Shown here in pieces: positions 1 through 64,000 of a stretch of DNA of 64,000 bases; the first letter of the stretch is position 1, and every line of letters starts with the position of its first letter. This DNA comes from Afipia massiliensis (GTDB taxonomy: Bacteria > Pseudomonadota > Alphaproteobacteria > Rhizobiales > Xanthobacteraceae), in the NCBI RefSeq assembly GCF_014203115.1, contig NZ_JACHIJ010000002.1, positions 372,001 through 436,000 of the forward strand, given 5' to 3'. A model generated the notes under the pieces. The model had not been told where the DNA came from. It worked only from the letters and a program-made list of their open reading frames with translations, and ran no database searches. The position numbers and the translations under genes are program-made.

Positions 1-120
1 GAGCGCGGCAAGATCGTGCCGAGCCGCATCACGGCCGTGTCGGCAAAGAAGCAGCGTGAGCTCGCCCGCGCCATCAAGCGCTCGCGGTTCCTCGGCCTTC
101 TGCCTTACGTGATCCGCTAA
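1..120 (+). CDS. rpsR: 30S ribosomal protein S18 (C-terminal part)
   Basis: The window opens inside this gene, and only the last 39 residues and the stop codon are visible. They include [20 protein letters not shown] and end with [10 protein letters not shown], the typical C-terminus of bacterial S18, a small-subunit protein that binds 16S rRNA together with S6. A DUF2232 membrane protein and rplI follow on the same strand, which is the usual alphaproteobacterial rpsF-rpsR-DUF2232-rplI operon. The start lies outside the window. Confidence 0.95.
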
Positions 121-255
121 ACGATACAGCGAGCGCGCGGCCTCCGCGCGCTCGCAACTCTCTTGATTTTAATCTCATAACACTGCGGGGTCGTCCCACG
201 GTGGATGGTTGGGGTCTTAGGGGCCTCTAACCGCTCGAAAGGAGCGGGACAGCTG

Positions 256-1221
256 ATGATGACGAGCATCCTCATAGCAGTCGCGGCCGGCCTTGCGTCG
301 GCATTGATGTTCGCGTCGATAGTGTCCGGCGCGCTGATCTCGATTGTGCTGTTTTACCTTGCGCCGCTGCCGTTAATGGTCGCTGCGCTGGGCTGGGGAT
401 CGGCCACCGCACTGATCGGCGGGATTGTCGCTGCGCTCGGCCTCGGTGGCATTTTCGGTTTCCCCTATATGGCAGCGTTCGCGCTGAGCATCGCCCTGCC
501 CGCATGGTGGCTTGGATATCTGACTCTGCTGGCGCGTCCGGTCTCGAACGATCCACAACTGGCAAATCTCGCACCGGCGCTCGACTGGTATCCGACCGGT
601 CGCATCCTGATGTGGATCGCGGCATTCGCCACCCTCACCACGATCAGCGCACTGCTCACATTGGGCAGCGACGCAGAGAGTATCAACGGCGCGCTGCGCC
701 GCGGCCTGCTGCGCATCATCGGGCGCGGGGCTGTCACGCCTGCAGGTGAAAGCGAACGGGTGGTCGACGCACTGGTGGCGGTTGCGCCAGGTGCCGCAAC
801 GATCATCGCGATGGTGACGCTGACACTCAATCTGTGGCTCTCCGCCAAGATCACGACCACATCCGGCCGCCTGATGCGACCATGGCCCGACCTGCGCACC
901 ACCACACTGCCGAGGATGGTGCTGGGCGCGCTGCTGGCCGCAGTCGTGCTCTGCTTTACCGGCGGGCTGCTGGCGATGCTGGCACAGATCGTCAGCGCGG
1001 CACTGCTGATGGCCTACGCGATCACGGGGTTTGCGGTGCTGCATACCGTGACGCAGGCGTTTTCGGGCCGCGCTTTCGTGCTCGGCGCCGCCTATGCCGG
1101 GACTCTGTTCATCGGCTGGCCGCTGATTGGAATGATCGGCCTCGGCCTCGCCGATGCTGTTCTTGGAATTCGACAAGCCTACTGGAACCGACGCGGGCCA
1201 CCGCCCCTGCCGAGTTCCTGA
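256..1221 (+). CDS. DUF2232 family integral membrane protein
   Basis: This 321-residue protein is almost entirely hydrophobic, with about eight predicted membrane segments and only short polar loops. It matches the DUF2232/YybS-like membrane proteins found between rpsR and rplI in rhizobia; the function is not known. I chose the ATG at 256 because the purine-rich stretch GGAGCGGGA lies just before it, whereas the in-frame ATG at 205 has no ribosome binding site. The gene sits 135 bases after rpsR and 52 bases before rplI and probably belongs to the ribosomal transcript. Confidence 0.85.
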
Positions 1222-1273
1222 TCTTCAACCTGAACGCAACATCAACTCAACTCAGACTCAACGGAGAACTCAA

Positions 1274-1879
1274 ATGGAAGTCATTCTGCTGGAACGCGTG
1301 GCCAAGCTCGGCCAGATGGGCGATGTGGTCAAAGTTAAGGACGGGTTCGCCCGTAACTTCCTGCTCAAGCGCAACAAGGCGCTGCGCGCGACCAAGGAAA
1401 ACCGCGAGAAGTACGACGGCATGAAGGCCGATCTCGAGGCCAAGAACATTCAGGCCAAGGGTGAAGCCACCAAGGTCGCCGAGAAGATCGACGGCCGCAA
1501 CGTCGTCATCATCCGTCAGGCGTCGGAAACCGGCCAGCTTTACGGCTCGGTGTCGGTGCGCGACATCATGGCCGCCCTCGAAGCCGACGGCGTTTCGCTG
1601 AACCGTCAGCAGGTGCTGCTCGACGCGCCGATCAAGACCATCGGCCAGCACAAGATCACCATCGCTGTGCATCCTGAAGTCGAAGTCCACGTATCGACGA
1701 CGGTTGCTCGCTCCGAAGCGGAAGCCGAGCGCATCAACCGCGGCGAAGACGTCAACAGCCGTCAGGAAGATCGCGACGCAGCTGCCGAAGCCATCGCCGC
1801 CGCCGGCGAGTTCTTCGATCCGGAAGCGCAGCACGACGAAGCTGCCGAACCGGCAGAAACTCCTGCCGAAGAGAAGTAA
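1274..1879 (+). CDS. rplI: 50S ribosomal protein L9
   Basis: This 201-residue protein begins [20 protein letters not shown], the signature N-terminal domain of L9, which binds 23S rRNA at the base of the L1 stalk. Residues 1-50 form the small RNA-binding domain, followed by the long connecting helix and the C-terminal domain to about 150. The remaining roughly 50 residues are an acidic Ala/Glu-rich tail, common in alphaproteobacterial L9. An in-frame upstream start at 1154 overlaps the preceding gene and is rejected; the ATG at 1274 is preceded by GGAGAAC. A REP-like palindrome and a terminator follow. Confidence 0.97.
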
Positions 1880-1890
1880 GGCTCCAATCC

Positions 1891-1968
1891 GTCATTGCGA
1901 GCGAAGCGAAGCAATCCAGAATTTTCAAACAAACTGGATTGCTTCGTCGCTACGCTCCTCGCAATGAC
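1891..1968. repeat. REP-type palindrome, GTCATTGCGAGCGAAGCG family
   Basis: The left arm starts GTCATTGCGAG and runs to CAATCCAG (1891-1919). The right arm starts CTGGATTGCTTCG and ends CTCGCAATGAC (1934-1968). The two arms are imperfect reverse complements around a short AT-rich centre, so the transcript can fold into a long hairpin. This family is common between genes in Bradyrhizobium and relatives. It lies between rplI and the rplI terminator. Confidence 0.85.
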
Positions 1969-1980
1969 AATCAGCGACAC

Positions 1981-2014
1981 AAGCCCGGTCTCATCGAGAC
2001 CGGGCTTTTGTTTT
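1981..2014 (+). terminator. Rho-independent terminator of the rpsR-rplI operon
   Basis: A perfect 12-bp stem (AAGCCCGGTCTC / GAGACCGGGCTT) with a 3-base loop is followed by TTTTG. It lies about 100 bases after the rplI stop and closes the ribosomal operon. It may also serve the convergent thioesterase gene. Confidence 0.9.
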
Positions 2015-2042
2015 GCGATAACTCCCGGAGCCGATAACAGAC

Positions 2043-2498
2043 CTAGCTGACGACCTTCGGCGCGACGGCCTGATCGATCATCGCAATCGACGCCAGCGCG
2101 GTCGCGGTGTGCTTCTCCGCGCCGTCGATGACGCAGAACACGTCGGCAGCGACGACCGACACCTGCCGTCCCGGCTTCACCACGCGCGCGCGGCAGATCA
2201 GCCGGTCCCCAGACGCAGGCGCAAGCAGGTTCAACTTGTATTCTGCGGTCAGCGCCGCCTGACCCTTCACGGTCGCAGCCGCGATCGTGGTCGCGTTGTC
2301 GATCAGGAACGCCGTCACGCCGCCGTGGAAGAACCCGTTCTGCTGCAACAGCTCCGGCCGGCGGTCTACTGACAGCACACAGCCGCCGCGCGTGAGATCG
2401 GTCACCTCGGCGCCGACATGAGTCATGAACCCCTGACGCATGACGTTGTTGCGGATGTGCGCCGCGATCGGTGTGAACTCTGTATCTGCCTGAAGCAT
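2043..2498 (-). CDS. PaaI-type hotdog-fold thioesterase
   Basis: The 151-residue protein has the hotdog thioesterase pattern: QQNGFFHGGVTAFLIDNA around residues 53-70 carries the HGG motif followed by an acidic residue on the catalytic helix, and TAEYKLNLLAPASGD follows in the central strand. Members of this family hydrolyse small acyl- or aryl-CoA thioesters; the substrate cannot be read here. The start ATG overlaps the stop of the upstream tetR gene (TAATG), so translation is probably coupled. A longer in-frame start is rejected because it would lie deep inside tetR. GGGAGAG is the likely ribosome binding site. Confidence 0.85.
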   Translation of the reverse strand: MLQADTEFTPIAAHIRNNVMRQGFMTHVGAEVTDLTRGGCVLSVDRRPELLQQNGFFHGGVTAFLIDNATTIAAATVKGQAALTAEYKLNLLAPASGDRLICRARVVKPGRQVSVVAADVFCVIDGAEKHTATALASIAMIDQAVAPKVVS

Positions 2499-3082
2499 TA
2501 TCGCTCTCCCTTTGCCGTCAATGCGCGGACAGCGCACGCAATCAGCTCATCGGCGTGGCCGCGCGGATCGGAAGGATCGCGGCCCGATAGCCACGCGCGG
2601 CAGACGAATTGCGCCGGGCCGATGATCTGGCTGAAGAACAGCGAAGCCTGCATGGGCCGTAACTCACCGCTCGCGACCAGCGGCGCGCGCCACGCCTCGA
2701 CACCCTCCGCGACTGTTGCATTCCGCGCCTCGCGCGCGTCGCGCACATCCTGCGCCCATTCGCTGCGCGATATCTCGAACAGGAAATTGGCTTCGCGGCG
2801 ATTGTCCATCACCCACGCCAGATGCGTGCGGATCAAACGCGCGATGCCTTCCTCCGCGCCGGGCGGCGGGTCGATCACATCGAGCATGGCGATGTGGTAG
2901 CGCCGCAGCACCTCGAGAAACAGCGTGCCGGCCAGTTCACGCTTGGAGCCGAAGAAGTGGAAAAAGCTGCCGTTGGACGCACCGGCCCGCTCCCGGATCG
3001 CGGCAACCGTCGCGCCTTCAAAGCCGTCCCGGTCGAACACCGCCAAAGCCGCTGTCAGCAGATCGTCGCGCGCACCCGCCAT
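2498..3082 (-). CDS. TetR/AcrR family transcriptional regulator
   Basis: The 194-residue protein begins with a TetR DNA-binding domain: ATVAAIRERAGASNGSFFHFF around residues 24-44 is the helix-turn-helix, with the typical YxHF-like SFFHFF recognition helix and the KREL motif after it. The C-terminal 130 residues are the helical ligand and dimer domain. The gene overlaps the downstream thioesterase by one base. A palindrome directly upstream is a good autoregulatory operator. Inference: it represses a two-gene acyl-CoA-related operon; the ligand is unknown. Confidence 0.9.
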   Translation of the reverse strand: MAGARDDLLTAALAVFDRDGFEGATVAAIRERAGASNGSFFHFFGSKRELAGTLFLEVLRRYHIAMLDVIDPPPGAEEGIARLIRTHLAWVMDNRREANFLFEISRSEWAQDVRDAREARNATVAEGVEAWRAPLVASGELRPMQASLFFSQIIGPAQFVCRAWLSGRDPSDPRGHADELIACAVRALTAKGER

Positions 3083-3099
3083 GACTGCCCTCGTGATGA

Positions 3100-3126
3100 C
3101 TAGAGTATTACTCTAGAGTTTTACTC
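3100..3126 (-). promoter_or_regulatory. Predicted TetR operator in front of the tetR-thioesterase operon
   Basis: CTAGAGTATTACTCTAG (3100-3116) is a perfect 17-base palindrome around a central T. A second, near-identical half-overlapping copy follows: AGAGTATTACTC at 3102-3113 and AGAGTTTTACTC at 3115-3126, 13 bases apart. The site lies about 20 bases upstream of the tetR start codon, where bound repressor would block transcription. Confidence 0.7.
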
Positions 3127-3184
3127 CGGTCGAGACAAGAGCCATCGCGCGGGCAGATCCGCATGCGCTACCCAGATTGGGGAT

Positions 3185-4051
3185 TTAGCGGGAGATCGGC
3201 GGTTCAGGGTTACCGGCGGGAACCGGCGGCGGCCCGACCGGCACCACCGGAGCCGGCGGTGGCGGTGCAGGGCCGATGTCGATGGTCAACGGCCCCGACG
3301 GGACATCTTCCTTCGGAGGCGCGGCAGCTACTTCGGCCGGTTTCGCACCGTCCTTCGGCGCAGGCGTCACAGCAGGCACCGGGTCCGGACGCGTTCCCTC
3401 GACCTTCGCGGTTTCGCTCTTGTCGGAGTCCTTGGCAGGTTCGGTCTTGCCTGCGTCCTGCTTGGCGGCATCCGCGGCGGGCTCGTCCTTCGGCACTCCG
3501 TGCCGGTCTTCGATCTTCGGCGGCGCGGGGTCTTTCGCGGCCCTGGCGGCCTCGCGCGCGGCCTGCCTGGCCGCTCTCCGCTCGGCCGCAGCCTTCTGGC
3601 GGGCCGTCATCGTCTGAGAGTCAGGCGCACCGCTCTGCAATCCGTCGGCGTCCGGTCGTGCGGCTTCCTGTGTCGGCGGTTTGCGGCCCTTCGCTGCCTG
3701 CTCGGGACCTGGCTCCTGCCCCGGTCGGCCGCCTTTCGCCTCCTGCCCTTGTCTCGTCAGATTGCCCCCGCCGGGTGCTGCATTGGCGGCGCCATTGGAG
3801 AGGACATAGGCGCTCATGGCCGCGGCCATGTCGGTGCTCGTGGTGTAGTGCTGGCGCAGGAAGCCCGGCAGCGATCCGGGCGAGACGCTTTTCAGCAATC
3901 CGCGCGAACTCTTGTGGCAGAGCGAGCAGGTGCTGGAGAAAATCTGGGAGGGAGGCTTGCCGGCTTCAAGATTCTGCGCGTCCGCCGAGGTCGCCCCGAA
4001 ACAGCCCAACACAAAAGCCACCGCCGCCAAAATGAGCGCTCGGCTCAACAT
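3185..4051 (-). CDS. Secreted cytochrome c-like protein with long Pro/Ala-rich tail
   Basis: The 288-residue protein starts with a signal peptide (about residues 1-25, ending SADA). A single haem-binding motif, CSLCH, lies near residues 42-46, within SSTCSLCHKSSRGLLKS, and a methionine in the following helical part could be the sixth haem ligand. The cytochrome-like domain ends near residue 100. The last 180 residues are low-complexity, rich in Ala, Pro, Lys and Glu, probably an extended periplasmic linker. I do not recognise a named family. Redox role is inferred from the CxxCH motif only. Confidence 0.75.
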   Translation of the reverse strand: MLSRALILAAVAFVLGCFGATSADAQNLEAGKPPSQIFSSTCSLCHKSSRGLLKSVSPGSLPGFLRQHYTTSTDMAAAMSAYVLSNGAANAAPGGGNLTRQGQEAKGGRPGQEPGPEQAAKGRKPPTQEAARPDADGLQSGAPDSQTMTARQKAAAERRAARQAAREAARAAKDPAPPKIEDRHGVPKDEPAADAAKQDAGKTEPAKDSDKSETAKVEGTRPDPVPAVTPAPKDGAKPAEVAAAPPKEDVPSGPLTIDIGPAPPPPAPVVPVGPPPVPAGNPEPPISR

Positions 4052-4333
4052 CCAAGGTCTCCAGATCTAAGCCAGCAAAGGTCAGATGGCGGCCCCAGCC
4101 CTGCCCTCAGCCTCGCGGTCACCTTTAGCGGATTATGCCGCGAATGGAAGTACCGAGATTTCGCAACTGCGTGAGCCTGTTGGCAGCCGCCCTTTCGGCA
4201 TGCCGCCATCGACTCACCAGACAAAAATGCAGATCAGCCTTCCACGACCCCAGCCTACGTCAAAATACGATTGAAACCGGAACAAAAAATACCAACATTT
4301 ATCTGCATGTGAGACCACATTGGATCGTTGGAC

Positions 4334-5593
4334 ATGCGTTCGATGGATCGCCTGCTGCGGTTTTTCCTGAGCCAGTTCATCCGCCGGGGCTCGGTGACGT
4401 TCACGACGTCAAGCGGCGCCACCTTTACCTGCGGCGACGGAACGGGCCGGCCCGTCTCGGTCAGATTCCTGACAGCGGAGGCCCAGCGGCATCTGCTGCT
4501 CGATCCGGAGCTGGCCATCGGAGAGATTTATACGGACGGCGACTTCATCGTCGAAAACGGCTCGATCGCGGACCTCCTGGCCATCGCGCTTAACCAGCCC
4601 GACATGGTGCCGCGCTGGTCGAGGGTGCGCTGGTGGCTCCGTTACCTGATCCGGCACTGGCAGCAGTTCAATCCACCCGAGCGTTCGAAGCGCAACGTCG
4701 CTAGCCACTACGATCTCGACGGGCGGCTGTATCGCCTCTTCCTCGACGCCGACATGCAGTACAGTTGCGCTTACTTCGAGACGCCGGAGTCGTCGCTCGA
4801 CGACGCGCAACTCGCCAAGAAGCGCCACCTCGCCGCCAAACTGCTGGTCAAGCCGGATCACCGCCTGCTCGACATTGGCTCCGGCTGGGGCGGTCTCGGC
4901 CTTTATCTTGCGGGAATGACCGGCGCGAAGGTGACCGGCGTCACCCTGTCGGAGGAACAACTCGGCGTATCGAACGCGCGCGCCGGTGAATTGAACCTGA
5001 CCGGCCGCGCCGAATTCCGTCTGCAGGATTATCGTGAGACACCCGGTCCGTTCGACCGCATCGTCTCCGTCGGCATGTTCGAACATGTCGGCGTCGATTA
5101 CTACGACACCTACTTCAAGCGCTGTGCGGAACTGCTCGCCGACGACGGCGTGATGGTGCTGCATTCGATCGGGCGATCGGAAGGCCCCGGCATCACCAAT
5201 CCGTGGATCGCAAAGTACATTTTCCCCGGCGGCTATATTCCGGCATTGTCCGAGGTGCTGCCCGCGATCGAGCGGGCCGGACTTCTGGTCAATGACGTTG
5301 AAGTCCTGCGGCTGCACTACGCTGAAACGCTGAAGGCGTGGCGCGAGCGCTTCCTCGCCCGCCGCCAGGAAGCTGCTAAGCTGTACGACGAACGCTTTGT
5401 GCGGATGTGGGAATTCTACCTTGCGTCGTCCGAGATGTCGTTTCGCAAGCAGAGCATGATGGTGTTCCAGATTCAGCTCAGCAAACGGCAGGGTGTGGTT
5501 CCGATCACGCGCGATTACATCGCCCGCGAGGAACAACGGCTGCGCGAAGTCGAGGCGACGAAGCGTCCGGTGCTGCGGCTCGCGGGCGAATAA
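4334..5593 (+). CDS. cfa: Cyclopropane-fatty-acyl-phospholipid synthase family methyltransferase
   Basis: The 419-residue protein matches the CFA synthase family, which uses S-adenosylmethionine to methylenate double bonds of membrane phospholipid acyl chains. The N-terminal 120 residues are the lipid-binding part. The SAM site follows, with LLDIGSGWGGLGLYLA near residue 180, VTGVTLSEEQ, and SVGMFEHVG near 250. ASHYDLDGRLYRLFLD is also typical. The start is uncertain: a TTG at 4328, ATG at 4334 and ATG at 4343 are all in frame, and none has a clear ribosome binding site. It stands alone, with about 280 bases of noncoding DNA upstream. Confidence 0.9.
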   Translation: MRSMDRLLRFFLSQFIRRGSVTFTTSSGATFTCGDGTGRPVSVRFLTAEAQRHLLLDPELAIGEIYTDGDFIVENGSIADLLAIALNQPDMVPRWSRVRWWLRYLIRHWQQFNPPERSKRNVASHYDLDGRLYRLFLDADMQYSCAYFETPESSLDDAQLAKKRHLAAKLLVKPDHRLLDIGSGWGGLGLYLAGMTGAKVTGVTLSEEQLGVSNARAGELNLTGRAEFRLQDYRETPGPFDRIVSVGMFEHVGVDYYDTYFKRCAELLADDGVMVLHSIGRSEGPGITNPWIAKYIFPGGYIPALSEVLPAIERAGLLVNDVEVLRLHYAETLKAWRERFLARRQEAAKLYDERFVRMWEFYLASSEMSFRKQSMMVFQIQLSKRQGVVPITRDYIAREEQRLREVEATKRPVLRLAGE

Positions 5594-5625
5594 GCCGATC
5601 TAGCGATCCGGACGCAGCGCCGGGA

Positions 5626-6003
5626 TCAGGCTTCGACGGCCCCACCGCTTTCCGCCCAGTCCTTGAAGGCGCCGGCGTTGAAGACTTCGCCGTAACCCAA
5701 ATCCTTGAGCGCCTTGCCGCTCAGCGCGGATCGGCCACCGGACGCGCAATAAACGATGACAGTTTTGTCCTTGGCGAAATTCTTGTCGTGATAAGGCGAT
5801 TCAGGATCGGCGCGGAATTCCAGCATGCCGCGCGAGACATTGACCGCCCCGGCAATCTTGCCGCTCTTCTCCACCTCGTGCGCATCGCGTACGTCGACCA
5901 CCAGCGTATTGCCTTTAGCAATCATCTCGCGTGTCTCGGCCGGAGTGATCTTCGGAACTGCTGCGTTGGCTTCAGCCATCAGCTGCTTCACGCTCGTAAC
6001 CAT
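5626..6003 (-). CDS. Rhodanese-like domain protein
   Basis: The 125-residue protein is a single rhodanese domain. Residues 34-43 (LVVDVRDAHE) carry the conserved DVR(D/E) strand, and YCASGGRS at 85-92 holds the presumed catalytic Cys86 in the active-site loop. Such proteins move sulfane sulfur from a donor such as thiosulfate to an acceptor thiol or cyanide; the partner is unknown. No signal peptide is seen, so it is cytoplasmic. It faces away from the tRNA-like genes and shares no obvious operon. Confidence 0.9.
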   Translation of the reverse strand: MVTSVKQLMAEANAAVPKITPAETREMIAKGNTLVVDVRDAHEVEKSGKIAGAVNVSRGMLEFRADPESPYHDKNFAKDKTVIVYCASGGRSALSGKALKDLGYGEVFNAGAFKDWAESGGAVEA

Positions 6004-6196
6004 CTTGAACCTCTCGTTTAGGGGAAAGAAGCTCCTTAGATCCCGGCCCGTTAGTCAGGATCGCCACGCGCCGCCGAAACCTATGGTGAATCCGCAGGCA
6101 GCTCAATCCGATATATCGCCCTTTCGCTGACGCACATTAACCAACGACTCGATCTGTAATTGCGCGGGTCCAGCTGTTGGTGCACGCTCGATTCAT

Positions 6197-6272
6197 GGCC
6201 CGGTGGCGGAAAGTCTACGCGGGAGCGCGGCAAACGCTTCATATCCTGGTTCAAATCCAGGCTGGGCCTCCA
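6197..6272 (+). tRNA. Atypical tRNA, Cys(GCA)-like
   Basis: The 76-base sequence folds into a cloverleaf: a 7-bp acceptor stem (GGCCCGG / CTGGGCC, one G-U), U8, a perfect 5-bp T stem (CCTGG / CCAGG) with loop TTCAAAT, discriminator U73 and an encoded CCA. The anticodon loop CGGCAAA reads GCA, and U73 plus GCA fits cysteine. It is abnormal in three ways: position 33 is G instead of the near-universal U; the D loop (GAAAGTCTA) lacks the GG that docks with the T loop; and the anticodon stem can extend to 6 bp. It may be a specialised tRNA or a decaying copy. tRNA-Cys identity is inference. Confidence 0.55.
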
Positions 6273-6303
6273 AGTTTTGAAGTCTTTAAAGTTTTGAAGT
6301 CTT
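6272..6303 (+). repeat. 15-bp direct repeat filling the spacer between the two tRNA-like genes
   Basis: AAGTTTTGAAGTCTT occurs at 6272-6286 and again at 6289-6303, separated by two bases. The first copy begins at the last base of the upstream CCA and the second ends immediately before the next tRNA, so the two copies fill the spacer. A tandem duplication or recombination event at this point is suggested. Confidence 0.85.
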
Positions 6304-6389
6304 GGAAAGGTGGCTGAGTGGCTTAAGGCACCGCTAACGCGGCACACGGGAAACCGTGTCGAAGGTTCGAATCCTGTCCCTTTCCTCCA
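6304..6389 (+). tRNA. Atypical class II (Ser-like) tRNA with shortened anticodon arm
   Basis: The 86-base sequence has a perfect 7-bp acceptor stem (GGAAAGG / CCTTTCC), U8, a normal D arm with GG, a long variable arm (ACACGG / CCGTGT with GAAA loop), T loop TTCGAAT and encoded CCA. The anticodon arm (6331-6342, CCGCTAACGCGG) is only 12 bases instead of 17: a 4-bp stem with a 4-base loop and no usable anticodon. A five-base loss from a Ser(GCU)-type arm such as CCGCG-CTGCTAA-CGCGG would explain it. The T stem has an A-G mismatch, and the discriminator is U, whereas bacterial tRNA-Ser has G. Pseudogene or noncanonical tRNA. Confidence 0.5.
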
Positions 6390-6402
6390 TTTCTTATGAT
6401 AC

Positions 6403-6437
6403 CGCCGCTTCCCAATTGGAGGCGGCGTTCTTTTTTG
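6403..6437 (+). terminator. Rho-independent terminator after the tRNA pair
   Basis: A 10-bp stem (CGCCGCTTCC / GGAGGCGGCG, one T-G pair) with loop CAATT is followed by TTCTTTTTTG. It begins 13 bases after the second tRNA, which shows that the tRNA pair is, or recently was, a defined transcription unit. Confidence 0.9.
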
Positions 6438-6743
6438 CGAAGTTCTTTCGGTGGAACTCCCTGACGTCAGAGCCATGCGGCTGATCATCTGTCTTGTATG
6501 TCAGCAGCTTCGGGCAATCGTTTGAAGCAAGCCTGAAACAGCCGCCCGGACGTTTCGCTGAATGACATGCGCGAAACGATCGCGCAGCGCAAATCAAGCG
6601 TTTCCGCCATCTTCTCCACTGCGGCGTGTTGGTGGGGGATAGCTTGCTTGAATCATTTTGAGCGACGAACGGACAGGCCTATGAGTTGGGTCAGTCTCCT
6701 GCCTTGCCCTGCTTTGGTCCGATTAGAAGAACATTCAATACTC
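6438..6743. other. 306-bp noncoding leader before dnaB
   Basis: I see no gene here. An open frame continuous with dnaB begins at 6567, but its residues do not resemble the DnaB N-terminus. The stretch presumably carries the dnaB promoter. I could not single out a convincing -35/-10 pair. Confidence 0.5.
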
Positions 6744-8243
6744 ATGGCGATTACCGATTCGAACATTATCAAGCTCGCGCCGGAAGCCGGCACGCCGGCA
6801 TACAGGGTTGCGCCCCATAATATCGAGGCCGAACAGGGACTTCTCGGCGCCATCCTCGTCAACAACGATGCGTTCTACCGCGTCTCGGATTTCCTTGAGC
6901 CGAAGCACTTCTTCGAGCCGATCCATTCGCTGATCTTCGAGACCTCCGCCAGCCTGATCCGCGCCGGCAAGATCGCCACTCCGGTGACGCTGAAGACATT
7001 TGTTCCCGCCGATACCGACATCGGTGGCATGACGGTCGGACAATACCTCGCCCGCCTCGCCGCCGAAGCGACGACCATCATCAACGCGCAGGACTACGGG
7101 CGCACCGTCTACGATCTCTCGATCCGGCGCGACCTCATCCGCGTCGGCGAAGACATGGTCAATGTCGCGTTCGACGCGCCGGTGGACTTTGCACCCCGCG
7201 CGCAGATCGAGGACGCCGAGAAAAAGCTTTACGATCTCGCCGAGTCCGGCCGTTACGATGGCGGCTTTCAGAAATTCTCGCAGGCGCTGACGGTTGCGGT
7301 CGATATGGCTGCCGCCGCCTACAGCCGCGACGGCAACCTGTCGGGATTGGCCTCCGGCCTGCGCGAAATGGACACCAAGATGGGCGGCCTGCAGCCGTCC
7401 GACCTGATCGTCCTCGCCGGCCGCCCGGCAATGGGCAAGACCGCGCTGGCAACCAACATCGCCTTCAACATTGCGCGAGCATGGCGCGGCGAAGTGCAGG
7501 CCGACGGGCAGATGAAGTCCGTCGATGGTGGCATCGTCGGCTTCTTCTCGCTCGAAATGTCGGCGGAGCAGCTCGCCACACGTATTCTCGCCGAGCGCAC
7601 CGGCATCTCGTCGAGTTCGATCCGACGCGGCGGCATCAGCGAATCCGACTTCGACAAGATCCGTGACCACTCCATCGAGATGCAGAACCTGCCGTTCTAT
7701 GTCGATGACAGCGGCGGCCTGTCGATCTCGCAGCTCACCGCCCGCGCGCGGCGGCTGAAGCGGCAGAAAGGTCTCGATCTTCTGATCATCGACTACATTC
7801 AGCTTCTGTCCGGCTCGGGCCGCCGCTCCGACAACCGCGTGCAGGAAATCACCGAAATCACCACCGGCCTCAAGGCTCTGGCCAAGGAACTGAGCGTTCC
7901 GATCATCGCGCTGTCGCAGCTGTCGCGTCAGGTCGAAAGCCGCGACGACAAGCGCCCGCAACTCTCCGACTTGCGTGAATCGGGATCGATCGAACAGGAC
8001 GCCGACGTCGTGCTGTTCGTCTATCGCGAGGAATACTATCTGCAGAGCAAGGAGCCGCGCCCCGGCACCCCCGAACACGAAAAGTGGCAACTCGACATGT
8101 CGCTGGTGCACGGCAAGGCCGAAGTCATCATCGGCAAGCAGCGTCACGGCCCCACCGGCACCATCAACCTGCAGTTCGATGCCAGCGTCACGCGCTTCGG
8201 TGATCTCGCGCCGGATGCCCAGTTGCCTGAGCGATTTGGCTGA
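6744..8243 (+). CDS. dnaB: Replicative DNA helicase DnaB
   Basis: The 499-residue protein is the hexameric helicase that unwinds DNA at the replication fork and recruits primase. Residues 20-125 form the N-terminal collar domain (APHNIEAEQGLLGAIL). The RecA-type ATPase domain begins near 200, with Walker A GRPAMGKT at 226-233, FFSLEMSAEQL near 267-277, Walker B LLIIDYIQLL and LRESGSIEQDADVV. The ATG at 6744 starts MAITDSNIIKLAP and is chosen because family similarity begins soon after it; the in-frame start 177 bases upstream adds unrelated residues. alr follows 76 bases downstream. Confidence 0.97.
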   Translation: MAITDSNIIKLAPEAGTPAYRVAPHNIEAEQGLLGAILVNNDAFYRVSDFLEPKHFFEPIHSLIFETSASLIRAGKIATPVTLKTFVPADTDIGGMTVGQYLARLAAEATTIINAQDYGRTVYDLSIRRDLIRVGEDMVNVAFDAPVDFAPRAQIEDAEKKLYDLAESGRYDGGFQKFSQALTVAVDMAAAAYSRDGNLSGLASGLREMDTKMGGLQPSDLIVLAGRPAMGKTALATNIAFNIARAWRGEVQADGQMKSVDGGIVGFFSLEMSAEQLATRILAERTGISSSSIRRGGISESDFDKIRDHSIEMQNLPFYVDDSGGLSISQLTARARRLKRQKGLDLLIIDYIQLLSGSGRRSDNRVQEITEITTGLKALAKELSVPIIALSQLSRQVESRDDKRPQLSDLRESGSIEQDADVVLFVYREEYYLQSKEPRPGTPEHEKWQLDMSLVHGKAEVIIGKQRHGPTGTINLQFDASVTRFGDLAPDAQLPERFG

Positions 8244-8319
8244 TCGGCGGTACTTCCGCGCGCAAAGAGTGTGCTAGAGTTTTCTGAATCAAACTCGCTG
8301 CGAACCCTTTGCTGAGCCA

Positions 8320-9492
8320 ATGACTCCTGCTTCCGACCTCAAGTCTCCCGACACCACCGCTGCAGTTGCCGCAGAAGCGCCCTTGCCTGCCGGCGCGACC
8401 GGCGTCCTGACCATCGACCTCGACGCTATCGTCGCCAACTGGCGCAAGCTCGGCAGTCAGGCCGTGCCTGCGGATTGCGCCGCTGTCGTGAAGGCCGATG
8501 CCTATGGCTGCGGCATTACGCAGGTGACCCGCGCGCTGGCGAAGGCCGGTTGCCGGACGTTCTTCGTCGCAACCCTCGATGAGGCGCGCGCGGCCCGCGA
8601 GGTCACTGCGACCTCTGCGATTTACGTGCTCGACGGATTCTTTCCGGGCGCGGGCGACCAGTACGCGAAGATCGATTGCCGCCCGGTGATCGGCGACGCC
8701 ACCGAACTCGCTGAATGGGACGCGTTCCGCAAGACCAGCGGCTGGGAAGGTCAGGCAGCCATTCACATCGATACCGGCATGAACCGCCTCGGCTTCCGCG
8801 TCATGGAAGCGCAGGCGCTGCTGCCGCGGATCAAGGGCGGCAACCACGGCATCTCACTGGTGATGAGCCATCTCACCAGCGCCGAGATGCTGCACGATCC
8901 GGCGAATGGACGGCAGGTGGCGGCGTTCCGCGAAATCGCATCGCTGTTTTCCGGCGTCCCCGCCTCGCTGGCGAATTCCTCCGGCATTTTTCTCGGGTCT
9001 CAATTCCACTTCGATCTGGTGCGGCCGGGTGCGGCGCTCTACGGCGTCAACCCGACACCGGAAGCCGATACACCGGTGCTGCCGGTGGTCGATCTCAAGG
9101 TGCGCGTGGCGCAGGTCCGAAATATCGAGAAGGGTGAGCACGTCGGATACGGCGGCACCTGGACCGCGCGGCAGCCGACAAAGCTGGCCATCGTCACTGC
9201 CGGTTACGCCGACGGATATTTCCGCGCGGCGGGCAGCATCGACAACATGCGCAGCGCCGAAGCGATGGTCGCAGGCAAGCGCTGTCCGATCGCCGGACGA
9301 ATCTCGATGGACCTGATGGCGATCGACATCACGGCCCTGCCGCCCGGCGCGACCCGGCGCGGCGCGCTGGTGACGCTGCTCAACAAGGACATCACGGTCG
9401 ATGAACTCGCGCATCACTTCGGCACCATCGGCTATGAAGTGCTGACCAGCCTCGGCAAGCGCTACACTCGTGTCTACAAAGGCGGCCAGTAA
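8320..9492 (+). CDS. alr: Alanine racemase
   Basis: The 390-residue enzyme interconverts L- and D-alanine for peptidoglycan synthesis using pyridoxal phosphate. VVKADAYGCG at residues 56-65 contains Lys58, the PLP-binding base, and HIDTGMNRLGFR is the conserved barrel strand. GEHVGYGGTW, in the second domain near residue 275, holds the tyrosine that acts as the opposing base. About 28 Ala/Pro-rich residues precede the barrel. The stop codon is one base from the start of the next gene, so the two are co-translated. Confidence 0.95.
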   Translation: MTPASDLKSPDTTAAVAAEAPLPAGATGVLTIDLDAIVANWRKLGSQAVPADCAAVVKADAYGCGITQVTRALAKAGCRTFFVATLDEARAAREVTATSAIYVLDGFFPGAGDQYAKIDCRPVIGDATELAEWDAFRKTSGWEGQAAIHIDTGMNRLGFRVMEAQALLPRIKGGNHGISLVMSHLTSAEMLHDPANGRQVAAFREIASLFSGVPASLANSSGIFLGSQFHFDLVRPGAALYGVNPTPEADTPVLPVVDLKVRVAQVRNIEKGEHVGYGGTWTARQPTKLAIVTAGYADGYFRAAGSIDNMRSAEAMVAGKRCPIAGRISMDLMAIDITALPPGATRRGALVTLLNKDITVDELAHHFGTIGYEVLTSLGKRYTRVYKGGQ

Positions 9493-9493
9493 A

Positions 9494-10249
9494 ATGACCG
9501 ACGTCACGGAATTCAAACCCGGTAACTACAAGTTCATCGTCTCGCCCGGCGGGCCGTTCTCGAGCGGCGTCGCCCCGATGCCCGGCTACGCGCTGCGCCG
9601 GGTGCGCTTCGCGCGTCCGATCCCGATGGCTGATGGCTTCGCCTTCATCAAGGCGCACCTCGAACGCGAGAGCCGTCCGGTCACAGCGCTCGCCGCCTGC
9701 GAACTGCGCTCACCCGCCGCCATGACCGTCGAACAGTTTCAGGCCTTCAACGGCGAATATCTGAAGACGCTGCATCAGTGGGGATGCAAGGCCGGCGACA
9801 TCAATCCGCTCGCGCGCAGCAACCTTGCGCCGATCACCGAGGTCCCCAGTGAGGCGATGTTCTTCGCCTTCACCTATACGGTCCCCGAAGCGGGCGCATC
9901 GGGCGATTTCCTGATCTCGGGCAAGCCTGAAATCCGCGATGGCGTCACCACCGACCGCATCGTCGGCGGCCGCGACGTCTCGCTGAAGGGGCTGGAGATC
10001 AAGGCGCGCTTCGTCATGAACGCGATGCGCGACCGCGTCGAGGCGCTGGGATGCGACTGGACCGCCGTCACCGCGGCTCAAATCTACACCGTCCACGACA
10101 TCCGCCCCCTGCTCGACACCGTATTCGCCGAGGACAACATCAGTCAGATCGGCCTCGCCTGGTATCCGGCATGGCCGCCGGTGATCGGGATGGAATTCGA
10201 AGTCGACGTGCGGTGTGTGCGCACCGAACTGGTAATCGACGCGCGGTGA
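9494..10249 (+). CDS. CnbZ-like deaminase family protein
   Basis: The 251-residue protein has motifs I recognise from proteins annotated as 2-amino-5-chloromuconate deaminase CnbZ: ALAACELRSPAAMTVEQFQ near residues 65-83, the run beginning NPLARSNLAP, and AAQIYTVHDIRP near 195. CnbZ deaminates an aminomuconate in chloronitrobenzene breakdown, and the fold is probably RidA-like. No aromatic-degradation gene is nearby, so the native role is likely broader enamine or imine detoxification. It begins one base after alr, which produces and uses PLP chemistry; a link to reactive enamines is inference. An upstream start inside alr is rejected. Confidence 0.6.
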   Translation: MTDVTEFKPGNYKFIVSPGGPFSSGVAPMPGYALRRVRFARPIPMADGFAFIKAHLERESRPVTALAACELRSPAAMTVEQFQAFNGEYLKTLHQWGCKAGDINPLARSNLAPITEVPSEAMFFAFTYTVPEAGASGDFLISGKPEIRDGVTTDRIVGGRDVSLKGLEIKARFVMNAMRDRVEALGCDWTAVTAAQIYTVHDIRPLLDTVFAEDNISQIGLAWYPAWPPVIGMEFEVDVRCVRTELVIDAR

Positions 10250-10343
10250 GAACGAAGACTGGCTGGGTTGACTTCCACGCCGATTTAAGGAACAAAAGAA
10301 GAACATACGATTCCCGCTCTTCTGGCCCCCGGTTGCACCGTTC

Positions 10344-11810
10344 ATGGCGAAAAACGCCCTCTCCTTCGTCTGCCAGAATTGCGGTGCCGCCTATAACAAG
10401 TGGCAGGGCAAGTGCGAGTCCTGCAGCGAGTGGAACACGCTAACGGAAGAAGACACCACCGGCGCCACGTCCATGCCCGCCAACCTGCGCCCCAAGCGCA
10501 AGGGCCGTCCGTTCGCGCTGGAAACCCTCACCGGCTCAAGTCCAGAAGCGCCTCGCCTGTCGTCCGGAATGACCGAACTTGATCGCGTCACCGGCGGCGG
10601 CTTCGTGCGCGGCTCGGTGCTGCTGGTCGGCGGCGATCCCGGCATCGGAAAATCGACACTGCTCACGCAAGCCACGAGCCTGATGGCCCGCGCGGGACAT
10701 CGCGTGGTCTATATCTCCGGCGAAGAAGCCGTGGCGCAGGTCCGGCTCCGCGCCGCACGTCTCGGCCTTGCGGACGCCGCCGTTCAACTGGCCGCGCAGA
10801 CCTCGGTCGAAGACATCATCGCCACGCTGTCGGAAGGAACTCCGCCGCGTCTGGTGGTGATCGACTCCATCCAGACCATGTGGACCGACACGGTGGAATC
10901 CGCCCCCGGCACCGTGACGCAGGTCCGCGCCTCGGCGCAGGCGCTTATTCGCTTCGCCAAGAAATCCGGAGCGGCGCTGATCCTGGTCGGCCACGTCACC
11001 AAAGACGGCCAGATCGCCGGCCCGCGCGTGGTCGAGCACATGGTCGACGCGGTGATGAGCTTCGAGGGCGAAGGCTCTCAGCAATTCAGAATCCTGCGCG
11101 CGGTGAAGAACCGCTTCGGCCCCACCGACGAAATCGGCGTGTTCGAGATGACGGGGCTCGGCCTGCGCGAAGTCTCCAATCCGTCCGAGTTGTTTCTCTC
11201 CGAACGCGATCTCGGCAGTCCCGGCACCGCCGTGTTCGCCGGTCTTGAGGGCACGCGCCCGGTGCTTGTGGAGTTACAGGCGCTGGTGGTGCCGACCACG
11301 CTCGGCACGCCTCGCCGCGCGGTGGTGGGCTGGGAGTCCAGCCGCCTGTCGATGGTGCTGGCGGTGCTGGAGGCGCATTGCGGCGTCAAGCTCTCCGGCT
11401 ACGACGTCTATTTCAATGTCGCCGGTGGCCTGCGCATCAACGAGCCCGCAGCCGATATGGCGGCGGCGGCGGCACTGGTGTCATCGCTCGCCAATGCGCC
11501 GCTGCCGGTCGATGCGGTCTATTTCGGCGAAATCTCGCTGTCCGGCGCGGTTCGGCCGGTGGCGCAAACCTCCGCGCGGCTCAAGGAAGCCGCCAAGCTC
11601 GGTTTCGGCCGCGCAATTCTCCCCGAAACAGCCCGCGGCGATGCCGTGGGCGACGCCGGACTGACCCTCAACACGGTGGGATCGCTCACCTCGCTGGTGG
11701 CAGACATCGCGGCAAGGGGCCGTAAAGCCACAGCCTCGGGAAAATCCGCCGCAGAGGGCCGATTCAAGCCCGATGAGCACCAAACCCGACGTGACGCTCG
11801 TGTGACCTGA
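10344..11810 (+). CDS. radA: DNA repair protein RadA
   Basis: The 488-residue protein processes recombination intermediates and helps branch migration by RecA. It opens with a four-cysteine zinc finger (Cys10, Cys13, Cys24, Cys27). Walker A GGDPGIGKST lies at about 96-105, the RadA signature KNRFG is near residue 255, and a Lon-like domain with DMAAAAALVSSLAN near 375 closes the protein. All expected motifs are present and the length is normal. It lies 94 bases after the CnbZ-like gene and 217 bases before cvpA. Confidence 0.97.
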   Translation: MAKNALSFVCQNCGAAYNKWQGKCESCSEWNTLTEEDTTGATSMPANLRPKRKGRPFALETLTGSSPEAPRLSSGMTELDRVTGGGFVRGSVLLVGGDPGIGKSTLLTQATSLMARAGHRVVYISGEEAVAQVRLRAARLGLADAAVQLAAQTSVEDIIATLSEGTPPRLVVIDSIQTMWTDTVESAPGTVTQVRASAQALIRFAKKSGAALILVGHVTKDGQIAGPRVVEHMVDAVMSFEGEGSQQFRILRAVKNRFGPTDEIGVFEMTGLGLREVSNPSELFLSERDLGSPGTAVFAGLEGTRPVLVELQALVVPTTLGTPRRAVVGWESSRLSMVLAVLEAHCGVKLSGYDVYFNVAGGLRINEPAADMAAAAALVSSLANAPLPVDAVYFGEISLSGAVRPVAQTSARLKEAAKLGFGRAILPETARGDAVGDAGLTLNTVGSLTSLVADIAARGRKATASGKSAAEGRFKPDEHQTRRDARVT

Positions 11811-12027
11811 CGCTATACAACCGCCGACATCGCAAGAGCTGCAGGCCCGCCCGCTACGGACCGTTAACCGCAACGGGCGATCAATAGCAGCGATGCAGTT
11901 TTGCCGTTGATGTCAGGCTTTTTGCGGGTTCCCGGCTCTTGCGGGACGTGCGATATGGCCGTCAGCTATCCGGGGATTGAGCAACCCGATTCGCAGTTCT
12001 GAAACTGAAAGCGGACCTGACCATCCG

Positions 12028-12672
12028 ATGCCGATAACGCTTCTCGACATTATCGTTCTTGCCGTGATGTTGTTGTCGGGCCTTCTGGCGATGATCCGCG
12101 GCTTCATGCGCGAGATCCTGTCGATCGCCGCGTGGGGCGCAGCCGCCCTGACGACGCTCTACGCCTACCAGAAGCTGCTGCCGACCGCGAAGACCTACTT
12201 CAACAACGAGACTGTGGCCGCAGTGGCCGTTGTCGCCGGCGTGTTCATCCTGACGCTGATCGTGGTCTCGATCATCACCGTGCGCATCTCTGACATGATC
12301 CTGGATTCGCGGATCGGCGCGCTCGACCGCACCCTCGGCTTCCTGTTCGGCCTCGCTCGCGGACTCTTGATCATGGTGGTGGCGTTTTTGTTCTTCGCCT
12401 GGCTGGTGCCGGACAAACAACAGCCCGATTGGGTCCGTAGCGCCAAGTCGCGGGTGATGTTGCAGGGAACCGGCGATTGGCTGATGACGCTCTTGCCGGA
12501 CGACCCCGAGAACACCATCTTGAAGAGGTTCAAGAAAAAGGGCGACGAGGAGCAGACCGATGCTGCTCCCGAACCGCGCACAACAGCAACGGTGGGGAAC
12601 GACGGCGGGTACGGAAAATCATCCCGTGACGGGATGAAGCAATTGATCGAAGGCAAAGCCGCAGGACGCTAG
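12028..12672 (+). CDS. cvpA: CvpA family membrane protein
   Basis: The 214-residue protein has four hydrophobic segments in its first 130 residues, with MREILSIAAWGAAAL and DRTLGFLFGLARGLLI matching the CvpA family first described for colicin V production. A polar, charged C-terminal tail of about 80 residues follows. As in many proteobacteria it lies directly upstream of purF, 34 bases away, and is probably co-transcribed. The ATG at 12028 gives the expected N-terminus MPITLLDIIV. The physiological function is not established; envelope or stress roles are reported for relatives. Confidence 0.88.
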   Translation: MPITLLDIIVLAVMLLSGLLAMIRGFMREILSIAAWGAAALTTLYAYQKLLPTAKTYFNNETVAAVAVVAGVFILTLIVVSIITVRISDMILDSRIGALDRTLGFLFGLARGLLIMVVAFLFFAWLVPDKQQPDWVRSAKSRVMLQGTGDWLMTLLPDDPENTILKRFKKKGDEEQTDAAPEPRTTATVGNDGGYGKSSRDGMKQLIEGKAAGR

Positions 12673-12706
12673 GCTTGGTTCTAGTCCTGCTTCAGACAAG
12701 GGTGCG

Positions 12707-14236
12707 GTGAACCATATGAAAACCCCTTCTGGCGATCAGTCTCCCACTCCCCCCTCCAAATCCGACTACGATCTCGACCATGATCTGGACAAGGATCTGA
12801 ACGGCGACACGCTTCGCGAAGAGTGCGGCGTGTTCGGCATCTTCGGACACCCGGAAGCCGCCGCCATCACCGCGCTCGGCCTTCACGCGCTTCAGCATCG
12901 CGGCCAGGAGGCCGCCGGCATCGTCACCTACGACAACGATCGCTTCCATTCCGAACGCCGCCTCGGCCTCGTCGGCGACACCTTCTCCCGCGCCGAAGTG
13001 ATCGCGCGCCTGCCAGGCAACATGGCCGTCGGCCATACCCGCTATTCCACCACCGGCGGCACCATCCTGCGCAACGTGCAGCCGCTGTTCGCCGAACTGA
13101 ATGCCGGCGGCTTCGCCGTCGCCCACAACGGCAACCTCACCAACGGCCTGACGCTGCGCCACGAACTGGTTCGCCACGGCGCGATCATGCAGTCCACCTC
13201 CGATACCGAAGTGATCCTGCATCTGGTCGCGCAGTCCAAGCGCGGCCGGTTCATCGAGCGCTACATCGAGGCGTTGCGCGCCATCGAAGGCGGCTATGCG
13301 CTGGTGTCCCTGACCAATAAGAAGTTGATCGGCGCGCGCGACCCGCTCGGCATCCGCCCGCTGGTGCTCGGCGAACTCGATGGCTGTCCCATCCTCGCGT
13401 CGGAAACCTGCGCGCTCGACATCATCGGCGCGCGATACCTGCGCGACATCGAGCCCGGTGAAGTGATCGTGTTCGACGAGAACGGCAAGGAAAGCCACAA
13501 GCCGTTCCCGCCGCAGCCGCCCCGCCCCTGCATCTTCGAATACATTTATTTCTCGCGGCCGGACTCCATCGTCGGGGGTCGCTCGGTTTATGAAGTGCGC
13601 AAGGCGTTCGGCGCGCAGCTCGCGCGCGAAAGCCACGTCGATGTCGATGTCGTGGTGCCGGTGCCGGATTCCGGTGTACCCGCCGCCGTCGGCTACAGCC
13701 AGCATTCGGGCGTGCCGTTCGAACTCGGCATTATCCGCAATCACTATGTAGGCCGCACCTTTATTCAACCGACCCAAAGCGTGCGCGAACTCGGCGTGCG
13801 CATGAAGCATTCGGCGAATCGCGCGGCCATCGAGGGCAAGCGCATCATCCTGATCGACGATTCGCTGGTGCGCGGCACCACCTCGAAAAAGATCGTGCGC
13901 ATGATGCGTGACGCCGGCGCGAAGGAAGTCCACTTCCGCCTCGCCTCGCCGCCGATCTTGCATCCCGATTATTACGGCATCGACCTGCCGGACCGCGGCG
14001 GACTGCTCGCCGCCACCCACAGCCTCGAGGAAATGCGCGACATCATCGGCGCGGATTCGCTGGCGTTCCTGTCAGTGGACGGCATGTACCGCGCCATGGG
14101 CGAGCCGGGCCGCGATCCCGCCAATCCGAAATTCTCGGATCACTGCTTCACCGGCGCCTATCCGACCAATCTCACCGACCAGAATCAAGTCGAGCCGCAG
14201 CCGCGCCAGCTCTCGCTGCTGGCCGAAGCGAGCTAA
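12707..14236 (+). CDS. purF: Amidophosphoribosyltransferase
   Basis: PurF catalyses the first committed step of purine synthesis, turning PRPP and glutamine into phosphoribosylamine. The mature N-terminal nucleophile is Cys40 in LREECGVFGIFGH; the 39 residues before it form a propeptide unusually rich in Asp. QHRGQEAAGI and GHTRYSTTG belong to the glutaminase domain, and IILIDDSLVRGTT is the PRPP-binding loop. The GTG at 12707 is used as start because AAGGG lies four bases before it; an ATG at 12716 is also possible. Purine genes guaA and guaB are also in this window but unlinked. Confidence 0.96.
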   Translation: MNHMKTPSGDQSPTPPSKSDYDLDHDLDKDLNGDTLREECGVFGIFGHPEAAAITALGLHALQHRGQEAAGIVTYDNDRFHSERRLGLVGDTFSRAEVIARLPGNMAVGHTRYSTTGGTILRNVQPLFAELNAGGFAVAHNGNLTNGLTLRHELVRHGAIMQSTSDTEVILHLVAQSKRGRFIERYIEALRAIEGGYALVSLTNKKLIGARDPLGIRPLVLGELDGCPILASETCALDIIGARYLRDIEPGEVIVFDENGKESHKPFPPQPPRPCIFEYIYFSRPDSIVGGRSVYEVRKAFGAQLARESHVDVDVVVPVPDSGVPAAVGYSQHSGVPFELGIIRNHYVGRTFIQPTQSVRELGVRMKHSANRAAIEGKRIILIDDSLVRGTTSKKIVRMMRDAGAKEVHFRLASPPILHPDYYGIDLPDRGGLLAATHSLEEMRDIIGADSLAFLSVDGMYRAMGEPGRDPANPKFSDHCFTGAYPTNLTDQNQVEPQPRQLSLLAEAS

Positions 14237-14263
14237 GTCCGGAGTTCTCGCGGATGGGCCGGT

Positions 14264-15397
14264 TCAGCCGGGTAGCATCCGCGTAAGCCACACCGTCAGG
14301 CCGCCGCACTCCTGATCTTCGACGACGTGCTGCACGACTGAAAAGCCGTGCGCGGCGAGCAGCACCTCATATTCCGCAGTAGCGAGGCTGGCGTGATAGA
14401 GCGCTTCGCCCTGATACGCGCCGATCGCCTCGCCCGCTCCGGGCCCGCTGGTGAACATCAGCGCGGCGCCGGGCTCCGCGTGATCGCGAAAGATCTTGAA
14501 CATCCGGCGCTGATCGTCCGGCGTCAGGTGGAAGAAGCTGTTCCACGCCACGATGCCGCCGAAGCGGCGCGACAGCGACACCTCGCGCATGTCGCCTGCG
14601 ATCCATGTCTCGTTCGGAAAGCGCGAACGGCACAGGCCGATTAGCGTGGGCGATGAATCGACACCGGTGACGCGATGTCCCGCCTCGATCAGGTAGCGCG
14701 CGACCGGCTCGCCCGATCCGCATCCAAGATCGAGCACGTCCGCGCCTTCCGGCATCACCTGCCTGAACCGTTCGAACCACGCGCGCTCGACCAGCCGCTT
14801 GCCGCGATCCCGGTCGAACGCCGTGGCGTGACGTTCGTACAATGCCCCGATCTCTTTCGACGACGGATGCCAGCCGGCGGCCCCAAGCGTTCGCGCCATG
14901 AAGCGCGCGTCGTCCCCATAGCTACGCAACTTGGCGTCCAGCAGCGGATCATGCACCGCCTCAAATCCCTGGCGTTGCCAGAACCCCGCCGAACCGTTGA
15001 CCGCGATCAGGGACATGCTGGAAAGGCCGCTGGCGGACGCATGATCCGCGAGCAACGCAACGATATCGGCTCCCGCTCCGGTGCCCTGCGCCTCCGGCGC
15101 CAGCGCGAGATCGTGGATGTAAAACGTCGATGGCTCTGGCGGCAGTGCGCCGAGCAACGCGTTCAGCTGCGGCGGTTCCAGATGCCGCCACGGATGGCTG
15201 ACGACATAGGCGACGAGGCCTCGTTCGCCCTCCAGCACCCGGCAGCCCGCAGGATAGAGCTGCAGGCGCTCGGCAAACACCGCAGCATCCTCCGGATAGT
15301 CCGGATGAATGCGGGTGGCCAGCGCGTTGACGGCCGGAAGGTCTGTAACCGACATGGCCCGCCAAGGGCGTCCGGCGGGTGGAGAGTTCAGGGTCAT
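14264..15397 (-). CDS. GNAT acetyltransferase fused to class I SAM methyltransferase
   Basis: The 377-residue protein has two catalytic domains. Residues about 15-165 are a GNAT domain: YIHDLALAPEAQGTGAGADI carries the acetyl-CoA pyrophosphate loop (QGTGAG), and GFWQRQGFEAV is the usual last helix and strand. Residues about 185-377 are a methyltransferase, with DVLDLGCGSGEPVARYL as motif I, VTGVDSSP as motif II, and WNSFFHLTPDDQR. Both active sites look intact. The substrate is unknown. It is transcribed away from the SDR gene and convergently with purF, and appears to be a single-gene unit. Confidence 0.85.
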   Translation of the reverse strand: MTLNSPPAGRPWRAMSVTDLPAVNALATRIHPDYPEDAAVFAERLQLYPAGCRVLEGERGLVAYVVSHPWRHLEPPQLNALLGALPPEPSTFYIHDLALAPEAQGTGAGADIVALLADHASASGLSSMSLIAVNGSAGFWQRQGFEAVHDPLLDAKLRSYGDDARFMARTLGAAGWHPSSKEIGALYERHATAFDRDRGKRLVERAWFERFRQVMPEGADVLDLGCGSGEPVARYLIEAGHRVTGVDSSPTLIGLCRSRFPNETWIAGDMREVSLSRRFGGIVAWNSFFHLTPDDQRRMFKIFRDHAEPGAALMFTSGPGAGEAIGAYQGEALYHASLATAEYEVLLAAHGFSVVQHVVEDQECGGLTVWLTRMLPG

Positions 15398-15481
15398 GCC
15401 GGCCGTGTAGCACGGATCGGGGCCCGCTTTCGAGGCGCGCCGAGCAAGACCGGCGCAATCGTCTTTTCAGGTCAGGGCATA

Positions 15482-15581
15482 GCCCGTCGAAGACGGGCGT
15501 GAACGCCCTTTCGCCCCGCCATCCACGTCTATAAAACCCTGTCGCAAAGGCGTGGATGCCGGGACAAGCCCGGGCATGACG
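15482..15581. repeat. REP-type palindromes, GTGGATGCCGGGACAAGCC family
   Basis: Two structures lie side by side. GCCCGTC-GAA-GACGGGC (15482-15498) is a perfect small hairpin. From 15519 to 15581, ATCCACG (15521-15527) and CGTGGAT (15551-15557) pair at a distance, and the element ends with the palindrome around GCCGGGACAAGCCCGGGC. The same family recurs at 62862-62950 and 63667-63780. It separates the divergent fusion gene and SDR gene. Confidence 0.8.
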
Positions 15582-15601
15582 CTCGTTGGATGAGTTGAAG
15601 A

Positions 15602-16345
15602 ATGACCAAACCTCTCGCCTCCCGCATCGCTCTCGTCACCGGCGCATCGCGCGGCATCGGCTACGCCACGGCGCGGGCGCTGGCGCGCGCAGGCGCGCAT
15701 GTCATTGCCGTTGCGCGCACACAGGGCGGGCTCGAGGAACTCGACGACGCCATCCGCGCCGACGGCGGCAGCGCCACGCTGGTGCCGCTGGACATGACCG
15801 ATCTCGACGGCATCGCGCGTCTGGGCGCAGCGCTGAACGAACGCCACGGCAAGCTCGACATTCTGATCGGCAATGCCGGCGTCGCGGGGACGTCGTCGCC
15901 GCTCGGCCATACCGAGCCGAAATTCTGGAACAACATGTTCGCGGTCAACACCACCGCGAACTTCCAGTTGATCCGCTGCATGGAGCCGTTGCTGCAGAAG
16001 TCCGACGCCGGACGCGCGGTGTTCATCACCTCGGGCATCGCCAGCAAGGCGACCGCCTATATGGGTCCCTACGCGGCTTCGAAGGCGGCGCTCGATGCCC
16101 TCGTGCGGGTGTGGGCGAACGAAACCGCGACCACACCGATCCGGGTCAACCTGTTCAGCCCCGGGCCGATCCGCACCCGCATGCGCGCGACCGTCATGCC
16201 CGGCGAAGACCCGATGATCCTCGACACGCCCGAGCAGGCGGCGGAATTCATCGTGCCGATGTGCGCGCCATCATGGACCGAGACCGGAAAGTTTTTCGAC
16301 TATCCGACCAAGTCGCTTAAGAGCTTCCGCACGCCGGTGGCGTGA
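15602..16345 (+). CDS. Short-chain dehydrogenase/reductase (SDR)
   Basis: The 247-residue protein is a classical SDR. TGASRGIG at residues 13-20 is the nucleotide-binding glycine motif, NAGVAG at 91-96 stabilises the core, and Ser144, Tyr157 and Lys161 (YAASK) form the catalytic set. The cofactor is NAD(H) or NADP(H); ARTQGG after the second strand favours NADPH. The substrate is not predictable. The family includes the 3-oxoacyl-ACP reductase type. It is preceded by a palindromic repeat rather than another gene of the same strand, so it is probably monocistronic. Confidence 0.9.
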   Translation: MTKPLASRIALVTGASRGIGYATARALARAGAHVIAVARTQGGLEELDDAIRADGGSATLVPLDMTDLDGIARLGAALNERHGKLDILIGNAGVAGTSSPLGHTEPKFWNNMFAVNTTANFQLIRCMEPLLQKSDAGRAVFITSGIASKATAYMGPYAASKAALDALVRVWANETATTPIRVNLFSPGPIRTRMRATVMPGEDPMILDTPEQAAEFIVPMCAPSWTETGKFFDYPTKSLKSFRTPVA

Positions 16346-16442
16346 TCGCGCCCAGCCGGCCGCGATTGACTCTCGTCGGGTCCCCCTATTCAATTTGCGC
16401 GAACCGGCACAAAGAGGCGGGCGCACATCAGAGGGGAACGGA

Positions 16443-16820
16443 ATGACATTCAGAATTGCAGTTGCAGTTGCAGCTTTCGCACTCATTGCCACACCTGCAT
16501 TCGCGGGCGACCCGAGCGGAACGTGGCTGCGCGACACCGGCGCATCCCGCGTCAAGATCGGACCATGCGGCGGCGGGGCGTATTGCGGCTCGCTCGTCTG
16601 GCTCAAGCCGGGCATCGAAACACCTGCCAAGGTCGGCCAGCGCATTTTCTATGACATGAAGCCGGACGGCACGGATGCGTGGAAGGGCTCCGCGTTCAAT
16701 CCGGAAGACGGCAAGACCTATGCCGGCAAGATGTCGCTGTCGGGAAGCACGCTCACCACCGCAGGCTGCGCCATGGGCGGCATGATTTGCAAATCCACCA
16801 CGTGGACGCGGGTGAACTGA
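16443..16820 (+). CDS. DUF2147 domain secreted protein
   Basis: The 125-residue protein has a clear signal peptide (MTFRIAVAVAAFALIATPAF, cleavage after AFA). The mature part, GTWLRDTGASRVKI followed by CGGGAYCGSLVWLK, and the closing TTWTRV match DUF2147, small periplasmic proteins with a lipocalin-like beta fold and no assigned activity. Four cysteines could form two disulfides. The start at 16443 has a strong ribosome binding site (GAGGGG); an in-frame upstream start does not. Confidence 0.85.
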   Translation: MTFRIAVAVAAFALIATPAFAGDPSGTWLRDTGASRVKIGPCGGGAYCGSLVWLKPGIETPAKVGQRIFYDMKPDGTDAWKGSAFNPEDGKTYAGKMSLSGSTLTTAGCAMGGMICKSTTWTRVN

Positions 16821-16861
16821 CCGCGCGCTGAACCCGAACGCTGGGCGGTCGGTCCGGCGGC

Positions 16862-18259
16862 TCAGGACTTCCGCTTCGCTCTATGAGCGAACGGATTTTC
16901 CTTCTCGCGCAGCGTAATGCGCATCGGCGTCCCGGGCAGGTCGAACGTGCTGCGCAGGCTGTTGACCAGATAGCGCAGATAGGATTCCGGCACGGCGTCA
17001 GCGCGCGAGCAGAACACCACGAAGCTCGGCGGACGCGCCTTGGTCTGCGTGATGTAATTGAGCTTGAGCCGGCGGCCTGACACGGCCGGCGGCGGATTGT
17101 TCTGGACCGCCTGCTCGAACCAGCGATTGAGCGACGCCGTCGACGTGCGCCGGTTCCAGACGCCGTAGGCATCTTCGATAGCGCTCATCAATCGGTCGAT
17201 GCCCTCGCCCATCATGCCGGACACCGCAACCACCGGCATGCCCTTCACCTGCGGCAGCAGATGATCGGCGTCCTCGCGCAGCCTCGCGATCTGGCTCGGC
17301 GCACGGTCCATCAGGTCCCACTTGTTGACCGCGATCACGAGGGCGCGGCCTTCGCGCTCGATCAGATCGGCGAGCCGCAGATCCTGCTCTTCAAACTTAC
17401 TCTGCGAGTCCATCATCAGCACGACGACTTCAGCGAACCGCACCGCGCGCAGCGCATCGGACACCGACAGCTTTTCCAGCTTGTCCTCGATGCGCGAGCG
17501 CCGCCGCAGACCCGCGGTGTCGAACACGCGAAACTCGCGGCCCTTCCACGTCACGTCGACGGCGATAGAATCGCGCGTCGTTCCGGCTTCGGGACTGGTC
17601 AGCAGCCGCTCTTCGCCGAGCAGGCGATTGATCAGCGTCGACTTGCCGGCATTGGGGCGGCCAAGCACCGCGACACGGATCGGGCGCGTCGAAAGGCTTT
17701 CGTCCTCGCCGTCCACATTCTCGAAAGAATCCGGATCGTTCTCTTCGTCATCGTCTTCGACCGGCTCCGGCATCAGCACCCGCAGCGCGTCGTAGAGATC
17801 GCTCAGCCCTTCGCCGTGCTCGGCGGAAATCGGAATCGGATCACCGAGCCCAAGCGCGTAGGCTTCCATCGCACCGGCCTCGCCCGCCTTGCCCTCGCTC
17901 TTGTTGGCGACAAGCACCACCGGCTTGTTGGCGCGGCGCGCGAAATCGGCGAAAGCGCGGTCGTTCGGCGTCAGCCCCGCGCGCGCATCGATCACGAACA
18001 TCAACGCGTCGGCCAGGGCGATGGCCGCCTCGGTCTGCTCCTGCATCCGTGCGGTCAGCGAGCCCTTCGGGCCTTCGTCGAGACCGGCCGTATCGATCAG
18101 CGTGAATTCGAGATCGCCCAGACGCCCTTCGCCCTCGCGGCGATCGCGCGTCACGCCCGGCTGGTCATCGACAAGCGCGAGCTTTTGCCCAACCAGCCGG
18201 TTGAACAGGGTCGACTTGCCGACATTGGGCCTGCCGATGATGGCAATGGTGAAGGACAT
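16862..18259 (-). CDS. der: Ribosome biogenesis GTPase Der (EngA)
   Basis: The 465-residue protein carries the two tandem G domains unique to Der, which helps assemble the 50S subunit. The first P-loop is GRPNVGKS at residues 9-16 with DTAGL at 56-60. The second is GRPNAGKS at about 200-207, with a [14 protein letters not shown] loop after it. A strongly acidic linker (about 168-190) joins the domains, and the C-terminal KH-like domain follows from about 380. The gene is third in an operon-like run with the YfgM-like and lipoprotein genes, matching the yfgM-...-der order known elsewhere. Confidence 0.97.
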
Positions 18260-18314
18260 GAGTGATCCGTTCGCCCTTTACGGACTTCATGTCAATAAAG
18301 GGGATAAAAATGCG

Positions 18315-18341
18315 CGGTCCCAAGGATTGTCCGAGGGACCG
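18315..18341 (-). terminator. Hairpin between lipoprotein gene and der
   Basis: CGGTCCC and GGGACCG form a 7-bp stem around a 13-base loop in the 97-bp gap between the lipoprotein gene and der. On the minus strand it is followed by CGCATTTTTATC, so it could act as a weak terminator or processing site that lets der be expressed differently from the upstream genes. Functional assignment is inference. Confidence 0.4.
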
Positions 18342-18356
18342 TGGTGAAGGCTTAAA

Positions 18357-18866
18357 TCAGCGCGCGAAACCCCCGCTCGGCAACGGCGCGGGGAAAGAAG
18401 ATGGCTGTTGCTGCGGTGCCGCCTGCGGCGGTGGTGCGGCCTGCTGCTGCCGCTGCGGCGCGGGTGCTGGCTCTGCGTCAGCATCCGGTGCCGTGATGCG
18501 GGTTCGCTTCGGCTTCTTCATCTTCGGCGGAGGCGCGCTGGCATCGTCTACGGGCGTCGGGAACGGCTCGGCTTCGCGGGCCGCAGACCGTGCGGCCGGC
18601 TTTCGGGGCTCCGGCGCAGGCGGCGGAGCCTCGGCCGCCGGCGCCAGATCCTGACGCGAGCCCTTGTACAGGTCTCTCGGCACGCCCTGCTCGACGCCCG
18701 GAACGCCCTCAGGAAATACCGGCCGGCGCTCGCCGGGAACTTTCTTCTTGGTGTCGAACCAGTCCATCATGTCGGTCGGATCGAAGCTGCCGCTGGAACA
18801 GCCGGCAAGCGCGACCGACATCGCGGCAAGAACAGTGGCGGCAATCAAGCGTTGCGGGCGGCGCAT
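18357..18866 (-). CDS. Small proline-rich lipoprotein
   Basis: The 169-residue protein has a lipoprotein signal: MRRPQRLIAATVLAAMSVAL followed by AGCSS, with the lipidated Cys at about residue 23. The mature chain starts SSGSFDPTDMMDWFDTKKK and then becomes low-complexity, dominated by Pro, Ala and Gln. I do not recognise a domain. It sits 12 bases after the YfgM-like gene and before der. In gammaproteobacteria this slot holds bamB, the beta-propeller outer-membrane assembly lipoprotein; this protein is far too short to be BamB. Confidence 0.75.
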   Translation of the reverse strand: MRRPQRLIAATVLAAMSVALAGCSSGSFDPTDMMDWFDTKKKVPGERRPVFPEGVPGVEQGVPRDLYKGSRQDLAPAAEAPPPAPEPRKPAARSAAREAEPFPTPVDDASAPPPKMKKPKRTRITAPDADAEPAPAPQRQQQAAPPPQAAPQQQPSSFPAPLPSGGFAR

Positions 18867-18878
18867 CGATGTCTCGCT

Positions 18879-19532
18879 TCAGCTTTTCGCTGCGGGCGGC
18901 AGCAGGGCCTGCAATGCTTCGGCGCGGCTGCGCATGCTCGCCGGCGTGCGGGCATCGTTGCCGATCATGTCGAGCCACTGGCGCGCGGCGGTGGCGTCAT
19001 TCGCACGGTACGCCGACAACGCGAGCAGTTCGCGCGCGGTATGCCGGAAGGTCCGCCCCTCGCCGGTTGCCGGCTCAAGCCGCTGACGCATCTCCGCGTA
19101 GGGCTCGGTTTCCATCATCAGGCTTGCGGCGCGAATGCGCGCGAGATCCTGTTCCGTCACCGCGATGCTCGGATCGGCAGCAATGCCGTCGTAAAGCTTG
19201 GCCGCAGCCTTCGGATCGGCAGCAGCGGCATCCGCAGCGGCGCGCAGACGCGCCAGCCCGCGATAGCCCCTGGAACCGTCAGCCGCGATCTTCGCGAAAG
19301 CCGCCTCCGCCTCGGTCTTCTTGCCCTGCTCGGACAGCCCGATGGCAGCCTCGAAGGCCGATCCGGCCTCCGCGGCCTTCTTGGCTTCGAGGTATTGGTA
19401 GCCACGCCAGCCGCCAACGCCGGCGACAATGAGAATCGCAGCGGCGATGATGAAGATCGAATATCGCTCCCAGAGCTTCTTGAACTGCTCCCGGCGCAAG
19501 TCTTCATCTATTTCATTAAATATTTCAGACAC
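18879..19532 (-). CDS. YfgM-like membrane-anchored TPR protein
   Basis: The 217-residue protein has a short cytoplasmic start, one membrane helix (about residues 26-46, IFIIAAAILIVAGVGGWRGY), and a periplasmic helical part rich in Ala with TPR-like repeats. This is the YfgM/TPR_21 pattern; the E. coli protein is an ancillary SecYEG-associated factor. The gene begins with GTG. It heads the run with the lipoprotein and der genes. The exact role in alphaproteobacteria is inference from synteny. Confidence 0.8.
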   Translation of the reverse strand: MSEIFNEIDEDLRREQFKKLWERYSIFIIAAAILIVAGVGGWRGYQYLEAKKAAEAGSAFEAAIGLSEQGKKTEAEAAFAKIAADGSRGYRGLARLRAAADAAAADPKAAAKLYDGIAADPSIAVTEQDLARIRAASLMMETEPYAEMRQRLEPATGEGRTFRHTARELLALSAYRANDATAARQWLDMIGNDARTPASMRSRAEALQALLPPAAKS

Positions 19533-19754
19533 TTAACTGTCCCGCCCGGTATGTTTGGAAAACGTGTGAACCCGTCGTCTGCCACGCGGTTGGCGCGGCT
19601 CCCCTATGTGACGGTGGCGGATACAGTACCGGTATGGCGGCGACAAGGCAAAGTCAGCCGGATCAAAGCGTTAACACTGTTTTGGAACGTGCGCGCGTCC
19701 CCATCGTTGCTTTACCCCGGCTGGCTGCTACAACCCGCGGCATCAGGAGATTCC

Positions 19755-19961
19755 ATGGCACACAACTTTTCGATAAACGAAGACGTTCGTCACCAAGGTC
19801 AGGGCCCCCAAGGCCGCGCCGAGAAAGTCCAGTCGGACGTCTACACGATCGTGGGCTGCATGCCGATCGAGGCGGACGGACGCCTGCGCTATCGCATCCG
19901 AAGCAAGACCGAGAACGTCGAGCGGATCGTGACCGAAGAGCAGCTCAGCCGGTCGCAGTAA
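19755..19961 (+). CDS. Conserved small hypothetical protein
   Basis: This 68-residue protein begins MAHNFSINEDVRHQGQGPQG and continues with a basic, strand-rich part (YTIVGCMPIEADGRLRYRIR). AGGAGA lies five bases before the ATG at 19755, a good ribosome binding site. I recognise no named domain. The last 17 bases overlap the end of the convergent AraC-type gene. A role is not predictable; the length and composition suggest a small soluble protein. Confidence 0.65.
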   Translation: MAHNFSINEDVRHQGQGPQGRAEKVQSDVYTIVGCMPIEADGRLRYRIRSKTENVERIVTEEQLSRSQ

Positions 19962-20328
19962 GCCAGACGTCGAGTCCGCGCCGCCCATAGCGCAGATCGG
20001 ACGGCGTGCAGCCGTAGCGCTTGCGGAAGACCCGGTTGAAATAAGAGATATCGTTGAACCCGCACTTCAGCGCGATGGCGCTGATCGAGTGACTGCGCGA
20101 CTCCGGATCGGTCAGGATCTGTAATACTTTTTCGATGCGAATATCGAGAACGTACGTCGCGAACTTCGCGCCCTCGGCAGCGAACAGCTTTCTGACGTAG
20201 CTTGACGAAATGCCCTGCTGTGCCGCGACGTCTGCGAGACATAGCGACGGATTGTCTATCTCGGTCAGGATATACGCCCTGATCGCGCTCATCCGCGACC
20301 CGCGCGTGACGACAAAGCAACCGTCCAT
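19945..20328 (-). CDS. AraC-type DNA-binding domain protein, HTH only
   Basis: The 127-residue protein consists almost wholly of the AraC double helix-turn-helix: SLCLADVAAQQGISSSYVRK for the first helix pair and ISAIALKCGFNDISYFNRVF followed by KRYGCTPSDLR for the second. Full AraC regulators have 250-300 residues with an N-terminal sensor, which is missing here. The 130 bases upstream do not restore an N-terminal domain in any frame that I can see. It may be a naturally short regulator or the surviving end of a larger gene. It overlaps the convergent 68-residue gene by 17 bases. Confidence 0.75.
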   Translation of the reverse strand: MDGCFVVTRGSRMSAIRAYILTEIDNPSLCLADVAAQQGISSSYVRKLFAAEGAKFATYVLDIRIEKVLQILTDPESRSHSISAIALKCGFNDISYFNRVFRKRYGCTPSDLRYGRRGLDVWLTATG

Positions 20329-20723
20329 GCAAACATTCCCGTTGAGAGCGAAGCTGCTCCAACGATGGGTCGCGCAAGCGCTTCAATGGGTTCAAATCGC
20401 AGCGCAGGTTGTGTGCGGTCGAGCGACGTTTGAAAACAGTGTCGCAAACGTCGCGCGATGAATCTTCAGCTTCAAAGACTTTCGCCCGCGAGCGCGCCGG
20501 TTTTCATTTCCTCATAGCCCTCACAGCGAGCGGGAAGAGACGCATCGTGTCATCGTCTGCGTCGCGTCTTTAAGCCAGCAATACTGACCTACCTCTCGCT
20601 AAATCGCTCTCGGAGCGTGACTTCCCGGTGACAGCCATCGCCGGCTTTTTGTGGTGGTATTTTCTTAAGGGCATTTCCGGCTCGACTGCCAAACTCAGAC
20701 ATTTTTTTAATGGGGAGTGCATC
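20329..20723. other. 395-bp noncoding stretch between AraC-type gene and porin
   Basis: No credible gene. It holds the divergent promoter regions and an imperfect inverted repeat (AGACGC near 20537 and GCGTCT about 25 bases on). The last bases before the porin contain a T-run and TGGGGAG, the porin ribosome binding site. The long leader suits a highly expressed outer-membrane gene. Confidence 0.5.
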
Positions 20724-21479
20724 ATGCGGAAATTACTTGCGACAGCGGCCTTCGTGGCCTTCACAATCACCAGTGCATCTGCCGCGGACATGGCGCCGCG
20801 GTACAAGGCCCCTCCACCGATTGTTGCTCCTGTCTGGAGCTGGACCGGCTTCTACGCAGGTCTCCATGTCGGCGGCGGATTCAGCGACACCAATGTCGTG
20901 GCCACCAACCAGTTGTTCCCCGCTTTCGATCCCGGCCTTCTGGGGACCGACGGCAGTGGCGTCGTCGGCGGCGGTCAGATTGGTTACAACTGGCAATTCG
21001 CGCCGAACTGGCTCCTCGGCATCGAGGGCGATATTTCCGGAACGGGAATCCGCAACAACGCCAGTGCACTCATCACCGTCGGTGGTGCCCCGATCGCTCC
21101 GTTCGGCTTCAACCATCTCGCCGATCGCAGTATCGACTGGATGGCGAGCATCCGCGGCCGGCTCGGCTGGGTGTGGGATCGCTGGCTGGTGTACGGGACC
21201 GGCGGCGCGGCATGGGCCGACGTCAACTACCGCACCGACTTTACCGGCTTTGGCACCAACAATCCGATCAGCACCAACGTGACTCTGTCAGGCTGGGTCG
21301 CCGGCGGCGGTGTGGAGTACGCGGTTTCGAACAACTGGACCGTGCGCGCCGAGTATCTCTACTACGATTTTGGCGACGAGACCGTTGCCAATCCGACAAT
21401 TACACCCGGCTTCAACTACCTGACCACGTTCGACAACAAGATTCATGTCGTGCGTGCGGGTGTGAACTACAAGTTCTGA
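20724..21479 (+). CDS. Outer-membrane beta-barrel protein (Omp25/RopB type)
   Basis: The 251-residue protein has a signal peptide ending SASA, a short linker (PRYKAPPPIVAPVWSWTGFY) typical of rhizobial outer-membrane proteins, and alternating beta strands such as GGGQIGYNWQFAPNWLLGIE. It ends with phenylalanine (NYKF), the sorting signal recognised by the BAM complex. It is an eight-stranded OmpA-like barrel with no periplasmic anchor domain, probably structural. The start at 20724 has GGGGAG seven bases upstream. A strong terminator lies 67 bases after the stop. Confidence 0.9.
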   Translation: MRKLLATAAFVAFTITSASAADMAPRYKAPPPIVAPVWSWTGFYAGLHVGGGFSDTNVVATNQLFPAFDPGLLGTDGSGVVGGGQIGYNWQFAPNWLLGIEGDISGTGIRNNASALITVGGAPIAPFGFNHLADRSIDWMASIRGRLGWVWDRWLVYGTGGAAWADVNYRTDFTGFGTNNPISTNVTLSGWVAGGGVEYAVSNNWTVRAEYLYYDFGDETVANPTITPGFNYLTTFDNKIHVVRAGVNYKF

Positions 21480-21545
21480 TTATTGAGCGGCGCGGCCTCA
21501 TGGTCGCGCCGGACGTCTTCATCGTTTCTCCAACTTCACAAACTC

Positions 21546-21575
21546 AAGCCCGGCATTGCGCCGGGCTTTTTGTTG
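21546..21575. terminator. Terminator between porin and panB
   Basis: A perfect 9-bp stem (AAGCCCGGC / GCCGGGCTT) with loop ATTGC is followed on the plus strand by TTTTGTTG. On the minus strand the AA pairs give a short T-run as well, so it can end both the porin and the convergent nnrU-panB transcripts. Confidence 0.88.
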
Positions 21576-21599
21576 TGTCGCAGGTTGTGCGGCAGAGTC

Positions 21600-22448
21600 T
21601 CAGCCCTTCGGCTTGATGCCGTAGACGTGCTCCGGCCCCGGGAATGCGCGCGAGCGGACTTCTTTCGCATAGTCCTGGATGGCAGCCTCGATGCCGGGAC
21701 CGAGATTGCCATAGCGCTTGACGAACTTCGGCACCCAAGGCGACAGGCCGAGCATGTCCTCCAGCACCAGCACCTGGCCGTCGCACGCATTGCTTGCGCC
21801 GATGCCGATGGTCGGGACCTGCACGATCTCGGTGATGCGTCGCGCCAGCGGCTCCGCCACGGCTTCCACCACCATCGAGAAGGCACCGGCCTGGGCAACC
21901 GCGATGGCATCCTGCTGAAACGGACCACTGCCGTTCTCGCCCGCCGCGATCTTGATGGCTTCGTCCTTGCCCTGCGACTTGAAGCTGCCGAGCGTGTTGA
22001 TCGACTGCGGCGTGAGGCCGATATGGCCCATCACCGGAATCCCGCGCGTGGTGAGAAACTCGATGGTCTCCGCCATGCGCACGCCGCCTTCCATCTTCAC
22101 GGCGCCGCAATGGGTTTCCTTCAGCACACGCGCGGCCGAATGAAACGCCTGCTCCTTCGAGGCCTCATACGATCCGAACGGCATGTCCACCACGACGAGC
22201 GCCTCTTTCGAGCCGCGCATCACCGCGCGGCCTTGCAGGATCATCATGTCGAGGGTGACCGGCACCGTCGTCTCGAAACCGTGCATCACGTTGCCGAGCG
22301 AGTCGCCGACCAGGATGACATCGCAATACCGGTCGACCAGTGCTGCGGTATGCGCGTGATACGACGTCAGCATCACGATCGGGTCGCCGCCCTTGCGCTT
22401 GAGGATATCGGGCGCGGTCTTGCGCTTCACCGCTGTTTGCACGGACAT
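21600..22448 (-). CDS. panB: 3-methyl-2-oxobutanoate hydroxymethyltransferase
   Basis: PanB transfers a hydroxymethyl group from methylene-tetrahydrofolate to 2-oxoisovalerate, giving ketopantoate for pantothenate and coenzyme A. The 282-residue protein has the (beta/alpha)8 motifs: [27 protein letters not shown] with the metal-binding Asp, [17 protein letters not shown] with the substrate lysine, and [10 protein letters not shown]. Length and motifs are standard. The start is three bases after the stop of the nnrU-like gene, so the two form one unit. No panC is nearby. The substrate 2-oxoisovalerate is made by IlvD, encoded at 38.5-40.3 kb. Confidence 0.96.
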
Positions 22449-22451
22449 GTC

Positions 22452-23036
22452 TTAAGCTCCAATCACAGGGACGCCGATCACGAGAGGATGGAATGCGAAG
22501 GCCAGCGCCGCGTAGACCACGACGCCGACCGCGACCGCGATCAGATCGTTGCCGACACCGCCGACCGGAATGGGCGGCGCGCCAGGATCTTCGCGGCGCT
22601 TGAGCGAAATGCGGTCGTACACGGCCCATGCGAGCACGGACCCGAACAGGATGATCGATCCCAGATCGCCATTGGACATCAGATGTAGCAGCGCCCACAG
22701 CTTCACGCCGGCCAGCATCGGATGCTTCAGTTTCAGGTAGATGTTGCCGCGGATATAGGACGCCACCACGAGGATGACCGCCGGCAGCATCAACGCCAGC
22801 GCGAGGTGCCGCATGGCGACCGGCGGATACCAGACGTTGATCCACTCCGTCGCGCGATAGCGGCTGAAGCCCCACACGATCAGCGCGAGCCCTGCGAACG
22901 ACACCACCGTATAGAGAATCTTGTAACCGCCCTCGCCGAGCCGCGCGATGGCCGCCGCGCGCGGACCACGCAACGTGGTCAGCGTATGGACGCCGAGAAA
23001 CAGCGCCAATCCGGCGATGAGGATCAACAAGCCCAT
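22452..23036 (-). CDS. NnrU family membrane protein
   Basis: The 194-residue protein starts MGLLILIAGLALFLGVHTLT and has five to six membrane helices. HPMLAGVKLWALLHLMSNGD is the recognisable NnrU family motif with conserved His residues. NnrU was first linked to nitric-oxide metabolism, but the family is wider and relatives resemble isoprenylcysteine-methyltransferase-fold membrane proteins. No denitrification gene is close. I use the internal Met at 23036; the longer frame adds an arginine-rich start that does not fit. Confidence 0.8.
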   Translation of the reverse strand: MGLLILIAGLALFLGVHTLTTLRGPRAAAIARLGEGGYKILYTVVSFAGLALIVWGFSRYRATEWINVWYPPVAMRHLALALMLPAVILVVASYIRGNIYLKLKHPMLAGVKLWALLHLMSNGDLGSIILFGSVLAWAVYDRISLKRREDPGAPPIPVGGVGNDLIAVAVGVVVYAALAFAFHPLVIGVPVIGA

Positions 23037-23212
23037 GTGCCGCCTCCGTCCCGACCTGCCCGCAGCGGTTTTCGGCACCGCCTTCCGGGAGTTTCCACCG
23101 CGCGCGGGACCCTGTTAAAGTCCGGCGGCGCTGTGCCCCGGTATCACTTTTAGGGTGCGGCGCGCAATGCCGCTTCCGCATCGCAACCCTGCTCCAAATC
23201 TTCCCTGGCCTT

Positions 23213-24187
23213 ATGAAATCCCTTGCAATCGCCGCACTCGCGCTGGCTCTCGCCGCGCACGCCTCGAACGCCCATGCGGCGGAGCCGGCGTGGCCGCCGA
23301 AAATCGTGAAAATCATCGTGCCCTATGCGCCGGGCTCGACGCCGGATCTGGTCGGGCGGATCGTCGCTGACGACCTGCAGGCGCGCCATCCGGGCGCGAG
23401 CTTCATCGTCGAGAACAAGCCGGGTGCCGGCGGCAATATCGGCACCGACGCCGTCGCCAAGGCCGCGCCCGATGGTGCCACGCTCGGCATCAGCCTCGGC
23501 GGGCCGCTTGCCATCAACACGCTGCTGTTCTCCAAGCTGCCCTACGATCCCGCGAAGGATATCGCGCCCATCACAATGCTCACCTCGCTGCCGAGCGTGC
23601 TGGTGGTGCCCGCGAGCCTGAATCTCAATTCGGTGGCGGAGTTCGTCGCCGCCGTGAAGCGCGATCCGGCAAAATTCGCGTTCGGCTCGATCGGCGCAGG
23701 TTCGCTGTCGCACCTGACCATGGAAGCCATCGCGCAGCGCGCGGGCGCCGCGATGGTGCATATCCCCTATGGTGGCTCGCCGCAGGCGATCACCGCCGTG
23801 ATCCGCGGCGATGTGCAGGCCGCGTGCCTGCCCGCCATCGCGGTGACGCCGCAACTCGCAGGCGGCAAGGTGAAGATTCTCGCGGTCGCGACCGCGCAGC
23901 GCTCGCGTTTCCTGCCCGACGTGCCGACGCTGAAGGAAAGCGGCATCGACGTCGAATCCGATGCGTGGAATGCGTTGATCGCTCCCGCAGGCACGCCACC
24001 CGCCATGATCAAACAGATCAACGACGAGGTGCACGACATCCTGACCAAGCCAAGCGTGCGCGAGCGGCTGGAGACGCAGCAGATCGAACCGACGCCCTCG
24101 ACGCCGGGCGCTTTGCGCGCGCGGATGGACGCCGAGATCAAGCTGTGGTCCGATGTCATCAAGCGCGGAGATATTCGGATCAACTAG
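23213..24187 (+). CDS. Bug/TctC family solute-binding protein
   Basis: The 324-residue protein has a signal peptide (MKSLAIAALALALAAHASNA) and the Bug/TctC fold: WPPKIVKIIVPYAPGSTPD at the start of the mature part, ENKPGAGGNIGTDAVAKAAP, and NSVAEFVAAVKRDP. Members bind carboxylates or other small organic acids in the periplasm for tripartite tricarboxylate transporters. No TctA/TctB membrane gene is present here, as is common for this greatly expanded family. The ligand cannot be predicted. A palindromic repeat follows it. Confidence 0.92.
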   Translation: MKSLAIAALALALAAHASNAHAAEPAWPPKIVKIIVPYAPGSTPDLVGRIVADDLQARHPGASFIVENKPGAGGNIGTDAVAKAAPDGATLGISLGGPLAINTLLFSKLPYDPAKDIAPITMLTSLPSVLVVPASLNLNSVAEFVAAVKRDPAKFAFGSIGAGSLSHLTMEAIAQRAGAAMVHIPYGGSPQAITAVIRGDVQAACLPAIAVTPQLAGGKVKILAVATAQRSRFLPDVPTLKESGIDVESDAWNALIAPAGTPPAMIKQINDEVHDILTKPSVRERLETQQIEPTPSTPGALRARMDAEIKLWSDVIKRGDIRIN

Positions 24188-24207
24188 AAAGCTCTACCCT
24201 CTCAACT

Positions 24208-24331
24208 CGTCGTCCCCGCGAAAGCGGGGACCCATAACCACTAAACGACGCGACGATGGCAAGAAGGCCGCTCCAGCATCTCTGCCGAACCGATGATCCA
24301 GGGAGTATGGTCCCCGCTGAGCGGGGACGAC
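24208..24331. repeat. GTCCCCGCGAAAGCGGGGAC REPIN-like element, copy A
   Basis: The left end, CGTCCCCGCGAAAGCGGGGAC followed by CCATAACCA, is itself a hairpin. The right end is a diverged copy in the opposite orientation (GGGAGTATGGTCCCCGCTGA ... GGGGACGAC), so the 124-bp element has terminal inverted hairpins. Copies B, C and D lie at 49296-49408, 62975-63100 and 63821-63945, all with the same internal order. Confidence 0.85.
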
Positions 24332-24375
24332 ACCGAGTGTTAGTTACCGACAACGACAAAACAAAGAGGAACGCC

Positions 24376-24831
24376 ATGAACGCCCCTGCCACCGTCGCCT
24401 TCGAGCGCAGCCACGACATCATCATCAACGCTCCGGCGAAGGCGGTGTTCGACTACGTCACCAATCCGCAATCCTGGCCGGAGTGGCTGGCGGCATCGCA
24501 TCACATCGACAGCGAGAACCGACCGCTTGAGACGGGCGAGCTGTTTCACGAAAAATGGCACATCCGCTCTGGAGAAGTTTCGCTGAATTGGATCGTGCGC
24601 AGTTGCGTCAGCCCGAAGCTGTGGATCGTACAGGCCGAGACCGATTTCATCGGCCCCATCGTCGTTCAATACACCTGCGAGGACGTCGATGGCGGCACGA
24701 AGTTCACCCGCACCCTGCGCAACCCTGCGCGCAAGAAGCCTCCGACGGACGAACAGATCGCAGCGATGGATGCGGAAGCCGCGGTGGGACTGGGAAATAT
24801 CAAGGCGAATGTGGAGAAGCGGGCGGGCTGA
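24376..24831 (+). CDS. SRPBCC family protein (polyketide cyclase/dehydrase type)
   Basis: The 151-residue protein fits the START/Bet v 1-like SRPBCC fold: HDIIINAPAKAVFDYVTNPQ at the start, SWPEWLAASHH, and a C-terminal long helix beginning DEQIAAMDAEAA. These proteins form a deep hydrophobic cavity that binds a lipid or polyketide-like ligand; catalytic activity varies. AGAGGA precedes the ATG at 24376 by six bases. The gene stands between the repeat and the enolase-superfamily gene and may be co-transcribed with the latter (65-base gap). Confidence 0.85.
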   Translation: MNAPATVAFERSHDIIINAPAKAVFDYVTNPQSWPEWLAASHHIDSENRPLETGELFHEKWHIRSGEVSLNWIVRSCVSPKLWIVQAETDFIGPIVVQYTCEDVDGGTKFTRTLRNPARKKPPTDEQIAAMDAEAAVGLGNIKANVEKRAG

Positions 24832-24896
24832 ACGCGGGCTCATTCTTAATTCATCTGCGCGGAATCCTCGCCTAGACAGATCGGGAGGTGTCTGCA

Positions 24897-25997
24897 ATGC
24901 AACTTGCACCGCTTACATTCAAGTCTATCAGCGCGCGAGCGGTTGTCCTCAAGCTGAAGCGCCCGGTTGTTGCGCGCATTGCAACGATCACGGAATGGCC
25001 GCTGATTTTGATCGATCTTTATACAAACGAAGGCATTGTCGGGCGGAGCTATCTTGAGCCCTACACCGTCAAGACGATGCGATATCTGATCCCGGTGTTG
25101 CATGATTTCGGCGACATGCTCAAAGGCCGCCGTGTTGCGCCAGTCGAACTTTACGACCTCGCGCGGAAGTCGCTGCATTTTGTGGGCTATCAGGGCATGT
25201 CCATGATTGCCGTCTCCGGCCTCGATATGGCGGCCTGGGATGCGTTGGCAAAAGCAAGCGGCGTCCCGCTTTGCGTTCTGCTGGGCGGTTCGGTCGGCCC
25301 TGTGAAGGCATATAACAGCAACGGATTGTGGCTTCAGCCGCCGGACGTTGTGGCCGCGGATGCGATCGCTTTACGCGATGAAGGAGGCTTCACTGCTCTC
25401 AAGTTGCGGCTTGGCCGCGACCGCGCGGGAGACGATCTGGCTGCGATTCATGCCATCAGAGCCGCTGTCGGCCCCGACATAGAATTGATGGCCGATTTCA
25501 ACCAGGGCCTGCACCTCGGAGAAGCCTTGCAGTGCTGTCACATGATTGACGATGCGGGTCTGGCGTGGATTGAGGAACCAATCGTCTACGACAATCTCGA
25601 TGGCTATGCGCAGCTAGCCGCCGAACTACAAACGCCAATCCAGATCGGTGAAAATTTCTACGGCCCGCGCGATCTGCACACGGCGTTGCAGAAAAAGGCG
25701 TGCGACCTCGTCATGCCAGACTTCATGCGCATCGGTGGCGTGACTGGCTGGTTGAGAGCAGCCGCTATCGCGGGGGCAGCCGGAATACCGATGTCCACCC
25801 ACCTTTACCCGGAGGTCGCGGCACACGTCATGCGAGTCACCGAAACCGCGCACTGGCTTGAATGGCAGGATTGGGCCGATCCAATTTTACAGAAGCCCTA
25901 TGACATCCGGGACGGACTGCTTCATATTCCCGATGTGGCGGGCGTTGGTCTGGAGTGGAACGAGGGCGCCGTGAAGGCAAACCTGGCTACGTTGTAG
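24897..25997 (+). CDS. Mandelate racemase/muconate lactonizing enzyme family protein
   Basis: The 366-residue enzyme belongs to the enolase superfamily, which removes a proton next to a carboxylate with Mg2+ help. Visible ligands are Asp in LMADFNQG, Glu in WIEEPI and Glu in QIGENF. The His of STHLYPEV with an upstream Asp (MPDFMRIGG) forms the His-Asp dyad of the mandelate racemase subgroup. The usual KxK base motif reads KLR (TALKLRLG), so the second base Lys is Arg. Substrate unknown; probably an acid-sugar dehydratase or epimerase. The ATG at 24897 has GGGAGG eight bases upstream; an in-frame GTG at 24888 overlaps that site. Confidence 0.88.
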   Translation: MQLAPLTFKSISARAVVLKLKRPVVARIATITEWPLILIDLYTNEGIVGRSYLEPYTVKTMRYLIPVLHDFGDMLKGRRVAPVELYDLARKSLHFVGYQGMSMIAVSGLDMAAWDALAKASGVPLCVLLGGSVGPVKAYNSNGLWLQPPDVVAADAIALRDEGGFTALKLRLGRDRAGDDLAAIHAIRAAVGPDIELMADFNQGLHLGEALQCCHMIDDAGLAWIEEPIVYDNLDGYAQLAAELQTPIQIGENFYGPRDLHTALQKKACDLVMPDFMRIGGVTGWLRAAAIAGAAGIPMSTHLYPEVAAHVMRVTETAHWLEWQDWADPILQKPYDIRDGLLHIPDVAGVGLEWNEGAVKANLATL

Positions 25998-26031
25998 CGG
26001 CCGGTGGTGGAGGTGCAAATGCGCGCGGCAT

Positions 26032-27654
26032 TCACGCCTTCTTCTTCACGTCCTTGATGCTCGAGAACACGATGCCCTCGGCGCGCTCGCGCGTGTAGCC
26101 GAGATAGAATTCGTTCTTGGCCAGGAACACCGGATCGCCATCGACGTCGTCGGCGACGCCGGAGTTGTTGGCTGACACAAACACCTCGAGCTTCTTGCGG
26201 TCATCGGATGAAATCCAGCGCGCGAGCTGGAATTCGCTGATCTCGAAATCCACCGGCAGCGAGTATTCAGCGTCGAGGCGCGCTTTGAGCACGTCGAGCT
26301 GCAGCGAGCCGACCACGCCGACCAGCGCAGGCGCGCCGTCGCGCGGACGGAACACCTGCACGACGCCCTCCTCCGACATCTGCTGCAAGGCTTCCTTCAG
26401 CTTCTTGGCCTTCATCGCGTCTGTCAGGCGCACGCGGCGCAGGATTTCCGGCGCGAACGATGGAACGCCGACGAACGTGATGTCCTCGCCCTCGGTCAGC
26501 GTGTCGCCGATCCGCAGCGTGCCGTGGTTGGGAATGCCGACCACGTCGCCAGCGTAAGCCTCGTCCGCGATGGCGCGGTCCTGCGCGAAGAAGAACTGCG
26601 GCGACGACAGGCTCATGTTCTTGCCGGTGCGCACCAGCTTGGCCTTCATGCCGCGCGTCAGCTTGCCCGAGCACAGCCGCGCGAACGCGATACGGTCGCG
26701 GTGGTTCGGGTCCATGTTCGCCTGGATCTTGAAAACGAACGCGCTCATCTTCGGATCGTCAGCCTCGACCTTGCGCTTGTCGGCGTCCTGCGCACGCGGC
26801 GACGGCGCATAGCGGCCGAGACCTTCGAGCAGATCGCCGACGCCGAAATTGCGCAGCGCGCTGCCGAAGTAGACCGGCGTCATGTGGCCCTCGCGGAACG
26901 ACTGCAGGTCGAACGGCTTCGAGGCTTCCTTCACCAGTTCGAGTTCGTCGGCGATCTCGCCGGCATCGAGATTGGCGTTGCGTCCGGCCAAATCAGAAAT
27001 CTCGATTTTCTCCGCTGCGCCGGTCTTGGCGCCGCCGCCCTCCAGCAGGCGGATGCCACCGGTTTCGATGTCATAGGTGCCCATGAAATCGCGGCCGCGG
27101 CCGACCGGCCAGTTGATCGGCGTGGTGTCGAGCGCCAGCGTCTTCTCGATCTCGTCGAGCAGATCGAACACGTCGCGGCTCTCGCGGTCCATCTTGTTGA
27201 CGAAGGTGATGATCGGGATGTCACGCAGACGGCACACCTCGATCAGCTTCAGAGTGCGCGCCTCGATGCCCTTCGCTGCGTCGATCACCATCACGGCGGA
27301 GTCGACCGCGGTCAGTGTGCGATAGGTGTCTTCAGAGAAGTCTTCGTGGCCCGGGGTGTCGAGCAGGTTGAACACGAGGTTCTGGAATTCGAACGTCATC
27401 ACCGAGGTGACGACGGAGATGCCGCGCTCGCGCTCGATCTTCATCCAGTCGGAGCGCGTGTTGCGCCGCTCGCCCTTGGCCTTGACCTGCCCCGCGAGAT
27501 TGATCGCGCCGCCGAACAGCAGCAGCTTTTCCGTCAGCGTGGTCTTGCCGGCGTCAGGATGCGAGATGATCGCGAATGTGCGTCGTCGCGCCACTTCTTC
27601 GGCAAGCGGCGTCAGCGAGGCAGACTCGGCGGCAATGGTAGCGGTGTCGGACAT
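26032..27654 (-). CDS. prfC: Peptide chain release factor 3
   Basis: RF3 is the translational GTPase that recycles RF1 and RF2 after peptide release. The 540-residue protein has the G1 loop [13 protein letters not shown] near residues 31-43, the [20 protein letters not shown] switch region, [14 protein letters not shown], and NKMDRE. Domains 2 and 3 follow, ending with the RF3-specific C-terminus. Length is normal. I start at 27654 ([13 protein letters not shown]); the frame extends 18 bases further upstream without a better site. It is convergent with the enolase-superfamily gene. Confidence 0.96.
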
Positions 27655-27749
27655 GATGCGAGCGTGTCGCAAAGAAACGCGGCAGGATCAAGGGTATTTG
27701 AACTTCATGCACTTGCATCCTTTTCCACAGTAATGCATATTCGGTCCAC

Positions 27750-27793
27750 GAGGACGGCTTCAATTCACTCACATACCCGCAGGGACGGCCCTG
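27750..27793 (+). promoter_or_regulatory. Guanidine-II (mini-ykkC) riboswitch
   Basis: Two small hairpins with identical ACGG loops lie in front of the SMR exporter gene: GAGG-ACGG-CTTC at 27750-27761 and CAGGG-ACGG-CCCTG at 27780-27793, 18 bases apart. The second ends four bases before the GGAGG ribosome binding site (27798-27802). Two stem-loops with ACGR loops directly before a SugE/Gdx gene define the guanidine-II riboswitch, which raises expression when free guanidine binds. Confidence 0.85.
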
Positions 27794-27810
27794 TTATGGA
27801 GGATTTAGCC

Positions 27811-28125
27811 ATGGCATGGACCATGCTGTTTGTTGCGGGTTTGCTCGAAATCGGTTGGGCTATCGGGCTCAAATATACCGATGGATTCACAAAACTGATG
27901 CCCTCGGTGCTGACCATCATCAGCATGATCGCCAGCGTCCTCTTGCTCGGCCTGTCGCTGAAGACGTTGCCGGTCGGCACGGCCTACGCCGTCTGGACCG
28001 GTATCGGCACAGTCGGAACCGCCATACTCGGCATCTGGCTGCTGGGCGACCCGGCAACCGTTGTGCGGCTCGTCTGCATCGGGCTGATCGTCGCGGGAAT
28101 CATCGGACTCAAGATAGTCGCGTAA
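27811..28125 (+). CDS. gdx: Guanidinium exporter of the SMR family (Gdx/SugE)
   Basis: The 104-residue protein has four membrane helices and the SugE/Gdx subfamily sequence: [19 protein letters not shown] contains the essential Glu14-type residue in helix 1, and [20 protein letters not shown] is the conserved helix 3. Gdx proteins work as antiparallel dimers exchanging guanidinium for protons; older annotation is quaternary ammonium efflux. The guanidine-II riboswitch in the leader supports the guanidine role. The ATG at 27811 has GGAGG eight bases upstream; an in-frame ATG at 27796 overlaps the ribosome binding site. Confidence 0.93.
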
Positions 28126-28131
28126 GAGAGA

Positions 28132-29142
28132 TCAGCGCCAGCCCGCCAGCGTCACGGCATAGTAAGTCGCGGCTGAAACCAGCGCTGCCGCCGGAATCGT
28201 GAAGATCCACGCCGTCACGATGGAGCTTGCCACGTTCCAGCGCACGGCGGACAGCCGCCGTGCGGCGCCGACACCGACAATCGCGCCGGTGATGGTATGT
28301 GTCGTCGAGACCGGAATGCCGAGGAACGTCGCCGCGAACAACGTGGCCGCCCCGCCTGTCTCGGCGCAGAATCCCTGCATCGGATTGAGCTTGGTGATCC
28401 GCAGTCCCATGGTGCGCACGATGCGCCAGCCGCCCATCAGCGTTCCCAGCGCCATCGCGGCCTGGCAAGAAATCACCACCCAGAACGGAACGCTGAACTC
28501 TCCCCCGAGATAGCCCTGCGAGTAGAGCAGCACCGCGATGATGCCCATGGTCTTCTGCGCGTCGTTGGCGCCGTGACCGAGCGAATACAGCGAAGCCGAG
28601 ACAAACTGCAGAATCCGGAAAGCACGATCGACCGCGAACGGCGTCGACCGCACCGCGGCCCATGATACGATCGCCGTCAGAAGCAGCGCGAGCAGAAATC
28701 CGACGAACGGCGAGAGCACGATCGCCAGCAGTGTTTTCGACAGGCCGCTCCAGACCATGACGGAGAATCCGGCCTTGGCGATGCCTGCTCCGAGCAATCC
28801 GCCGATCAGCGCATGTGAGCTGCTCGACGGCATTCCGAGCGCCCACGTCACCAGGTTCCAGACGATCGCCCCGATCAAGGCCGCGAAAATCACCTGGGCA
28901 TCAATCACGCCGGGGTGGATGATGCCGGTGCCGATGGTCTGCGCGACATGCAGGCCAAAAAACAGGAAAGCGATGAAATTGAAGAACGCCGCCCACGCAA
29001 CGGCATATTGCGGTCGCAGCACGCGGGTCGAAACGATGGTGGCGATGGAATTGGCGGCGTCGTGCAGTCCGTTGAGAAAATCGAACAGCAGCGCAACACC
29101 GATCAGTCCGACCAGGATGGGAAAAGCGAGCGAAGCATCCAC
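28132..29142 (-). CDS. pit: Inorganic phosphate transporter, Pit family
   Basis: The 336-residue membrane protein has the two PiT signatures: FDFLNGLHDAANSIATIVST near residues 21-40 and SLGHGANDAQKTMGI in the second half, each with the GANDA-like loop that binds phosphate. MPSSSSHALIGGLLGAGIA and IPVSTTHTITGAIVG are the matching re-entrant repeats. It imports phosphate (as a metal-phosphate complex in many bacteria) with protons at low affinity. The start is GTG, with AGGA eight bases before it. It follows the DUF47 gene by 15 bases, the standard Pit accessory arrangement. Confidence 0.93.
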   Translation of the reverse strand: MDASLAFPILVGLIGVALLFDFLNGLHDAANSIATIVSTRVLRPQYAVAWAAFFNFIAFLFFGLHVAQTIGTGIIHPGVIDAQVIFAALIGAIVWNLVTWALGMPSSSSHALIGGLLGAGIAKAGFSVMVWSGLSKTLLAIVLSPFVGFLLALLLTAIVSWAAVRSTPFAVDRAFRILQFVSASLYSLGHGANDAQKTMGIIAVLLYSQGYLGGEFSVPFWVVISCQAAMALGTLMGGWRIVRTMGLRITKLNPMQGFCAETGGAATLFAATFLGIPVSTTHTITGAIVGVGAARRLSAVRWNVASSIVTAWIFTIPAAALVSAATYYAVTLAGWR

Positions 29143-29157
29143 TGTGTGGTCCTGACC

Positions 29158-29802
29158 TTAAACTTGCTCGATCACGATACTGTTGATCTCGTTCGCGACG
29201 TCGTCGAAGCGGTCGGCCACTTTCTCGAGATGCTTGTAGATTTCCGCGCCGACGACGAAGTCCATCGCGCTGCCGTCGCGGTGCTTGATGAAGAGTTCCT
29301 TCAGGCCGATGTCGTTCAGGTCATCGACGCGGCCTTCCAGCCGCGTGATTTCCTCGGTGAGCGCCGTCAACGTCGTGACGTTCGGGCCCATCGACTGCAT
29401 CAGCGGGAGCGCGCGACCGACGAGATTGGCGCACTGAACGAGGATGGAGCCGATCTCGCGCATCGGCGGCTCGAAGGTCCGCACCTCGAACAGCATCACC
29501 GCCTTGGCGGTCTGCTGCATCTGGTCGATGGCATCGTCCATCGCGGTGATCAGGTTCTTGATATCGCCGCGATCGAACGGCGTGATGAAGGTCCGGCGAA
29601 CCGCGGTCAGGACTTCCCGCGTGACCTGGTCGGCGTCGTTTTCGAACTGGTTGACGCGCTGGCAGTAAACCGGGGTCTCCTCGCCGCCGCGCAGCATCCC
29701 CTCCAGCGCCTCGGCGCCCTGCACCACAGACTGGGAATGCCGGGCGAACAGGTCGAAAAACCGCTCCTCCCGAGGCAGCAGCTTACGAAACAACCCAAGC
29801 AT
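29158..29802 (-). CDS. DUF47/PhoU-like Pit accessory protein
   Basis: The 214-residue, all-helical protein belongs to the PhoU-like DUF47 family. It begins LGLFRKLLPREERFFDLFAR and contains TPFDRGDIKNLITAMDDAID and MREIGSILVQCANLV, with the acidic metal-binding residues of PhoU bundles. These proteins are encoded next to Pit transporters and regulate them at the membrane face. GGAGAAAG precedes the start. It is the first gene of a two-gene operon with pit. Confidence 0.9.
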   Translation of the reverse strand: MLGLFRKLLPREERFFDLFARHSQSVVQGAEALEGMLRGGEETPVYCQRVNQFENDADQVTREVLTAVRRTFITPFDRGDIKNLITAMDDAIDQMQQTAKAVMLFEVRTFEPPMREIGSILVQCANLVGRALPLMQSMGPNVTTLTALTEEITRLEGRVDDLNDIGLKELFIKHRDGSAMDFVVGAEIYKHLEKVADRFDDVANEINSIVIEQV

Positions 29803-29873
29803 GATCTTTCTCCGGCATGACAGAACGCGTCACATCTCTGTCATAAACCGTTTCACAAACCAACAGTCGGCTG

Positions 29874-29891
29874 CCGGCGCAAAAGCGCCGG
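29874..29891. terminator. Hairpin between the liv operon and the DUF47-pit operon
   Basis: CCGGCGC-AAAA-GCGCCGG forms a perfect 7-bp stem with a 4-base loop 47 bases after the livM stop. On the minus strand no T-run follows, so this is a weak or Rho-assisted terminator at best, separating the two same-strand operons. Confidence 0.45.
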
Positions 29892-29937
29892 TCATCCACC
29901 GTTTTATCGCGGCGAGAAAGGCCGTAGAATCTGCCGG

Positions 29938-30903
29938 TTACAGCGAACGTTTGAAGAAATGGGCGATTTCGCCGACGATGCCGCGGCGGAAGGTGAGCAC
30001 GCAGATCACGAAGATCGCGCCCTGGATCACCGTGACCCACTGGCCGAAGCCGGCCAGATACTGCTGCATGGCGATGATGACGAAGGCGCCCACCACCGGC
30101 CCGAACACGGTGCCGAGGCCGCCGACCAGCGTCATCAGCACGACTTCGCCGGACATGGTCCAGTGCACGTCGGTCAATGAGGCGTTCTGCGCCACGAACA
30201 CCTTCACCGCGCCGGCGAGACCCGCCAGCGTGCCGGACAGGATGTACGCCAAGAGCTTGTACTGGTCGGTCTTGTAGCCCAGCGAGATGGCGCGCTGCTC
30301 GTTCTCGCGGATCGATTTGAGCACCTCGCCGAACGGCGAGTTGATCGCGCGGTAGATCAGCAGGAATCCGAGCAGGAAGATCGTCAGCACGACGTAATAG
30401 AGCGTGGTCGGCTTCGACAGGTCGAACACCCCGAACATCATGCCCTGGGGAATGCCCTGGATGCCGTCTTCGCCGTGGGTGAACGGCGTCTGCAGGTAGA
30501 TGAAGAACAGCAGCTGCGACAGCGCCAGCGTGATCATCGCAAAGTAGATGCCCTGGCGGCGGATCGCGATCAGGCCGGTGATGACGCTGAGCGCGGCAGA
30601 CGCGGCGACACCGAGGATGATGCCGATCTCGGGCGACACGCCCCAGACCTTCAGCGCATGCGCGGTGACGTAGCCCGCGGTGCCGAGGAACATGGCGTGC
30701 CCGAACGACAACAGGCCGCTGTAGCCGATCAGCAGGTTGAACGCGCAGGCGAACAGCGCAAAGCACAGCGCCTGCATCACGAAATAGGGGTAGATCCCGG
30801 TCAGCGGCACGATGACCAGCAGGACGGTCATGACCGCGAACGCGATCATCTCGTCGGCGGTGCGGCCCTTCACGGGAACGGCGTTGTCAGTGATTGTCGT
30901 CAT
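29938..30903 (-). CDS. livM: Branched-chain amino acid-type ABC transporter permease LivM
   Basis: The 321-residue protein has eight to ten membrane helices and the LivM pattern: LLIGYSGLLSFGHAMFLGTA, the cytoplasmic loop SPFGEVLKSIRENEQRAISLG that contacts the ATPases, and LVGGLGTVFGPVVGAF near the end. It forms the membrane channel with LivH. Its start is one base after the livH stop. It is the last gene of the livG-F-J-H-M run. Substrates of this type in Nitrobacteraceae include amino acids, urea, amides and aromatic acids. Confidence 0.93.
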   Translation of the reverse strand: MTTITDNAVPVKGRTADEMIAFAVMTVLLVIVPLTGIYPYFVMQALCFALFACAFNLLIGYSGLLSFGHAMFLGTAGYVTAHALKVWGVSPEIGIILGVAASAALSVITGLIAIRRQGIYFAMITLALSQLLFFIYLQTPFTHGEDGIQGIPQGMMFGVFDLSKPTTLYYVVLTIFLLGFLLIYRAINSPFGEVLKSIRENEQRAISLGYKTDQYKLLAYILSGTLAGLAGAVKVFVAQNASLTDVHWTMSGEVVLMTLVGGLGTVFGPVVGAFVIIAMQQYLAGFGQWVTVIQGAIFVICVLTFRRGIVGEIAHFFKRSL

Positions 30904-30904
30904 A

Positions 30905-31768
30905 TCAGTTCGCCCGCCCCGTCAGTCCAGTCGGCTTTACGAGGAGCACCAGCACCATCAGCACGAAAACCACGGTGTTGGACGCCTCGGGATAAAAATA
31001 CTTGGTCAGGCCCTCGATCACGCCGAGCGCGAAGCCGGTGATGATCGAGCCCATGATCGAGCCCATGCCGCCGATCACAACCACCGCGAACACCACGATG
31101 ATCAGATCCGCGCCCATCAGCGGCCGCACTTGATTGATCGGCGCCGAGAGCACGCCGGCCAGTGCGGCGAGACCGACGCCGAGACCATAGGTCAGCGTGA
31201 TCATGCGCGGCACGTTGATGCCGAAGGCGCGCACCAGCGTCGGGTTCTCGGTGGCGGCGCGCAGGTTGGCACCGAGCCGCGTGCGCTCGATCAGGTACCA
31301 GGTGGCGATACAGATCACGAGCGAGAAGATGACCACCCAGCCGCGATAGATCGGCAGGAACATGAAGCCGACATCGACGCCGCCCTTGAGAATGTCAGGA
31401 ATGGCATAAGGCAATCCGGACGACCCGAAGTAGTTCTGGAACACGCCCTGAATGATCAGCGCCAGACCGAACGTCAGCAGCAATCCATAGAGGTGGTCGA
31501 GACCGGTCAGCCACTGCAGCATCGTGCGCTCGAGCAGGATGCCGAAGCCGCCGACGATCACCGGCGCCAGGATCAGCGCCCACCAGTAATTCAGGCCTGC
31601 GAGATTCAGCAGGAAGTAGGCAACAAACGCACCCATCATATAGAGCGCGCCGTGCGCAAAATTGATGATGTTGAGCATCCCGAAGATCACGGCCAGCCCG
31701 AGGCTCAGCAGCGCGTAAAACGAGCCGTTGATCAATCCAACCAATAGCTGGGCGTACAGAGCTTGCAT
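30905..31768 (-). CDS. livH: Branched-chain amino acid-type ABC transporter permease LivH
   Basis: The 287-residue membrane protein starts MQALYAQLLVGLINGSFYAL, followed by LGLAVIFGMLNIINFAHGAL, the typical LivH start. The coupling loop ERTRLGANLRAATENPTLVR and GMGSIMGSIITGFALGVIEG are also characteristic. I begin at 31768; the frame extends 60 bases upstream through a hairpin region without a ribosome binding site. It pairs with LivM to form the transmembrane pore. Confidence 0.93.
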   Translation of the reverse strand: MQALYAQLLVGLINGSFYALLSLGLAVIFGMLNIINFAHGALYMMGAFVAYFLLNLAGLNYWWALILAPVIVGGFGILLERTMLQWLTGLDHLYGLLLTFGLALIIQGVFQNYFGSSGLPYAIPDILKGGVDVGFMFLPIYRGWVVIFSLVICIATWYLIERTRLGANLRAATENPTLVRAFGINVPRMITLTYGLGVGLAALAGVLSAPINQVRPLMGADLIIVVFAVVVIGGMGSIMGSIITGFALGVIEGLTKYFYPEASNTVVFVLMVLVLLVKPTGLTGRAN

Positions 31769-31813
31769 CGTATCGATTCTTTCGCGCGCGATTGAGAGCG
31801 GTATTGAGAGAAT

Positions 31814-31838
31814 GCCCGGCGGCGTCAAGCCGCCGGGC
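31814..31838 (-). terminator. Strong hairpin between the binding-protein gene and livH
   Basis: GCCCGGCGGC-GTCAA-GCCGCCGGGC is a perfect 10-bp, very GC-rich stem starting nine bases after the binding-protein stop. No T-run follows on the minus strand. Such hairpins commonly stabilise the upstream message or limit read-through, so that the binding protein is made in excess over the permeases. Confidence 0.65.
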
Positions 31839-31847
31839 GATTGCTTG

Positions 31848-33068
31848 TTACTTCTTCACCAGCGGGCAAACGCTTTCCGAGAGCGGGCGGAAGGCCTGCT
31901 CGGCAGGCGTGGTGCCGACCAGCTTGTAGTAGTCCCACGGTCCCTTCGACTCGGACGGCTTCTTCACTTCGAAGAGATAAGCCGGATGGATCTTGCGTCC
32001 GTTCGGCTGGATCGAGCCCTTGCCGAACAGCGGATCATCCGTCGGCGTTTCCTTCATCTTGGCGACGATCTTGGCGCCGTCGTGCGAGTTGCCGCCCATG
32101 GCTTCGAGCGTCTTGAAGTAATGTATGAGACCGGAATAGACGCCCGCCTGCACCATGGTCGGCGGCGCCTTGTTCTTCGAACGCTCCGAAAAGCGCTTGG
32201 AGAACGCACGGGTGCCGTCGTTCAGATCCCAGTAGAACGTCTCGGTGAAGTTCAGACCCTGCGCAACGTTCAGACCGAGCGAGTTGACGTCGCTGATGAA
32301 CATCAGGAGGCCGGCCAGCCGCTGGCCGCCCTTGACGATGCCGAATTCAGCCGCCTGCTTGATCGAGTTCGTGGTGTCGCCGCCTGCGTTGGCCAGGCCG
32401 ACGATCTTTGCCTTCGAGGCCTGCGCCTGCAGCAGGAACGACGAGAAGTCCGACGAGTTCAACGGATGCTTGACGCTGCCGAGGATCTTGCCGCCCGCCT
32501 TTGTCACAGCCGTCGTGGTGTCGCGCTCAAGCGCTGCGCCGAAGGCATAGTCCGCCGTGAGGAAGAACCAGCTGTCGCCGCCCGCCTTCACCAGCGCGGT
32601 GCCGGTGCTGTTGGCCAGCATGTAGGTGTCGTAGACCCAGTGCACGACGTTCGGCGAGCACTGCGAGTTAGTCAGATCCGACGACGCCGCGCCGGAGTTG
32701 ATCATGATGGCGTTCTTTTCGGTGACGACGTTCTTGACCGCGAGCGCGACGCCCGAGTTCAACACGTCGACGACGACGTCAACCTTCTCGACATCGAGCC
32801 ATTGCCGGGTCGTCGTGGTGCCGACGTCAGGCTTGTTCTGATGGTCGGCGGCGATCACGTCGATCTTCCAGCCCTTTTTGGTGAGACCGGAATCTTCGAC
32901 GGCCATCTGCGCAGCAAGGGTTGAACCCGGTCCGCCCACGTCGGCGTAGAGGCCGGACATGTCGGTCAGGTTTCCGATCTTGATGGTTTTGTCCTGCGCG
33001 AAAGCGCTGGTCCCCGCACCGATCATCAGCGCGGTGCTCAGCATAAGTGCCGAAATTGTGTTCTTCAT
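31848..33068 (-). CDS. ABC transporter substrate-binding protein, LivJ type
   Basis: The 406-residue protein has a signal peptide (MKNTISALMLSTALMIGAG, cleavage near AFA-QDK) and the type I periplasmic-binding fold: KIGNLTDMSGLYADVGGPGS, IAADHQNKPDVG, and INSGAASSDLTNSQCSPNVV. It delivers the ligand to LivHM. The two cysteines (NSQC and the C-terminal SVCPLV) probably form the disulfide found in this subgroup. The ligand is not predictable; close family members bind amides, amino acids or aromatic acids. GGAGGGAAG lies before the start. Confidence 0.92.
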   Translation of the reverse strand: MKNTISALMLSTALMIGAGTSAFAQDKTIKIGNLTDMSGLYADVGGPGSTLAAQMAVEDSGLTKKGWKIDVIAADHQNKPDVGTTTTRQWLDVEKVDVVVDVLNSGVALAVKNVVTEKNAIMINSGAASSDLTNSQCSPNVVHWVYDTYMLANSTGTALVKAGGDSWFFLTADYAFGAALERDTTTAVTKAGGKILGSVKHPLNSSDFSSFLLQAQASKAKIVGLANAGGDTTNSIKQAAEFGIVKGGQRLAGLLMFISDVNSLGLNVAQGLNFTETFYWDLNDGTRAFSKRFSERSKNKAPPTMVQAGVYSGLIHYFKTLEAMGGNSHDGAKIVAKMKETPTDDPLFGKGSIQPNGRKIHPAYLFEVKKPSESKGPWDYYKLVGTTPAEQAFRPLSESVCPLVKK

Positions 33069-33132
33069 TATCTTCCCTCCTGGATGCCGCTCTATCGGCG
33101 GCGTTTGCCGTTACTCGAACTAGATTGCGTCC

Positions 33133-33849
33133 TTACACACCGAGGTAGGTGTGGAGCTTCTCCATGTTGGCCTGGAGTTCTGAGTTTGCGAATGTGTCGA
33201 TGATCTTGCCGTGCTCGACGATGTAGAAGCGATCCGCGACGGTCGAGGCAAAGCGGAAGTTCTGCTCGACGAGCAAAATCGTGAAGCCTTCGGCCTTCAG
33301 CCGCGCGATCATCTTGCCGATCTGCTGGATGATGACCGGCGCCAGACCTTCGGTCGGCTCGTCCAGCATCAGGAAGCGCGCGCCGGTGCGCAGGATGCGG
33401 GCAATCGCCAGCATCTGCTGCTCGCCGCCGGACAGTTTGGTGCCCTGGCTGCCGAGACGCTCCTTGAGGTTGGGAAACAGTTCGAAGATCTGATCGAGGG
33501 TCATGCCGCCGCTGCGGATGATCGGCGGCAGCAGCAGGTTTTCCTTGACGTCGAGGCTGGCGAAAATACCGCGCTCCTCGGGACAGAACGCAACGCCGAG
33601 GCGCGCGATCTTCTCGGCCGGCAGCCGGATCAGATCCTTGCCTTCGAACGACACCGACCCGGTGCGCTTGCCGATGATGCCCATGACCGATTTGAGCGTC
33701 GAGGTCTTGCCGGCGCCGTTGCGCCCGAGCAGCGTCACCACCTCGCCCGGACGAACCTCGAAGTTCATCCCGTGCAGGATGTGAGACTCGCCGTACCAGG
33801 CTTCGAGATTCTTGACCGAGAGGACCGGCGAGCCAGCAACATTACTCAT
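33133..33849 (-). CDS. livF: ABC transporter ATP-binding protein LivF
   Basis: The 238-residue ATPase has Walker A GRNGAGKTS at about 39-47, the signature LSGGEQQMLAIAR near 138-150, Walker B LMLDEPTEGLAP directly after it, and the H-loop region LLVEQN. It works as a heterodimer with LivG to power the importer. Its first eight bases overlap the end of livG, so translation is coupled. The reading frame and length are standard. Confidence 0.94.
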   Translation of the reverse strand: MSNVAGSPVLSVKNLEAWYGESHILHGMNFEVRPGEVVTLLGRNGAGKTSTLKSVMGIIGKRTGSVSFEGKDLIRLPAEKIARLGVAFCPEERGIFASLDVKENLLLPPIIRSGGMTLDQIFELFPNLKERLGSQGTKLSGGEQQMLAIARILRTGARFLMLDEPTEGLAPVIIQQIGKMIARLKAEGFTILLVEQNFRFASTVADRFYIVEHGKIIDTFANSELQANMEKLHTYLGV

Positions 33850-34597
33850 GGCCTGCTCCCAGATAGGCTTCTTTCACCCGCGGATCCTTGGTGAGCGTTG
33901 CGTAGTTGCCTTCCGCAAGCACCTTGCCGCGCGTGAGCACGGTAATGGTGTCGGACAGGTGGGCGACGACGTTGAGGTTATGCTCGACCATCAGGATCGT
34001 GTACTTCTGCGAAATGCGCTTGATCAGCGCCGCGACCTTGTCGATGTCCTCGTGGCCCATGCCGGCCATCGGCTCGTCGAGCAGCATCATCTCCGGATCG
34101 AGCGCCAGCGTGGTGGCGATCTCCAGCGCGCGCTTGCGGCCGTAAGGCATTTCCACCGCGGGCGTTTTGGCGAAGTCGCTCAGGCCGACGTCTTCGAGCA
34201 ATTCCTCCGCGCGTCCGTTGAAACGATCGAGAACCGACTTCGACCGCCAGAAATCGAATGAACTGCCGTGCTGGCGCTGCAGCGCCACCCGCACGTTCTC
34301 CAGCGCGGTGAGATGCGGAAACACCGCCGAAATCTGGAACGACCGTACCAGCCCGAGCCGCGCCACATCGGCGGGCGCCATCGCGGTGATGTCCTGTCCC
34401 TTGTACAGAATCTGCCCGCGGGTCGGCTTCAGGAACTTTGTCAGCAGATTGAAGCACGTCGTCTTGCCGGCCCCGTTCGGGCCGATCAGCGCATGAATGC
34501 TGCCGCGGCGCACCTTCAGATTGACGTCGCTCACGGCCACAAAGCCCGCGAACTCCTTGGTCAACCCGGAGGTCTCAAGAATGAACTCATCAGACAA
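33842..34597 (-). CDS. livG: ABC transporter ATP-binding protein LivG
   Basis: The 251-residue ATPase has Walker A GPNGAGKTT at about 38-46, a LivG-specific helical insertion between Walker A and the signature, a degenerate signature (MPYGRKRALEIATTLA), Walker B MMLLDEPMAGMG, and LMVEHNLNVV with the H-loop His. It is the first gene of the five-gene transporter operon and is transcribed divergently from the PAS-domain gene. The promoter must lie in the 343-bp stretch upstream. Confidence 0.94.
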   Translation of the reverse strand: MSDEFILETSGLTKEFAGFVAVSDVNLKVRRGSIHALIGPNGAGKTTCFNLLTKFLKPTRGQILYKGQDITAMAPADVARLGLVRSFQISAVFPHLTALENVRVALQRQHGSSFDFWRSKSVLDRFNGRAEELLEDVGLSDFAKTPAVEMPYGRKRALEIATTLALDPEMMLLDEPMAGMGHEDIDKVAALIKRISQKYTILMVEHNLNVVAHLSDTITVLTRGKVLAEGNYATLTKDPRVKEAYLGAGHE

Positions 34598-34940
34598 GCA
34601 AATTTCCCCCTGTCAGCCTTCACGCAAGCCATTCGCGTGTGACCGTTATTTGGCGCCGCCCCTTGCGCCCTTCCGAAGCCTTCGACCCCGGCGACCGGCC
34701 GGAATATGTATCGAAATTTGAGTGATGCGCAAGCTGCATTGCTGCCCATCGTTTATGCGTAGCGTGCAAAATTCATAATGTCCACCGATGCCTAGGGCTC
34801 TAGCGGCTGTGGCTGGCAGAAGCCGTGAAACGGCTTGTTAAGCCTAATATTCGGCAGAGTTCCCTTTTCATGAAAAATTTCGACCAAAGCCCGATGATTG
34901 CTGGCAAGGACATTTCCCAACACCGCTTCGGGACATCGTC
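34598..34940. other. 343-bp divergent intergenic region (livG / PAS gene)
   Basis: No gene is visible. It must hold both divergent promoters. The half nearer the PAS gene is AT-richer and contains a small perfect hairpin, AAGCCG-TGAAA-CGGCTT (34820-34836), of unknown role. I found no convincing -35/-10 pair or shared operator. Confidence 0.5.
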
Positions 34941-35543
34941 ATGGAATTCGAAAGCGCCAGTCCGGCCATTGTGAAATCGATCAAGCAGCGCGAGCTCTTG
35001 AACTGCTGGCTGCGTTTGTATGCCCGGCAGGATCGGCTGCCGAAACTTGGCGACTATCAGCCAGAGCGCATCGCCGATGAAGCGGACGACCTCGTCTACT
35101 ACACCGTGCATGGTGCCGGAGAGATTCCACGGTTCACCATCGATAGTGACGGCACCCGGATGTCGAGCGCCTATGGCACCACCGGCAAGGGCCGCTACCT
35201 CGACGAGTATCTCGGCGCCAAGCTCGAGCCGATCGTCATGCCCATCTATTATGAGTGCGTACGGCGGCGGCTGCCGGTCTACACCATCTCAAAGGTCAGC
35301 GACCTTTACGGCCGCAAGGTCGATTACGAACGATTGTTGATGCCGTTTTCCGACGGTGCCGGCGTCAACCGCATCCTCGCCTCATTGAAAACGATCAGCG
35401 ACGAGGGCGGTTTCGAAATCAGAAACCTTATGCGCGGCAACGACGTTCTGCCTGTTCCCGTTCTGCGTTCCGTGATCGACCGCGATCTGTTCCACAAGCT
35501 GCCCGGCCGCATCGCGCCCGGCGACACGATCGAGTTCGCCTAG
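34941..35543 (+). CDS. PAS_5-type PAS domain protein
   Basis: The 200-residue protein matches the alphaproteobacterial PAS_5 family: LLNCWLRLYARQDRLPKLGD near residues 17-36, DDLVYYTVHGAGEIPRFTID, GRYLDEYLGAKLEPIVMPIY and YERLLMPFSDG. These are stand-alone PAS proteins without an output domain; ligand and partner are unknown. The stop codon TAG is formed by the CTAG at the left end of a palindromic repeat inserted at this point, so the natural C-terminus may have been altered. Divergent from livG. Confidence 0.82.
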   Translation: MEFESASPAIVKSIKQRELLNCWLRLYARQDRLPKLGDYQPERIADEADDLVYYTVHGAGEIPRFTIDSDGTRMSSAYGTTGKGRYLDEYLGAKLEPIVMPIYYECVRRRLPVYTISKVSDLYGRKVDYERLLMPFSDGAGVNRILASLKTISDEGGFEIRNLMRGNDVLPVPVLRSVIDRDLFHKLPGRIAPGDTIEFA

Positions 35544-35616
35544 TGATCCGGTTCTGACATTCGTATTATATCCTTCGCAGGCACGTTTACGAATGTCAGA
35601 ACCAAAGGATCACTAG
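35540..35616. repeat. Palindromic repeat, CTAGTGATCCGGTTCTGACA family
   Basis: Left arm: CTAGTGATCC then GGTTCTGACATTCGT (35540-35564). Right arm: ACGAATGTCAGAACC, AAA, then GGATCACTAG (35589-35616). The arms are reverse complements except for the AAA insertion, around a 24-base centre. The element carries CTAG at both tips and supplies the stop codon of the PAS gene. Confidence 0.9.
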
Positions 35617-35628
35617 AACTGTAATTTG

Positions 35629-35703
35629 CTAGTGTCCTTTAGTATCCGACGTTTGCTCGGAAGGCGCTGCAGAACGAAGCAAACGTCGGATACAGGACAC
35701 TAG
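35629..35703. repeat. Palindromic repeat, CTAGTGTCCTTTAGTATCCG family
   Basis: Left arm: CTAGTGTCC, TTTAG, TATCCGACGTTTGCTCGG (35629-35660). Right arm: CGAAGCAAACGTCGGATA, CAGGACACTAG (35675-35703). Like the neighbour 12 bases away, it has CTAG tips, long imperfectly paired arms with a short asymmetry near the tip, and a short centre, but its arm sequence is different. Confidence 0.9.
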
Positions 35704-35733
35704 CCGGTTCGCACCGGACTCTGTTTCCCAACG

Positions 35734-36081
35734 CTATTTGATCGCGGCCGCGTAGCTCTCGGGTTTGAAGCCGACCAGCAGCTTGCCGCCGATTTCCAGA
35801 ACCGGACGCTTGATCATCGAAGGCTGCGCGAGCATCAGCGCCATCGCCTTTTTCTCGGTCAGACTGGCTTTGTCGGCGTCCGGCAATTTCCGGAACGTGG
35901 TGCCGGCCCGGTTCAGCAGAACCTCCCAACCGGCCACTTTACTCCAGCGCGCGAGGCGGTCCTTGTCGATGCCCGCTGTTTTGTAATCGTGAAAGTTGTA
36001 CTCGACACCGTGCTTGTCGAGCCACGCGCGGGCCTTCTTCATCGTGTCGCAGTTCTTGATTCCGTAGATGACGATCGGCAA
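35734..36081 (-). CDS. ArsC/Spx-family reductase, YffB type
   Basis: The 115-residue protein starts VIYGIKNCDTMKKARAWLDK, with the single active-site Cys11, and continues LLNRAGTTFRKLPDADK and PSMIKRPVLEIGGKLLVGF. This is the thioredoxin-fold ArsC-like family represented by E. coli YffB, thought to act as a glutathione-dependent thiol reductase rather than an arsenate reductase. The start is TTG; AGGGGG lies about six bases upstream and no in-frame ATG gives a complete first strand. It points toward the two palindromic repeats. Confidence 0.88.
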   Translation of the reverse strand: MPIVIYGIKNCDTMKKARAWLDKHGVEYNFHDYKTAGIDKDRLARWSKVAGWEVLLNRAGTTFRKLPDADKASLTEKKAMALMLAQPSMIKRPVLEIGGKLLVGFKPESYAAAIK

Positions 36082-36114
36082 GTCAGCCCCCTGATCAAAT
36101 TCTAGGGCGGCAAC

Positions 36115-36702
36115 TTAGCTTCGCAGCGGCCAGTGCGCGAGATGAACGTGCTTTCGCCGGCCGAGAAGGCTGTGGACCAGAACGAGTTCGGTCACATCCC
36201 ACCGAAGCGGTTCGATCACATGCTCGTCCACCAAGCGCACGTCATAGAGCAGCGTCATGTGCGGCGTGAAATGCGACGCGACGCGATTGCCCAGACCTTG
36301 GGCCTTCATGCAGTCGCCGAGCGCGCGATGAAGACATGAGAGCGCAGCCGTGTCGTCGCGCGTCCGCAGCACAAATGCCCGCGTTCTCTGTCTGCGATAA
36401 AAGCTCATTGCCCGCTCAAAGCTGATTTCGAACGGCGGCGTTGAAACATTGCCCCCGGCCCTCATCGCTGCCTCCACCAATGCCTCCGGCAAACCGGCCC
36501 AATAGTCGCCGAGGCCGTGCAGCGAAATGTGAAGGCACGACGCCAAAAGCGGCTGACCCGTCAGTCCTAACTCCGCACGCAAAAGCTGGATACGCTGCAT
36601 GATCCTGCCCTGCTCGACAGCCGGCGGGACAACGGCAAAGAACAGGCGATCGGTCATCGCGCGCGGCATCGGAAATCCCGGAAAAACAAGTTGTTCGGAC
36701 AT
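36115..36702 (-). CDS. 2'-5' RNA ligase/2H phosphoesterase family protein
   Basis: The 195-residue protein has the two H-x-T/S motifs of 2H phosphoesterases: CLHISLHGLGDY near residue 57 and HFTPHMTLLYD near residue 145. Such proteins (LigT/ThpR) cleave or form 2'-5' or cyclic phosphodiester bonds in RNA or small molecules. The start at 36702 (MSEQLVFPGFPMPR) is preferred; a Met seven codons upstream is possible. It lies 33 bases upstream of the yffB-like gene on the same strand and may be co-transcribed. Confidence 0.85.
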   Translation of the reverse strand: MSEQLVFPGFPMPRAMTDRLFFAVVPPAVEQGRIMQRIQLLRAELGLTGQPLLASCLHISLHGLGDYWAGLPEALVEAAMRAGGNVSTPPFEISFERAMSFYRRQRTRAFVLRTRDDTAALSCLHRALGDCMKAQGLGNRVASHFTPHMTLLYDVRLVDEHVIEPLRWDVTELVLVHSLLGRRKHVHLAHWPLRS

Positions 36703-36782
36703 GGTCCGCACCTCATGACGCAACGGAACAAAACGCGAACATTGGTTTCACGCGGTCCGGAATGCAAGCGGGTTTTTCCGGC

Positions 36783-36826
36783 TTGACGATCTGCTCGCGA
36801 GATCTTATTTAAGCATATACTTAAAT
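36783..36826 (+). promoter_or_regulatory. Promoter and ArsR operator of the arsR-AHSA1 operon
   Basis: TTGACG (36783-36788) and TATTTA (36806-36811) are 17 bases apart, a good sigma-70 promoter. ATTTAAGCATATACTTAAAT (36807-36826) is a perfect 7-6-7 inverted repeat that covers the -10 box and the likely transcription start, 13 bases before the arsR start codon. It is an ideal position for autorepression by the downstream ArsR-family protein. Confidence 0.78.
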
Positions 36827-36838
36827 ACAGGTTGAACC

Positions 36839-37177
36839 ATGCCAGCAGACGCCCTCGACGCAACCTTCAAGGCCCTCGCCGATCCAACGCGGCGGGCAAT
36901 CCTCGCCCGCCTCGCGCTCGGCGAGACCTCCGTGCAGGAACTGGCGAAGCCGTTCGACATGAGCCTCCCCGCCGTCTCCCAGCACCTGAAAGTTCTGGAA
37001 ACGGCCGGCCTCGTCACGCGCGGCCGCTCGGCGCAATGGCGGCCCTGCCGTCTGGAACCGAAGGCGCTGAAGGAAGCGACCGAATGGCTCGATCAATATC
37101 GACGGTTCTGGGAGGAGAGCTTCGGCAAGCTCGACCTGTATCTCAAAGACATTCAGTCAAAGGAAACTGACACATGA
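36839..37177 (+). CDS. ArsR-family winged-helix regulator
   Basis: The 112-residue protein is a single winged helix: FKALADPTRRAILARLALGE, then VQELAKPFDMSLPAVSQHLK as the recognition helix, and LVTRGRSAQWRPCRLEP as the wing. The metal-binding cysteines of classical ArsR/SmtB are absent, placing it with the ArsR proteins that pair with AHSA1 genes. Its stop overlaps the start of the next gene (ATGA), so the two are translationally coupled. A palindrome over its promoter suggests autoregulation; the signal is unknown. Confidence 0.92.
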   Translation: MPADALDATFKALADPTRRAILARLALGETSVQELAKPFDMSLPAVSQHLKVLETAGLVTRGRSAQWRPCRLEPKALKEATEWLDQYRRFWEESFGKLDLYLKDIQSKETDT

Positions 37178-37656
37178 CGACGACTCTCAAAGTGAAGGCG
37201 AGCACGCCTGCGGACAAACCGACCATCACCATGGAACGCGAATTCGACGCGCCGCCAAAGGTTCTGTTCCGCGCCTTCACCGACTCCGAGGCGCTGAAGA
37301 TCTGGTATGGCCCGAACGGCTTCACCGTCACAGTGCTCGCAATGGACTGCCGTGTCGGTGGCCTGTTTCGCTTCACCATGCACGGCCCGGACGGCACAGA
37401 TTATCCGAACCGCATCGTGTATCGCGAGATCCTGCCGGGCGAGCGCCTCGCCTACCTGCACGACTCGGATATCGACAACGATCCGCGTGCCTTCGAAGTC
37501 GCGGTCACGTTCGCAGCGCTGGGCGCGAACCGCACGCTGCTGACCATGACATCGATCTTCCCGTCTGTGGAAGCACGAAACGCCGTCATGAAGTTCGGCG
37601 CGGTCGAACTCGGTATGCAGACGCTCGGGAAACTGGCTGCGTACGTGAAGGGGTAA
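37174..37656 (+). CDS. SRPBCC/AHSA1 (activator of Hsp90-like) protein
   Basis: The 160-residue protein matches the AHSA1/CalC-like SRPBCC family: ITMEREFDAPPKVLFRAFTD, LKIWYGPNGFTVTV, and the C-terminal amphipathic helix from about residue 135. These small cavity proteins are very often encoded right after an ArsR-family regulator, as here with a four-base overlap; the pair may sense and bind a hydrophobic compound. The specific ligand is unknown. Confidence 0.9.
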   Translation: MTTTLKVKASTPADKPTITMEREFDAPPKVLFRAFTDSEALKIWYGPNGFTVTVLAMDCRVGGLFRFTMHGPDGTDYPNRIVYREILPGERLAYLHDSDIDNDPRAFEVAVTFAALGANRTLLTMTSIFPSVEARNAVMKFGAVELGMQTLGKLAAYVKG

Positions 37657-37752
37657 TCTTCACCGAATAGACGAAAAAAGCTGAGCGAAACGCCGCTGGT
37701 GGATCGACGAATCTACCGTAAAGTAACGCGGCATTTCGCTCAGGAAGATACG

Positions 37753-37911
37753 ATGGAATTCACCGCGCTGTTTCTCGCCGTCACTGTCGTCATGCTCGTC
37801 GCATGGCGCGGCTCGCGCTCGCTGACACTCGCCTTGTCCGCCGTCGTGCTCATTGCGTGTGTCGCGACCTATCTCCATCACGCGACCGATACGCTGAAGC
37901 TGTCGTTCTGA
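37753..37911 (+). CDS. Small DUF5993-like membrane protein
   Basis: The 52-residue protein has two hydrophobic helices (about residues 3-17 and 24-41) separated by WRGSRS, and ends HHATDTLKLSF. It resembles the DUF5993 family found directly before dsbB in rhizobia. CAGGAAG lies seven bases before the ATG. Its stop shares two bases with the dsbB start (TGATG). Inference: a small partner of the DsbB quinone-linked oxidase. Confidence 0.75.
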   Translation: MEFTALFLAVTVVMLVAWRGSRSLTLALSAVVLIACVATYLHHATDTLKLSF

Positions 37912-38456
37912 TGACTCCCGCACGCGCCGTCACTCTCAACGCACTCAGTCTCTACGCTGTCGCCGCCGTGCTGGCGGCAGCGTTCGCCGCGCAGTTCATG
38001 CTGAATGAACTCCCCTGCCCGCTGTGTCTGCTTCAGCGCATCATGTTCACGGCACTGGCCATCGGACCGATCCTGAATATCCGCTTCGGACCACGCCCCA
38101 GCCACTACGCACTTTCGCTGCTGGCGGCTCTCATCGGCGCGATGGTCTCGACGCGTCAGGTTCTACTGCACATCATGCCGGGCGACGCCGGCTACGGCTC
38201 GGCGATGCTCGGCTATCATTACTATACGTGGGCGCTGCTGGGCTTTGTCGCGGCCATCGTGTTGATCTCGGCGATCCTGCTGTTCGACAAGCAGTTCGAC
38301 GGTACCCGCACCGCGCCTCCCGCGTCGGCGTTTGCGCGCACGGCGGTATGGCTCGTCATCGGCCTGACGGCGCTGAATGTAATCTCGACGCTGCTGGAAT
38401 GCGGCCTCAGTGCGTGCGCCGACAACCCGGTTGTTTATGAATTGCTCAAACGCTGA
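37911..38456 (+). CDS. dsbB: Disulfide bond formation protein B
   Basis: The 181-residue membrane protein has the DsbB CPLC pair at Cys36/Cys39 after the first helix, followed by QRIMFTALAIGPI. A second cysteine pair, Cys164 and Cys169 in LLECGLSAC, lies after the fifth helix, not in the loop between helices 3 and 4 as in E. coli. By helix count both pairs still face the periplasm. It should pass electrons from periplasmic thiol oxidases to quinone. It is coupled to the small upstream gene. An upstream in-frame start inside that gene is rejected. Confidence 0.85.
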   Translation: MTPARAVTLNALSLYAVAAVLAAAFAAQFMLNELPCPLCLLQRIMFTALAIGPILNIRFGPRPSHYALSLLAALIGAMVSTRQVLLHIMPGDAGYGSAMLGYHYYTWALLGFVAAIVLISAILLFDKQFDGTRTAPPASAFARTAVWLVIGLTALNVISTLLECGLSACADNPVVYELLKR

Positions 38457-38493
38457 CGCCGCTCGCATCAGCGCTTGAAGCAAGTGTCAGCAA

Positions 38494-40344
38494 CTATTTC
38501 TCGACCTGAGACACGTCGCGAACGGCGCCGCGCGAGGCGTTGGTCGTCATCGCCGCATACGCGCGCAACGCTGGCGACACCACGCGCTTCCGGTCAACCG
38601 GCTTCCACGCCGCATTGCCCTTGGCTTCCATCGCCGCGCGCCGCGCCGCGAGAACGCTGTCATCGAGTTCGACGCTGATGATGCGGTTCGGAATGTCGAT
38701 CAGGATCGGATCGCCCGTCTCCACCAGACCGATCAATCCACCCTCCGCCGCTTCCGGCGAAACGTGGCCGATCGAGAGACCCGAGCTTCCGCCTGAGAAC
38801 CGGCCGTCGGTCACCAGCGCGCAAACCTTGCCGAGCCCTTTCGACTTCAGATAGCTCGTCGGATACAGCATCTCCTGCATGCCGGGGCCGCCCTTCGGTC
38901 CCTCATAGCGCACCACAACCACGTCGCCCGGCTTGACCTTGTTGCCGAGGATGCCGGAGACCGCGTCGTCCTGGCTTTCGAAGACATGCGCCTTGCCGCG
39001 GAACGTGAGGATCGATTCATCCACGCCGGCGGTTTTCACGATGCAGCCTTCCGGCGCGATGTTGCCGAACAGCACCGCAAGCCCGCCGTCCTTCGAGAAC
39101 GGATGATCCGCCGAGCGGATCACACCCTTCTCGCGATCTGTGTCGAGGTCGTCCCAGCGTTCCGATTGGCTGAAAGCCACCTGCGTCGGCACGCCACCGG
39201 GTGCTGCGCGGAAGAAGTTGCGCACGGACTCGCTGTTGGTGCGTCCGATGTCCCAGCGGTTGAGCGCATCGGCCATGGTCGGCGCATGCACGGTCGGCAG
39301 GCTGGTATCGATCAGGTCGGCGCGTTCGAGTTCGCCCAGAATAGCCATGACGCCACCGGCGCGGTGCACGTCTTCCATATGAACGTCGCTCTTGGCGGGC
39401 GCGACCTTGCAGAGACATGGCACGCGGCGCGACAGCCGGTCGATGTCGGCGATGGTGAAATCGATTTCGCCTTCCTGCGCCGCAGCCAACAGATGCAGTA
39501 CGGTGTTGGTCGATCCGCCCATTGCGATGTCGAGGCTCATCGCGTTCTCGAACGCAGCGAAGTTGGCGATCGTGCGCGGCAACGCGGTCGCGTCGTCCTG
39601 CTCGTACCAGCGGCGCGCGAGATCGACGATCACATGACCCGCTTCGCGGAACAGCCGCTCGCGATCGGCATGCGTCGCCAGCACCGAGCCGTTGCCCGGC
39701 AGCGACAGGCCCAGCGCCTCGGTCAGACAATTCATCGAGTTGGCGGTGAACATGCCCGAGCAGGAGCCGCAGGTCGGACACGCCGAGCGCTCGACTGCAG
39801 CGACTTCCTGATCGGTGTAGCTGTCGTCGGCGGCGACGATCATCGCGTCGATCAGATCGACCGAACGCTTCTTGCCCTTCACCACGACCTTGCCGGCTTC
39901 CATCGGACCGCCGGAAACGAACACCGTCGGGATGTTAAGCCGCATCGCCGCCATCAGCATACCGGGCGTGATCTTGTCGCAATTGGAAATGCAGACCAGT
40001 GCGTCGGCGCAATGCGCATTGACCATGTACTCGACAGCGTCGGCGATCAGTTCGCGGCTCGGCAGCGAATAGAGCATGCCGCTGTGGCCCATCGCGATGC
40101 CGTCATCGACCGCAATGGTGTTGAACTCCTTGGCGACGCCGCCTGCGGATTCAATTTCGCCGGCGACGAGCTGCCCCAGATCCTTCAGATGGACGTGGCC
40201 CGGCACGAATTGGGTGAAGCTGTTGGCGATGGCGATGATCGGCTTGCCGAAATCCTCGTCCTTCATGCCTGTCGCGCGCCAAAGGCCGCGGGCGCCGGCC
40301 ATGTTGCGGCCATGGGTCGAGGTTCTGGAGCGGTATACCGGCAT
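38494..40344 (-). CDS. ilvD: Dihydroxy-acid dehydratase
   Basis: IlvD dehydrates 2,3-dihydroxy acids to 2-oxo acids in valine, leucine and isoleucine synthesis; 2-oxoisovalerate is also the PanB substrate. The 616-residue protein has the iron-sulfur motifs [13 protein letters not shown] near residues 117-129 and [19 protein letters not shown] near 189-207, plus [19 protein letters not shown] near the end. It starts [20 protein letters not shown], typical of the E. coli-type enzyme. GGGGAACAAG precedes the ATG. A LysR gene is divergent, with a palindrome between them. Confidence 0.97.
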
Positions 40345-40360
40345 GTTCTTGTTCCCCTAG

Positions 40361-40377
40361 ATTGGAATGCTTCCAAT
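40361..40377. promoter_or_regulatory. Predicted LysR box between ilvD and lysR
   Basis: ATTGGAATGCTTCCAAT is a perfect 7-3-7 inverted repeat and contains the LysR consensus T-N11-A (TGGAATGCTTCCA). It lies 16 bases upstream of ilvD and 64 bases upstream of the divergent lysR gene. The position suggests that the LysR protein controls ilvD, itself, or both. Confidence 0.65.
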
Positions 40378-40441
40378 AAGGGGGTTATGCAGCCCTGTAA
40401 AATATATTATTAGGAAGGAACTAGGTCACTCAGAGTATTAA

Positions 40442-41356
40442 ATGGACATCCGCCAGCTCAGGCACTTCGCGGCCGTGGCCGACACGCTGCATTTCGGCCG
40501 CGCCGCCGAACGGCTCGGCATGACCCAGCCGCCGCTCAGCCAATCCATCATGACCCTGGAGCGCGAGCTTGGCGCACCGCTGTTCGTACGGACCAAACGC
40601 AGCGTCGCGCTGACGCCGTTCGGCGCGGAGTGGCTCTCACATGTCCGCGGCGCGCTCGACGGCGTGAAAGCCCTGCCCGGGATCGCGCATCAGTTGCGCG
40701 ACGGCACCGCCGGCCATCTCGCGCTCTCGTTCGTCAGCACCGCCGACTACAGCATCCTGCCCCTGCTGGTGCGCCGCTACGCGTCGCTGTTTCCAAATGT
40801 CGAAATCTCGCTGACCGAAGCGACCAGCAACGTGCAGATCGCAAACCTGCTTGAGGGCAACGGCCACGTCGGTCTGGTGATCCCTCCGCCGAGCGCGGCA
40901 TTTCCCAAGCCGCTCTCCTATCTGCCGCTCGTCACTGAACCGCTGATCGCCGCCGTGCCGGAAAGCTGGATCGCCGACGGGACGCTCTCGCTGGCGGCGG
41001 ACCGGCTCGCGCCGGAATCCGTCGTCGGCGCGCCGCTGATCATCTTTCCCCGGCAAAGCGCGCCGGCATTCCATGATCTCGTGACCGAGTATTACGCGGC
41101 GCACGGCGGACAGGCGCGGATCGCACAGGAAGCGATCCAGATGCAAACCATCATCAGCCTCGTCTCTGCCGGGATGGGTATCGCACTCGTGCCCGCGTCA
41201 TTGCGCAACCTCGCACGCACCGGCGTTAGCTACATCGATCTGGCAGGCACCGCTCCGATCCTGGAGACCGGGATCACATGGCGCACGGGAGACACCACGC
41301 CGACCATCGAACGCTTCGTGAGCATCGCGCGGGAGATGGTGAGTGGCGCGGGGTAA
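40442..41356 (+). CDS. LysR family transcriptional regulator
   Basis: The 304-residue protein begins with the LysR winged helix: MDIRQLRHFAAVADTLHFGR and AAERLGMTQPPLSQSIMTLE (about residues 1-40). The C-terminal effector domain starts near residue 90 (GHLALSFVSTADYSILP). It reads divergently from ilvD across a palindrome with a T-N11-A core. Regulation of ilvD is inference from position; the effector could be a branched-chain intermediate. The terminus is convergent with the LuxR gene, nine bases apart. Confidence 0.92.
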   Translation: MDIRQLRHFAAVADTLHFGRAAERLGMTQPPLSQSIMTLERELGAPLFVRTKRSVALTPFGAEWLSHVRGALDGVKALPGIAHQLRDGTAGHLALSFVSTADYSILPLLVRRYASLFPNVEISLTEATSNVQIANLLEGNGHVGLVIPPPSAAFPKPLSYLPLVTEPLIAAVPESWIADGTLSLAADRLAPESVVGAPLIIFPRQSAPAFHDLVTEYYAAHGGQARIAQEAIQMQTIISLVSAGMGIALVPASLRNLARTGVSYIDLAGTAPILETGITWRTGDTTPTIERFVSIAREMVSGAG

Positions 41357-41365
41357 TCATCTCCA

Positions 41366-42070
41366 TCACCCTTCGATCTCTCCGCTGCGGATGGCAGTTC
41401 GAACGGCCTGCGCCGTCGTTGTTGCACCGAGACGGAGGCGCGCGCGGCGCAGATGATTTTCAATCGTCCGCTCAGACAGGCCGAGCGTCTCCGCGATATC
41501 CGCCTGACGACGGCCGGCGGCGGTCCAGCGCAACACCTCGCGCTCGCGCGGAGAGAGGTTCCCGGCGACATCCTGTTCGCGCGCCTCCATCAGCCGGCGG
41601 GCTGAATGGAACGCCACCGTGCCGACAAGCGTCAGCACAAGACGGGTCTGCGCCGATCCGTCGATTCGCTTGCCTCCGAAACTCATCGCGCCTTCCAGGC
41701 CGGTGCGCCCGAAGATCGGAACCTGCAGCCCATGGATGCCGGTCCCGCGCGGTGTTCGAACCACGCGATATTTCTCGCCGCGCTCCGAAATAGTCTTCGT
41801 CCAGAAGAAGGGTTCGTCCGTATCGAGAGCGTGACGTGTCACAGGGCAGCGGTGGAGATAGGTTTCGGAGTCCACGATCGTGCCATCACCGAACCAGTCG
41901 CCCTCCATCCAGTAGATTTTGTCGACCAACTCGTCGCGCGCCGGCGAAGCAGAGAACATGACGAAGCGATCATAACCGAGTGGCTGCGCAACGGTTCGCA
42001 CCGCCTCCTCGATCGACGGCAGACCGTCGCTCTTCTCGATCTCCAGGATGGCTCGGAGGTGGTGATCCAT
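41366..42070 (-). CDS. LuxR family regulator with autoinducer-binding-like domain
   Basis: The 234-residue protein has an N-terminal autoinducer-binding-type domain (LGYDRFVMFSASPARDEL, the conserved HGLQVPIFGRTGLEGAMSFG near residues 113-132) and a C-terminal LuxR helix-turn-helix (LSPREREVLRWTAAGRRQAD onward, about 172-215). No luxI synthase is in the window, so it is a LuxR solo. A 19-base palindrome lies about 44 bases before its start, and a near-identical palindrome lies before hchA, suggesting that it controls both. Confidence 0.9.
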   Translation of the reverse strand: MDHHLRAILEIEKSDGLPSIEEAVRTVAQPLGYDRFVMFSASPARDELVDKIYWMEGDWFGDGTIVDSETYLHRCPVTRHALDTDEPFFWTKTISERGEKYRVVRTPRGTGIHGLQVPIFGRTGLEGAMSFGGKRIDGSAQTRLVLTLVGTVAFHSARRLMEAREQDVAGNLSPREREVLRWTAAGRRQADIAETLGLSERTIENHLRRARLRLGATTTAQAVRTAIRSGEIEG

Positions 42071-42113
42071 GACTGGACGTCTCCGATTGGGAACCGGTGG
42101 CCTATCTGACTTT

Positions 42114-42132
42114 ATGAGGAATTTCCCCTCAT
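42114..42132 (-). promoter_or_regulatory. Lux-box-like palindrome upstream of luxR
   Basis: ATGAGGAATTTCCCCTCAT differs at one base from the palindrome at 43147-43165. It lies 43 bases before the luxR start codon, between luxR and the end of hchA. Length and dyad symmetry fit a LuxR-family binding site. Regulation is inferred. Confidence 0.7.
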
Positions 42133-42205
42133 CTCAAACGGAAGCGGCGAGTGGCGCACTGAGACAGGAACTGCGGAAACGCAATCCCTGTCTCAGTTAA
42201 TCCGA

Positions 42206-43084
42206 TCAGCCTGCGCCGACTTCCGCGAGAAGCGCCTTGGCAGACACCTTGCCCACATTGTTGGCGGCGAATGGGCTGTCGCCGGTGATCAGTTTCCGGT
42301 CCTGATACGCCTTGCCGGTAATGTCGCTGTTCAGAATCTCGATACCGAGCTTGCTCAGTTTTTCGCCGAAGAACCACGGCAACCCTCCGGGCATGTAGCC
42401 CATCTCCGGCGTCTGCTTGTCGATTGAGTCCGGGAACGCGCAAATCTTGTATCCCTTGAAGATATAGTCGCCGTTCGCTTCCCCGACACCCGCTGCCAGG
42501 AACGCTGCGGGACCGTGACAGAGGGAAATGACGTGCTTGTTCTTGTCCATGGCCCACTTCAGGACGGTCTTCACATCCTCGCTCTGCGGAAGGCCGATCA
42601 GCGCACCATGCCCGCCGGGAATGAAAATCGCGATGTAATCGGAGTTGCCGCCAAGATTTTTCTCGATCACATCCGCGAGCTTCAGCGGCTTCTTCAGTTT
42701 CTCGAGATACTTGTCATAAATGCTCCGTACCGCGTCGTCCTCTTTCGGGAACGCCCAAAGCTCCATCTTCACCGGGTTGCCCGACAGTGTCGCGATGTCG
42801 AATTCGAAGCCAGCCTTGTCCATATGGTACATCGGCAGCAGCGTCTCGACGGGGTGGTTGCCGGTCGAGAACATCGTGCCGTTCTGCATGAGCAGGTAGC
42901 GCTCGTCCGCGGCGATCATCAAAATCTTCCAGCGGCCGCCCTTGTAGGCATTGGGATAGTTGGCGCCGTCGAGATCGGATTTCGACGAGGTGAATTGGCT
43001 TAGAGAATATGGGGAAGGAAAGAAGGCGTTGTTCTCGGCCGGATCCTGCGTCGGGCGCTTGTCTTCGGATTTCGCGGTGGCCAT
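42206..43084 (-). CDS. hchA: Hsp31-type protein deglycase/chaperone (DJ-1/PfpI family)
   Basis: The 292-residue protein matches Hsp31/HchA, a stress chaperone with glyoxalase and reported deglycase activity. Cys189 in [11 protein letters not shown] is the nucleophile, and Glu80 in [15 protein letters not shown] is the supporting acid. [11 protein letters not shown] and [13 protein letters not shown] are family motifs. I start at 43084 ([10 protein letters not shown]) because GGAGGAAATC precedes it; the frame extends 81 bases further across the palindrome. It is probably controlled by the adjacent LuxR protein. Confidence 0.92.
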
Positions 43085-43146
43085 GATTTCCTCCATCACT
43101 CGCGTTGGCTGTTTGATGAAGATAGGTGCAGGTCGGCACAGCGCAC

Positions 43147-43165
43147 ATGAGGGATTTCCCCTCAT
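43147..43165 (-). promoter_or_regulatory. Lux-box-like palindrome upstream of hchA
   Basis: ATGAGGGATTTCCCCTCAT: the outer seven bases on each side (ATGAGGG / CCCTCAT) are perfectly complementary around ATTTC. It lies 63 bases before the hchA start and after the stop of the DUF411 gene. The same site precedes luxR. If it is the LuxR operator, hchA and luxR form one regulon. Confidence 0.72.
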
Positions 43166-43218
43166 GCGCCGATCAAGGTAAATGATGATGTTGTATCAGC
43201 AGGCGACGGCGATTTAGT

Positions 43219-43701
43219 TCATATCGCCTGCGTTCCGCGATAGCGCGCGAACACGCGTTGCCCGTCGGCCGAGAACAGGACGACGTCGTAAGCCTCGGGC
43301 GGAGTTCCCGCGACTTCCATCCCCGGAGAACCGACCGGCATGCCGCCGACGGCCAAGCCTTTCGCTTGCGGCTGCTCGGCAAGCAAGCGTTTGATCGCAT
43401 CGGCCGGCACATGTCCTTCGATGGCGTAGCCGCCGATTTCCGCCGTGTGACAGGAGGAAAGCTCTACCGGCACGCCGAGCTTCGTCTTGAGTGGCGCGAG
43501 ATTGGCAATTTCGACTTCATCGACTGAAAAACCCGCAGCTTTCACGTGCGCGATCCAATCGCCGCAACAGCCGCACGCCGGGTCGCGATTGACGGTCATC
43601 CTGGGCAGGCTCTCGGCCGCAACCGAATAGCGCGACAGCACGAGCGCTGCAGCCATCGGTAACGCTCCCGCCAATACCGTGCGCCGTGTCGAGATCGTCA
43701 T
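43219..43701 (-). CDS. DUF411 family periplasmic metal-binding-like protein
   Basis: The 160-residue protein has a twin-arginine-like signal (STRRTVLAGALPMAAALVLS, residues 4-23). The mature part has DPACGCCGDWIAHVKAAGF, VELSSCHTAEIGGYAIEGHV and PADAIKRLLAEQP, the DUF411 signature often encoded beside copper-resistance genes. The cysteines and His probably bind a metal such as copper. GAGGAATGG precedes the chosen ATG at 43701. It lies upstream of hchA, but the palindrome suggests that hchA has its own promoter. Confidence 0.85.
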   Translation of the reverse strand: MTISTRRTVLAGALPMAAALVLSRYSVAAESLPRMTVNRDPACGCCGDWIAHVKAAGFSVDEVEIANLAPLKTKLGVPVELSSCHTAEIGGYAIEGHVPADAIKRLLAEQPQAKGLAVGGMPVGSPGMEVAGTPPEAYDVVLFSADGQRVFARYRGTQAI

Positions 43702-43826
43702 CAATCCATTCCTCATTGCCGTGGCTCGCGCCTCGGAGACCTTGTTATTCCATCGCGGGATGGATTACCGCGAACGATCGATCTCATCCAATCACGGATT
43801 GGTTAGCCGCTATCGCAACATCGGTG

Positions 43827-44087
43827 TTACCGGCCGGAGATCAGCTTCAGCCAAGGCGTCAAATGAAAGGCACTCATCAGCCCATACATCGCGACCATGC
43901 CACTCAGCGGTGACGCATCGTGCGCGCAAAGGATCGCCGGCGCACTTTCACCAACAACGCCCGTCAGCAGCGCCATGATCGCGAAGGTCGGCGCGGCCGC
44001 GAGGCTCAGCCACTCGGCGGCCCGGAACGCACCTGCGCTCCGGCGCAGCCGCCTGCCGTCGGGTGCGCCTGAACAGGTCGCGCTCAT
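43827..44087 (-). CDS. Small membrane protein coupled to DUF899 gene
   Basis: The 86-residue protein has a basic start (GRRLRRSAGAFR) and two hydrophobic helices (about residues 24-42 and 58-72). The ATG overlaps the DUF899 stop (ATGA, 44084-44087), which argues strongly that it is translated. I do not recognise a domain. Function probably belongs with the DUF899 protein. Confidence 0.7.
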   Translation of the reverse strand: MSATCSGAPDGRRLRRSAGAFRAAEWLSLAAAPTFAIMALLTGVVGESAPAILCAHDASPLSGMVAMYGLMSAFHLTPWLKLISGR

Positions 44088-44836
44088 GTTGTCGCGCCGC
44101 CGTCTTTGTTCCGGAACGCTTCCTCTCCGGCGTCCGACACCGCGACCCACTTCGGGTCAGGCGCTGCGCCGGGAACGTAGCTGTCGTTCCAGTTCCACCA
44201 CTTGTACGGCCGTTCCTGAGGATAGCCCTTCGGCGAGTCCTCCCACTCCTCCTGACGCCCGAGCGCGGTCATATCGAGGTAGCTCCAGACGGTGCCCATC
44301 GCCTCGTCGCCGCGCGTGTTGATCAGGTAGGTGCGGAAAATACGCTCGCCGTCGCGGATGAAGGCGTTGTGGCCGTGCCACTCATCGACGCCGAAGTCTG
44401 CGTCGAAGCTGTCGGTGATGGTCACCCAAGGGATTCTCTCCCACCCCATCCGCGCCTTCAGGCGCGCGATGTCGGCCTGCGGCGCGCGCGAGGCATACAC
44501 AAGCGTCGTGTCGCGGGCGTTCAGGTGGACGGGGTTGGAGACCTGATCCGCTCCCAGGGAACAGCCAATGCAGGCATGCTCCGGCCAGCCGTGCACGCCG
44601 GGCTCAAAGAACGCGCGGTAGACGATCAGTTGACGGCGGCCTGCGAACAGATCGAGCAGGCTCATTTTTCCGCTCGGCCCGTCGAACGTGTATGATTTTT
44701 CAACGGCCATCCACGGCATCCGCCGGCGTTCGGCGGCCAGCGCGTCACGCGCCCGCGTCTGGGCCTTCTCCTTCACGAGAAGCTGCTCGCGCGCAGCCTC
44801 CCACTCTCGCGGCGATACAATCGGTGGTGTGTTCAT
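44084..44836 (-). CDS. DUF899 family thioredoxin-like protein
   Basis: The 250-residue protein fits DUF899: REWEAAREQLLVKEKAQTRA near the start, RRQLIVYRAFFEPGVHGWPE, HACIGCSLGADQV with the CxxC pair near residue 105, and YKWWNWNDSY near the end. The family has a thioredoxin-like fold and is sometimes annotated as dithiol-disulfide isomerase; activity is unproven. The start at 44836 has GAAGGA upstream. It is transcribed divergently from the large regulator at 45015 and coupled to a small membrane protein. Confidence 0.85.
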   Translation of the reverse strand: MNTPPIVSPREWEAAREQLLVKEKAQTRARDALAAERRRMPWMAVEKSYTFDGPSGKMSLLDLFAGRRQLIVYRAFFEPGVHGWPEHACIGCSLGADQVSNPVHLNARDTTLVYASRAPQADIARLKARMGWERIPWVTITDSFDADFGVDEWHGHNAFIRDGERIFRTYLINTRGDEAMGTVWSYLDMTALGRQEEWEDSPKGYPQERPYKWWNWNDSYVPGAAPDPKWVAVSDAGEEAFRNKDGGATT

Positions 44837-45014
44837 GACGTGCTGTCCTTCTTTCCGGGCCTTAGGTGATGTAATCGTGGTCATCGGAACCTCCGAATGA
44901 GCGCGTCTCTCGCGGCAGGAACGTAACGCCGTTCACTGCCGATCGTTCGTGTTCCGGGATAGGCTTAAGGCGCGGATATCGAACGGTGGGAGTGACAAGT
45001 TTGGCGGGATTCAG

Positions 45015-46235
45015 ATGGACTCGCTGATCACGGCGGCGGCCCGCGCACTCGCAACCGGTGATCCCCTCGGAGCACTGAACCGGGTTGCACTGCGCAACGA
45101 CCCGCCTGCCCTTGCGCTCCGGGGCATCGCGATGGCTCAGCTCGGCGATCTCGTCCGCGCGAGAATTCTCCTGCAAAAGGCCGCACGCGCCTTCGGCCCA
45201 AAAGAGGCTGTGGCCCGCGCAAGGTGCGTCGTTGCCGAGGCCGAAATTGCGCTGGTGTCGCGGGATCTGGGCTGGCCGACGAAGCCGCTCGAAGCGGCGC
45301 GCATGGCGCTCGAAAAGCACGGCGACTGGGTGAATGCCGCACATGCGCGCCACCTTGAGGTCCGCCGTCTTCTCCTGATCGGAAGCCTCGATGAAGCCGA
45401 GCATGCACTTGCCGAACTCGACCCGTCGCCCTTTCCGCCGGCATGGCTGGCCGCTCACGAACTGGTGGTTGCCGGGATTGCGATGCGCCGCCTCCGCACG
45501 AAGGAAGCACGCGCCGCGCTCGTTCGCGCCGAACGCGCGGCACGCGACGCCCGTATCCCCGCGCTTTTGACAGAGATCGAAAGCGCGTCCCGCGTTCTGA
45601 ACACGCCTGCGGCGCGGCTCATCGCGCGCGGCGAGGAGCGCCCGCTCCTGCTCGAAGAGGTCGAAGCGCTATTGGCGTCAAAAGCGCTCGTCGTGGATGC
45701 GTGCCGGTATGCCGTGCGCAACGCGGGCACGACGGTCTCGCTCGCAAGGCGTCCGGTTTTGTTCACGCTTGCCCGCGCGCTCGCCGAAGCGTGGCCAAAG
45801 GACGTGTCGCGAAGCGAGCTGCTCGCGCGGACATTCAGAGCGAAGCACGCCGATGAATCGCATCGCGCGCGGTTGCGTGTCGAGATCGGGCGGCTTCGCA
45901 AGGCGCTGCGGCCGCTGGCCGACATAACTGCGACGAAAGACGGGTTCGCGCTGGCGCCTCTGCGTGCACGCGATGTCGTCGTGCTGGCAACGCCGGTCGA
46001 AGAAGAGCACGGGTCGGTGCTCGCTTTCCTCGCCGACGGCGAGTCGTGGTCGAGCTCAGCGCTCGCGCTTGCGCTCAGCGCCAGCCAGCGCACCGTGCAG
46101 CGCGCGCTCGATGAACTCGCGGAAGCCGGCAAGGTGCAATCGTTCGGCCGTGCGCGCGCACGCCGCTGGATGACCCCGCCTGTGGCGGGATTCACGACCG
46201 CATTGTTACTCCCTGCCGCTCTGCCGGGTGACTAG
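45015..46235 (+). CDS. Regulator with TPR-like N-terminus and two winged-helix domains
   Basis: The 406-residue protein is built of three parts. Residues about 1-210 are Ala/Leu/Arg-rich helical repeats of TPR character (ARILLQKAARAFGPKEAVAR, LLIGSLDEAEHALAELDPSP). Residues about 225-300 resemble an OmpR/SARP-type winged helix (SRSELLARTFRAKHADESHR, LRVEIGRLRKALRPL). Residues about 330-390 are a second winged helix (SSSALALALSASQRTVQRAL DELAEAGKVQSFG in sense). I do not recognise a named family. It is divergent from DUF899 and 33 bases upstream of the propeller gene, so it probably controls both. The ATG at 45015 is preferred over the GTG 66 bases upstream. Confidence 0.65.
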   Translation: MDSLITAAARALATGDPLGALNRVALRNDPPALALRGIAMAQLGDLVRARILLQKAARAFGPKEAVARARCVVAEAEIALVSRDLGWPTKPLEAARMALEKHGDWVNAAHARHLEVRRLLLIGSLDEAEHALAELDPSPFPPAWLAAHELVVAGIAMRRLRTKEARAALVRAERAARDARIPALLTEIESASRVLNTPAARLIARGEERPLLLEEVEALLASKALVVDACRYAVRNAGTTVSLARRPVLFTLARALAEAWPKDVSRSELLARTFRAKHADESHRARLRVEIGRLRKALRPLADITATKDGFALAPLRARDVVVLATPVEEEHGSVLAFLADGESWSSSALALALSASQRTVQRALDELAEAGKVQSFGRARARRWMTPPVAGFTTALLLPAALPGD

Positions 46236-46268
46236 GTTGGCTGCATCGAAGCAAATGGAGATGGAAAC

Positions 46269-46919
46269 ATGAAGCGAGCAGCAGCAGAAATCATTCGCGA
46301 ATACGGCCCCTTTCCCGGCGTGGAGGAAGTGCATGGCGTCACGTTCGATGGTCAAAGGGTCTGGTTTGCGTCCGGCGACAGGCTGAACGCTCTCGACCCC
46401 GAGAGCGGCAAGACCGTGCACACGATCGATATGCCCGCGCACGCGGGCACCGCCTTCGACGGCCGGTACCTGTTTCAGCTCTTCGAGAAGAATATCCAGA
46501 AGGTTGACCCGAAGTCGGGTCGCGTGATTGCGACAATCCCTGCGCCCGGTAACGGCGGCGACTCCGGGATGGCATGGGCCGAAGGCTCGCTCTGGGTCGG
46601 ACAGTACCGGGAAAAGAAAATCCATCAGATCGACCCCGAGACGGGAGCGATCCAGCGCACTATCGAGTCAACCCGCTTTGTCACAGGCGTCACCTGGGTC
46701 GACGGCGAGCTCTGGCACGGCACCTGGGAAGGTAACGACAGCGAACTGCGGCGCATCGATCCTCAAACCGGAGACGTTCTCGAAGAACTCGCCATGCCGT
46801 CGGGAACGGGCATCTCGGGACTCGAGTCCGACGGCGGCGATCAGTTCTTCTGCGGCGGCGGACCGAGCGGCAAGCTGCGAGCCGTACGCCGGCCAAAGCG
46901 AAGCTCGAAGACTGGCTAA
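46269..46919 (+). CDS. Small cytoplasmic beta-propeller protein (glutamine cyclotransferase-like)
   Basis: The 216-residue protein contains four repeats of about 43 residues, each with a tryptophan or tyrosine-led strand and the turn DPESG / DPKSG / DPETG / DPQTG followed by a strand and IDMP, IPAP or IEST. This is the YVTN/glutaminyl cyclotransferase-type propeller. There is no signal peptide, unusual for such propellers. Four blades of this size are too few to close a ring, so it may pair with itself. It follows the regulator gene by 33 bases. Confidence 0.7.
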   Translation: MKRAAAEIIREYGPFPGVEEVHGVTFDGQRVWFASGDRLNALDPESGKTVHTIDMPAHAGTAFDGRYLFQLFEKNIQKVDPKSGRVIATIPAPGNGGDSGMAWAEGSLWVGQYREKKIHQIDPETGAIQRTIESTRFVTGVTWVDGELWHGTWEGNDSELRRIDPQTGDVLEELAMPSGTGISGLESDGGDQFFCGGGPSGKLRAVRRPKRSSKTG

Positions 46920-46944
46920 ATCGCCTAAGCCTTGATTGACGCGC

Positions 46945-47544
46945 TCACTTCTTGCCCTGCGGGTAAATCGTCTCGCCGCGCTTGAGCATTTCAACGAACG
47001 CCTCGACCTTCTTCTTTCGTCCGGCTTCGGTCTTCATGTTGTGGGTGCGGAAAGCCAGTGCGAAACGATTCTGCTCGCTGAGTTTCGCCAGCATAGCCTT
47101 GGCTTTGGGCTCGGCGTCGATGGCCACCTGCAGATCGGCGGGGATTTTCATGTCCTTGCCGCTCTTGTAGGCGCGGTCCCAGCGCCCGTCGACTTTCGCA
47201 GCCTCGACATGCTTCAAGCCGTGCTCAGTCATCATGCCTTCTTTGATGAGGCGCGCGACGTTGTCGACGTTGATTTGGCTCCAGGTGCCCTTCTTGCTGC
47301 GCGGTGAATAGCGCTGCAGAAAGCTCTGGTCGTCAAACCCCTTGCGCTGGCCGTCGATCCAGCCCCAGCAGAGCACGACATCGATGGCCTCCTTGGGAGT
47401 AATCGATTTGAGACCCGAATCCACCTTGTGGATCTTGATCCAGACCTCGTCGTCCTTGTCGTGGTGCTTCGCAAGCCACTTGTAAAAGCTCGCGGCGTCC
47501 TTGAACGCGCGAACTTTCTCGGGATCGACTTTTACGGGCGCCAT
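46945..47544 (-). CDS. YdeI/OmdA family protein
   Basis: The 199-residue protein matches the YdeI/OmpD-associated family: FYKWLAKHHDKDDEVWIKIH, ITPKEAIDVVLCWGWIDGQR, RYSPRSKKGTWSQIN and the C-terminal basic helix with AMLAKLSEQNRFALAF. Proteins of this family are small bacteriocin- or peptide-stress-related factors in enterobacteria; the mechanism is unknown. It is convergent with the propeller gene and single. Confidence 0.88.
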   Translation of the reverse strand: MAPVKVDPEKVRAFKDAASFYKWLAKHHDKDDEVWIKIHKVDSGLKSITPKEAIDVVLCWGWIDGQRKGFDDQSFLQRYSPRSKKGTWSQINVDNVARLIKEGMMTEHGLKHVEAAKVDGRWDRAYKSGKDMKIPADLQVAIDAEPKAKAMLAKLSEQNRFALAFRTHNMKTEAGRKKKVEAFVEMLKRGETIYPQGKK

Positions 47545-47594
47545 CCGCTTGTCTACTTCCTACAGGGCTTCCCGTCGCGGTGACGCGCCGGCGC

Positions 47595-49190
47595 CTATTC
47601 CCACTCGATCGTCCCCGGCGGCTTTGACGTCACGTCGTAAACGACGCGGTTGACGCCCTTCACCTCGTTGATGATCCGGGTCGCCGTCTCGCCAAGGAAT
47701 TTCATATCGAACGGATAGAAATCGGCGGTCATGCCGTCGGTCGATGTCACCGCACGCAGGCCGACAACAAAATCATATGTACGGCCATCGCCCATCACGC
47801 CGACGGTCTTCACCGGCAGCAGCACCGCAAACGCCTGCCAGATGGTGTCGTAAAGACCCGCCTTGCGGATCTGGTCGATATAGACCGCGTCGGCCTCGCG
47901 CAGGATGTCGAGCTTCTCGCGCGTGATCTCGCCGGGGCAGCGGATCGCCAGACCCGGACCCGGGAACGGATGACGGCCGACGAACACATCCGGCAAACCG
48001 AGCTCGCGGCCCAGCGCGCGCACTTCGTCCTTGAACAGTTCGCGCAGCGGCTCCACCAGCTTCATGTTCATGCGCGCGGGCAAACCGCCGACATTGTGAT
48101 GCGACTTGATGGTGACCGACGGCCCGCCGGTGAACGACACGCTTTCGATCACGTCGGGATAGAGCGTGCCTTGCGCGAGGAAATCCGCGCCGCCGATTTT
48201 CTTGGCCTCTTCATCGAACACATCGATAAACAGGCGGCCGATGGTCTTGCGCTTCACTTCCGGATCGGTGACGCCGTCAAGCTCGCCGAGGAATGTCTTC
48301 GACGCGTCAACGTGCACCAGCGGAATGTTATAGTGATGCCGGAACAGATCGACGACGGTCTTGGCTTCGTCCTTGCGCAGCATACCGTGATCGACAAACA
48401 CGCAGGTCAACTGGTCGCCGATGGCTTCGTGAATCAGGATCGCGGCCACGGATGAATCGACGCCGCCCGACAGGCCGCAGATCACCTTGCCCTTGCCGAC
48501 CTGCGCGCGGATCTTCTCGATCGCTTCCTCGCGGAAGGCGCGCATGGTCCAGTCACCTTTCAGCCCCGCGACCTTGCGCACGAAATTCTTGATCAGCTTC
48601 GCGCCGTCCGGGGTATGCACCACCTCGGGATGAAACTGCATCGCGTAGAACTTGCGCTTGTCGTCGGCGATCACCGAGATCGGCGAACCCGGCGCTTTCG
48701 CCACGCCACGAAAACCGTCCGGCAGCTTGGTGACGCGGTCACCATGGCTCATCCAGACGTAATGCTTCTCGCCGATCTTCCAGACATCGTCGAACAGCGC
48801 GCAGTTGTCGGTCACTTCGATCAGCGCGCGGCCGAATTCGCGATGGTGTCCGGCTTCGACGGTGCCGCCAAGTTGCTGCGCCATGGTCTGCTCGCCGTAG
48901 CAGATGCCCAGCACCGGCACGCCAGCGGTCAGGATCGACATCGGCGCGGACGGCGCGTCCTGATCGAGCACGGAGGCCGGCCCGCCGGAGAGGATCACGG
49001 CCTTGGGCTGCATCGCCCTGAAGGCCGCTTCGGCCTTCTGGAACGGCACGATCTCGGAGTAGACCCCCTCCTCGCGGACACGCCGCGCGATGAGCTGCGT
49101 CACCTGGGAGCCGAAATCGACGATGAGAATCTTCTCGTGAGCGGCCGCCACATCGGGCGTCGCTGGGGCGGTCTGGCTGTGTGCTGTCAT
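47595..49190 (-). CDS. guaA: GMP synthase (glutamine-hydrolysing)
   Basis: GuaA converts XMP to GMP using glutamine ammonia. The 531-residue protein has the class I glutaminase triad ([11 protein letters not shown] with the nucleophilic Cys near residue 99; the His/Glu pair in [10 protein letters not shown]). The ATP pyrophosphatase P-loop is [12 protein letters not shown] near 240. [13 protein letters not shown] and the C-terminal dimer domain ending KPPGTIEWE are standard. The IMP dehydrogenase gene guaB, one step earlier, lies at 55-56.6 kb on the same strand. Confidence 0.97.
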
Positions 49191-49295
49191 GGAGAGGAAA
49201 TACGCGACAGGCGGCGGAGTCGCAACCCCGGAATGCCTGCAAAAACGGGCTTATCGGCAGGTTTTGGAGGTGGCGGTGACACATGTCCCCCACGG

Positions 49296-49408
49296 TCGTC
49301 CCGGCGAAGGCCGGGACCCATAACTACCTAATCCCATGAGGTTCGTCGGACATCACACCTAAGCAACCACGCTTAGGGAATATGGGTCCCAGCTTTCGCC
49401 GGGACGAC
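49296..49408. repeat. GTCCCGGCGAAGGCCGGGAC REPIN-like element, copy B
   Basis: Left hairpin GTCCCGGCGAAGGCCGGGAC followed by CCATAACTACC; right hairpin ATGGGTCCCAGCTTTCGCCG followed by GGACGAC in inverse orientation. Same order as copies A, C and D but with a diverged centre and slightly shorter. It lies between guaA and the RsmB-like gene and forms most of that 228-bp gap. Confidence 0.82.
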
Positions 49409-49418
49409 ACTGAATTTC

Positions 49419-50720
49419 CTATCCCGCCTTGCGCAGAACCGAGACAAAGAACCCGTCTGTTCCGGTCCGGCGCGGGGTCATCAAAAGCCCTTCCGGCGAT
49501 TGCAGCGTGGCGGCGATGAAATCATCGGCCTTGTCCCACAGCACCGACGCCACTTGCGACGGCGGAACCACCGTGAATTCCGGTTGCCGCTCCGTAAAGG
49601 TGCGGACCTGCTCGTTGTTCTCCTGCGGCAGCACCGAACACGTGATGTAGGCGATCCGGCCGCCGGGCTTCACCAGACTGGCCGCGCGATCCAGCACGGC
49701 GATCTGGTCCTTAATGCGAACTTCCAGCGCGCCGGGGCGCATACGCCATTTCGCGTCCGGGTTGCGCCGCCACGTGCCGGTGCCGGTGCAAGGCGCGTCG
49801 ATCACGACGAGATCGGCCGACTCCCTGATGTCGGAGAGCGTATCGTCCGGCCCTCTCGGCGTGCGCACGTCGGCATTGTGAATGCCCGCGCGCGACAGCC
49901 GCTCGTGGATCGGCGCAAGCTGCCGCTTGTCGTGATCCGTTGCAATCAGCCGCCCCTTGCCCTGCATCATCGCGGCCAGCGCCAGCGTCTTGCCGCCTGC
50001 TCCCGCGCACATGTCGATCACCTGCTCGCCGGGCTTCGCGCCGCTCAGCCATGCGGCAAGCTGCGAGCCTTCGTCCTGCACCTCGACGCCGCCCTTGATG
50101 AAGGCTTCCTCGGAGTGAATGCCCGGATTGCGCGCATCCGCGCCGAGATCGATCCGCAATCCCCATGGCGACCACGGCGTCGCCCTCGCGCCGAGATGCG
50201 CCATCGACGCCAGCACCTTCTCGTGCTTGGCCTTCAGCGTGTTGACGCGCAGGTCGAGCGGCGCACGGCTGGCCATGGCGACAGCTTCCTCCGCCCGCTC
50301 ATCGCCGAACACGGCGGCAAGCTGGGGGTCGAGCCATTCCGGATAATCACCGGCAATGTGCGCCGGGGCGTCCTTCAGGCTGCGCGAGGTCAACGCGGCG
50401 CGTTCAGTGTCCGTCAGCGGCTCGGGCGCGAAGCGCCCGCCGTCGCACAGGGCCGCGACCGCGTCGGCATCAAGCCCGCGCTCGAGCTTGAGCATGCCCA
50501 GCAATCGCGCGCGCGGCGTATCGGCATCCATCAACCATGCCGACGATGCCCTGCGGCGAAGCACATCGAACACCAGCCCCGCGATGGCGGCACGATCGCC
50601 GGAGCCCGCGAAGCGGTGCGCGGTGCCCCACTCCTTCAGCGCGTTCGGCGCTGGAATACGCTGCGCGTCGATGGCGCCAAGAATCTCGATAGCTGCGGAG
50701 AGCCGCGCGGCAGGCGTCAT
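49419..50720 (-). CDS. RsmB/NOP-family RNA (cytosine-5) methyltransferase
   Basis: The 433-residue protein has an N-terminal NusB-like helical domain (about 1-135) and a class I methyltransferase. VIDMCAGAGGKTLALAAMM near residue 237 is the SAM motif, DAPCTGTGTWRRNPDAKWR carries the motif IV Cys, and YITCSVLPQENNEQV carries the motif VI catalytic Cys near 372. It methylates C5 of a cytosine in rRNA, probably 16S (RsmB-type). The position just upstream of guaA, on the same strand, is also seen in related genomes as far as I recall. Confidence 0.92.
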   Translation of the reverse strand: MTPAARLSAAIEILGAIDAQRIPAPNALKEWGTAHRFAGSGDRAAIAGLVFDVLRRRASSAWLMDADTPRARLLGMLKLERGLDADAVAALCDGGRFAPEPLTDTERAALTSRSLKDAPAHIAGDYPEWLDPQLAAVFGDERAEEAVAMASRAPLDLRVNTLKAKHEKVLASMAHLGARATPWSPWGLRIDLGADARNPGIHSEEAFIKGGVEVQDEGSQLAAWLSGAKPGEQVIDMCAGAGGKTLALAAMMQGKGRLIATDHDKRQLAPIHERLSRAGIHNADVRTPRGPDDTLSDIRESADLVVIDAPCTGTGTWRRNPDAKWRMRPGALEVRIKDQIAVLDRAASLVKPGGRIAYITCSVLPQENNEQVRTFTERQPEFTVVPPSQVASVLWDKADDFIAATLQSPEGLLMTPRRTGTDGFFVSVLRKAG

Positions 50721-50745
50721 GATGGTCTTTCAGAAGTGGCGGTCG

Positions 50746-51168
50746 TCAGATCGCGAGCAACAGCTTGAGCGCGAAATAGACCCACATGATGAGAAGGACA
50801 AGCGCACCGGCGGCGAATGCCGAGAACCGCGCCTTCAGGTTGTTCGAGGTAGCATAGACGCCGGCGTGAATGTAGCGCGTCACCACAAAAACCCATGACA
50901 ACAGCACGATGATGAGATCGGCCTGCCGCAACGGCAGCGCAAGGGCGATCAGCACGAAAAACAGCACCGGCAGTTCGAACTGGTTGGAATAAGCGTTGCT
51001 GACCTGCGCTGCCTTGGTCGGCCAGGCTTTCTGGCCGACTGCGACCTCCGAGACCCGGACCTCGCGGTTCTTGATCGCACCTGTGCGGACCGTAAACATC
51101 CTGAACATCAGGATGAAGGACAGCAGAACCAGCACGAAGACCGGCAGCAGAACCATCTGAACTGTCAT
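50746..51168 (-). CDS. MAPEG family membrane protein
   Basis: The 140-residue protein has four membrane helices and the MAPEG motif SNAYSNQFELPVLFFVLIAL (near residues 60-79, with the Asn/Glu pair that contacts glutathione in mammalian members), then RYIHAGVYATSNNLKARFSA. MAPEG proteins act in eicosanoid and glutathione metabolism in eukaryotes; the bacterial substrate is unknown. GGGGAT precedes the ATG at 51168. It is 25 bases upstream of the RsmB-like gene on the same strand. Confidence 0.85.
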   Translation of the reverse strand: MTVQMVLLPVFVLVLLSFILMFRMFTVRTGAIKNREVRVSEVAVGQKAWPTKAAQVSNAYSNQFELPVLFFVLIALALPLRQADLIIVLLSWVFVVTRYIHAGVYATSNNLKARFSAFAAGALVLLIMWVYFALKLLLAI

Positions 51169-51328
51169 AATAAAATCCCCCAATGCGAATGTTATCTCAC
51201 CGCTATACCGGCCCCCTCTCCCCCTGACAATTGTCTCCGGGATCTGTGAACCCGATCACAGACAGAAACGACCAATGCCCAGAAGGTTCCGCTCCATAGG
51301 TCGAGTGGAGCCGTGCTCGGGTGCTGCG

Positions 51329-52012
51329 ATGCTTTATGTGATCTCGATTCTTGCCGGTGTGCTGGGAGCCCTCGGAAGCTGGGCCGCTGCCGCGATGATC
51401 GCGGCTTCGCTCGGCTCCGGTTCGGACAACCTGGCTGCGTTCATTGTCATCGGCCCGCTGGCCGGCGTGGCGGGATTTATCACGGCGGTTGCCCTCACGC
51501 TCACCCTCAAGGGCGATGACCGGACATTCCGCGGCGTCGCCGTCCGCAGCCTCGGTGTCGTGCTCATGGTCGGCGCGCTGGCGGCCGGCGGCACCAGCCT
51601 GCGCACCGCCGCGCTCAAGCATCTCGGACTCATGGCCAAGGCGCCCGCAGTGGAATTTGAAATCCGACTGCCGCGGACGGCAACAAGCGCCGACCTGAAG
51701 CGCGAAGCGCAGGTCGAATTGCTCACCGACCAGAACCAGACGCTCGCGCGGATCGACGATGGCCTGCGCGCGACGGAAGACGGGCGCGCCGTGTTGCGCG
51801 GCTCCGTTCCGCTGAAATTCCGCACCTCGGACAGGATGGTCGTGCTCAGCCTGCCCGGTCAGGCGCAACGCGCTTTCAAACTGCGGCTGCCGCCGAACCC
51901 GAGTCCGTCCGATGAGTTCGGACCGTGGCACCTGGTTGACCGCATCGCATCCACCGAGACCGCGCGCAGCGTGCCCGACGACAGCTTCGCCATCCGTTAC
52001 CGCGTGCTGTGA
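51329..52012 (+). CDS. Hypothetical membrane-anchored protein
   Basis: The 227-residue protein starts MLYVISILAGVLGALGSWAA and has three hydrophobic helices in the first 95 residues, followed by a soluble, strand-rich part of about 130 residues (VEFEIRLPRTATSADLKREA and AFKLRLPPNPSPSDEFGPWH). The soluble part is probably periplasmic. I do not recognise a family. The start is uncertain: an in-frame ATG at 51275 adds a basic segment. Confidence 0.6.
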   Translation: MLYVISILAGVLGALGSWAAAAMIAASLGSGSDNLAAFIVIGPLAGVAGFITAVALTLTLKGDDRTFRGVAVRSLGVVLMVGALAAGGTSLRTAALKHLGLMAKAPAVEFEIRLPRTATSADLKREAQVELLTDQNQTLARIDDGLRATEDGRAVLRGSVPLKFRTSDRMVVLSLPGQAQRAFKLRLPPNPSPSDEFGPWHLVDRIASTETARSVPDDSFAIRYRVL

Positions 52013-52212
52013 GGCACCGGTTGAGAGAATTTGCATGACCTGAAAATTATTCACGACCCTTCATTTGAATCACCTAACAATTTTCCTTTTATCCGCCGTT
52101 TTGGCGGCAGAACCCGAAAAAGATAGACGACTGTTTTAAACGTGGTCGCTGGTGCAGCGAGCCATCTCATTGACATGCGCGCTGTGTAGATTGCTCCGCA
52201 AAGGAGCACGCC

Positions 52213-53055
52213 ATGTCCAGCTTCCGCCTCACGCAAATCACCGACACGCATCTCGGCGCCCGGTTTCCCGAGTTCGTCGAGAATTTCCATCGGGTCAGCC
52301 AGCACATCGATGACAACCGGCCCGACCTCATCATTAACAGCGGCGATGTCGCCTTCGACGGCCCGGATCATCCGGACGATCTCGACTTCGCAAGGGCCCT
52401 GCACGACGTGCTGCCCGTCGATTGCCGGTATCTCCCCGGCAATCACGACATCGGCGACAACCCGACCTTGATCGGCATGCAGCCCACGCAGCGTGTATCC
52501 GAGGCGAACCGGCAGAATTTCATCACGGTGTTCGGCGAAGACCGCTGGCAGTTCGATGCGGCGGGCTGGTGCTTCATTGGATTGAACTCGCTGGTGATGA
52601 ACACGTCCCTCGCCTGCGAGGCAGAGCAACGCGAATGGCTGGCCGAACAACTGTCCGCCGCACAAGGCAAGCCGGTGGCGCTGTTCATCCACAAGCCGCT
52701 CTACAAGGACGCGCCTGACGACGCGGAGACCGCAGCAACATCGTTCCGCTACGTGCCGATGCCCGCGCGCAGCGATCTGGTGCATATGTTCGATGGCGTG
52801 AATTTACAGCTGGTCGCCTGCGGCCACGTGCACCAGCGCCGCGATACGACGTTCCGCAACGTGCGCCACATCTGGGCGCCGTCGTCGTCCTTCGTGATCC
52901 GTTCCAACGCGAAACAGGAACTGATCGGCGTGAAGGAAGTCGGGCTGGTGGAATATGTCTTCCAGCCCGACGGATTCGAAGTCCGCCACGTTCGCGCGGC
53001 AGGACAGATCAATATCGATCTGTTCTCGGTTCTTGAGCCCTCGACGGCAGCGTAA
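52213..53055 (+). CDS. Calcineurin-like metallophosphoesterase
   Basis: The 280-residue protein carries all metal ligands of the family: DTHLG near residues 11-15, NSGDVAFD near 41-48, PGNHD near 75-79, and GHVHQRRD near 204. It hydrolyses phosphomono- or diesters with a two-metal centre. Overall layout resembles class III cyclic-nucleotide phosphodiesterases (CpdA type); the actual substrate is not known. AAAGGAG precedes the ATG. The 200-bp gap upstream contains a small CCGCC/GGCGG hairpin. Confidence 0.9.
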   Translation: MSSFRLTQITDTHLGARFPEFVENFHRVSQHIDDNRPDLIINSGDVAFDGPDHPDDLDFARALHDVLPVDCRYLPGNHDIGDNPTLIGMQPTQRVSEANRQNFITVFGEDRWQFDAAGWCFIGLNSLVMNTSLACEAEQREWLAEQLSAAQGKPVALFIHKPLYKDAPDDAETAATSFRYVPMPARSDLVHMFDGVNLQLVACGHVHQRRDTTFRNVRHIWAPSSSFVIRSNAKQELIGVKEVGLVEYVFQPDGFEVRHVRAAGQINIDLFSVLEPSTAA

Positions 53056-53082
53056 CTTGCCGCCGAAAGATCACGACACCGC

Positions 53083-54117
53083 TCAGGCCTTGTCAGGCGC
53101 GACGCGCACGAGCTGCTTGCCGAAGTTCGCGCCCTTGAGCAGCCCCATGAACGCGTTCGGCGCGCTCTCGATACCTTCGGTGACAAACTCGCGATGCTTG
53201 AGCTTGCCCTCGCGCAGCCACTGCGGCATCTCGCGGATGAAGTCCGGATACATCGCAGCGAAATCGCGAACGATGAAGCCGCGGAAGTTCAGGCGCTTGA
53301 CGAGAATGGCGCGCATGATCGAATTGGCCCATTTCGGCGCCGGCGTGTCCTTGCCGAAGATCGTGCTGTAATCAGCGATCAGGCCGCACACCGGGATACG
53401 CGCGAAGTCGTTGAGACGCGGAAACACCGCTTCGAACACCTTGCCACCGACGTTTTCGAAATAGACGTCGATGCCCTTCGGGCAGGCTTCTTTCAGCTTC
53501 GCTGCGAGATCGGGATCGCGATGGTCGAGACACTCGTCAAAGCCGAGTTCGTTCTTGACGTAATCGCATTTCTCCCTGCCGCCCGCGATGCCAACGGCGC
53601 GCGCGCCCTTGATCTTCGCGATCTGTCCGACCGCCGAACCTACCGCGCCGGATGCCGCCGCCACGACAACCGTTTCACCCGGCTTCGGCTTGCCGATTTC
53701 AAGCAGGCCGGTATAGGCCGTCATGCCCGGCATGCCGAGCACACCGACCGCTGTGGAGATCGGCGCGACCTTCGGATCGACCTTGCGCAATCCCTTGCCG
53801 TCGGAGAGTCCATACTGCTGCCATCCGGCATGCGCGAGAACGATGTCGCCTTTCGCAAAGCCCGGATTGTTCGAGGCCATGACCTCGCACACCGTGCCGC
53901 CTTCCATCACGCCGCCGATCGGAACCGGCGCGGAGTAAGACGGACCATCATCCATGCGACCGCGCATGTAAGGGTCGAGCGACAGCCAGATCGTGCGCAA
54001 CAGGAGCTGCCCGTCCCCCGGCGTCGGCACGGCATAATCTTCAAGGCGAAAATCGCTGGGCTTCGGCTCACCGACCGGACGGGATGCAAGGACGATACGC
54101 TTGGCTGACTGGGACAT
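53083..54117 (-). CDS. NADP-dependent medium-chain oxidoreductase (CurA/leukotriene reductase type)
   Basis: The 344-residue protein is a zinc-free MDR enzyme: YMRGRMDDGPSYSAPVPIG, GMTAYTGLLEIGKPKPGETV, and the NADPH loop AAASGAVGSAVGQIAKIKGA near residues 153-172, followed by VGIAGGREKCDYVKNELGFD. Relatives reduce alpha,beta-unsaturated carbonyls. It is convergent with the phosphoesterase gene and single. Cofactor preference for NADPH follows from the family and the GGREK loop. Confidence 0.92.
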   Translation of the reverse strand: MSQSAKRIVLASRPVGEPKPSDFRLEDYAVPTPGDGQLLLRTIWLSLDPYMRGRMDDGPSYSAPVPIGGVMEGGTVCEVMASNNPGFAKGDIVLAHAGWQQYGLSDGKGLRKVDPKVAPISTAVGVLGMPGMTAYTGLLEIGKPKPGETVVVAAASGAVGSAVGQIAKIKGARAVGIAGGREKCDYVKNELGFDECLDHRDPDLAAKLKEACPKGIDVYFENVGGKVFEAVFPRLNDFARIPVCGLIADYSTIFGKDTPAPKWANSIMRAILVKRLNFRGFIVRDFAAMYPDFIREMPQWLREGKLKHREFVTEGIESAPNAFMGLLKGANFGKQLVRVAPDKA

Positions 54118-54262
54118 AATGTTTCCTCGGTTTCTTATGAACGTGAGCGCTATTTAGCTGAGAGAACAGCGCATGACCATGCGGCCCGGCGCGCGCCGAG
54201 CAACATGGCATCCATGCCTGACGTTCGTTTAAAACAGAATTGATCCGGAGGCTGGCGCCGGG

Positions 54263-54886
54263 TCAGGCCGTCAGCTTCGCCAGCGCCCTGTCGAACGCTG
54301 CGGCTGCACTCGGCAGATCCTTGAAGGCGAGGCCGCTGTCGGCAGGCTGCTTCTGCTTCTCCGTCGCAGAGGGGCGAATGTCAGCCACCGGCTTTCCGTC
54401 CTCGAGAAACGCCTTGGGAGCGATCACATGGAATTCGTGATCTTCCGCCGGCGCATCCTTCGGCAGAAAGACCCCGAGATAGGCCGTGCTGTCGCCGCGG
54501 CGATAGGAAATGTAGCGCTCGATGGCGACCGAGCCATCGCGCTGCATGCCGCCGAGCTTGGCGTAGCCTTTCGAATCCAGCAGCCGGTGCGCCTTGAAGC
54601 CCTTCACGCCTTCGGACTTCGCTTTCGCGGTTTCCTCGGAGAGATCGTACTTGCCCGCAACCTCCTTGCCGATCTCGGCAAGTTGTGCGGACATATCATG
54701 CTCGAACTCTTTCAGTTCGGAGCGCGGCTTCGATGCCTTGCGCGGCTTGGCGGCGTTGCGCTTCTCAAGCTCGGTCTGGCATTTTGCCACGATGTCGGCG
54801 ACCGATTTGCGCTCCGCATTGGTCAGCAGGTTCTTCAGATCCTGATCCGAGAGCGCCGTGATCCTGTCGTCTGTCCAGTCAACCAT
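54263..54886 (-). CDS. Conserved hypothetical protein
   Basis: The 207-residue protein is soluble and highly charged. The N-terminal 75 residues are helical (TDDRITALSDQDLKNLLTNA, EKRNAAKPRKASKPRSELK), the middle has strand-rich sequence (VAIERYISYRRGDSTAYLGV), and the end is Ala-rich. No signal peptide, membrane helix or known catalytic motif is seen. I do not recognise a family. Single gene between the oxidoreductase and guaB. Confidence 0.7.
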   Translation of the reverse strand: MVDWTDDRITALSDQDLKNLLTNAERKSVADIVAKCQTELEKRNAAKPRKASKPRSELKEFEHDMSAQLAEIGKEVAGKYDLSEETAKAKSEGVKGFKAHRLLDSKGYAKLGGMQRDGSVAIERYISYRRGDSTAYLGVFLPKDAPAEDHEFHVIAPKAFLEDGKPVADIRPSATEKQKQPADSGLAFKDLPSAAAAFDRALAKLTA

Positions 54887-55074
54887 GATGTTCTTCTTTT
54901 CTGAGATGTTGCGAACATTGCGTCCGGATTCGCTGCCGGTTCAATGAGCTTTAAATGCGTTTGAAGCGCACGCACGAACTGCGCGCGCAGGCCGTATTGC
55001 GCGGAGCACAAATGATGCCGCGCAATCGTAGCCTGTTTTGACAGGCCGTTGGGGCCGAAATTGGACGAAGGTGT

Positions 55075-56796
<1,722 letters not shown>

Positions 56797-56900
56797 TCAC
56801 GACGAGTTTATTGACCCTGCCTCGCAAGACTGGCCTATCTGGGGAGTGTTCACCCCTTTAAGCCTGCCATATCCGCAGATCCTTCCACAAAGCCGAGCCG

Positions 56901-58364
56901 ATGCAGAAGGAACGCCTGATACCGCTGATCGTCGCCTGTGCGCTGTTCATGGAAAACATGGACTCCACGGTGATCGCGACGTCGCTGCCGGCCATCGCCG
57001 CGGACATCGGCACCAGTCCCCTGACGCTGAAGCTCGCGATTACTTCCTACCTGTTGTCGCTTGCGGTGTTCATTCCGGCGAGCGGCTGGACCGCCGACCG
57101 CTTCGGCGCACGCGCCGTGTTCAGCGTCGCCATCGCCGTGTTTATGGTCGGCTCGATCGGCTGCGCCATGTCGACGTCGATCACCCATTTCGTGATCGCG
57201 CGCATCATCCAGGGCATCGGCGGCGCGATGATGACGCCGGTCGGGCGGCTCGTGCTGCTGCGCTCCATCGACAAGAGCGCGCTGGTCAACGCGATGGCGT
57301 GGGTCACCATCCCCGCGCTGATCGGTCCGGTGATCGGGCCGCCGCTCGGCGGCTTCATCACCACCTACTTCTCATGGCACTGGATCTTCCTGATCAACAT
57401 TCCGATCGGGCTGCTCGGCATCTGGCTCGCGCTGAAATACATCGATCCCATCAAGAGCGAAAATCCCGAGCGCTTCGACGTCGTGGGACTGGTGCTCGCA
57501 GGACTGGGCGTCGCCGGTCTTGCCTTCGGCCTGTCGGTCGCAGGGCTTGGCCTGCTGTCGTGGGGAGTCGTGACGGCGCTGATCGTCGGTGGCGGCATCG
57601 CAATGGGTTTCTATCTTTGGCATGCGAAACGCACCGCCTCGCCGGTGCTGGATTTCACCCTCATCAAGCATCCGACATTGCGCGCGAGTCTCACCGGCGG
57701 CTTCATGTATCGCCTTGGGATCGGCGCGCTGCCGTTCCTGCTGCCGCTGTTGATGCAGGTCGGCTTCGGCCTCTCGCCGTTCCAGTCGGGAATGGTGACA
57801 TTTGCCTCGGCCGTCGGTGCGCTCGGGATGAAGGCGCTGGCGGCGCGGATCATCCGCACCTTCGGATTCCGCAACATCATGGTCATCAACGCCGTGGTGA
57901 GCTCGTTCTTTCTCGCCGCGTGTGCGCTGTTCACGCCTGCGACGCCGCTGCTGCTCATCATGATCATTCTGGTTGTCGGCGGCTTCTTCCGCTCGCTGCA
58001 GTTCACCGCGATCAACACCATGGCTTATGCGGAAGTCTCGCCCGACGAAATGAGCCGCGCAACCACGCTTGTCAGCGTCAACCAGCAGCTTGCGATTTCG
58101 GCAGGCGTCGCGGTCGGCGCGTTCGCGGTCGAGGCGACGATGGCCGCGAACCATTCCGTGGAACTCAGCGCGAACGACTTCTGGCCGGCGTTCCTGATCG
58201 TCGCCGTGCTGTCAGCGCTGTCGGCTTACTCATTCTGGAAATTGCCCGAAGATGCGGGCCACGAAATCTCGGGGCACAGAGTTCCGGCGATGGAAGGCCC
58301 GCAAGCCGCGGAAGCCGCCGCCGCGGAATCAACCCACGACGCGCGCGACCAGAAACTGGGATAG
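56901..58364 (+). CDS. MFS drug exporter, DHA2 (14-helix) type
   Basis: The 487-residue protein has about 14 membrane helices. FMENMDSTVIATSLPAIAAD near residues 15-34 carries the DHA2 motif with the Asp of helix 1, ASGWTADRFGARAVF is the loop 2-3 motif A, and IPALIGPVIGPPLGGFI is antiporter motif C in helix 5. Such proteins export drugs or metabolites with proton exchange. A hydrophilic Ala/Glu tail ends the chain. Convergent with rlmE, six bases apart, and no regulator is adjacent. Confidence 0.9.
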   Translation: MQKERLIPLIVACALFMENMDSTVIATSLPAIAADIGTSPLTLKLAITSYLLSLAVFIPASGWTADRFGARAVFSVAIAVFMVGSIGCAMSTSITHFVIARIIQGIGGAMMTPVGRLVLLRSIDKSALVNAMAWVTIPALIGPVIGPPLGGFITTYFSWHWIFLINIPIGLLGIWLALKYIDPIKSENPERFDVVGLVLAGLGVAGLAFGLSVAGLGLLSWGVVTALIVGGGIAMGFYLWHAKRTASPVLDFTLIKHPTLRASLTGGFMYRLGIGALPFLLPLLMQVGFGLSPFQSGMVTFASAVGALGMKALAARIIRTFGFRNIMVINAVVSSFFLAACALFTPATPLLLIMIILVVGGFFRSLQFTAINTMAYAEVSPDEMSRATTLVSVNQQLAISAGVAVGAFAVEATMAANHSVELSANDFWPAFLIVAVLSALSAYSFWKLPEDAGHEISGHRVPAMEGPQAAEAAAAESTHDARDQKLG

Positions 58365-58370
58365 ACGAGC

Positions 58371-59060
58371 TTATTGCGGTGTATTTGAACCGCGAAATCC
58401 CAGCGCCATCACATATCGCTCGGATGAATCCTGCCGGCTGGCGGCGGGTTTGACATGCTTCACCGTGGTGAAATCGCGTTTGAGCTGCGCCACCAGATCT
58501 GCTTCTGCGCCGCTCTGAAAGACTTTCGCCAGAAACGTGCCGCCCGGGTTGAGGATTTCACAGGCGAACGCTGCCGCGCTCTCGACCAGGCCGATGATGC
58601 GCAACTGGTCGGTCTTGCGATGGCCCGTGGTGTTCGCCGCCATGTCCGACATCACGACATCCGCACCGCCGCCGATCATCGCCCGCAGCTTCTCGGGTGC
58701 GCGACCGTCGAGAAAATCCATTTGCGCGAAAAGCACACCGGGCAGTTCCGGCATTTCCAGCAGGTCGATGGCAACTACTTTACCCCTACCCTCGACCGAG
58801 CCGACGCGCTTAGCCGCGATCTGGCTCCATCCGCCGGGTGCGGCGCCGAGATCGACCACGACCTGTCCCTGCTTGAGAAACCGTTGCTTGTCGTCGATCT
58901 CACGCAATTTGTAAGCCGCGCGCGAGCGAAAACCGTCACGCTTGGCCTGCATGACGTAAGGATCGTTGAGCTGACGTTCCAGCCAGAGTTTCGACGACAG
59001 CTTGCGCTTGCCGCCGGACTTCACCGTCACATGCAGTCGTCCGGTGGTGTCTTTCGCCAT
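58371..59060 (-). CDS. rlmE: 23S rRNA 2'-O-methyltransferase RlmE (FtsJ)
   Basis: RlmE methylates the 2'-OH of U2552 in the 23S A-loop in late 50S assembly. The 229-residue protein has SRAAYKLREIDDKQRFLKQG, the SAM motif VVDLGAAPGGWSQIA near 68-82, and VVMSDMAANTTGHRKTDQLR with the catalytic Asp; the KDKE tetrad residues fit. I start at 59060 because the frame further upstream runs through a palindromic repeat. It lies 131 bases after ppx/gppA on the same strand, a common rhizobial arrangement. Confidence 0.95.
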   Translation of the reverse strand: MAKDTTGRLHVTVKSGGKRKLSSKLWLERQLNDPYVMQAKRDGFRSRAAYKLREIDDKQRFLKQGQVVVDLGAAPGGWSQIAAKRVGSVEGRGKVVAIDLLEMPELPGVLFAQMDFLDGRAPEKLRAMIGGGADVVMSDMAANTTGHRKTDQLRIIGLVESAAAFACEILNPGGTFLAKVFQSGAEADLVAQLKRDFTTVKHVKPAASRQDSSERYVMALGFRGSNTPQ

Positions 59061-59076
59061 GGGAAGTGCTTTCCAG

Positions 59077-59126
59077 GGGCATGATCCCCGAAAAGTGGGA
59101 ACCGGTTTTCGGCAAGGATCATGCCC
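59077..59126. repeat. Rhizobial palindrome GGGCATGATCCCCGAAAAGT family
   Basis: The element opens GGGCATGATCC and closes GGATCATGCCC, with CCGAAAAGTGGGAACCGG and TTTTCGG between, forming a long imperfect hairpin. This sequence is widespread between genes in Rhizobiales. It occupies 50 of the 131 bases between gppA-like and rlmE genes and creates the false N-terminal extension of the rlmE frame. Confidence 0.88.
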
Positions 59127-59191
59127 GAAATTGATGCGCTTGCGCATCCCTTACGACGTTTTCGCCGCGGCGTCACGGAATCTAAAGGAAC

Positions 59192-60259
59192 TCAGGACGC
59201 AGGGATCGCGCCGTCCGCCCGCATCATCTCGACCAGCATGCCTTCGCGCAGACCGCGGTCCGCGACCCGCAGGCGCGGCAGCGGAAACGCCTTGCGGATC
59301 GCATCGAGAATGGCGCATCCGGCCAGCACGAGATCGGCCCGCTCGGTGCCGATGCAAGCGTTTCGCGCACGGTCCTGATAGGTCATGTCGAGCAGCCGCG
59401 CGATGGCGCGGTCCATGTCGGCGTCGTTCATCCACAAACCGTCCACCCGCCGCCGGTCATAGTGCGACAGACCAAGGTGAATGCCCGCCACGGTCGTGAC
59501 GGTGCCAGAGGTCCCGAGCAGATGCATGCCGGACAGATCGTGGCCATGCTGTGCGGCAAACGGCGCGAGATGACTGGCGACCTCATCGACCATCGTGCCG
59601 TAGGATTCGCGCGTCACATGCATGCCGCCGAAACGCTCCGCCAGCGTGACCACGCCGAGCGGCAGCGAGACCCATGGTCCCTTCACCGGCGCCGCGTGCG
59701 GGCTTCCGGCCGGACGTTCGATCCGCACCACTTCCGTCGAGCCGCCGCCGATGTCGAACAGGATCGCGCCCTTCGCGCGGGTATCGAGCAGCGGCGAGCA
59801 GCCGATCACCGCCAGCGTCGACTCCGTCTCGCGGTCGATGACTTCGAGGTTGATCCCGGTTTCTCGTGCGATCAGGTCGAGAAATGCGTCGGCATTGTCG
59901 GCGGCGCGGCACGCCTCGGTGGCAATCGTGCGCAACCGCTTCGCGCCCTTGGCGCGAATCTTGTCGCCGCACACGCCGAGCGCGCCGACCGCGCGCGAGA
60001 TCGCGGCGTCGCTGATGCGGCCCGATGTCGAGATGCCCTCGCCGAGCCGGATGATGCGCGAAAACGAATCGATCACGCGGAATCCGTCGTTCGAGACGCG
60101 CGCGATCAGCAGCCGGCAATTGTTGGTTCCGAGATCGAGCGCGGCATAGGCAGCGCCATGAACGCGAGTCTCCCCGCGTCCGTGCGCCTCTTCAGCCATT
60201 GCTGCTGGCGGGCTGACAGACGGTCCGGAACCGTCGTGCAGCCGCACATCCTCAGTCAT
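59192..60259 (-). CDS. Ppx/GppA family exopolyphosphatase/pppGpp phosphatase
   Basis: The 355-residue protein is of the Ppx/GppA acetate kinase/hsp70 fold: AALDLGTNNCRLLIARV near residues 39-55 is the phosphate-1 loop, LFDIGGGSTEVVRIERP the phosphate-2 region, and LLGTSGTVTTVAGIHLGL a later strand. It lacks the extra C-terminal HD-like domain of long Ppx, so it is the short form that may hydrolyse pppGpp or polyphosphate ends. Start at 60259 (MTEDVRLHDG) is preferred to one 54 bases upstream. Upstream of rlmE. Confidence 0.9.
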   Translation of the reverse strand: MTEDVRLHDGSGPSVSPPAAMAEEAHGRGETRVHGAAYAALDLGTNNCRLLIARVSNDGFRVIDSFSRIIRLGEGISTSGRISDAAISRAVGALGVCGDKIRAKGAKRLRTIATEACRAADNADAFLDLIARETGINLEVIDRETESTLAVIGCSPLLDTRAKGAILFDIGGGSTEVVRIERPAGSPHAAPVKGPWVSLPLGVVTLAERFGGMHVTRESYGTMVDEVASHLAPFAAQHGHDLSGMHLLGTSGTVTTVAGIHLGLSHYDRRRVDGLWMNDADMDRAIARLLDMTYQDRARNACIGTERADLVLAGCAILDAIRKAFPLPRLRVADRGLREGMLVEMMRADGAIPAS

Positions 60260-60456
60260 GCAATTCCATCCCTGCGGCGTCAGCCCCGCGCCGCGGCAAC
60301 TCTGTTCAAACAAAGTCTAACAGCGTACGTAGGCGGCGCAACCGCAGCATACCCAATCGAACATTGCGGTTCTGTTTTTGCTGACCTACTTCAAGGACTG
60401 TCAGTGTCCCGAACGGCCTTTTCTGTCGCCAGACCGTCATTTTCAGCGGATTTCCC

Positions 60457-62832
60457 ATGCTCGATCACCCATCCGGAATCTCGGCCGAGAATGATATCGC
60501 ACTGCAAAAATTCGGCGTCGGGCAGCCCGTCCGGCGCAAGGAAGACGACACGCTGGTGCGGGGCAAGGGAACCTACACCGACGACATCAACCTGCCGGGT
60601 CAGGCTTATGCCTGGATCGTCCGCAGCAGCCACGCTCACGGCCTCATCAAGAACATCGATGTCGAGGCAGCGCGCGCGATGCCCGGCGTGCTTGGTGTGT
60701 GGACCGGCAAGGATCTCGCGAGCGCCGGATACACGCCTTTCAGCGTCGGCCTGCCGCTGAAGAACCGCGACGGCTCACCGCTGCTGCAAACCAATCGCCT
60801 GCCGCTGATGACCGACAAGGTGCGCTTTGTCGGCGATCCGGTTGCGTTCGTCGTGGCTGAAACTCTGGCGCAGGCGCGCGACGCCGGTGAAGCGGTCGTC
60901 GTCGACATCGAGCCGCTGCCCTCGGTCACGAGCGCGGAGGACGCCGCGAAGCCCGGCGCGCCGCTGCTTTATGATCACATCCCCGGCAACGTCGTGCTCG
61001 ATTATCATTCCGGCGATGACGCGGCACTCGATGCCGCGTTCGCAAACGCCGCGCATGTCACGCGCCTCGATATCGTCAACACCCGCCTCGCCGTCGTCGC
61101 GATGGAGCCCCGCGCGGGACTGGCGAGCTACGACAGGAAGACCCAGCGTTTCACCATCGAAGTCCCAACCCAGGGCGTTGCCGGCAACCGTCTGTCGCTG
61201 GCGAAAACGCTGAACGTGCCGAACGACAAGGTCCATCTGCGCACCCGCAATGTCGGCGGATCGTTCGGCATGAAGAACACCAACTATCCTGAATACATCT
61301 GCATCCTGCACGCCGCGCGCGAACTCGGCCGCGCGGTGAAATGGACCGACGAGCGCTCGACCAGCTTTCTGTCCGACAGCCACGGCCGCGCACAGGATGT
61401 GCACTGCGAACTCGCGCTCGCTGCGGACGGCGCATTCCTCGGCGTGCGCGTGCGCGGCTATGGCAATCTCGGCGCGTACATCACGGGCGTCGCGCCGCTG
61501 CCGCTGTCGCTCAACATCGCCAAGAACATCAACAGCGTCTATCGCACGCCGCTGATCGGCGTCGACATCAAGTGTGTGCTGACCAACACCACGCTGATGG
61601 GCGCCTATCGCGGCGCTGGCCGTCCGGAGGCGAACTATTTCATGGAGCGGCTGATCGATCGCGCCGCTGACGAAATGGGCCTCGACCGCCTGGCATTGCG
61701 AAAACGCAATTTCATCAAGTCGTCGCACATTCCCTTCGCTGCCGCGAACGGCCTGACCTATGACAGCGGCGATTTCCCCGGCGTGTTCAACAAGGCGGTG
61801 GAACAGGCTGACGTCGCGGGCTTCGCCAAGCGGAAGAAAGAGAGCCGTAAGCGCGGCAAGCTGCGCGGCATTGCGGTCGGCTCCTATCTCGAAATCACAG
61901 CACCACCCAGCGCCGAACTCGGCAAGATCGTCTTTGAGACTGATGGATCGGTGCGGCTGATCACCGGCACGCTCGATTACGGTCAGGGCCATGCGACGCC
62001 CTACGCACAGGTGCTGGCGACGCATCTCGGTGTGCCGTTCGACGCCGTGAAGCTGACGCAGGGCGACAGCGACATCGTCCATACGGGCAACGGCACCGGC
62101 GGCTCGCGCTCGATTACCGCAAGCGGCACAGCCATCGTCGAGGCCTCGAAGCTGGTCATCAAAAAGGGCAAGCATGCGGCGGCCTATGTGCTGGAAGCCT
62201 CGGAGGGCGACATCGAGTTCGCCAATGGACAATTCACCATCGCCGGCACCGACCGCGGCATCGGCATCATGGAATTGGCGGCAAAGCTCCGGGATTCGAA
62301 AATGCCCGATGGCGCGCCCTCCTCGCTCGATGTCGATCACACCTCCCAGGGCATTCCCTCGACATTCCCCAACGGCTGCCATGTCGCCGAGGTCGAGGTC
62401 GATCCGGACACCGGCATCGTGCAGATCGTCGGCTACAGCGGCGTCAATGACTTTGGCACCGTGGTCAATCCGATGATCGTCGCCGGGCAAATTCATGGCG
62501 GCGTCGCGCAGGGTATTGGGCAGGCGCTGATGGAATGCGTCACCTACGACGACAACGGCCAGCCGGTGACGGGCTCGTTCATGGATTACGCGCTGCCGCG
62601 CGCCGGCGATATTCCGTCGATGACGCTCGACAGTCATCCTTCGCCGGCGACATCGAATCCGCTCGGCGCCAAGGGCTGCGGCGAAGCCGGCTGCGCAGGC
62701 AGCCTCGCCACCATCGTCAACGCAGTGCTCGATGCGTTGTCCGATGAAGGCGTGACGGAGATCGACATGCCGCTGACGTCCGAAAAGGTCTGGCGCGCGA
62801 TCCAGGATGGCCGCAAGACGAAGACGGCGTGA
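60457..62832 (+). CDS. Molybdopterin-binding hydroxylase large subunit (xanthine dehydrogenase/CoxL family)
   Basis: The 791-residue protein binds the molybdenum cofactor (as MCD) of the xanthine oxidase family. It starts with the aldehyde-oxidase a/b hammerhead domain (GQPVRRKEDDTLVRGKGTYT), then VGGSFGMKN, MGAYRGAGRPEANYFMERL with the form II AYRGAGR loop, and the active-site Glu in GCGEAGCAGSLA near the end. Form II members are not the true CO dehydrogenases (AYxCSFR). The usual small FeS and medium FAD subunit genes are absent on both sides, so the partners are encoded elsewhere. Substrate unknown. Confidence 0.9.
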   Translation: MLDHPSGISAENDIALQKFGVGQPVRRKEDDTLVRGKGTYTDDINLPGQAYAWIVRSSHAHGLIKNIDVEAARAMPGVLGVWTGKDLASAGYTPFSVGLPLKNRDGSPLLQTNRLPLMTDKVRFVGDPVAFVVAETLAQARDAGEAVVVDIEPLPSVTSAEDAAKPGAPLLYDHIPGNVVLDYHSGDDAALDAAFANAAHVTRLDIVNTRLAVVAMEPRAGLASYDRKTQRFTIEVPTQGVAGNRLSLAKTLNVPNDKVHLRTRNVGGSFGMKNTNYPEYICILHAARELGRAVKWTDERSTSFLSDSHGRAQDVHCELALAADGAFLGVRVRGYGNLGAYITGVAPLPLSLNIAKNINSVYRTPLIGVDIKCVLTNTTLMGAYRGAGRPEANYFMERLIDRAADEMGLDRLALRKRNFIKSSHIPFAAANGLTYDSGDFPGVFNKAVEQADVAGFAKRKKESRKRGKLRGIAVGSYLEITAPPSAELGKIVFETDGSVRLITGTLDYGQGHATPYAQVLATHLGVPFDAVKLTQGDSDIVHTGNGTGGSRSITASGTAIVEASKLVIKKGKHAAAYVLEASEGDIEFANGQFTIAGTDRGIGIMELAAKLRDSKMPDGAPSSLDVDHTSQGIPSTFPNGCHVAEVEVDPDTGIVQIVGYSGVNDFGTVVNPMIVAGQIHGGVAQGIGQALMECVTYDDNGQPVTGSFMDYALPRAGDIPSMTLDSHPSPATSNPLGAKGCGEAGCAGSLATIVNAVLDALSDEGVTEIDMPLTSEKVWRAIQDGRKTKTA

Positions 62833-62861
62833 GCAAATCGCTCCGCCATCGACGCTCACGC

Positions 62862-62950
62862 TGTCATGCCCGGACTTGTTCCGGGCATCCCGATCTTTAA
62901 GGCACCCTGCCAAATTGATCGGGATCACCGGCACAAGGCCGGTGCAATGA
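62862..62950. repeat. REP-type palindrome, TGTCATGCCCGGACTTGTTC
   Basis: TGTCATGCCCGGACTTGTTC and CGGGCATCCCGATC (left) are matched by GATCGGGATCACCGGCACAA and GGCCGGTGCAATGA (right) in inverse order, so the 89-bp element forms a long hairpin with two side hairpins. It is a diverged member of the family at 15482-15581 and 63667-63780 and starts 30 bases after the molybdoprotein stop. Confidence 0.72.
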
Positions 62951-62974
62951 GCGAGACGACTCGCAACACACACT

Positions 62975-63100
62975 CGTCGTCCCGGCGAAGGCCGGGACCT
63001 ATAACCACCGAACGACGTGGTGGAGGCGAGAAGATTGCTCCAATATCTCCCTCAAATTGATAATTCAGGGAGTATGGGTCCCCGCTTTCGCGGGGACGAC
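62975..63100. repeat. GTCCCGGCGAAGGCCGGGAC REPIN-like element, copy C
   Basis: Left hairpin GTCCCGGCGAAGGCCGGGAC; middle with AACCACCGAACGACGTGGTG, GAAGATTGCTCCAATATCTC and AATTCAGGGAGTATGG; right hairpin GGTCCCCGCTTTCGCGGGGA. Very similar to copies A and D in the middle, so the whole 126-bp unit, not only its ends, has been copied. Confidence 0.88.
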
Positions 63101-63666
63101 GCGGAGAGGTTTTCCAGCCAATAGCTCTCCCGCAACATTTCGTGATGGGCATACCAATCCCCGCGCTCTGAACCTCTCTTATGTTCGACACGTCCTGTTC
63201 GCGAGGGGCGCTTCTCGAGGGCGCTTTGAAGCGGAGCAGGATGCGGCGCCTGCGCGCGTGTCTCGCACACACGTCGTCCGGGAGGCTGGGGTCACCGTCC
63301 GGGCCAACTACGTGGCTCTGCCGTTCGCGGCTGGACGCGGACAGGATGAAGGCGGCGAAAGCCGGCCGGATAAGGATGCTCGGCATCCGTCCTGACCCGG
63401 AAGTACGGTCCCCTCGCCCAAAATCGCCGCAATGGAGCGCCGCAAGGCGATGCGCTTTCGGATACACATCGCCTCGCCAGCGATGCCGGAAGCGATACAA
63501 CAACAAGGTGCGCCTCGCGGCGCTCCATGCCCCTCATTTTCAGGGGGAGACCAAAGCTCACCTCGCGCAATGCGCGAGAACGAACGCGCGTGGCTGTTTG
63601 AAGGTGGCTGTTTGAAAACTGAATCGGGAAGTCGAAGTAGCGCGCGTTATCGCAACGCCCACGATC
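63101..63666. other. Noncoding, repeat-derived sequence
   Basis: I find no gene here. Open frames exist on both strands, but the frame at 63181-63615 translates into an Arg/Ser-rich product with AHTSSGRLGSPSGPTTWLCR and PRPKSPQWSAARR, strings I recognise from very common spurious hypothetical proteins in Bradyrhizobium-group genomes. It therefore represents a high-copy repeat rather than a protein gene. Confidence 0.65.
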
Positions 63667-63780
63667 GTCATCACCGGGCTTGTCCCGGTGATCCACGTCT
63701 TCTCTTCTTAAACTAAAGTAAGTCGTGGATGGCCGGGACAAGCCCGGTCGTGGATGGCCGGGACAAGCCCGGCCATGACG
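63667..63780. repeat. REP-type palindrome with tandemly doubled right unit
   Basis: Left arm GTCATCACCGGGCTTGTCCC, then GGTGATCCACG (63667-63696). The right side has the 25-base unit CGTGGATGGCCGGGACAAGC + CCGGT at 63724-63748, repeated at 63749-63773, then CATGACG. It is a REP pair in which the right REP has been duplicated in tandem. Confidence 0.85.
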
Positions 63781-63820
63781 ATCTAAAAATGAGGTGCAGT
63801 TGCTTGCCACACATTCGATG

Positions 63821-63945
63821 TCGTCCCCGCGAAAGGCGGGGACCCATAACCACCGAACGTCATGGTGATGGCCAGAAGATCGCTCCAGCATCTCGCACAA
63901 ATCGAGAATTTAGAGAGTATGGGTCCCCGCTTTCGCGGGGACGAC
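63821..63945. repeat. GTCCCCGCGAAAGGCGGGGA REPIN-like element, copy D
   Basis: Left hairpin GTCCCCGCGAAAGGCGGGGA, then CCCATAACCACCGAACGTCA; middle GCCAGAAGATCGCTCCAGCA; right AGAGTATGGGTCCCCGCTTT then CGCGGGGACGAC. The 125-bp unit matches copies A and C along its length. Sequence after 63945 (GCGGAGAGAGATGCGCGGGG) continues beyond the window. Confidence 0.88.
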
Positions 63946-64000
63946 GCGGAGAGAGATGCGCGGGGACAACCGGAGAAAGTGTTCGCGGCAACGACGAAGC

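Follow-up and report, generated by a model that had tools for sequence, protein, structure and literature searches.

Conserved serine-type tRNA-like genes without an anticodon loop in Afipia

The non-proteinogenic tRNA-Gly species of Staphylococcus keep an anticodon, as do all of the precedents that we found for the genes described here. In the available text of the paper that describes them, these species are donors to FemXAB, and the replacement of G51-C63 by A51-U63 is listed among the changes in those of S. aureus, which bind EF-Tu weakly (PMC4052509). A second precedent, tRNA-Other of Bacillus cereus, has a Trp anticodon, is transcribed within a larger RNA and is thought to act outside translation, as far as the accessible part of its source goes (PMC3399842). 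Among the matches listed from open-licence papers, we found no description of bacterial tRNA genes that have no anticodon loop, and a 2026 tRNA survey that covered 42,109 bacterial genomes left out any tRNA whose type was undetermined, according to the portion of it available (PMC13092985).

Here we describe two such genes, A and B, in Afipia massiliensis, together with C, a tRNA-Cys-like gene upstream of A; A and C lie in the stretch of 64,000 nucleotides that we analyzed (the window). Like the staphylococcal tRNA-Gly species, A and B exist besides intact normal isoacceptors and carry A51-U63, reported for those species as weak for EF-Tu in the text available (PMC4052509), and C of the window has its D-loop G19 replaced. 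Unlike the staphylococcal species, in which GG18-19 is lost, A and B keep G18-G19, and they are serine-type class II RNAs with no anticodon loop and a bulge in the T stem, for which a donor role is proposed here from sequence. They resemble tRNA-Other in being tRNA-like and thought to act outside translation (PMC3399842, in the part available) and differ from it in that A looks like a compact unit, with a terminator-like hairpin close behind it in 7 of the 9 loci scanned. With the four tRNA-Ser of the same genome (GGA, CGA, UGA and GCU), A and B share the acceptor, D arm, variable arm, T loop and CCA; they differ in having no anticodon loop, in an extra T-stem nucleotide and A51-U63 and, in A, in U73. 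The tRNA-like domain of tmRNA is also a chargeable tRNA-like end without an anticodon loop, but A and B have a D arm and a variable arm, have no mRNA part and are ~85 nt long. Finally, tRNA-Sec (Rfam RF01852) is likewise class II with extra nucleotides in the acceptor/T branch, but the match to its model reaches 25 bits, where the cut-off is 47, and A and B have no UCA anticodon and a 7-bp acceptor with a bulge.

Structure and identity elements of gene A

Gene A (6304-6389, + strand) is a class II tRNA-like RNA of 86 nt including the CCA. The original prediction of a good acceptor, D arm, long variable arm and CCA, with U as the discriminator, was confirmed on the sequence, which has the acceptor GGAAAGG/CCTTTCC, a 3-bp D stem, the T loop TTCGAAT, and U73 followed by an encoded CCA (6386-6389). 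The long variable arm (6344-6359), named as the main serine determinant in the text available for PMC9976931, forms 6 bp closed by a GAAA loop (ACACGG-GAAA-CCGTGT). A usual tRNA anticodon arm has 17 nt; its place is taken here by a 12-nt hairpin (CCGC-TAAC-GCGG, CCGCTAACGCGG, 6331-6342), which is too short for a 5-bp stem and a 7-nt loop. That this arm would form a 4-bp stem with a 4-nt loop was borne out by the sequence and by the minimum-energy fold, in which this 4-bp/4-nt hairpin forms along with the acceptor and the variable arm; the stem columns of the hairpin are invariant in the 11 distinct alignment rows.

The T stem had been read with an A50-G64 mismatch, which vanishes if position 6376 is taken as a bulged nucleotide, the 3′ strand being 6 nt (CCTGTC) opposite 5 nt. 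The bulged nucleotide is G in the window, G or C in other A genes and T in B. Opposite the 5 nt of the 5′ side, the 3′ side has 6 nt in all 10 intact A genes and all 10 B genes (7 in the decayed A of G004), compared with 5 nt in the four normal tRNA-Ser of the genome. Because the extra nucleotide is present in every intact A and B, the mismatch is better read as a bulge. The neighboring pair is A51-U63 in 21 of 21 A and B genes (the G004 copy included), as against G51-C63 in 4 of 4 canonical tRNA-Ser.

Standard searches passed over the gene: ARAGORN did not detect A in the window, and an Rfam scan of the window at gathering level gave no match. With a relaxed limit, the tRNA covariance model scored A at 23.9 bits and B at 24.2 bits, both below the cut-off of 29. 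Neither gene has the 7-nt loop with an anticodon of a decoding tRNA-Ser, the arm measuring 12 nt in A and 10 nt in B (14 in G014). Stretches of 86 nt that are 100% identical to A of the window occupy the corresponding place in four other genomes, which makes the gene more than a chance occurrence.

We compared A and B with the identity elements given in the available text of PMC9976931, which for bacterial tRNA-Ser are the long variable arm, C72, G2-C71, R4-Y69, C11-G24, G30-C40 and G73, and for tRNA-Cys are U73, G2-C71, C3-G70 and G34 C35 A36, with a tertiary G15-G48 in E. coli. Aligned to that list, B carries every serine determinant except G30-C40, and A is without two of them, G30-C40 and G73. 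With the short stem numbered from 27, pair 30-40 is C30-G40 in A and B, and likewise in the Ser(CGA) of the genome. The discriminator is U73 in 11 of 11 A genes and G73 in 10 of 10 B genes; CCA is encoded in 9 of 10 intact A genes (CCG in G017) and in all 10 B genes. A has A3-U70 rather than C3-G70, and GCA is absent. The same source, as available, describes recognition by SerRS as resting on the variable arm and acceptor elements, with the anticodon unused, so an anticodon-less serine tRNA could in principle still be charged. With U73 in place of the serine G73, A may charge poorly or with cysteine.

The paralogue B, the partner C and the normal tRNAs

The window genome (5.33 Mb in 19 contigs) holds a paralogue of A, gene B (L002:1501-1584), which is 86% identical to A and has a 10-nt arm (CCGCGTGCGG) and G73. 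ARAGORN called B a tRNA-Pro at this locus, a call that is probably spurious, and did not detect it elsewhere. The minimum-energy fold of B differs from the cloverleaf. In G015, G027 and G020 the B arm (CCGCATGCGG) equals the Ser(CGA) stem CCGCA/TGCGG minus its 7-nt loop. B is preceded by a gene for a PilZ-domain protein (PF07238; L002:1199-1465) and followed in the window genome by a DUF3551 gene on the opposite strand (L002:1627-1899). In all 10 genomes with B, the gene starts 16-35 nt after the PilZ stop codon, which may be mere position; B might possibly be released from the 3′ end of the PilZ mRNA. Nine more PilZ matches, all in genomes without B, had no ARAGORN tRNA and no tRNA-like T loop in the locus; three of these (G005, G019 and G025, ~70% identical) are likely orthologues by sequence, and the other six (56-64% identical) may be non-orthologous. 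At the same threshold, 10 genomes of the genus gave no PilZ match.

The normal tRNA-Ser genes (GGA, CGA, UGA and GCU) are all intact elsewhere in the window genome. The original prediction had pointed out that Ser(GCU) is normally a single essential gene; the worry that it might be lost falls away with all four present, Ser(GCU) itself lying at L065:1216-1307. There was no support for the proposal of that prediction that the short arm arose by a 5-base deletion from Ser(GCU), since the Ser(GCU) arm of this genome (CTCGTTTGCTAAATGAG) is unrelated to it. The five matches to A in the genome at E<=0.001 include Ser GGA, CGA and UGA (first 30 nt only); Ser(GCU) is absent from them. Two weak tRNA-like sequences were also seen, L261 (G000:C8:2408-2466; 28.6 bits) and L262 (G000:C3:770829-770889; 22 bits), which are perhaps remnants of integration sites.

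Upstream of A lies its partner C (6197-6272, + strand), which ARAGORN calls tRNA-Cys(GCA). It retains GCA, U73, G2-C71 and C3-G70, as in the cysteine list available from PMC9976931, together with CCA. Position 33 is G instead of U, and the D loop is altered, with G19 replaced and A at position 15 (in our numbering), where the list has a tertiary determinant. The tRNA model did not recover this C at E<=10. The real tRNA-Cys of the genome was found at another locus (L027:1501-1574; C2:63834), so that C as the real tRNA-Cys was rejected, and the D arm and U73 of that real tRNA-Cys ruled against C as a derivative of tRNA-Leu.

A is preceded by C in all 11 genomes that have it, eight times in the context seen in the window and three times elsewhere (G017, G028 and G004), with no window gene found near those three loci. 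GCA and U73 are kept across the 31 C genes that we read, and G2-C71 and C3-G70 are invariant or nearly so (22 alignment rows). At the A loci, only the C genes of G017 and G004 have U at position 33, the other 9 of 11 having G, A or C there; in 11 other members of the genus the anticodon loop of C has 6 nt, on our reading of the stems. Under the tRNA model, two copies with U33 scored 42.6 and 48 bits, and four copies without a normal loop (one each at L141 and L181, two at L245) fell below the cut-off. Of the 29 genus genomes, 24 have sequence matches to C. C-type sequences also occur in some other genera of the family, where a pattern matched 48 of 198 genomes, a figure that includes chance matches and is not a count of true C genes. 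This C-like family, with GCA and U73 and mostly without U33 or with a 6-nt loop, takes in 6197-6272, L181:9932-10006 and L152-L170. Two genomes of a different genus (g44) have, close to a C-type gene, a tRNA-Gly-like gene that apparently has six nucleotides (TTCCAG) in its anticodon loop (L245:501-573 and L248:753-824); it scores 53 bits as a tRNA, and a search at E<=1e-8, run without a positive control, gave no match to it in the 29 Afipia genomes.

The spacer between C and A (6273-6303, + strand) carries a repeated unit, AAGTTTTGAAGTCTT, of which one or two copies or close variants stand in the spacers of G000, G013, G018, G020 and G026. Directly 3′ of A is a terminator-like hairpin with a T-run (6403-6437, + strand), the only one found, where shuffles of 800 bases gave a mean of 0.9. 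In relatives, where ~200 bases behind A were scanned and shuffles gave 0.1-0.5, a hairpin on the A strand also follows the intact A of G001, G013, G018, G020, G027 and G028 and was not found in G014 or G017, which makes 7 of 9 intact loci with the window included and G026 left out; the decayed A of G004 has a weak one behind it. A promoter scan of the window found nothing upstream. C and A therefore have the appearance of a single short transcription unit and would be transcribed together.

Distribution and conservation

An intact A is present in 10 of the 29 genomes of the genus (G000, G001, G013, G014, G017, G018, G020, G026, G027 and G028), with a decayed copy in G004, and B is likewise present in 10 (G000, G001, G002, G013, G014, G015, G018, G020, G026 and G027). 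Twelve genomes have an intact A or B and 17 have neither, some genomes being 83-85% complete. Together with the decay in G004, this makes the role dispensable. A covariance model of A and B matches all 29 genomes since normal tRNA-Ser match it too (mostly 58-81 bits), and it was score, length and sequence together that set A and B apart from these. Presence of A or B, mapped onto a weakly supported SerRS tree (13 rows carry it, counting G004), requires 5 changes, compared with 9.8 after shuffling; there may have been a single gain followed by losses.

Searches beyond the genus used a short-arm pattern that demands a serine-type D loop and the exact T loop, on taxon samples up to the level of the order. 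It found 12 of 391 family genomes, all of the genus itself (the 14-nt arm of the G014 B escapes it), and 0 of 362 genomes from 46 other genera of the family. Among 397 genomes of the order it matched 11, the window genome and ten with the loop GACTGTAAATCT; this anticodon loop marks the ten as ordinary tRNA-Tyr, and ARAGORN agreed on 2 of them. No short-arm copy was therefore found outside Afipia in the samples searched. When 84,980 species genomes were scanned with a pattern, the 17 stretches that matched all came from Afipia (A. birgiae 34632 and A. clevelandensis ATCC 49720 among them); they overlap the genus set and are not extra evidence. In viral contigs the specific pattern had 0 matches; a wider pattern gave 96 stretches, and the 80 loci classified, with the remaining 16 left out, were all called tRNAs with an anticodon (55 Tyr, 20 Cys, 3 Ser, 1 Thr and 1 His). 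Phage records held no match to A, and plasmids gave three matches of 74-78% over part of A, all from Rhizobium. On these searches we rejected a phage or plasmid origin.

Comparison of the same locus in relatives, which the original prediction had proposed as a check, revealed a shared and strongly conserved short arm. Across seven syntenic A loci, A and C reach mean pairwise identities of 0.975 and 0.964; the intervening spacer has 0.484, the upstream flank 0.634 and downstream flanks 0.564 and 0.506. These values count gaps as differences and come from genomes with the window's context on one contig, leaving out G026, which is split at A, and G017, G028 and G004, where A lies elsewhere. Across the ten B loci, B reaches 0.969 and the flanking segments 0.45-0.73, the higher flanking values falling in or near neighboring genes. 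Such conservation across genomes excludes a fresh duplicate or an artefact. The prediction had left three options, a non-decoding tRNA with another role, a dead duplicate or an assembly artefact; the shared, conserved arm speaks for the first and against the other two.

All 275 of the 275 cells of the proposed structure pair. Two-sided changes distinguish A from B at pair 4-69 and at the second pair of the T stem. Of five measures, three lie above all 500 shuffles (the percentage of cells that pair, the cells with two-sided changes and the covariation score). The other two do not exceed the shuffles: 2 pairs changed on both sides compared with a shuffle mean of 1.6 (336 of 500 shuffles reach 2), and 5 pair types compared with a mean of 7.0 (500 of 500 reach 5). 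The paired changes amount to one A/B split and not to many events, and it is the conservation that carries weight. Folding energy alone is weak evidence, because its z-scores are unremarkable: −1.71 for A of the window, with 13 of 200 shuffles folding as well, and −0.93 to −1.58 for the other five intact A and B. The full cloverleaf lies above the energy minimum by 3.5 kcal/mol in A and 3.9 kcal/mol in B. Of the neutral divergence and broken stems that would mark a dead pseudogene, only the latter were found, and only in the G004 copy, where the acceptor and T stem have mismatches and 141 of 200 shuffles fold as well.

The gene for SerRS, serS, was located in all 29 genus genomes (L213-L241; L213, at G000:C1:123933-125219, in the window genome). 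Between QLPKFxxDQF and LIPTAEV the enzyme has a stretch of 32-85 amino acids in 21 of the 29 genomes and of 13-15 in the other 8. Only three pairs of the long stretches are recognizably alike, while the enzyme cores are 82-97% identical, and the serS neighborhood looks constant in the nine loci compared. This pattern suggests that an essential enzyme is under diversifying selection; literature on SerRS insertions held nothing relevant among the matches listed. A dedicated second SerRS was rejected, as each of the 29 genomes has one SerRS above the cut-off; weaker further matches may be ThrRS.

Proposed role and alternatives

These conserved serine-type tRNAs without the code-reading part probably donate amino acids to, or regulate, something outside protein synthesis. 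With about even confidence, we regard A and B as functional non-decoding tRNAs that most likely serve as dedicated aminoacyl donors to a non-ribosomal transferase. The acceptor stem, D/T elbow, long variable arm and CCA, on which tRNA processing, SerRS and CCA-dependent charging would rely, are all kept in them, and the parts that the ribosome uses appear to have been shed. For an anticodon-blind SerRS, the whole anticodon loop would be dispensable for charging. In C, for which CysRS would need GCA and U73, both are kept and U33 is lost. The weak T stems, with A51-U63 and the bulge, could keep the charged RNAs off EF-Tu, and charged A, B and C would then bring serine, and cysteine, to a non-ribosomal reaction. 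Structure, conservation, paralogy, the C-A tandem, the terminator-like hairpin at 7 of 9 loci, most of the identity elements and the T-stem signature are all read from the DNA itself, and from them we infer RNAs that would be expressed, co-transcribed in the case of C and A, charged, spared by EF-Tu and used as donors. As for an acceptor enzyme, none was found near A, B or C, and no constant neighbor of A suggested a transferase among the loci viewed, with Pfam run on four neighboring proteins. A FemAB-like GNAT protein (Pfam PF13480) near the C-A locus of G017 was rejected as a candidate, since a search around A, B and C in 21 further sources gave no homologue (E<=1e-3).

Alternatively, and with distinctly less probability, A and B (and C) might be tRNA-shaped regulators or decoys. 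Their target would be SerRS, EF-Tu, a processing enzyme or a toxin that attacks tRNAs, and binding would sequester it or serve as a sensor. For this there is the precedent of tRNA-Other, a tRNA-like RNA outside translation in the text available (PMC3399842); the constant position of B behind the PilZ stop codon in 10 of 10 genomes would allow it to be cut from the 3′ end of that mRNA, and the seryl system may be under pressure, as the hypervariable stretch in the SerRS of 21 of 29 genomes hints. The long stretch is, however, independent of A and B, present in 9 of the 12 genomes that have an intact A or B and in 12 of the 17 that do not. Moreover, the serine-like and cysteine-like genes both keep the cloverleaf, an encoded CCA and most synthetase determinants and drop decoding features, which favors charged donors over decoys or regulators.

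It is improbable that A takes cysteine rather than serine, forming a cysteine donor pair with C while B, with G73, serves serine. The consistent split between U73 in A and G73 in B fits such a division, as do the shared G2-C71 and the finding, in the text available, that U73 alone gives minihelices cysteine identity (PMC9976931). A nevertheless has A3-U70 for C3-G70 and no GCA, and it has not lost the long variable arm on which SerRS relies. Still less credible is that A and B are decaying, functionless duplicates of tRNA-Ser: the G004 copy is mismatched and folds no better than shuffles, and 17 of 29 genomes have no intact A or B, but identity stays at ~97% against flanks of 45-73% (7 and 10 genomes), no cell of 275 is unpaired, and the C-A tandem persists even where no window genes are nearby. 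An assembly or sequencing artefact that dropped five bases can be dismissed, as short arms occur in A or B of 12 of the 29 genus genomes and differ between the two paralogues.

More tentatively, we suggest that Afipia and its relatives could run a second, non-ribosomal set of tRNAs, comprising the loop-less serine-type A and B and a cysteine-type C without U33 or a loop nucleotide, in which a serine-type and a cysteine-type member would come from one operon. Each would retain little beyond the requirements of its synthetase and serve as a dedicated donor for an undiscovered tRNA-dependent pathway; in an outer variant of this reading, the set may be linked to whatever drives the hypervariable stretch of SerRS. 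The failure of ARAGORN with A, and its misnaming or missing of B, point to a blind spot in annotation. A and B would make non-ribosomal, tRNA-dependent chemistry cleanly accessible to study, and a conserved bacterial tRNA gene without an anticodon loop would represent a natural separation of charging from decoding.
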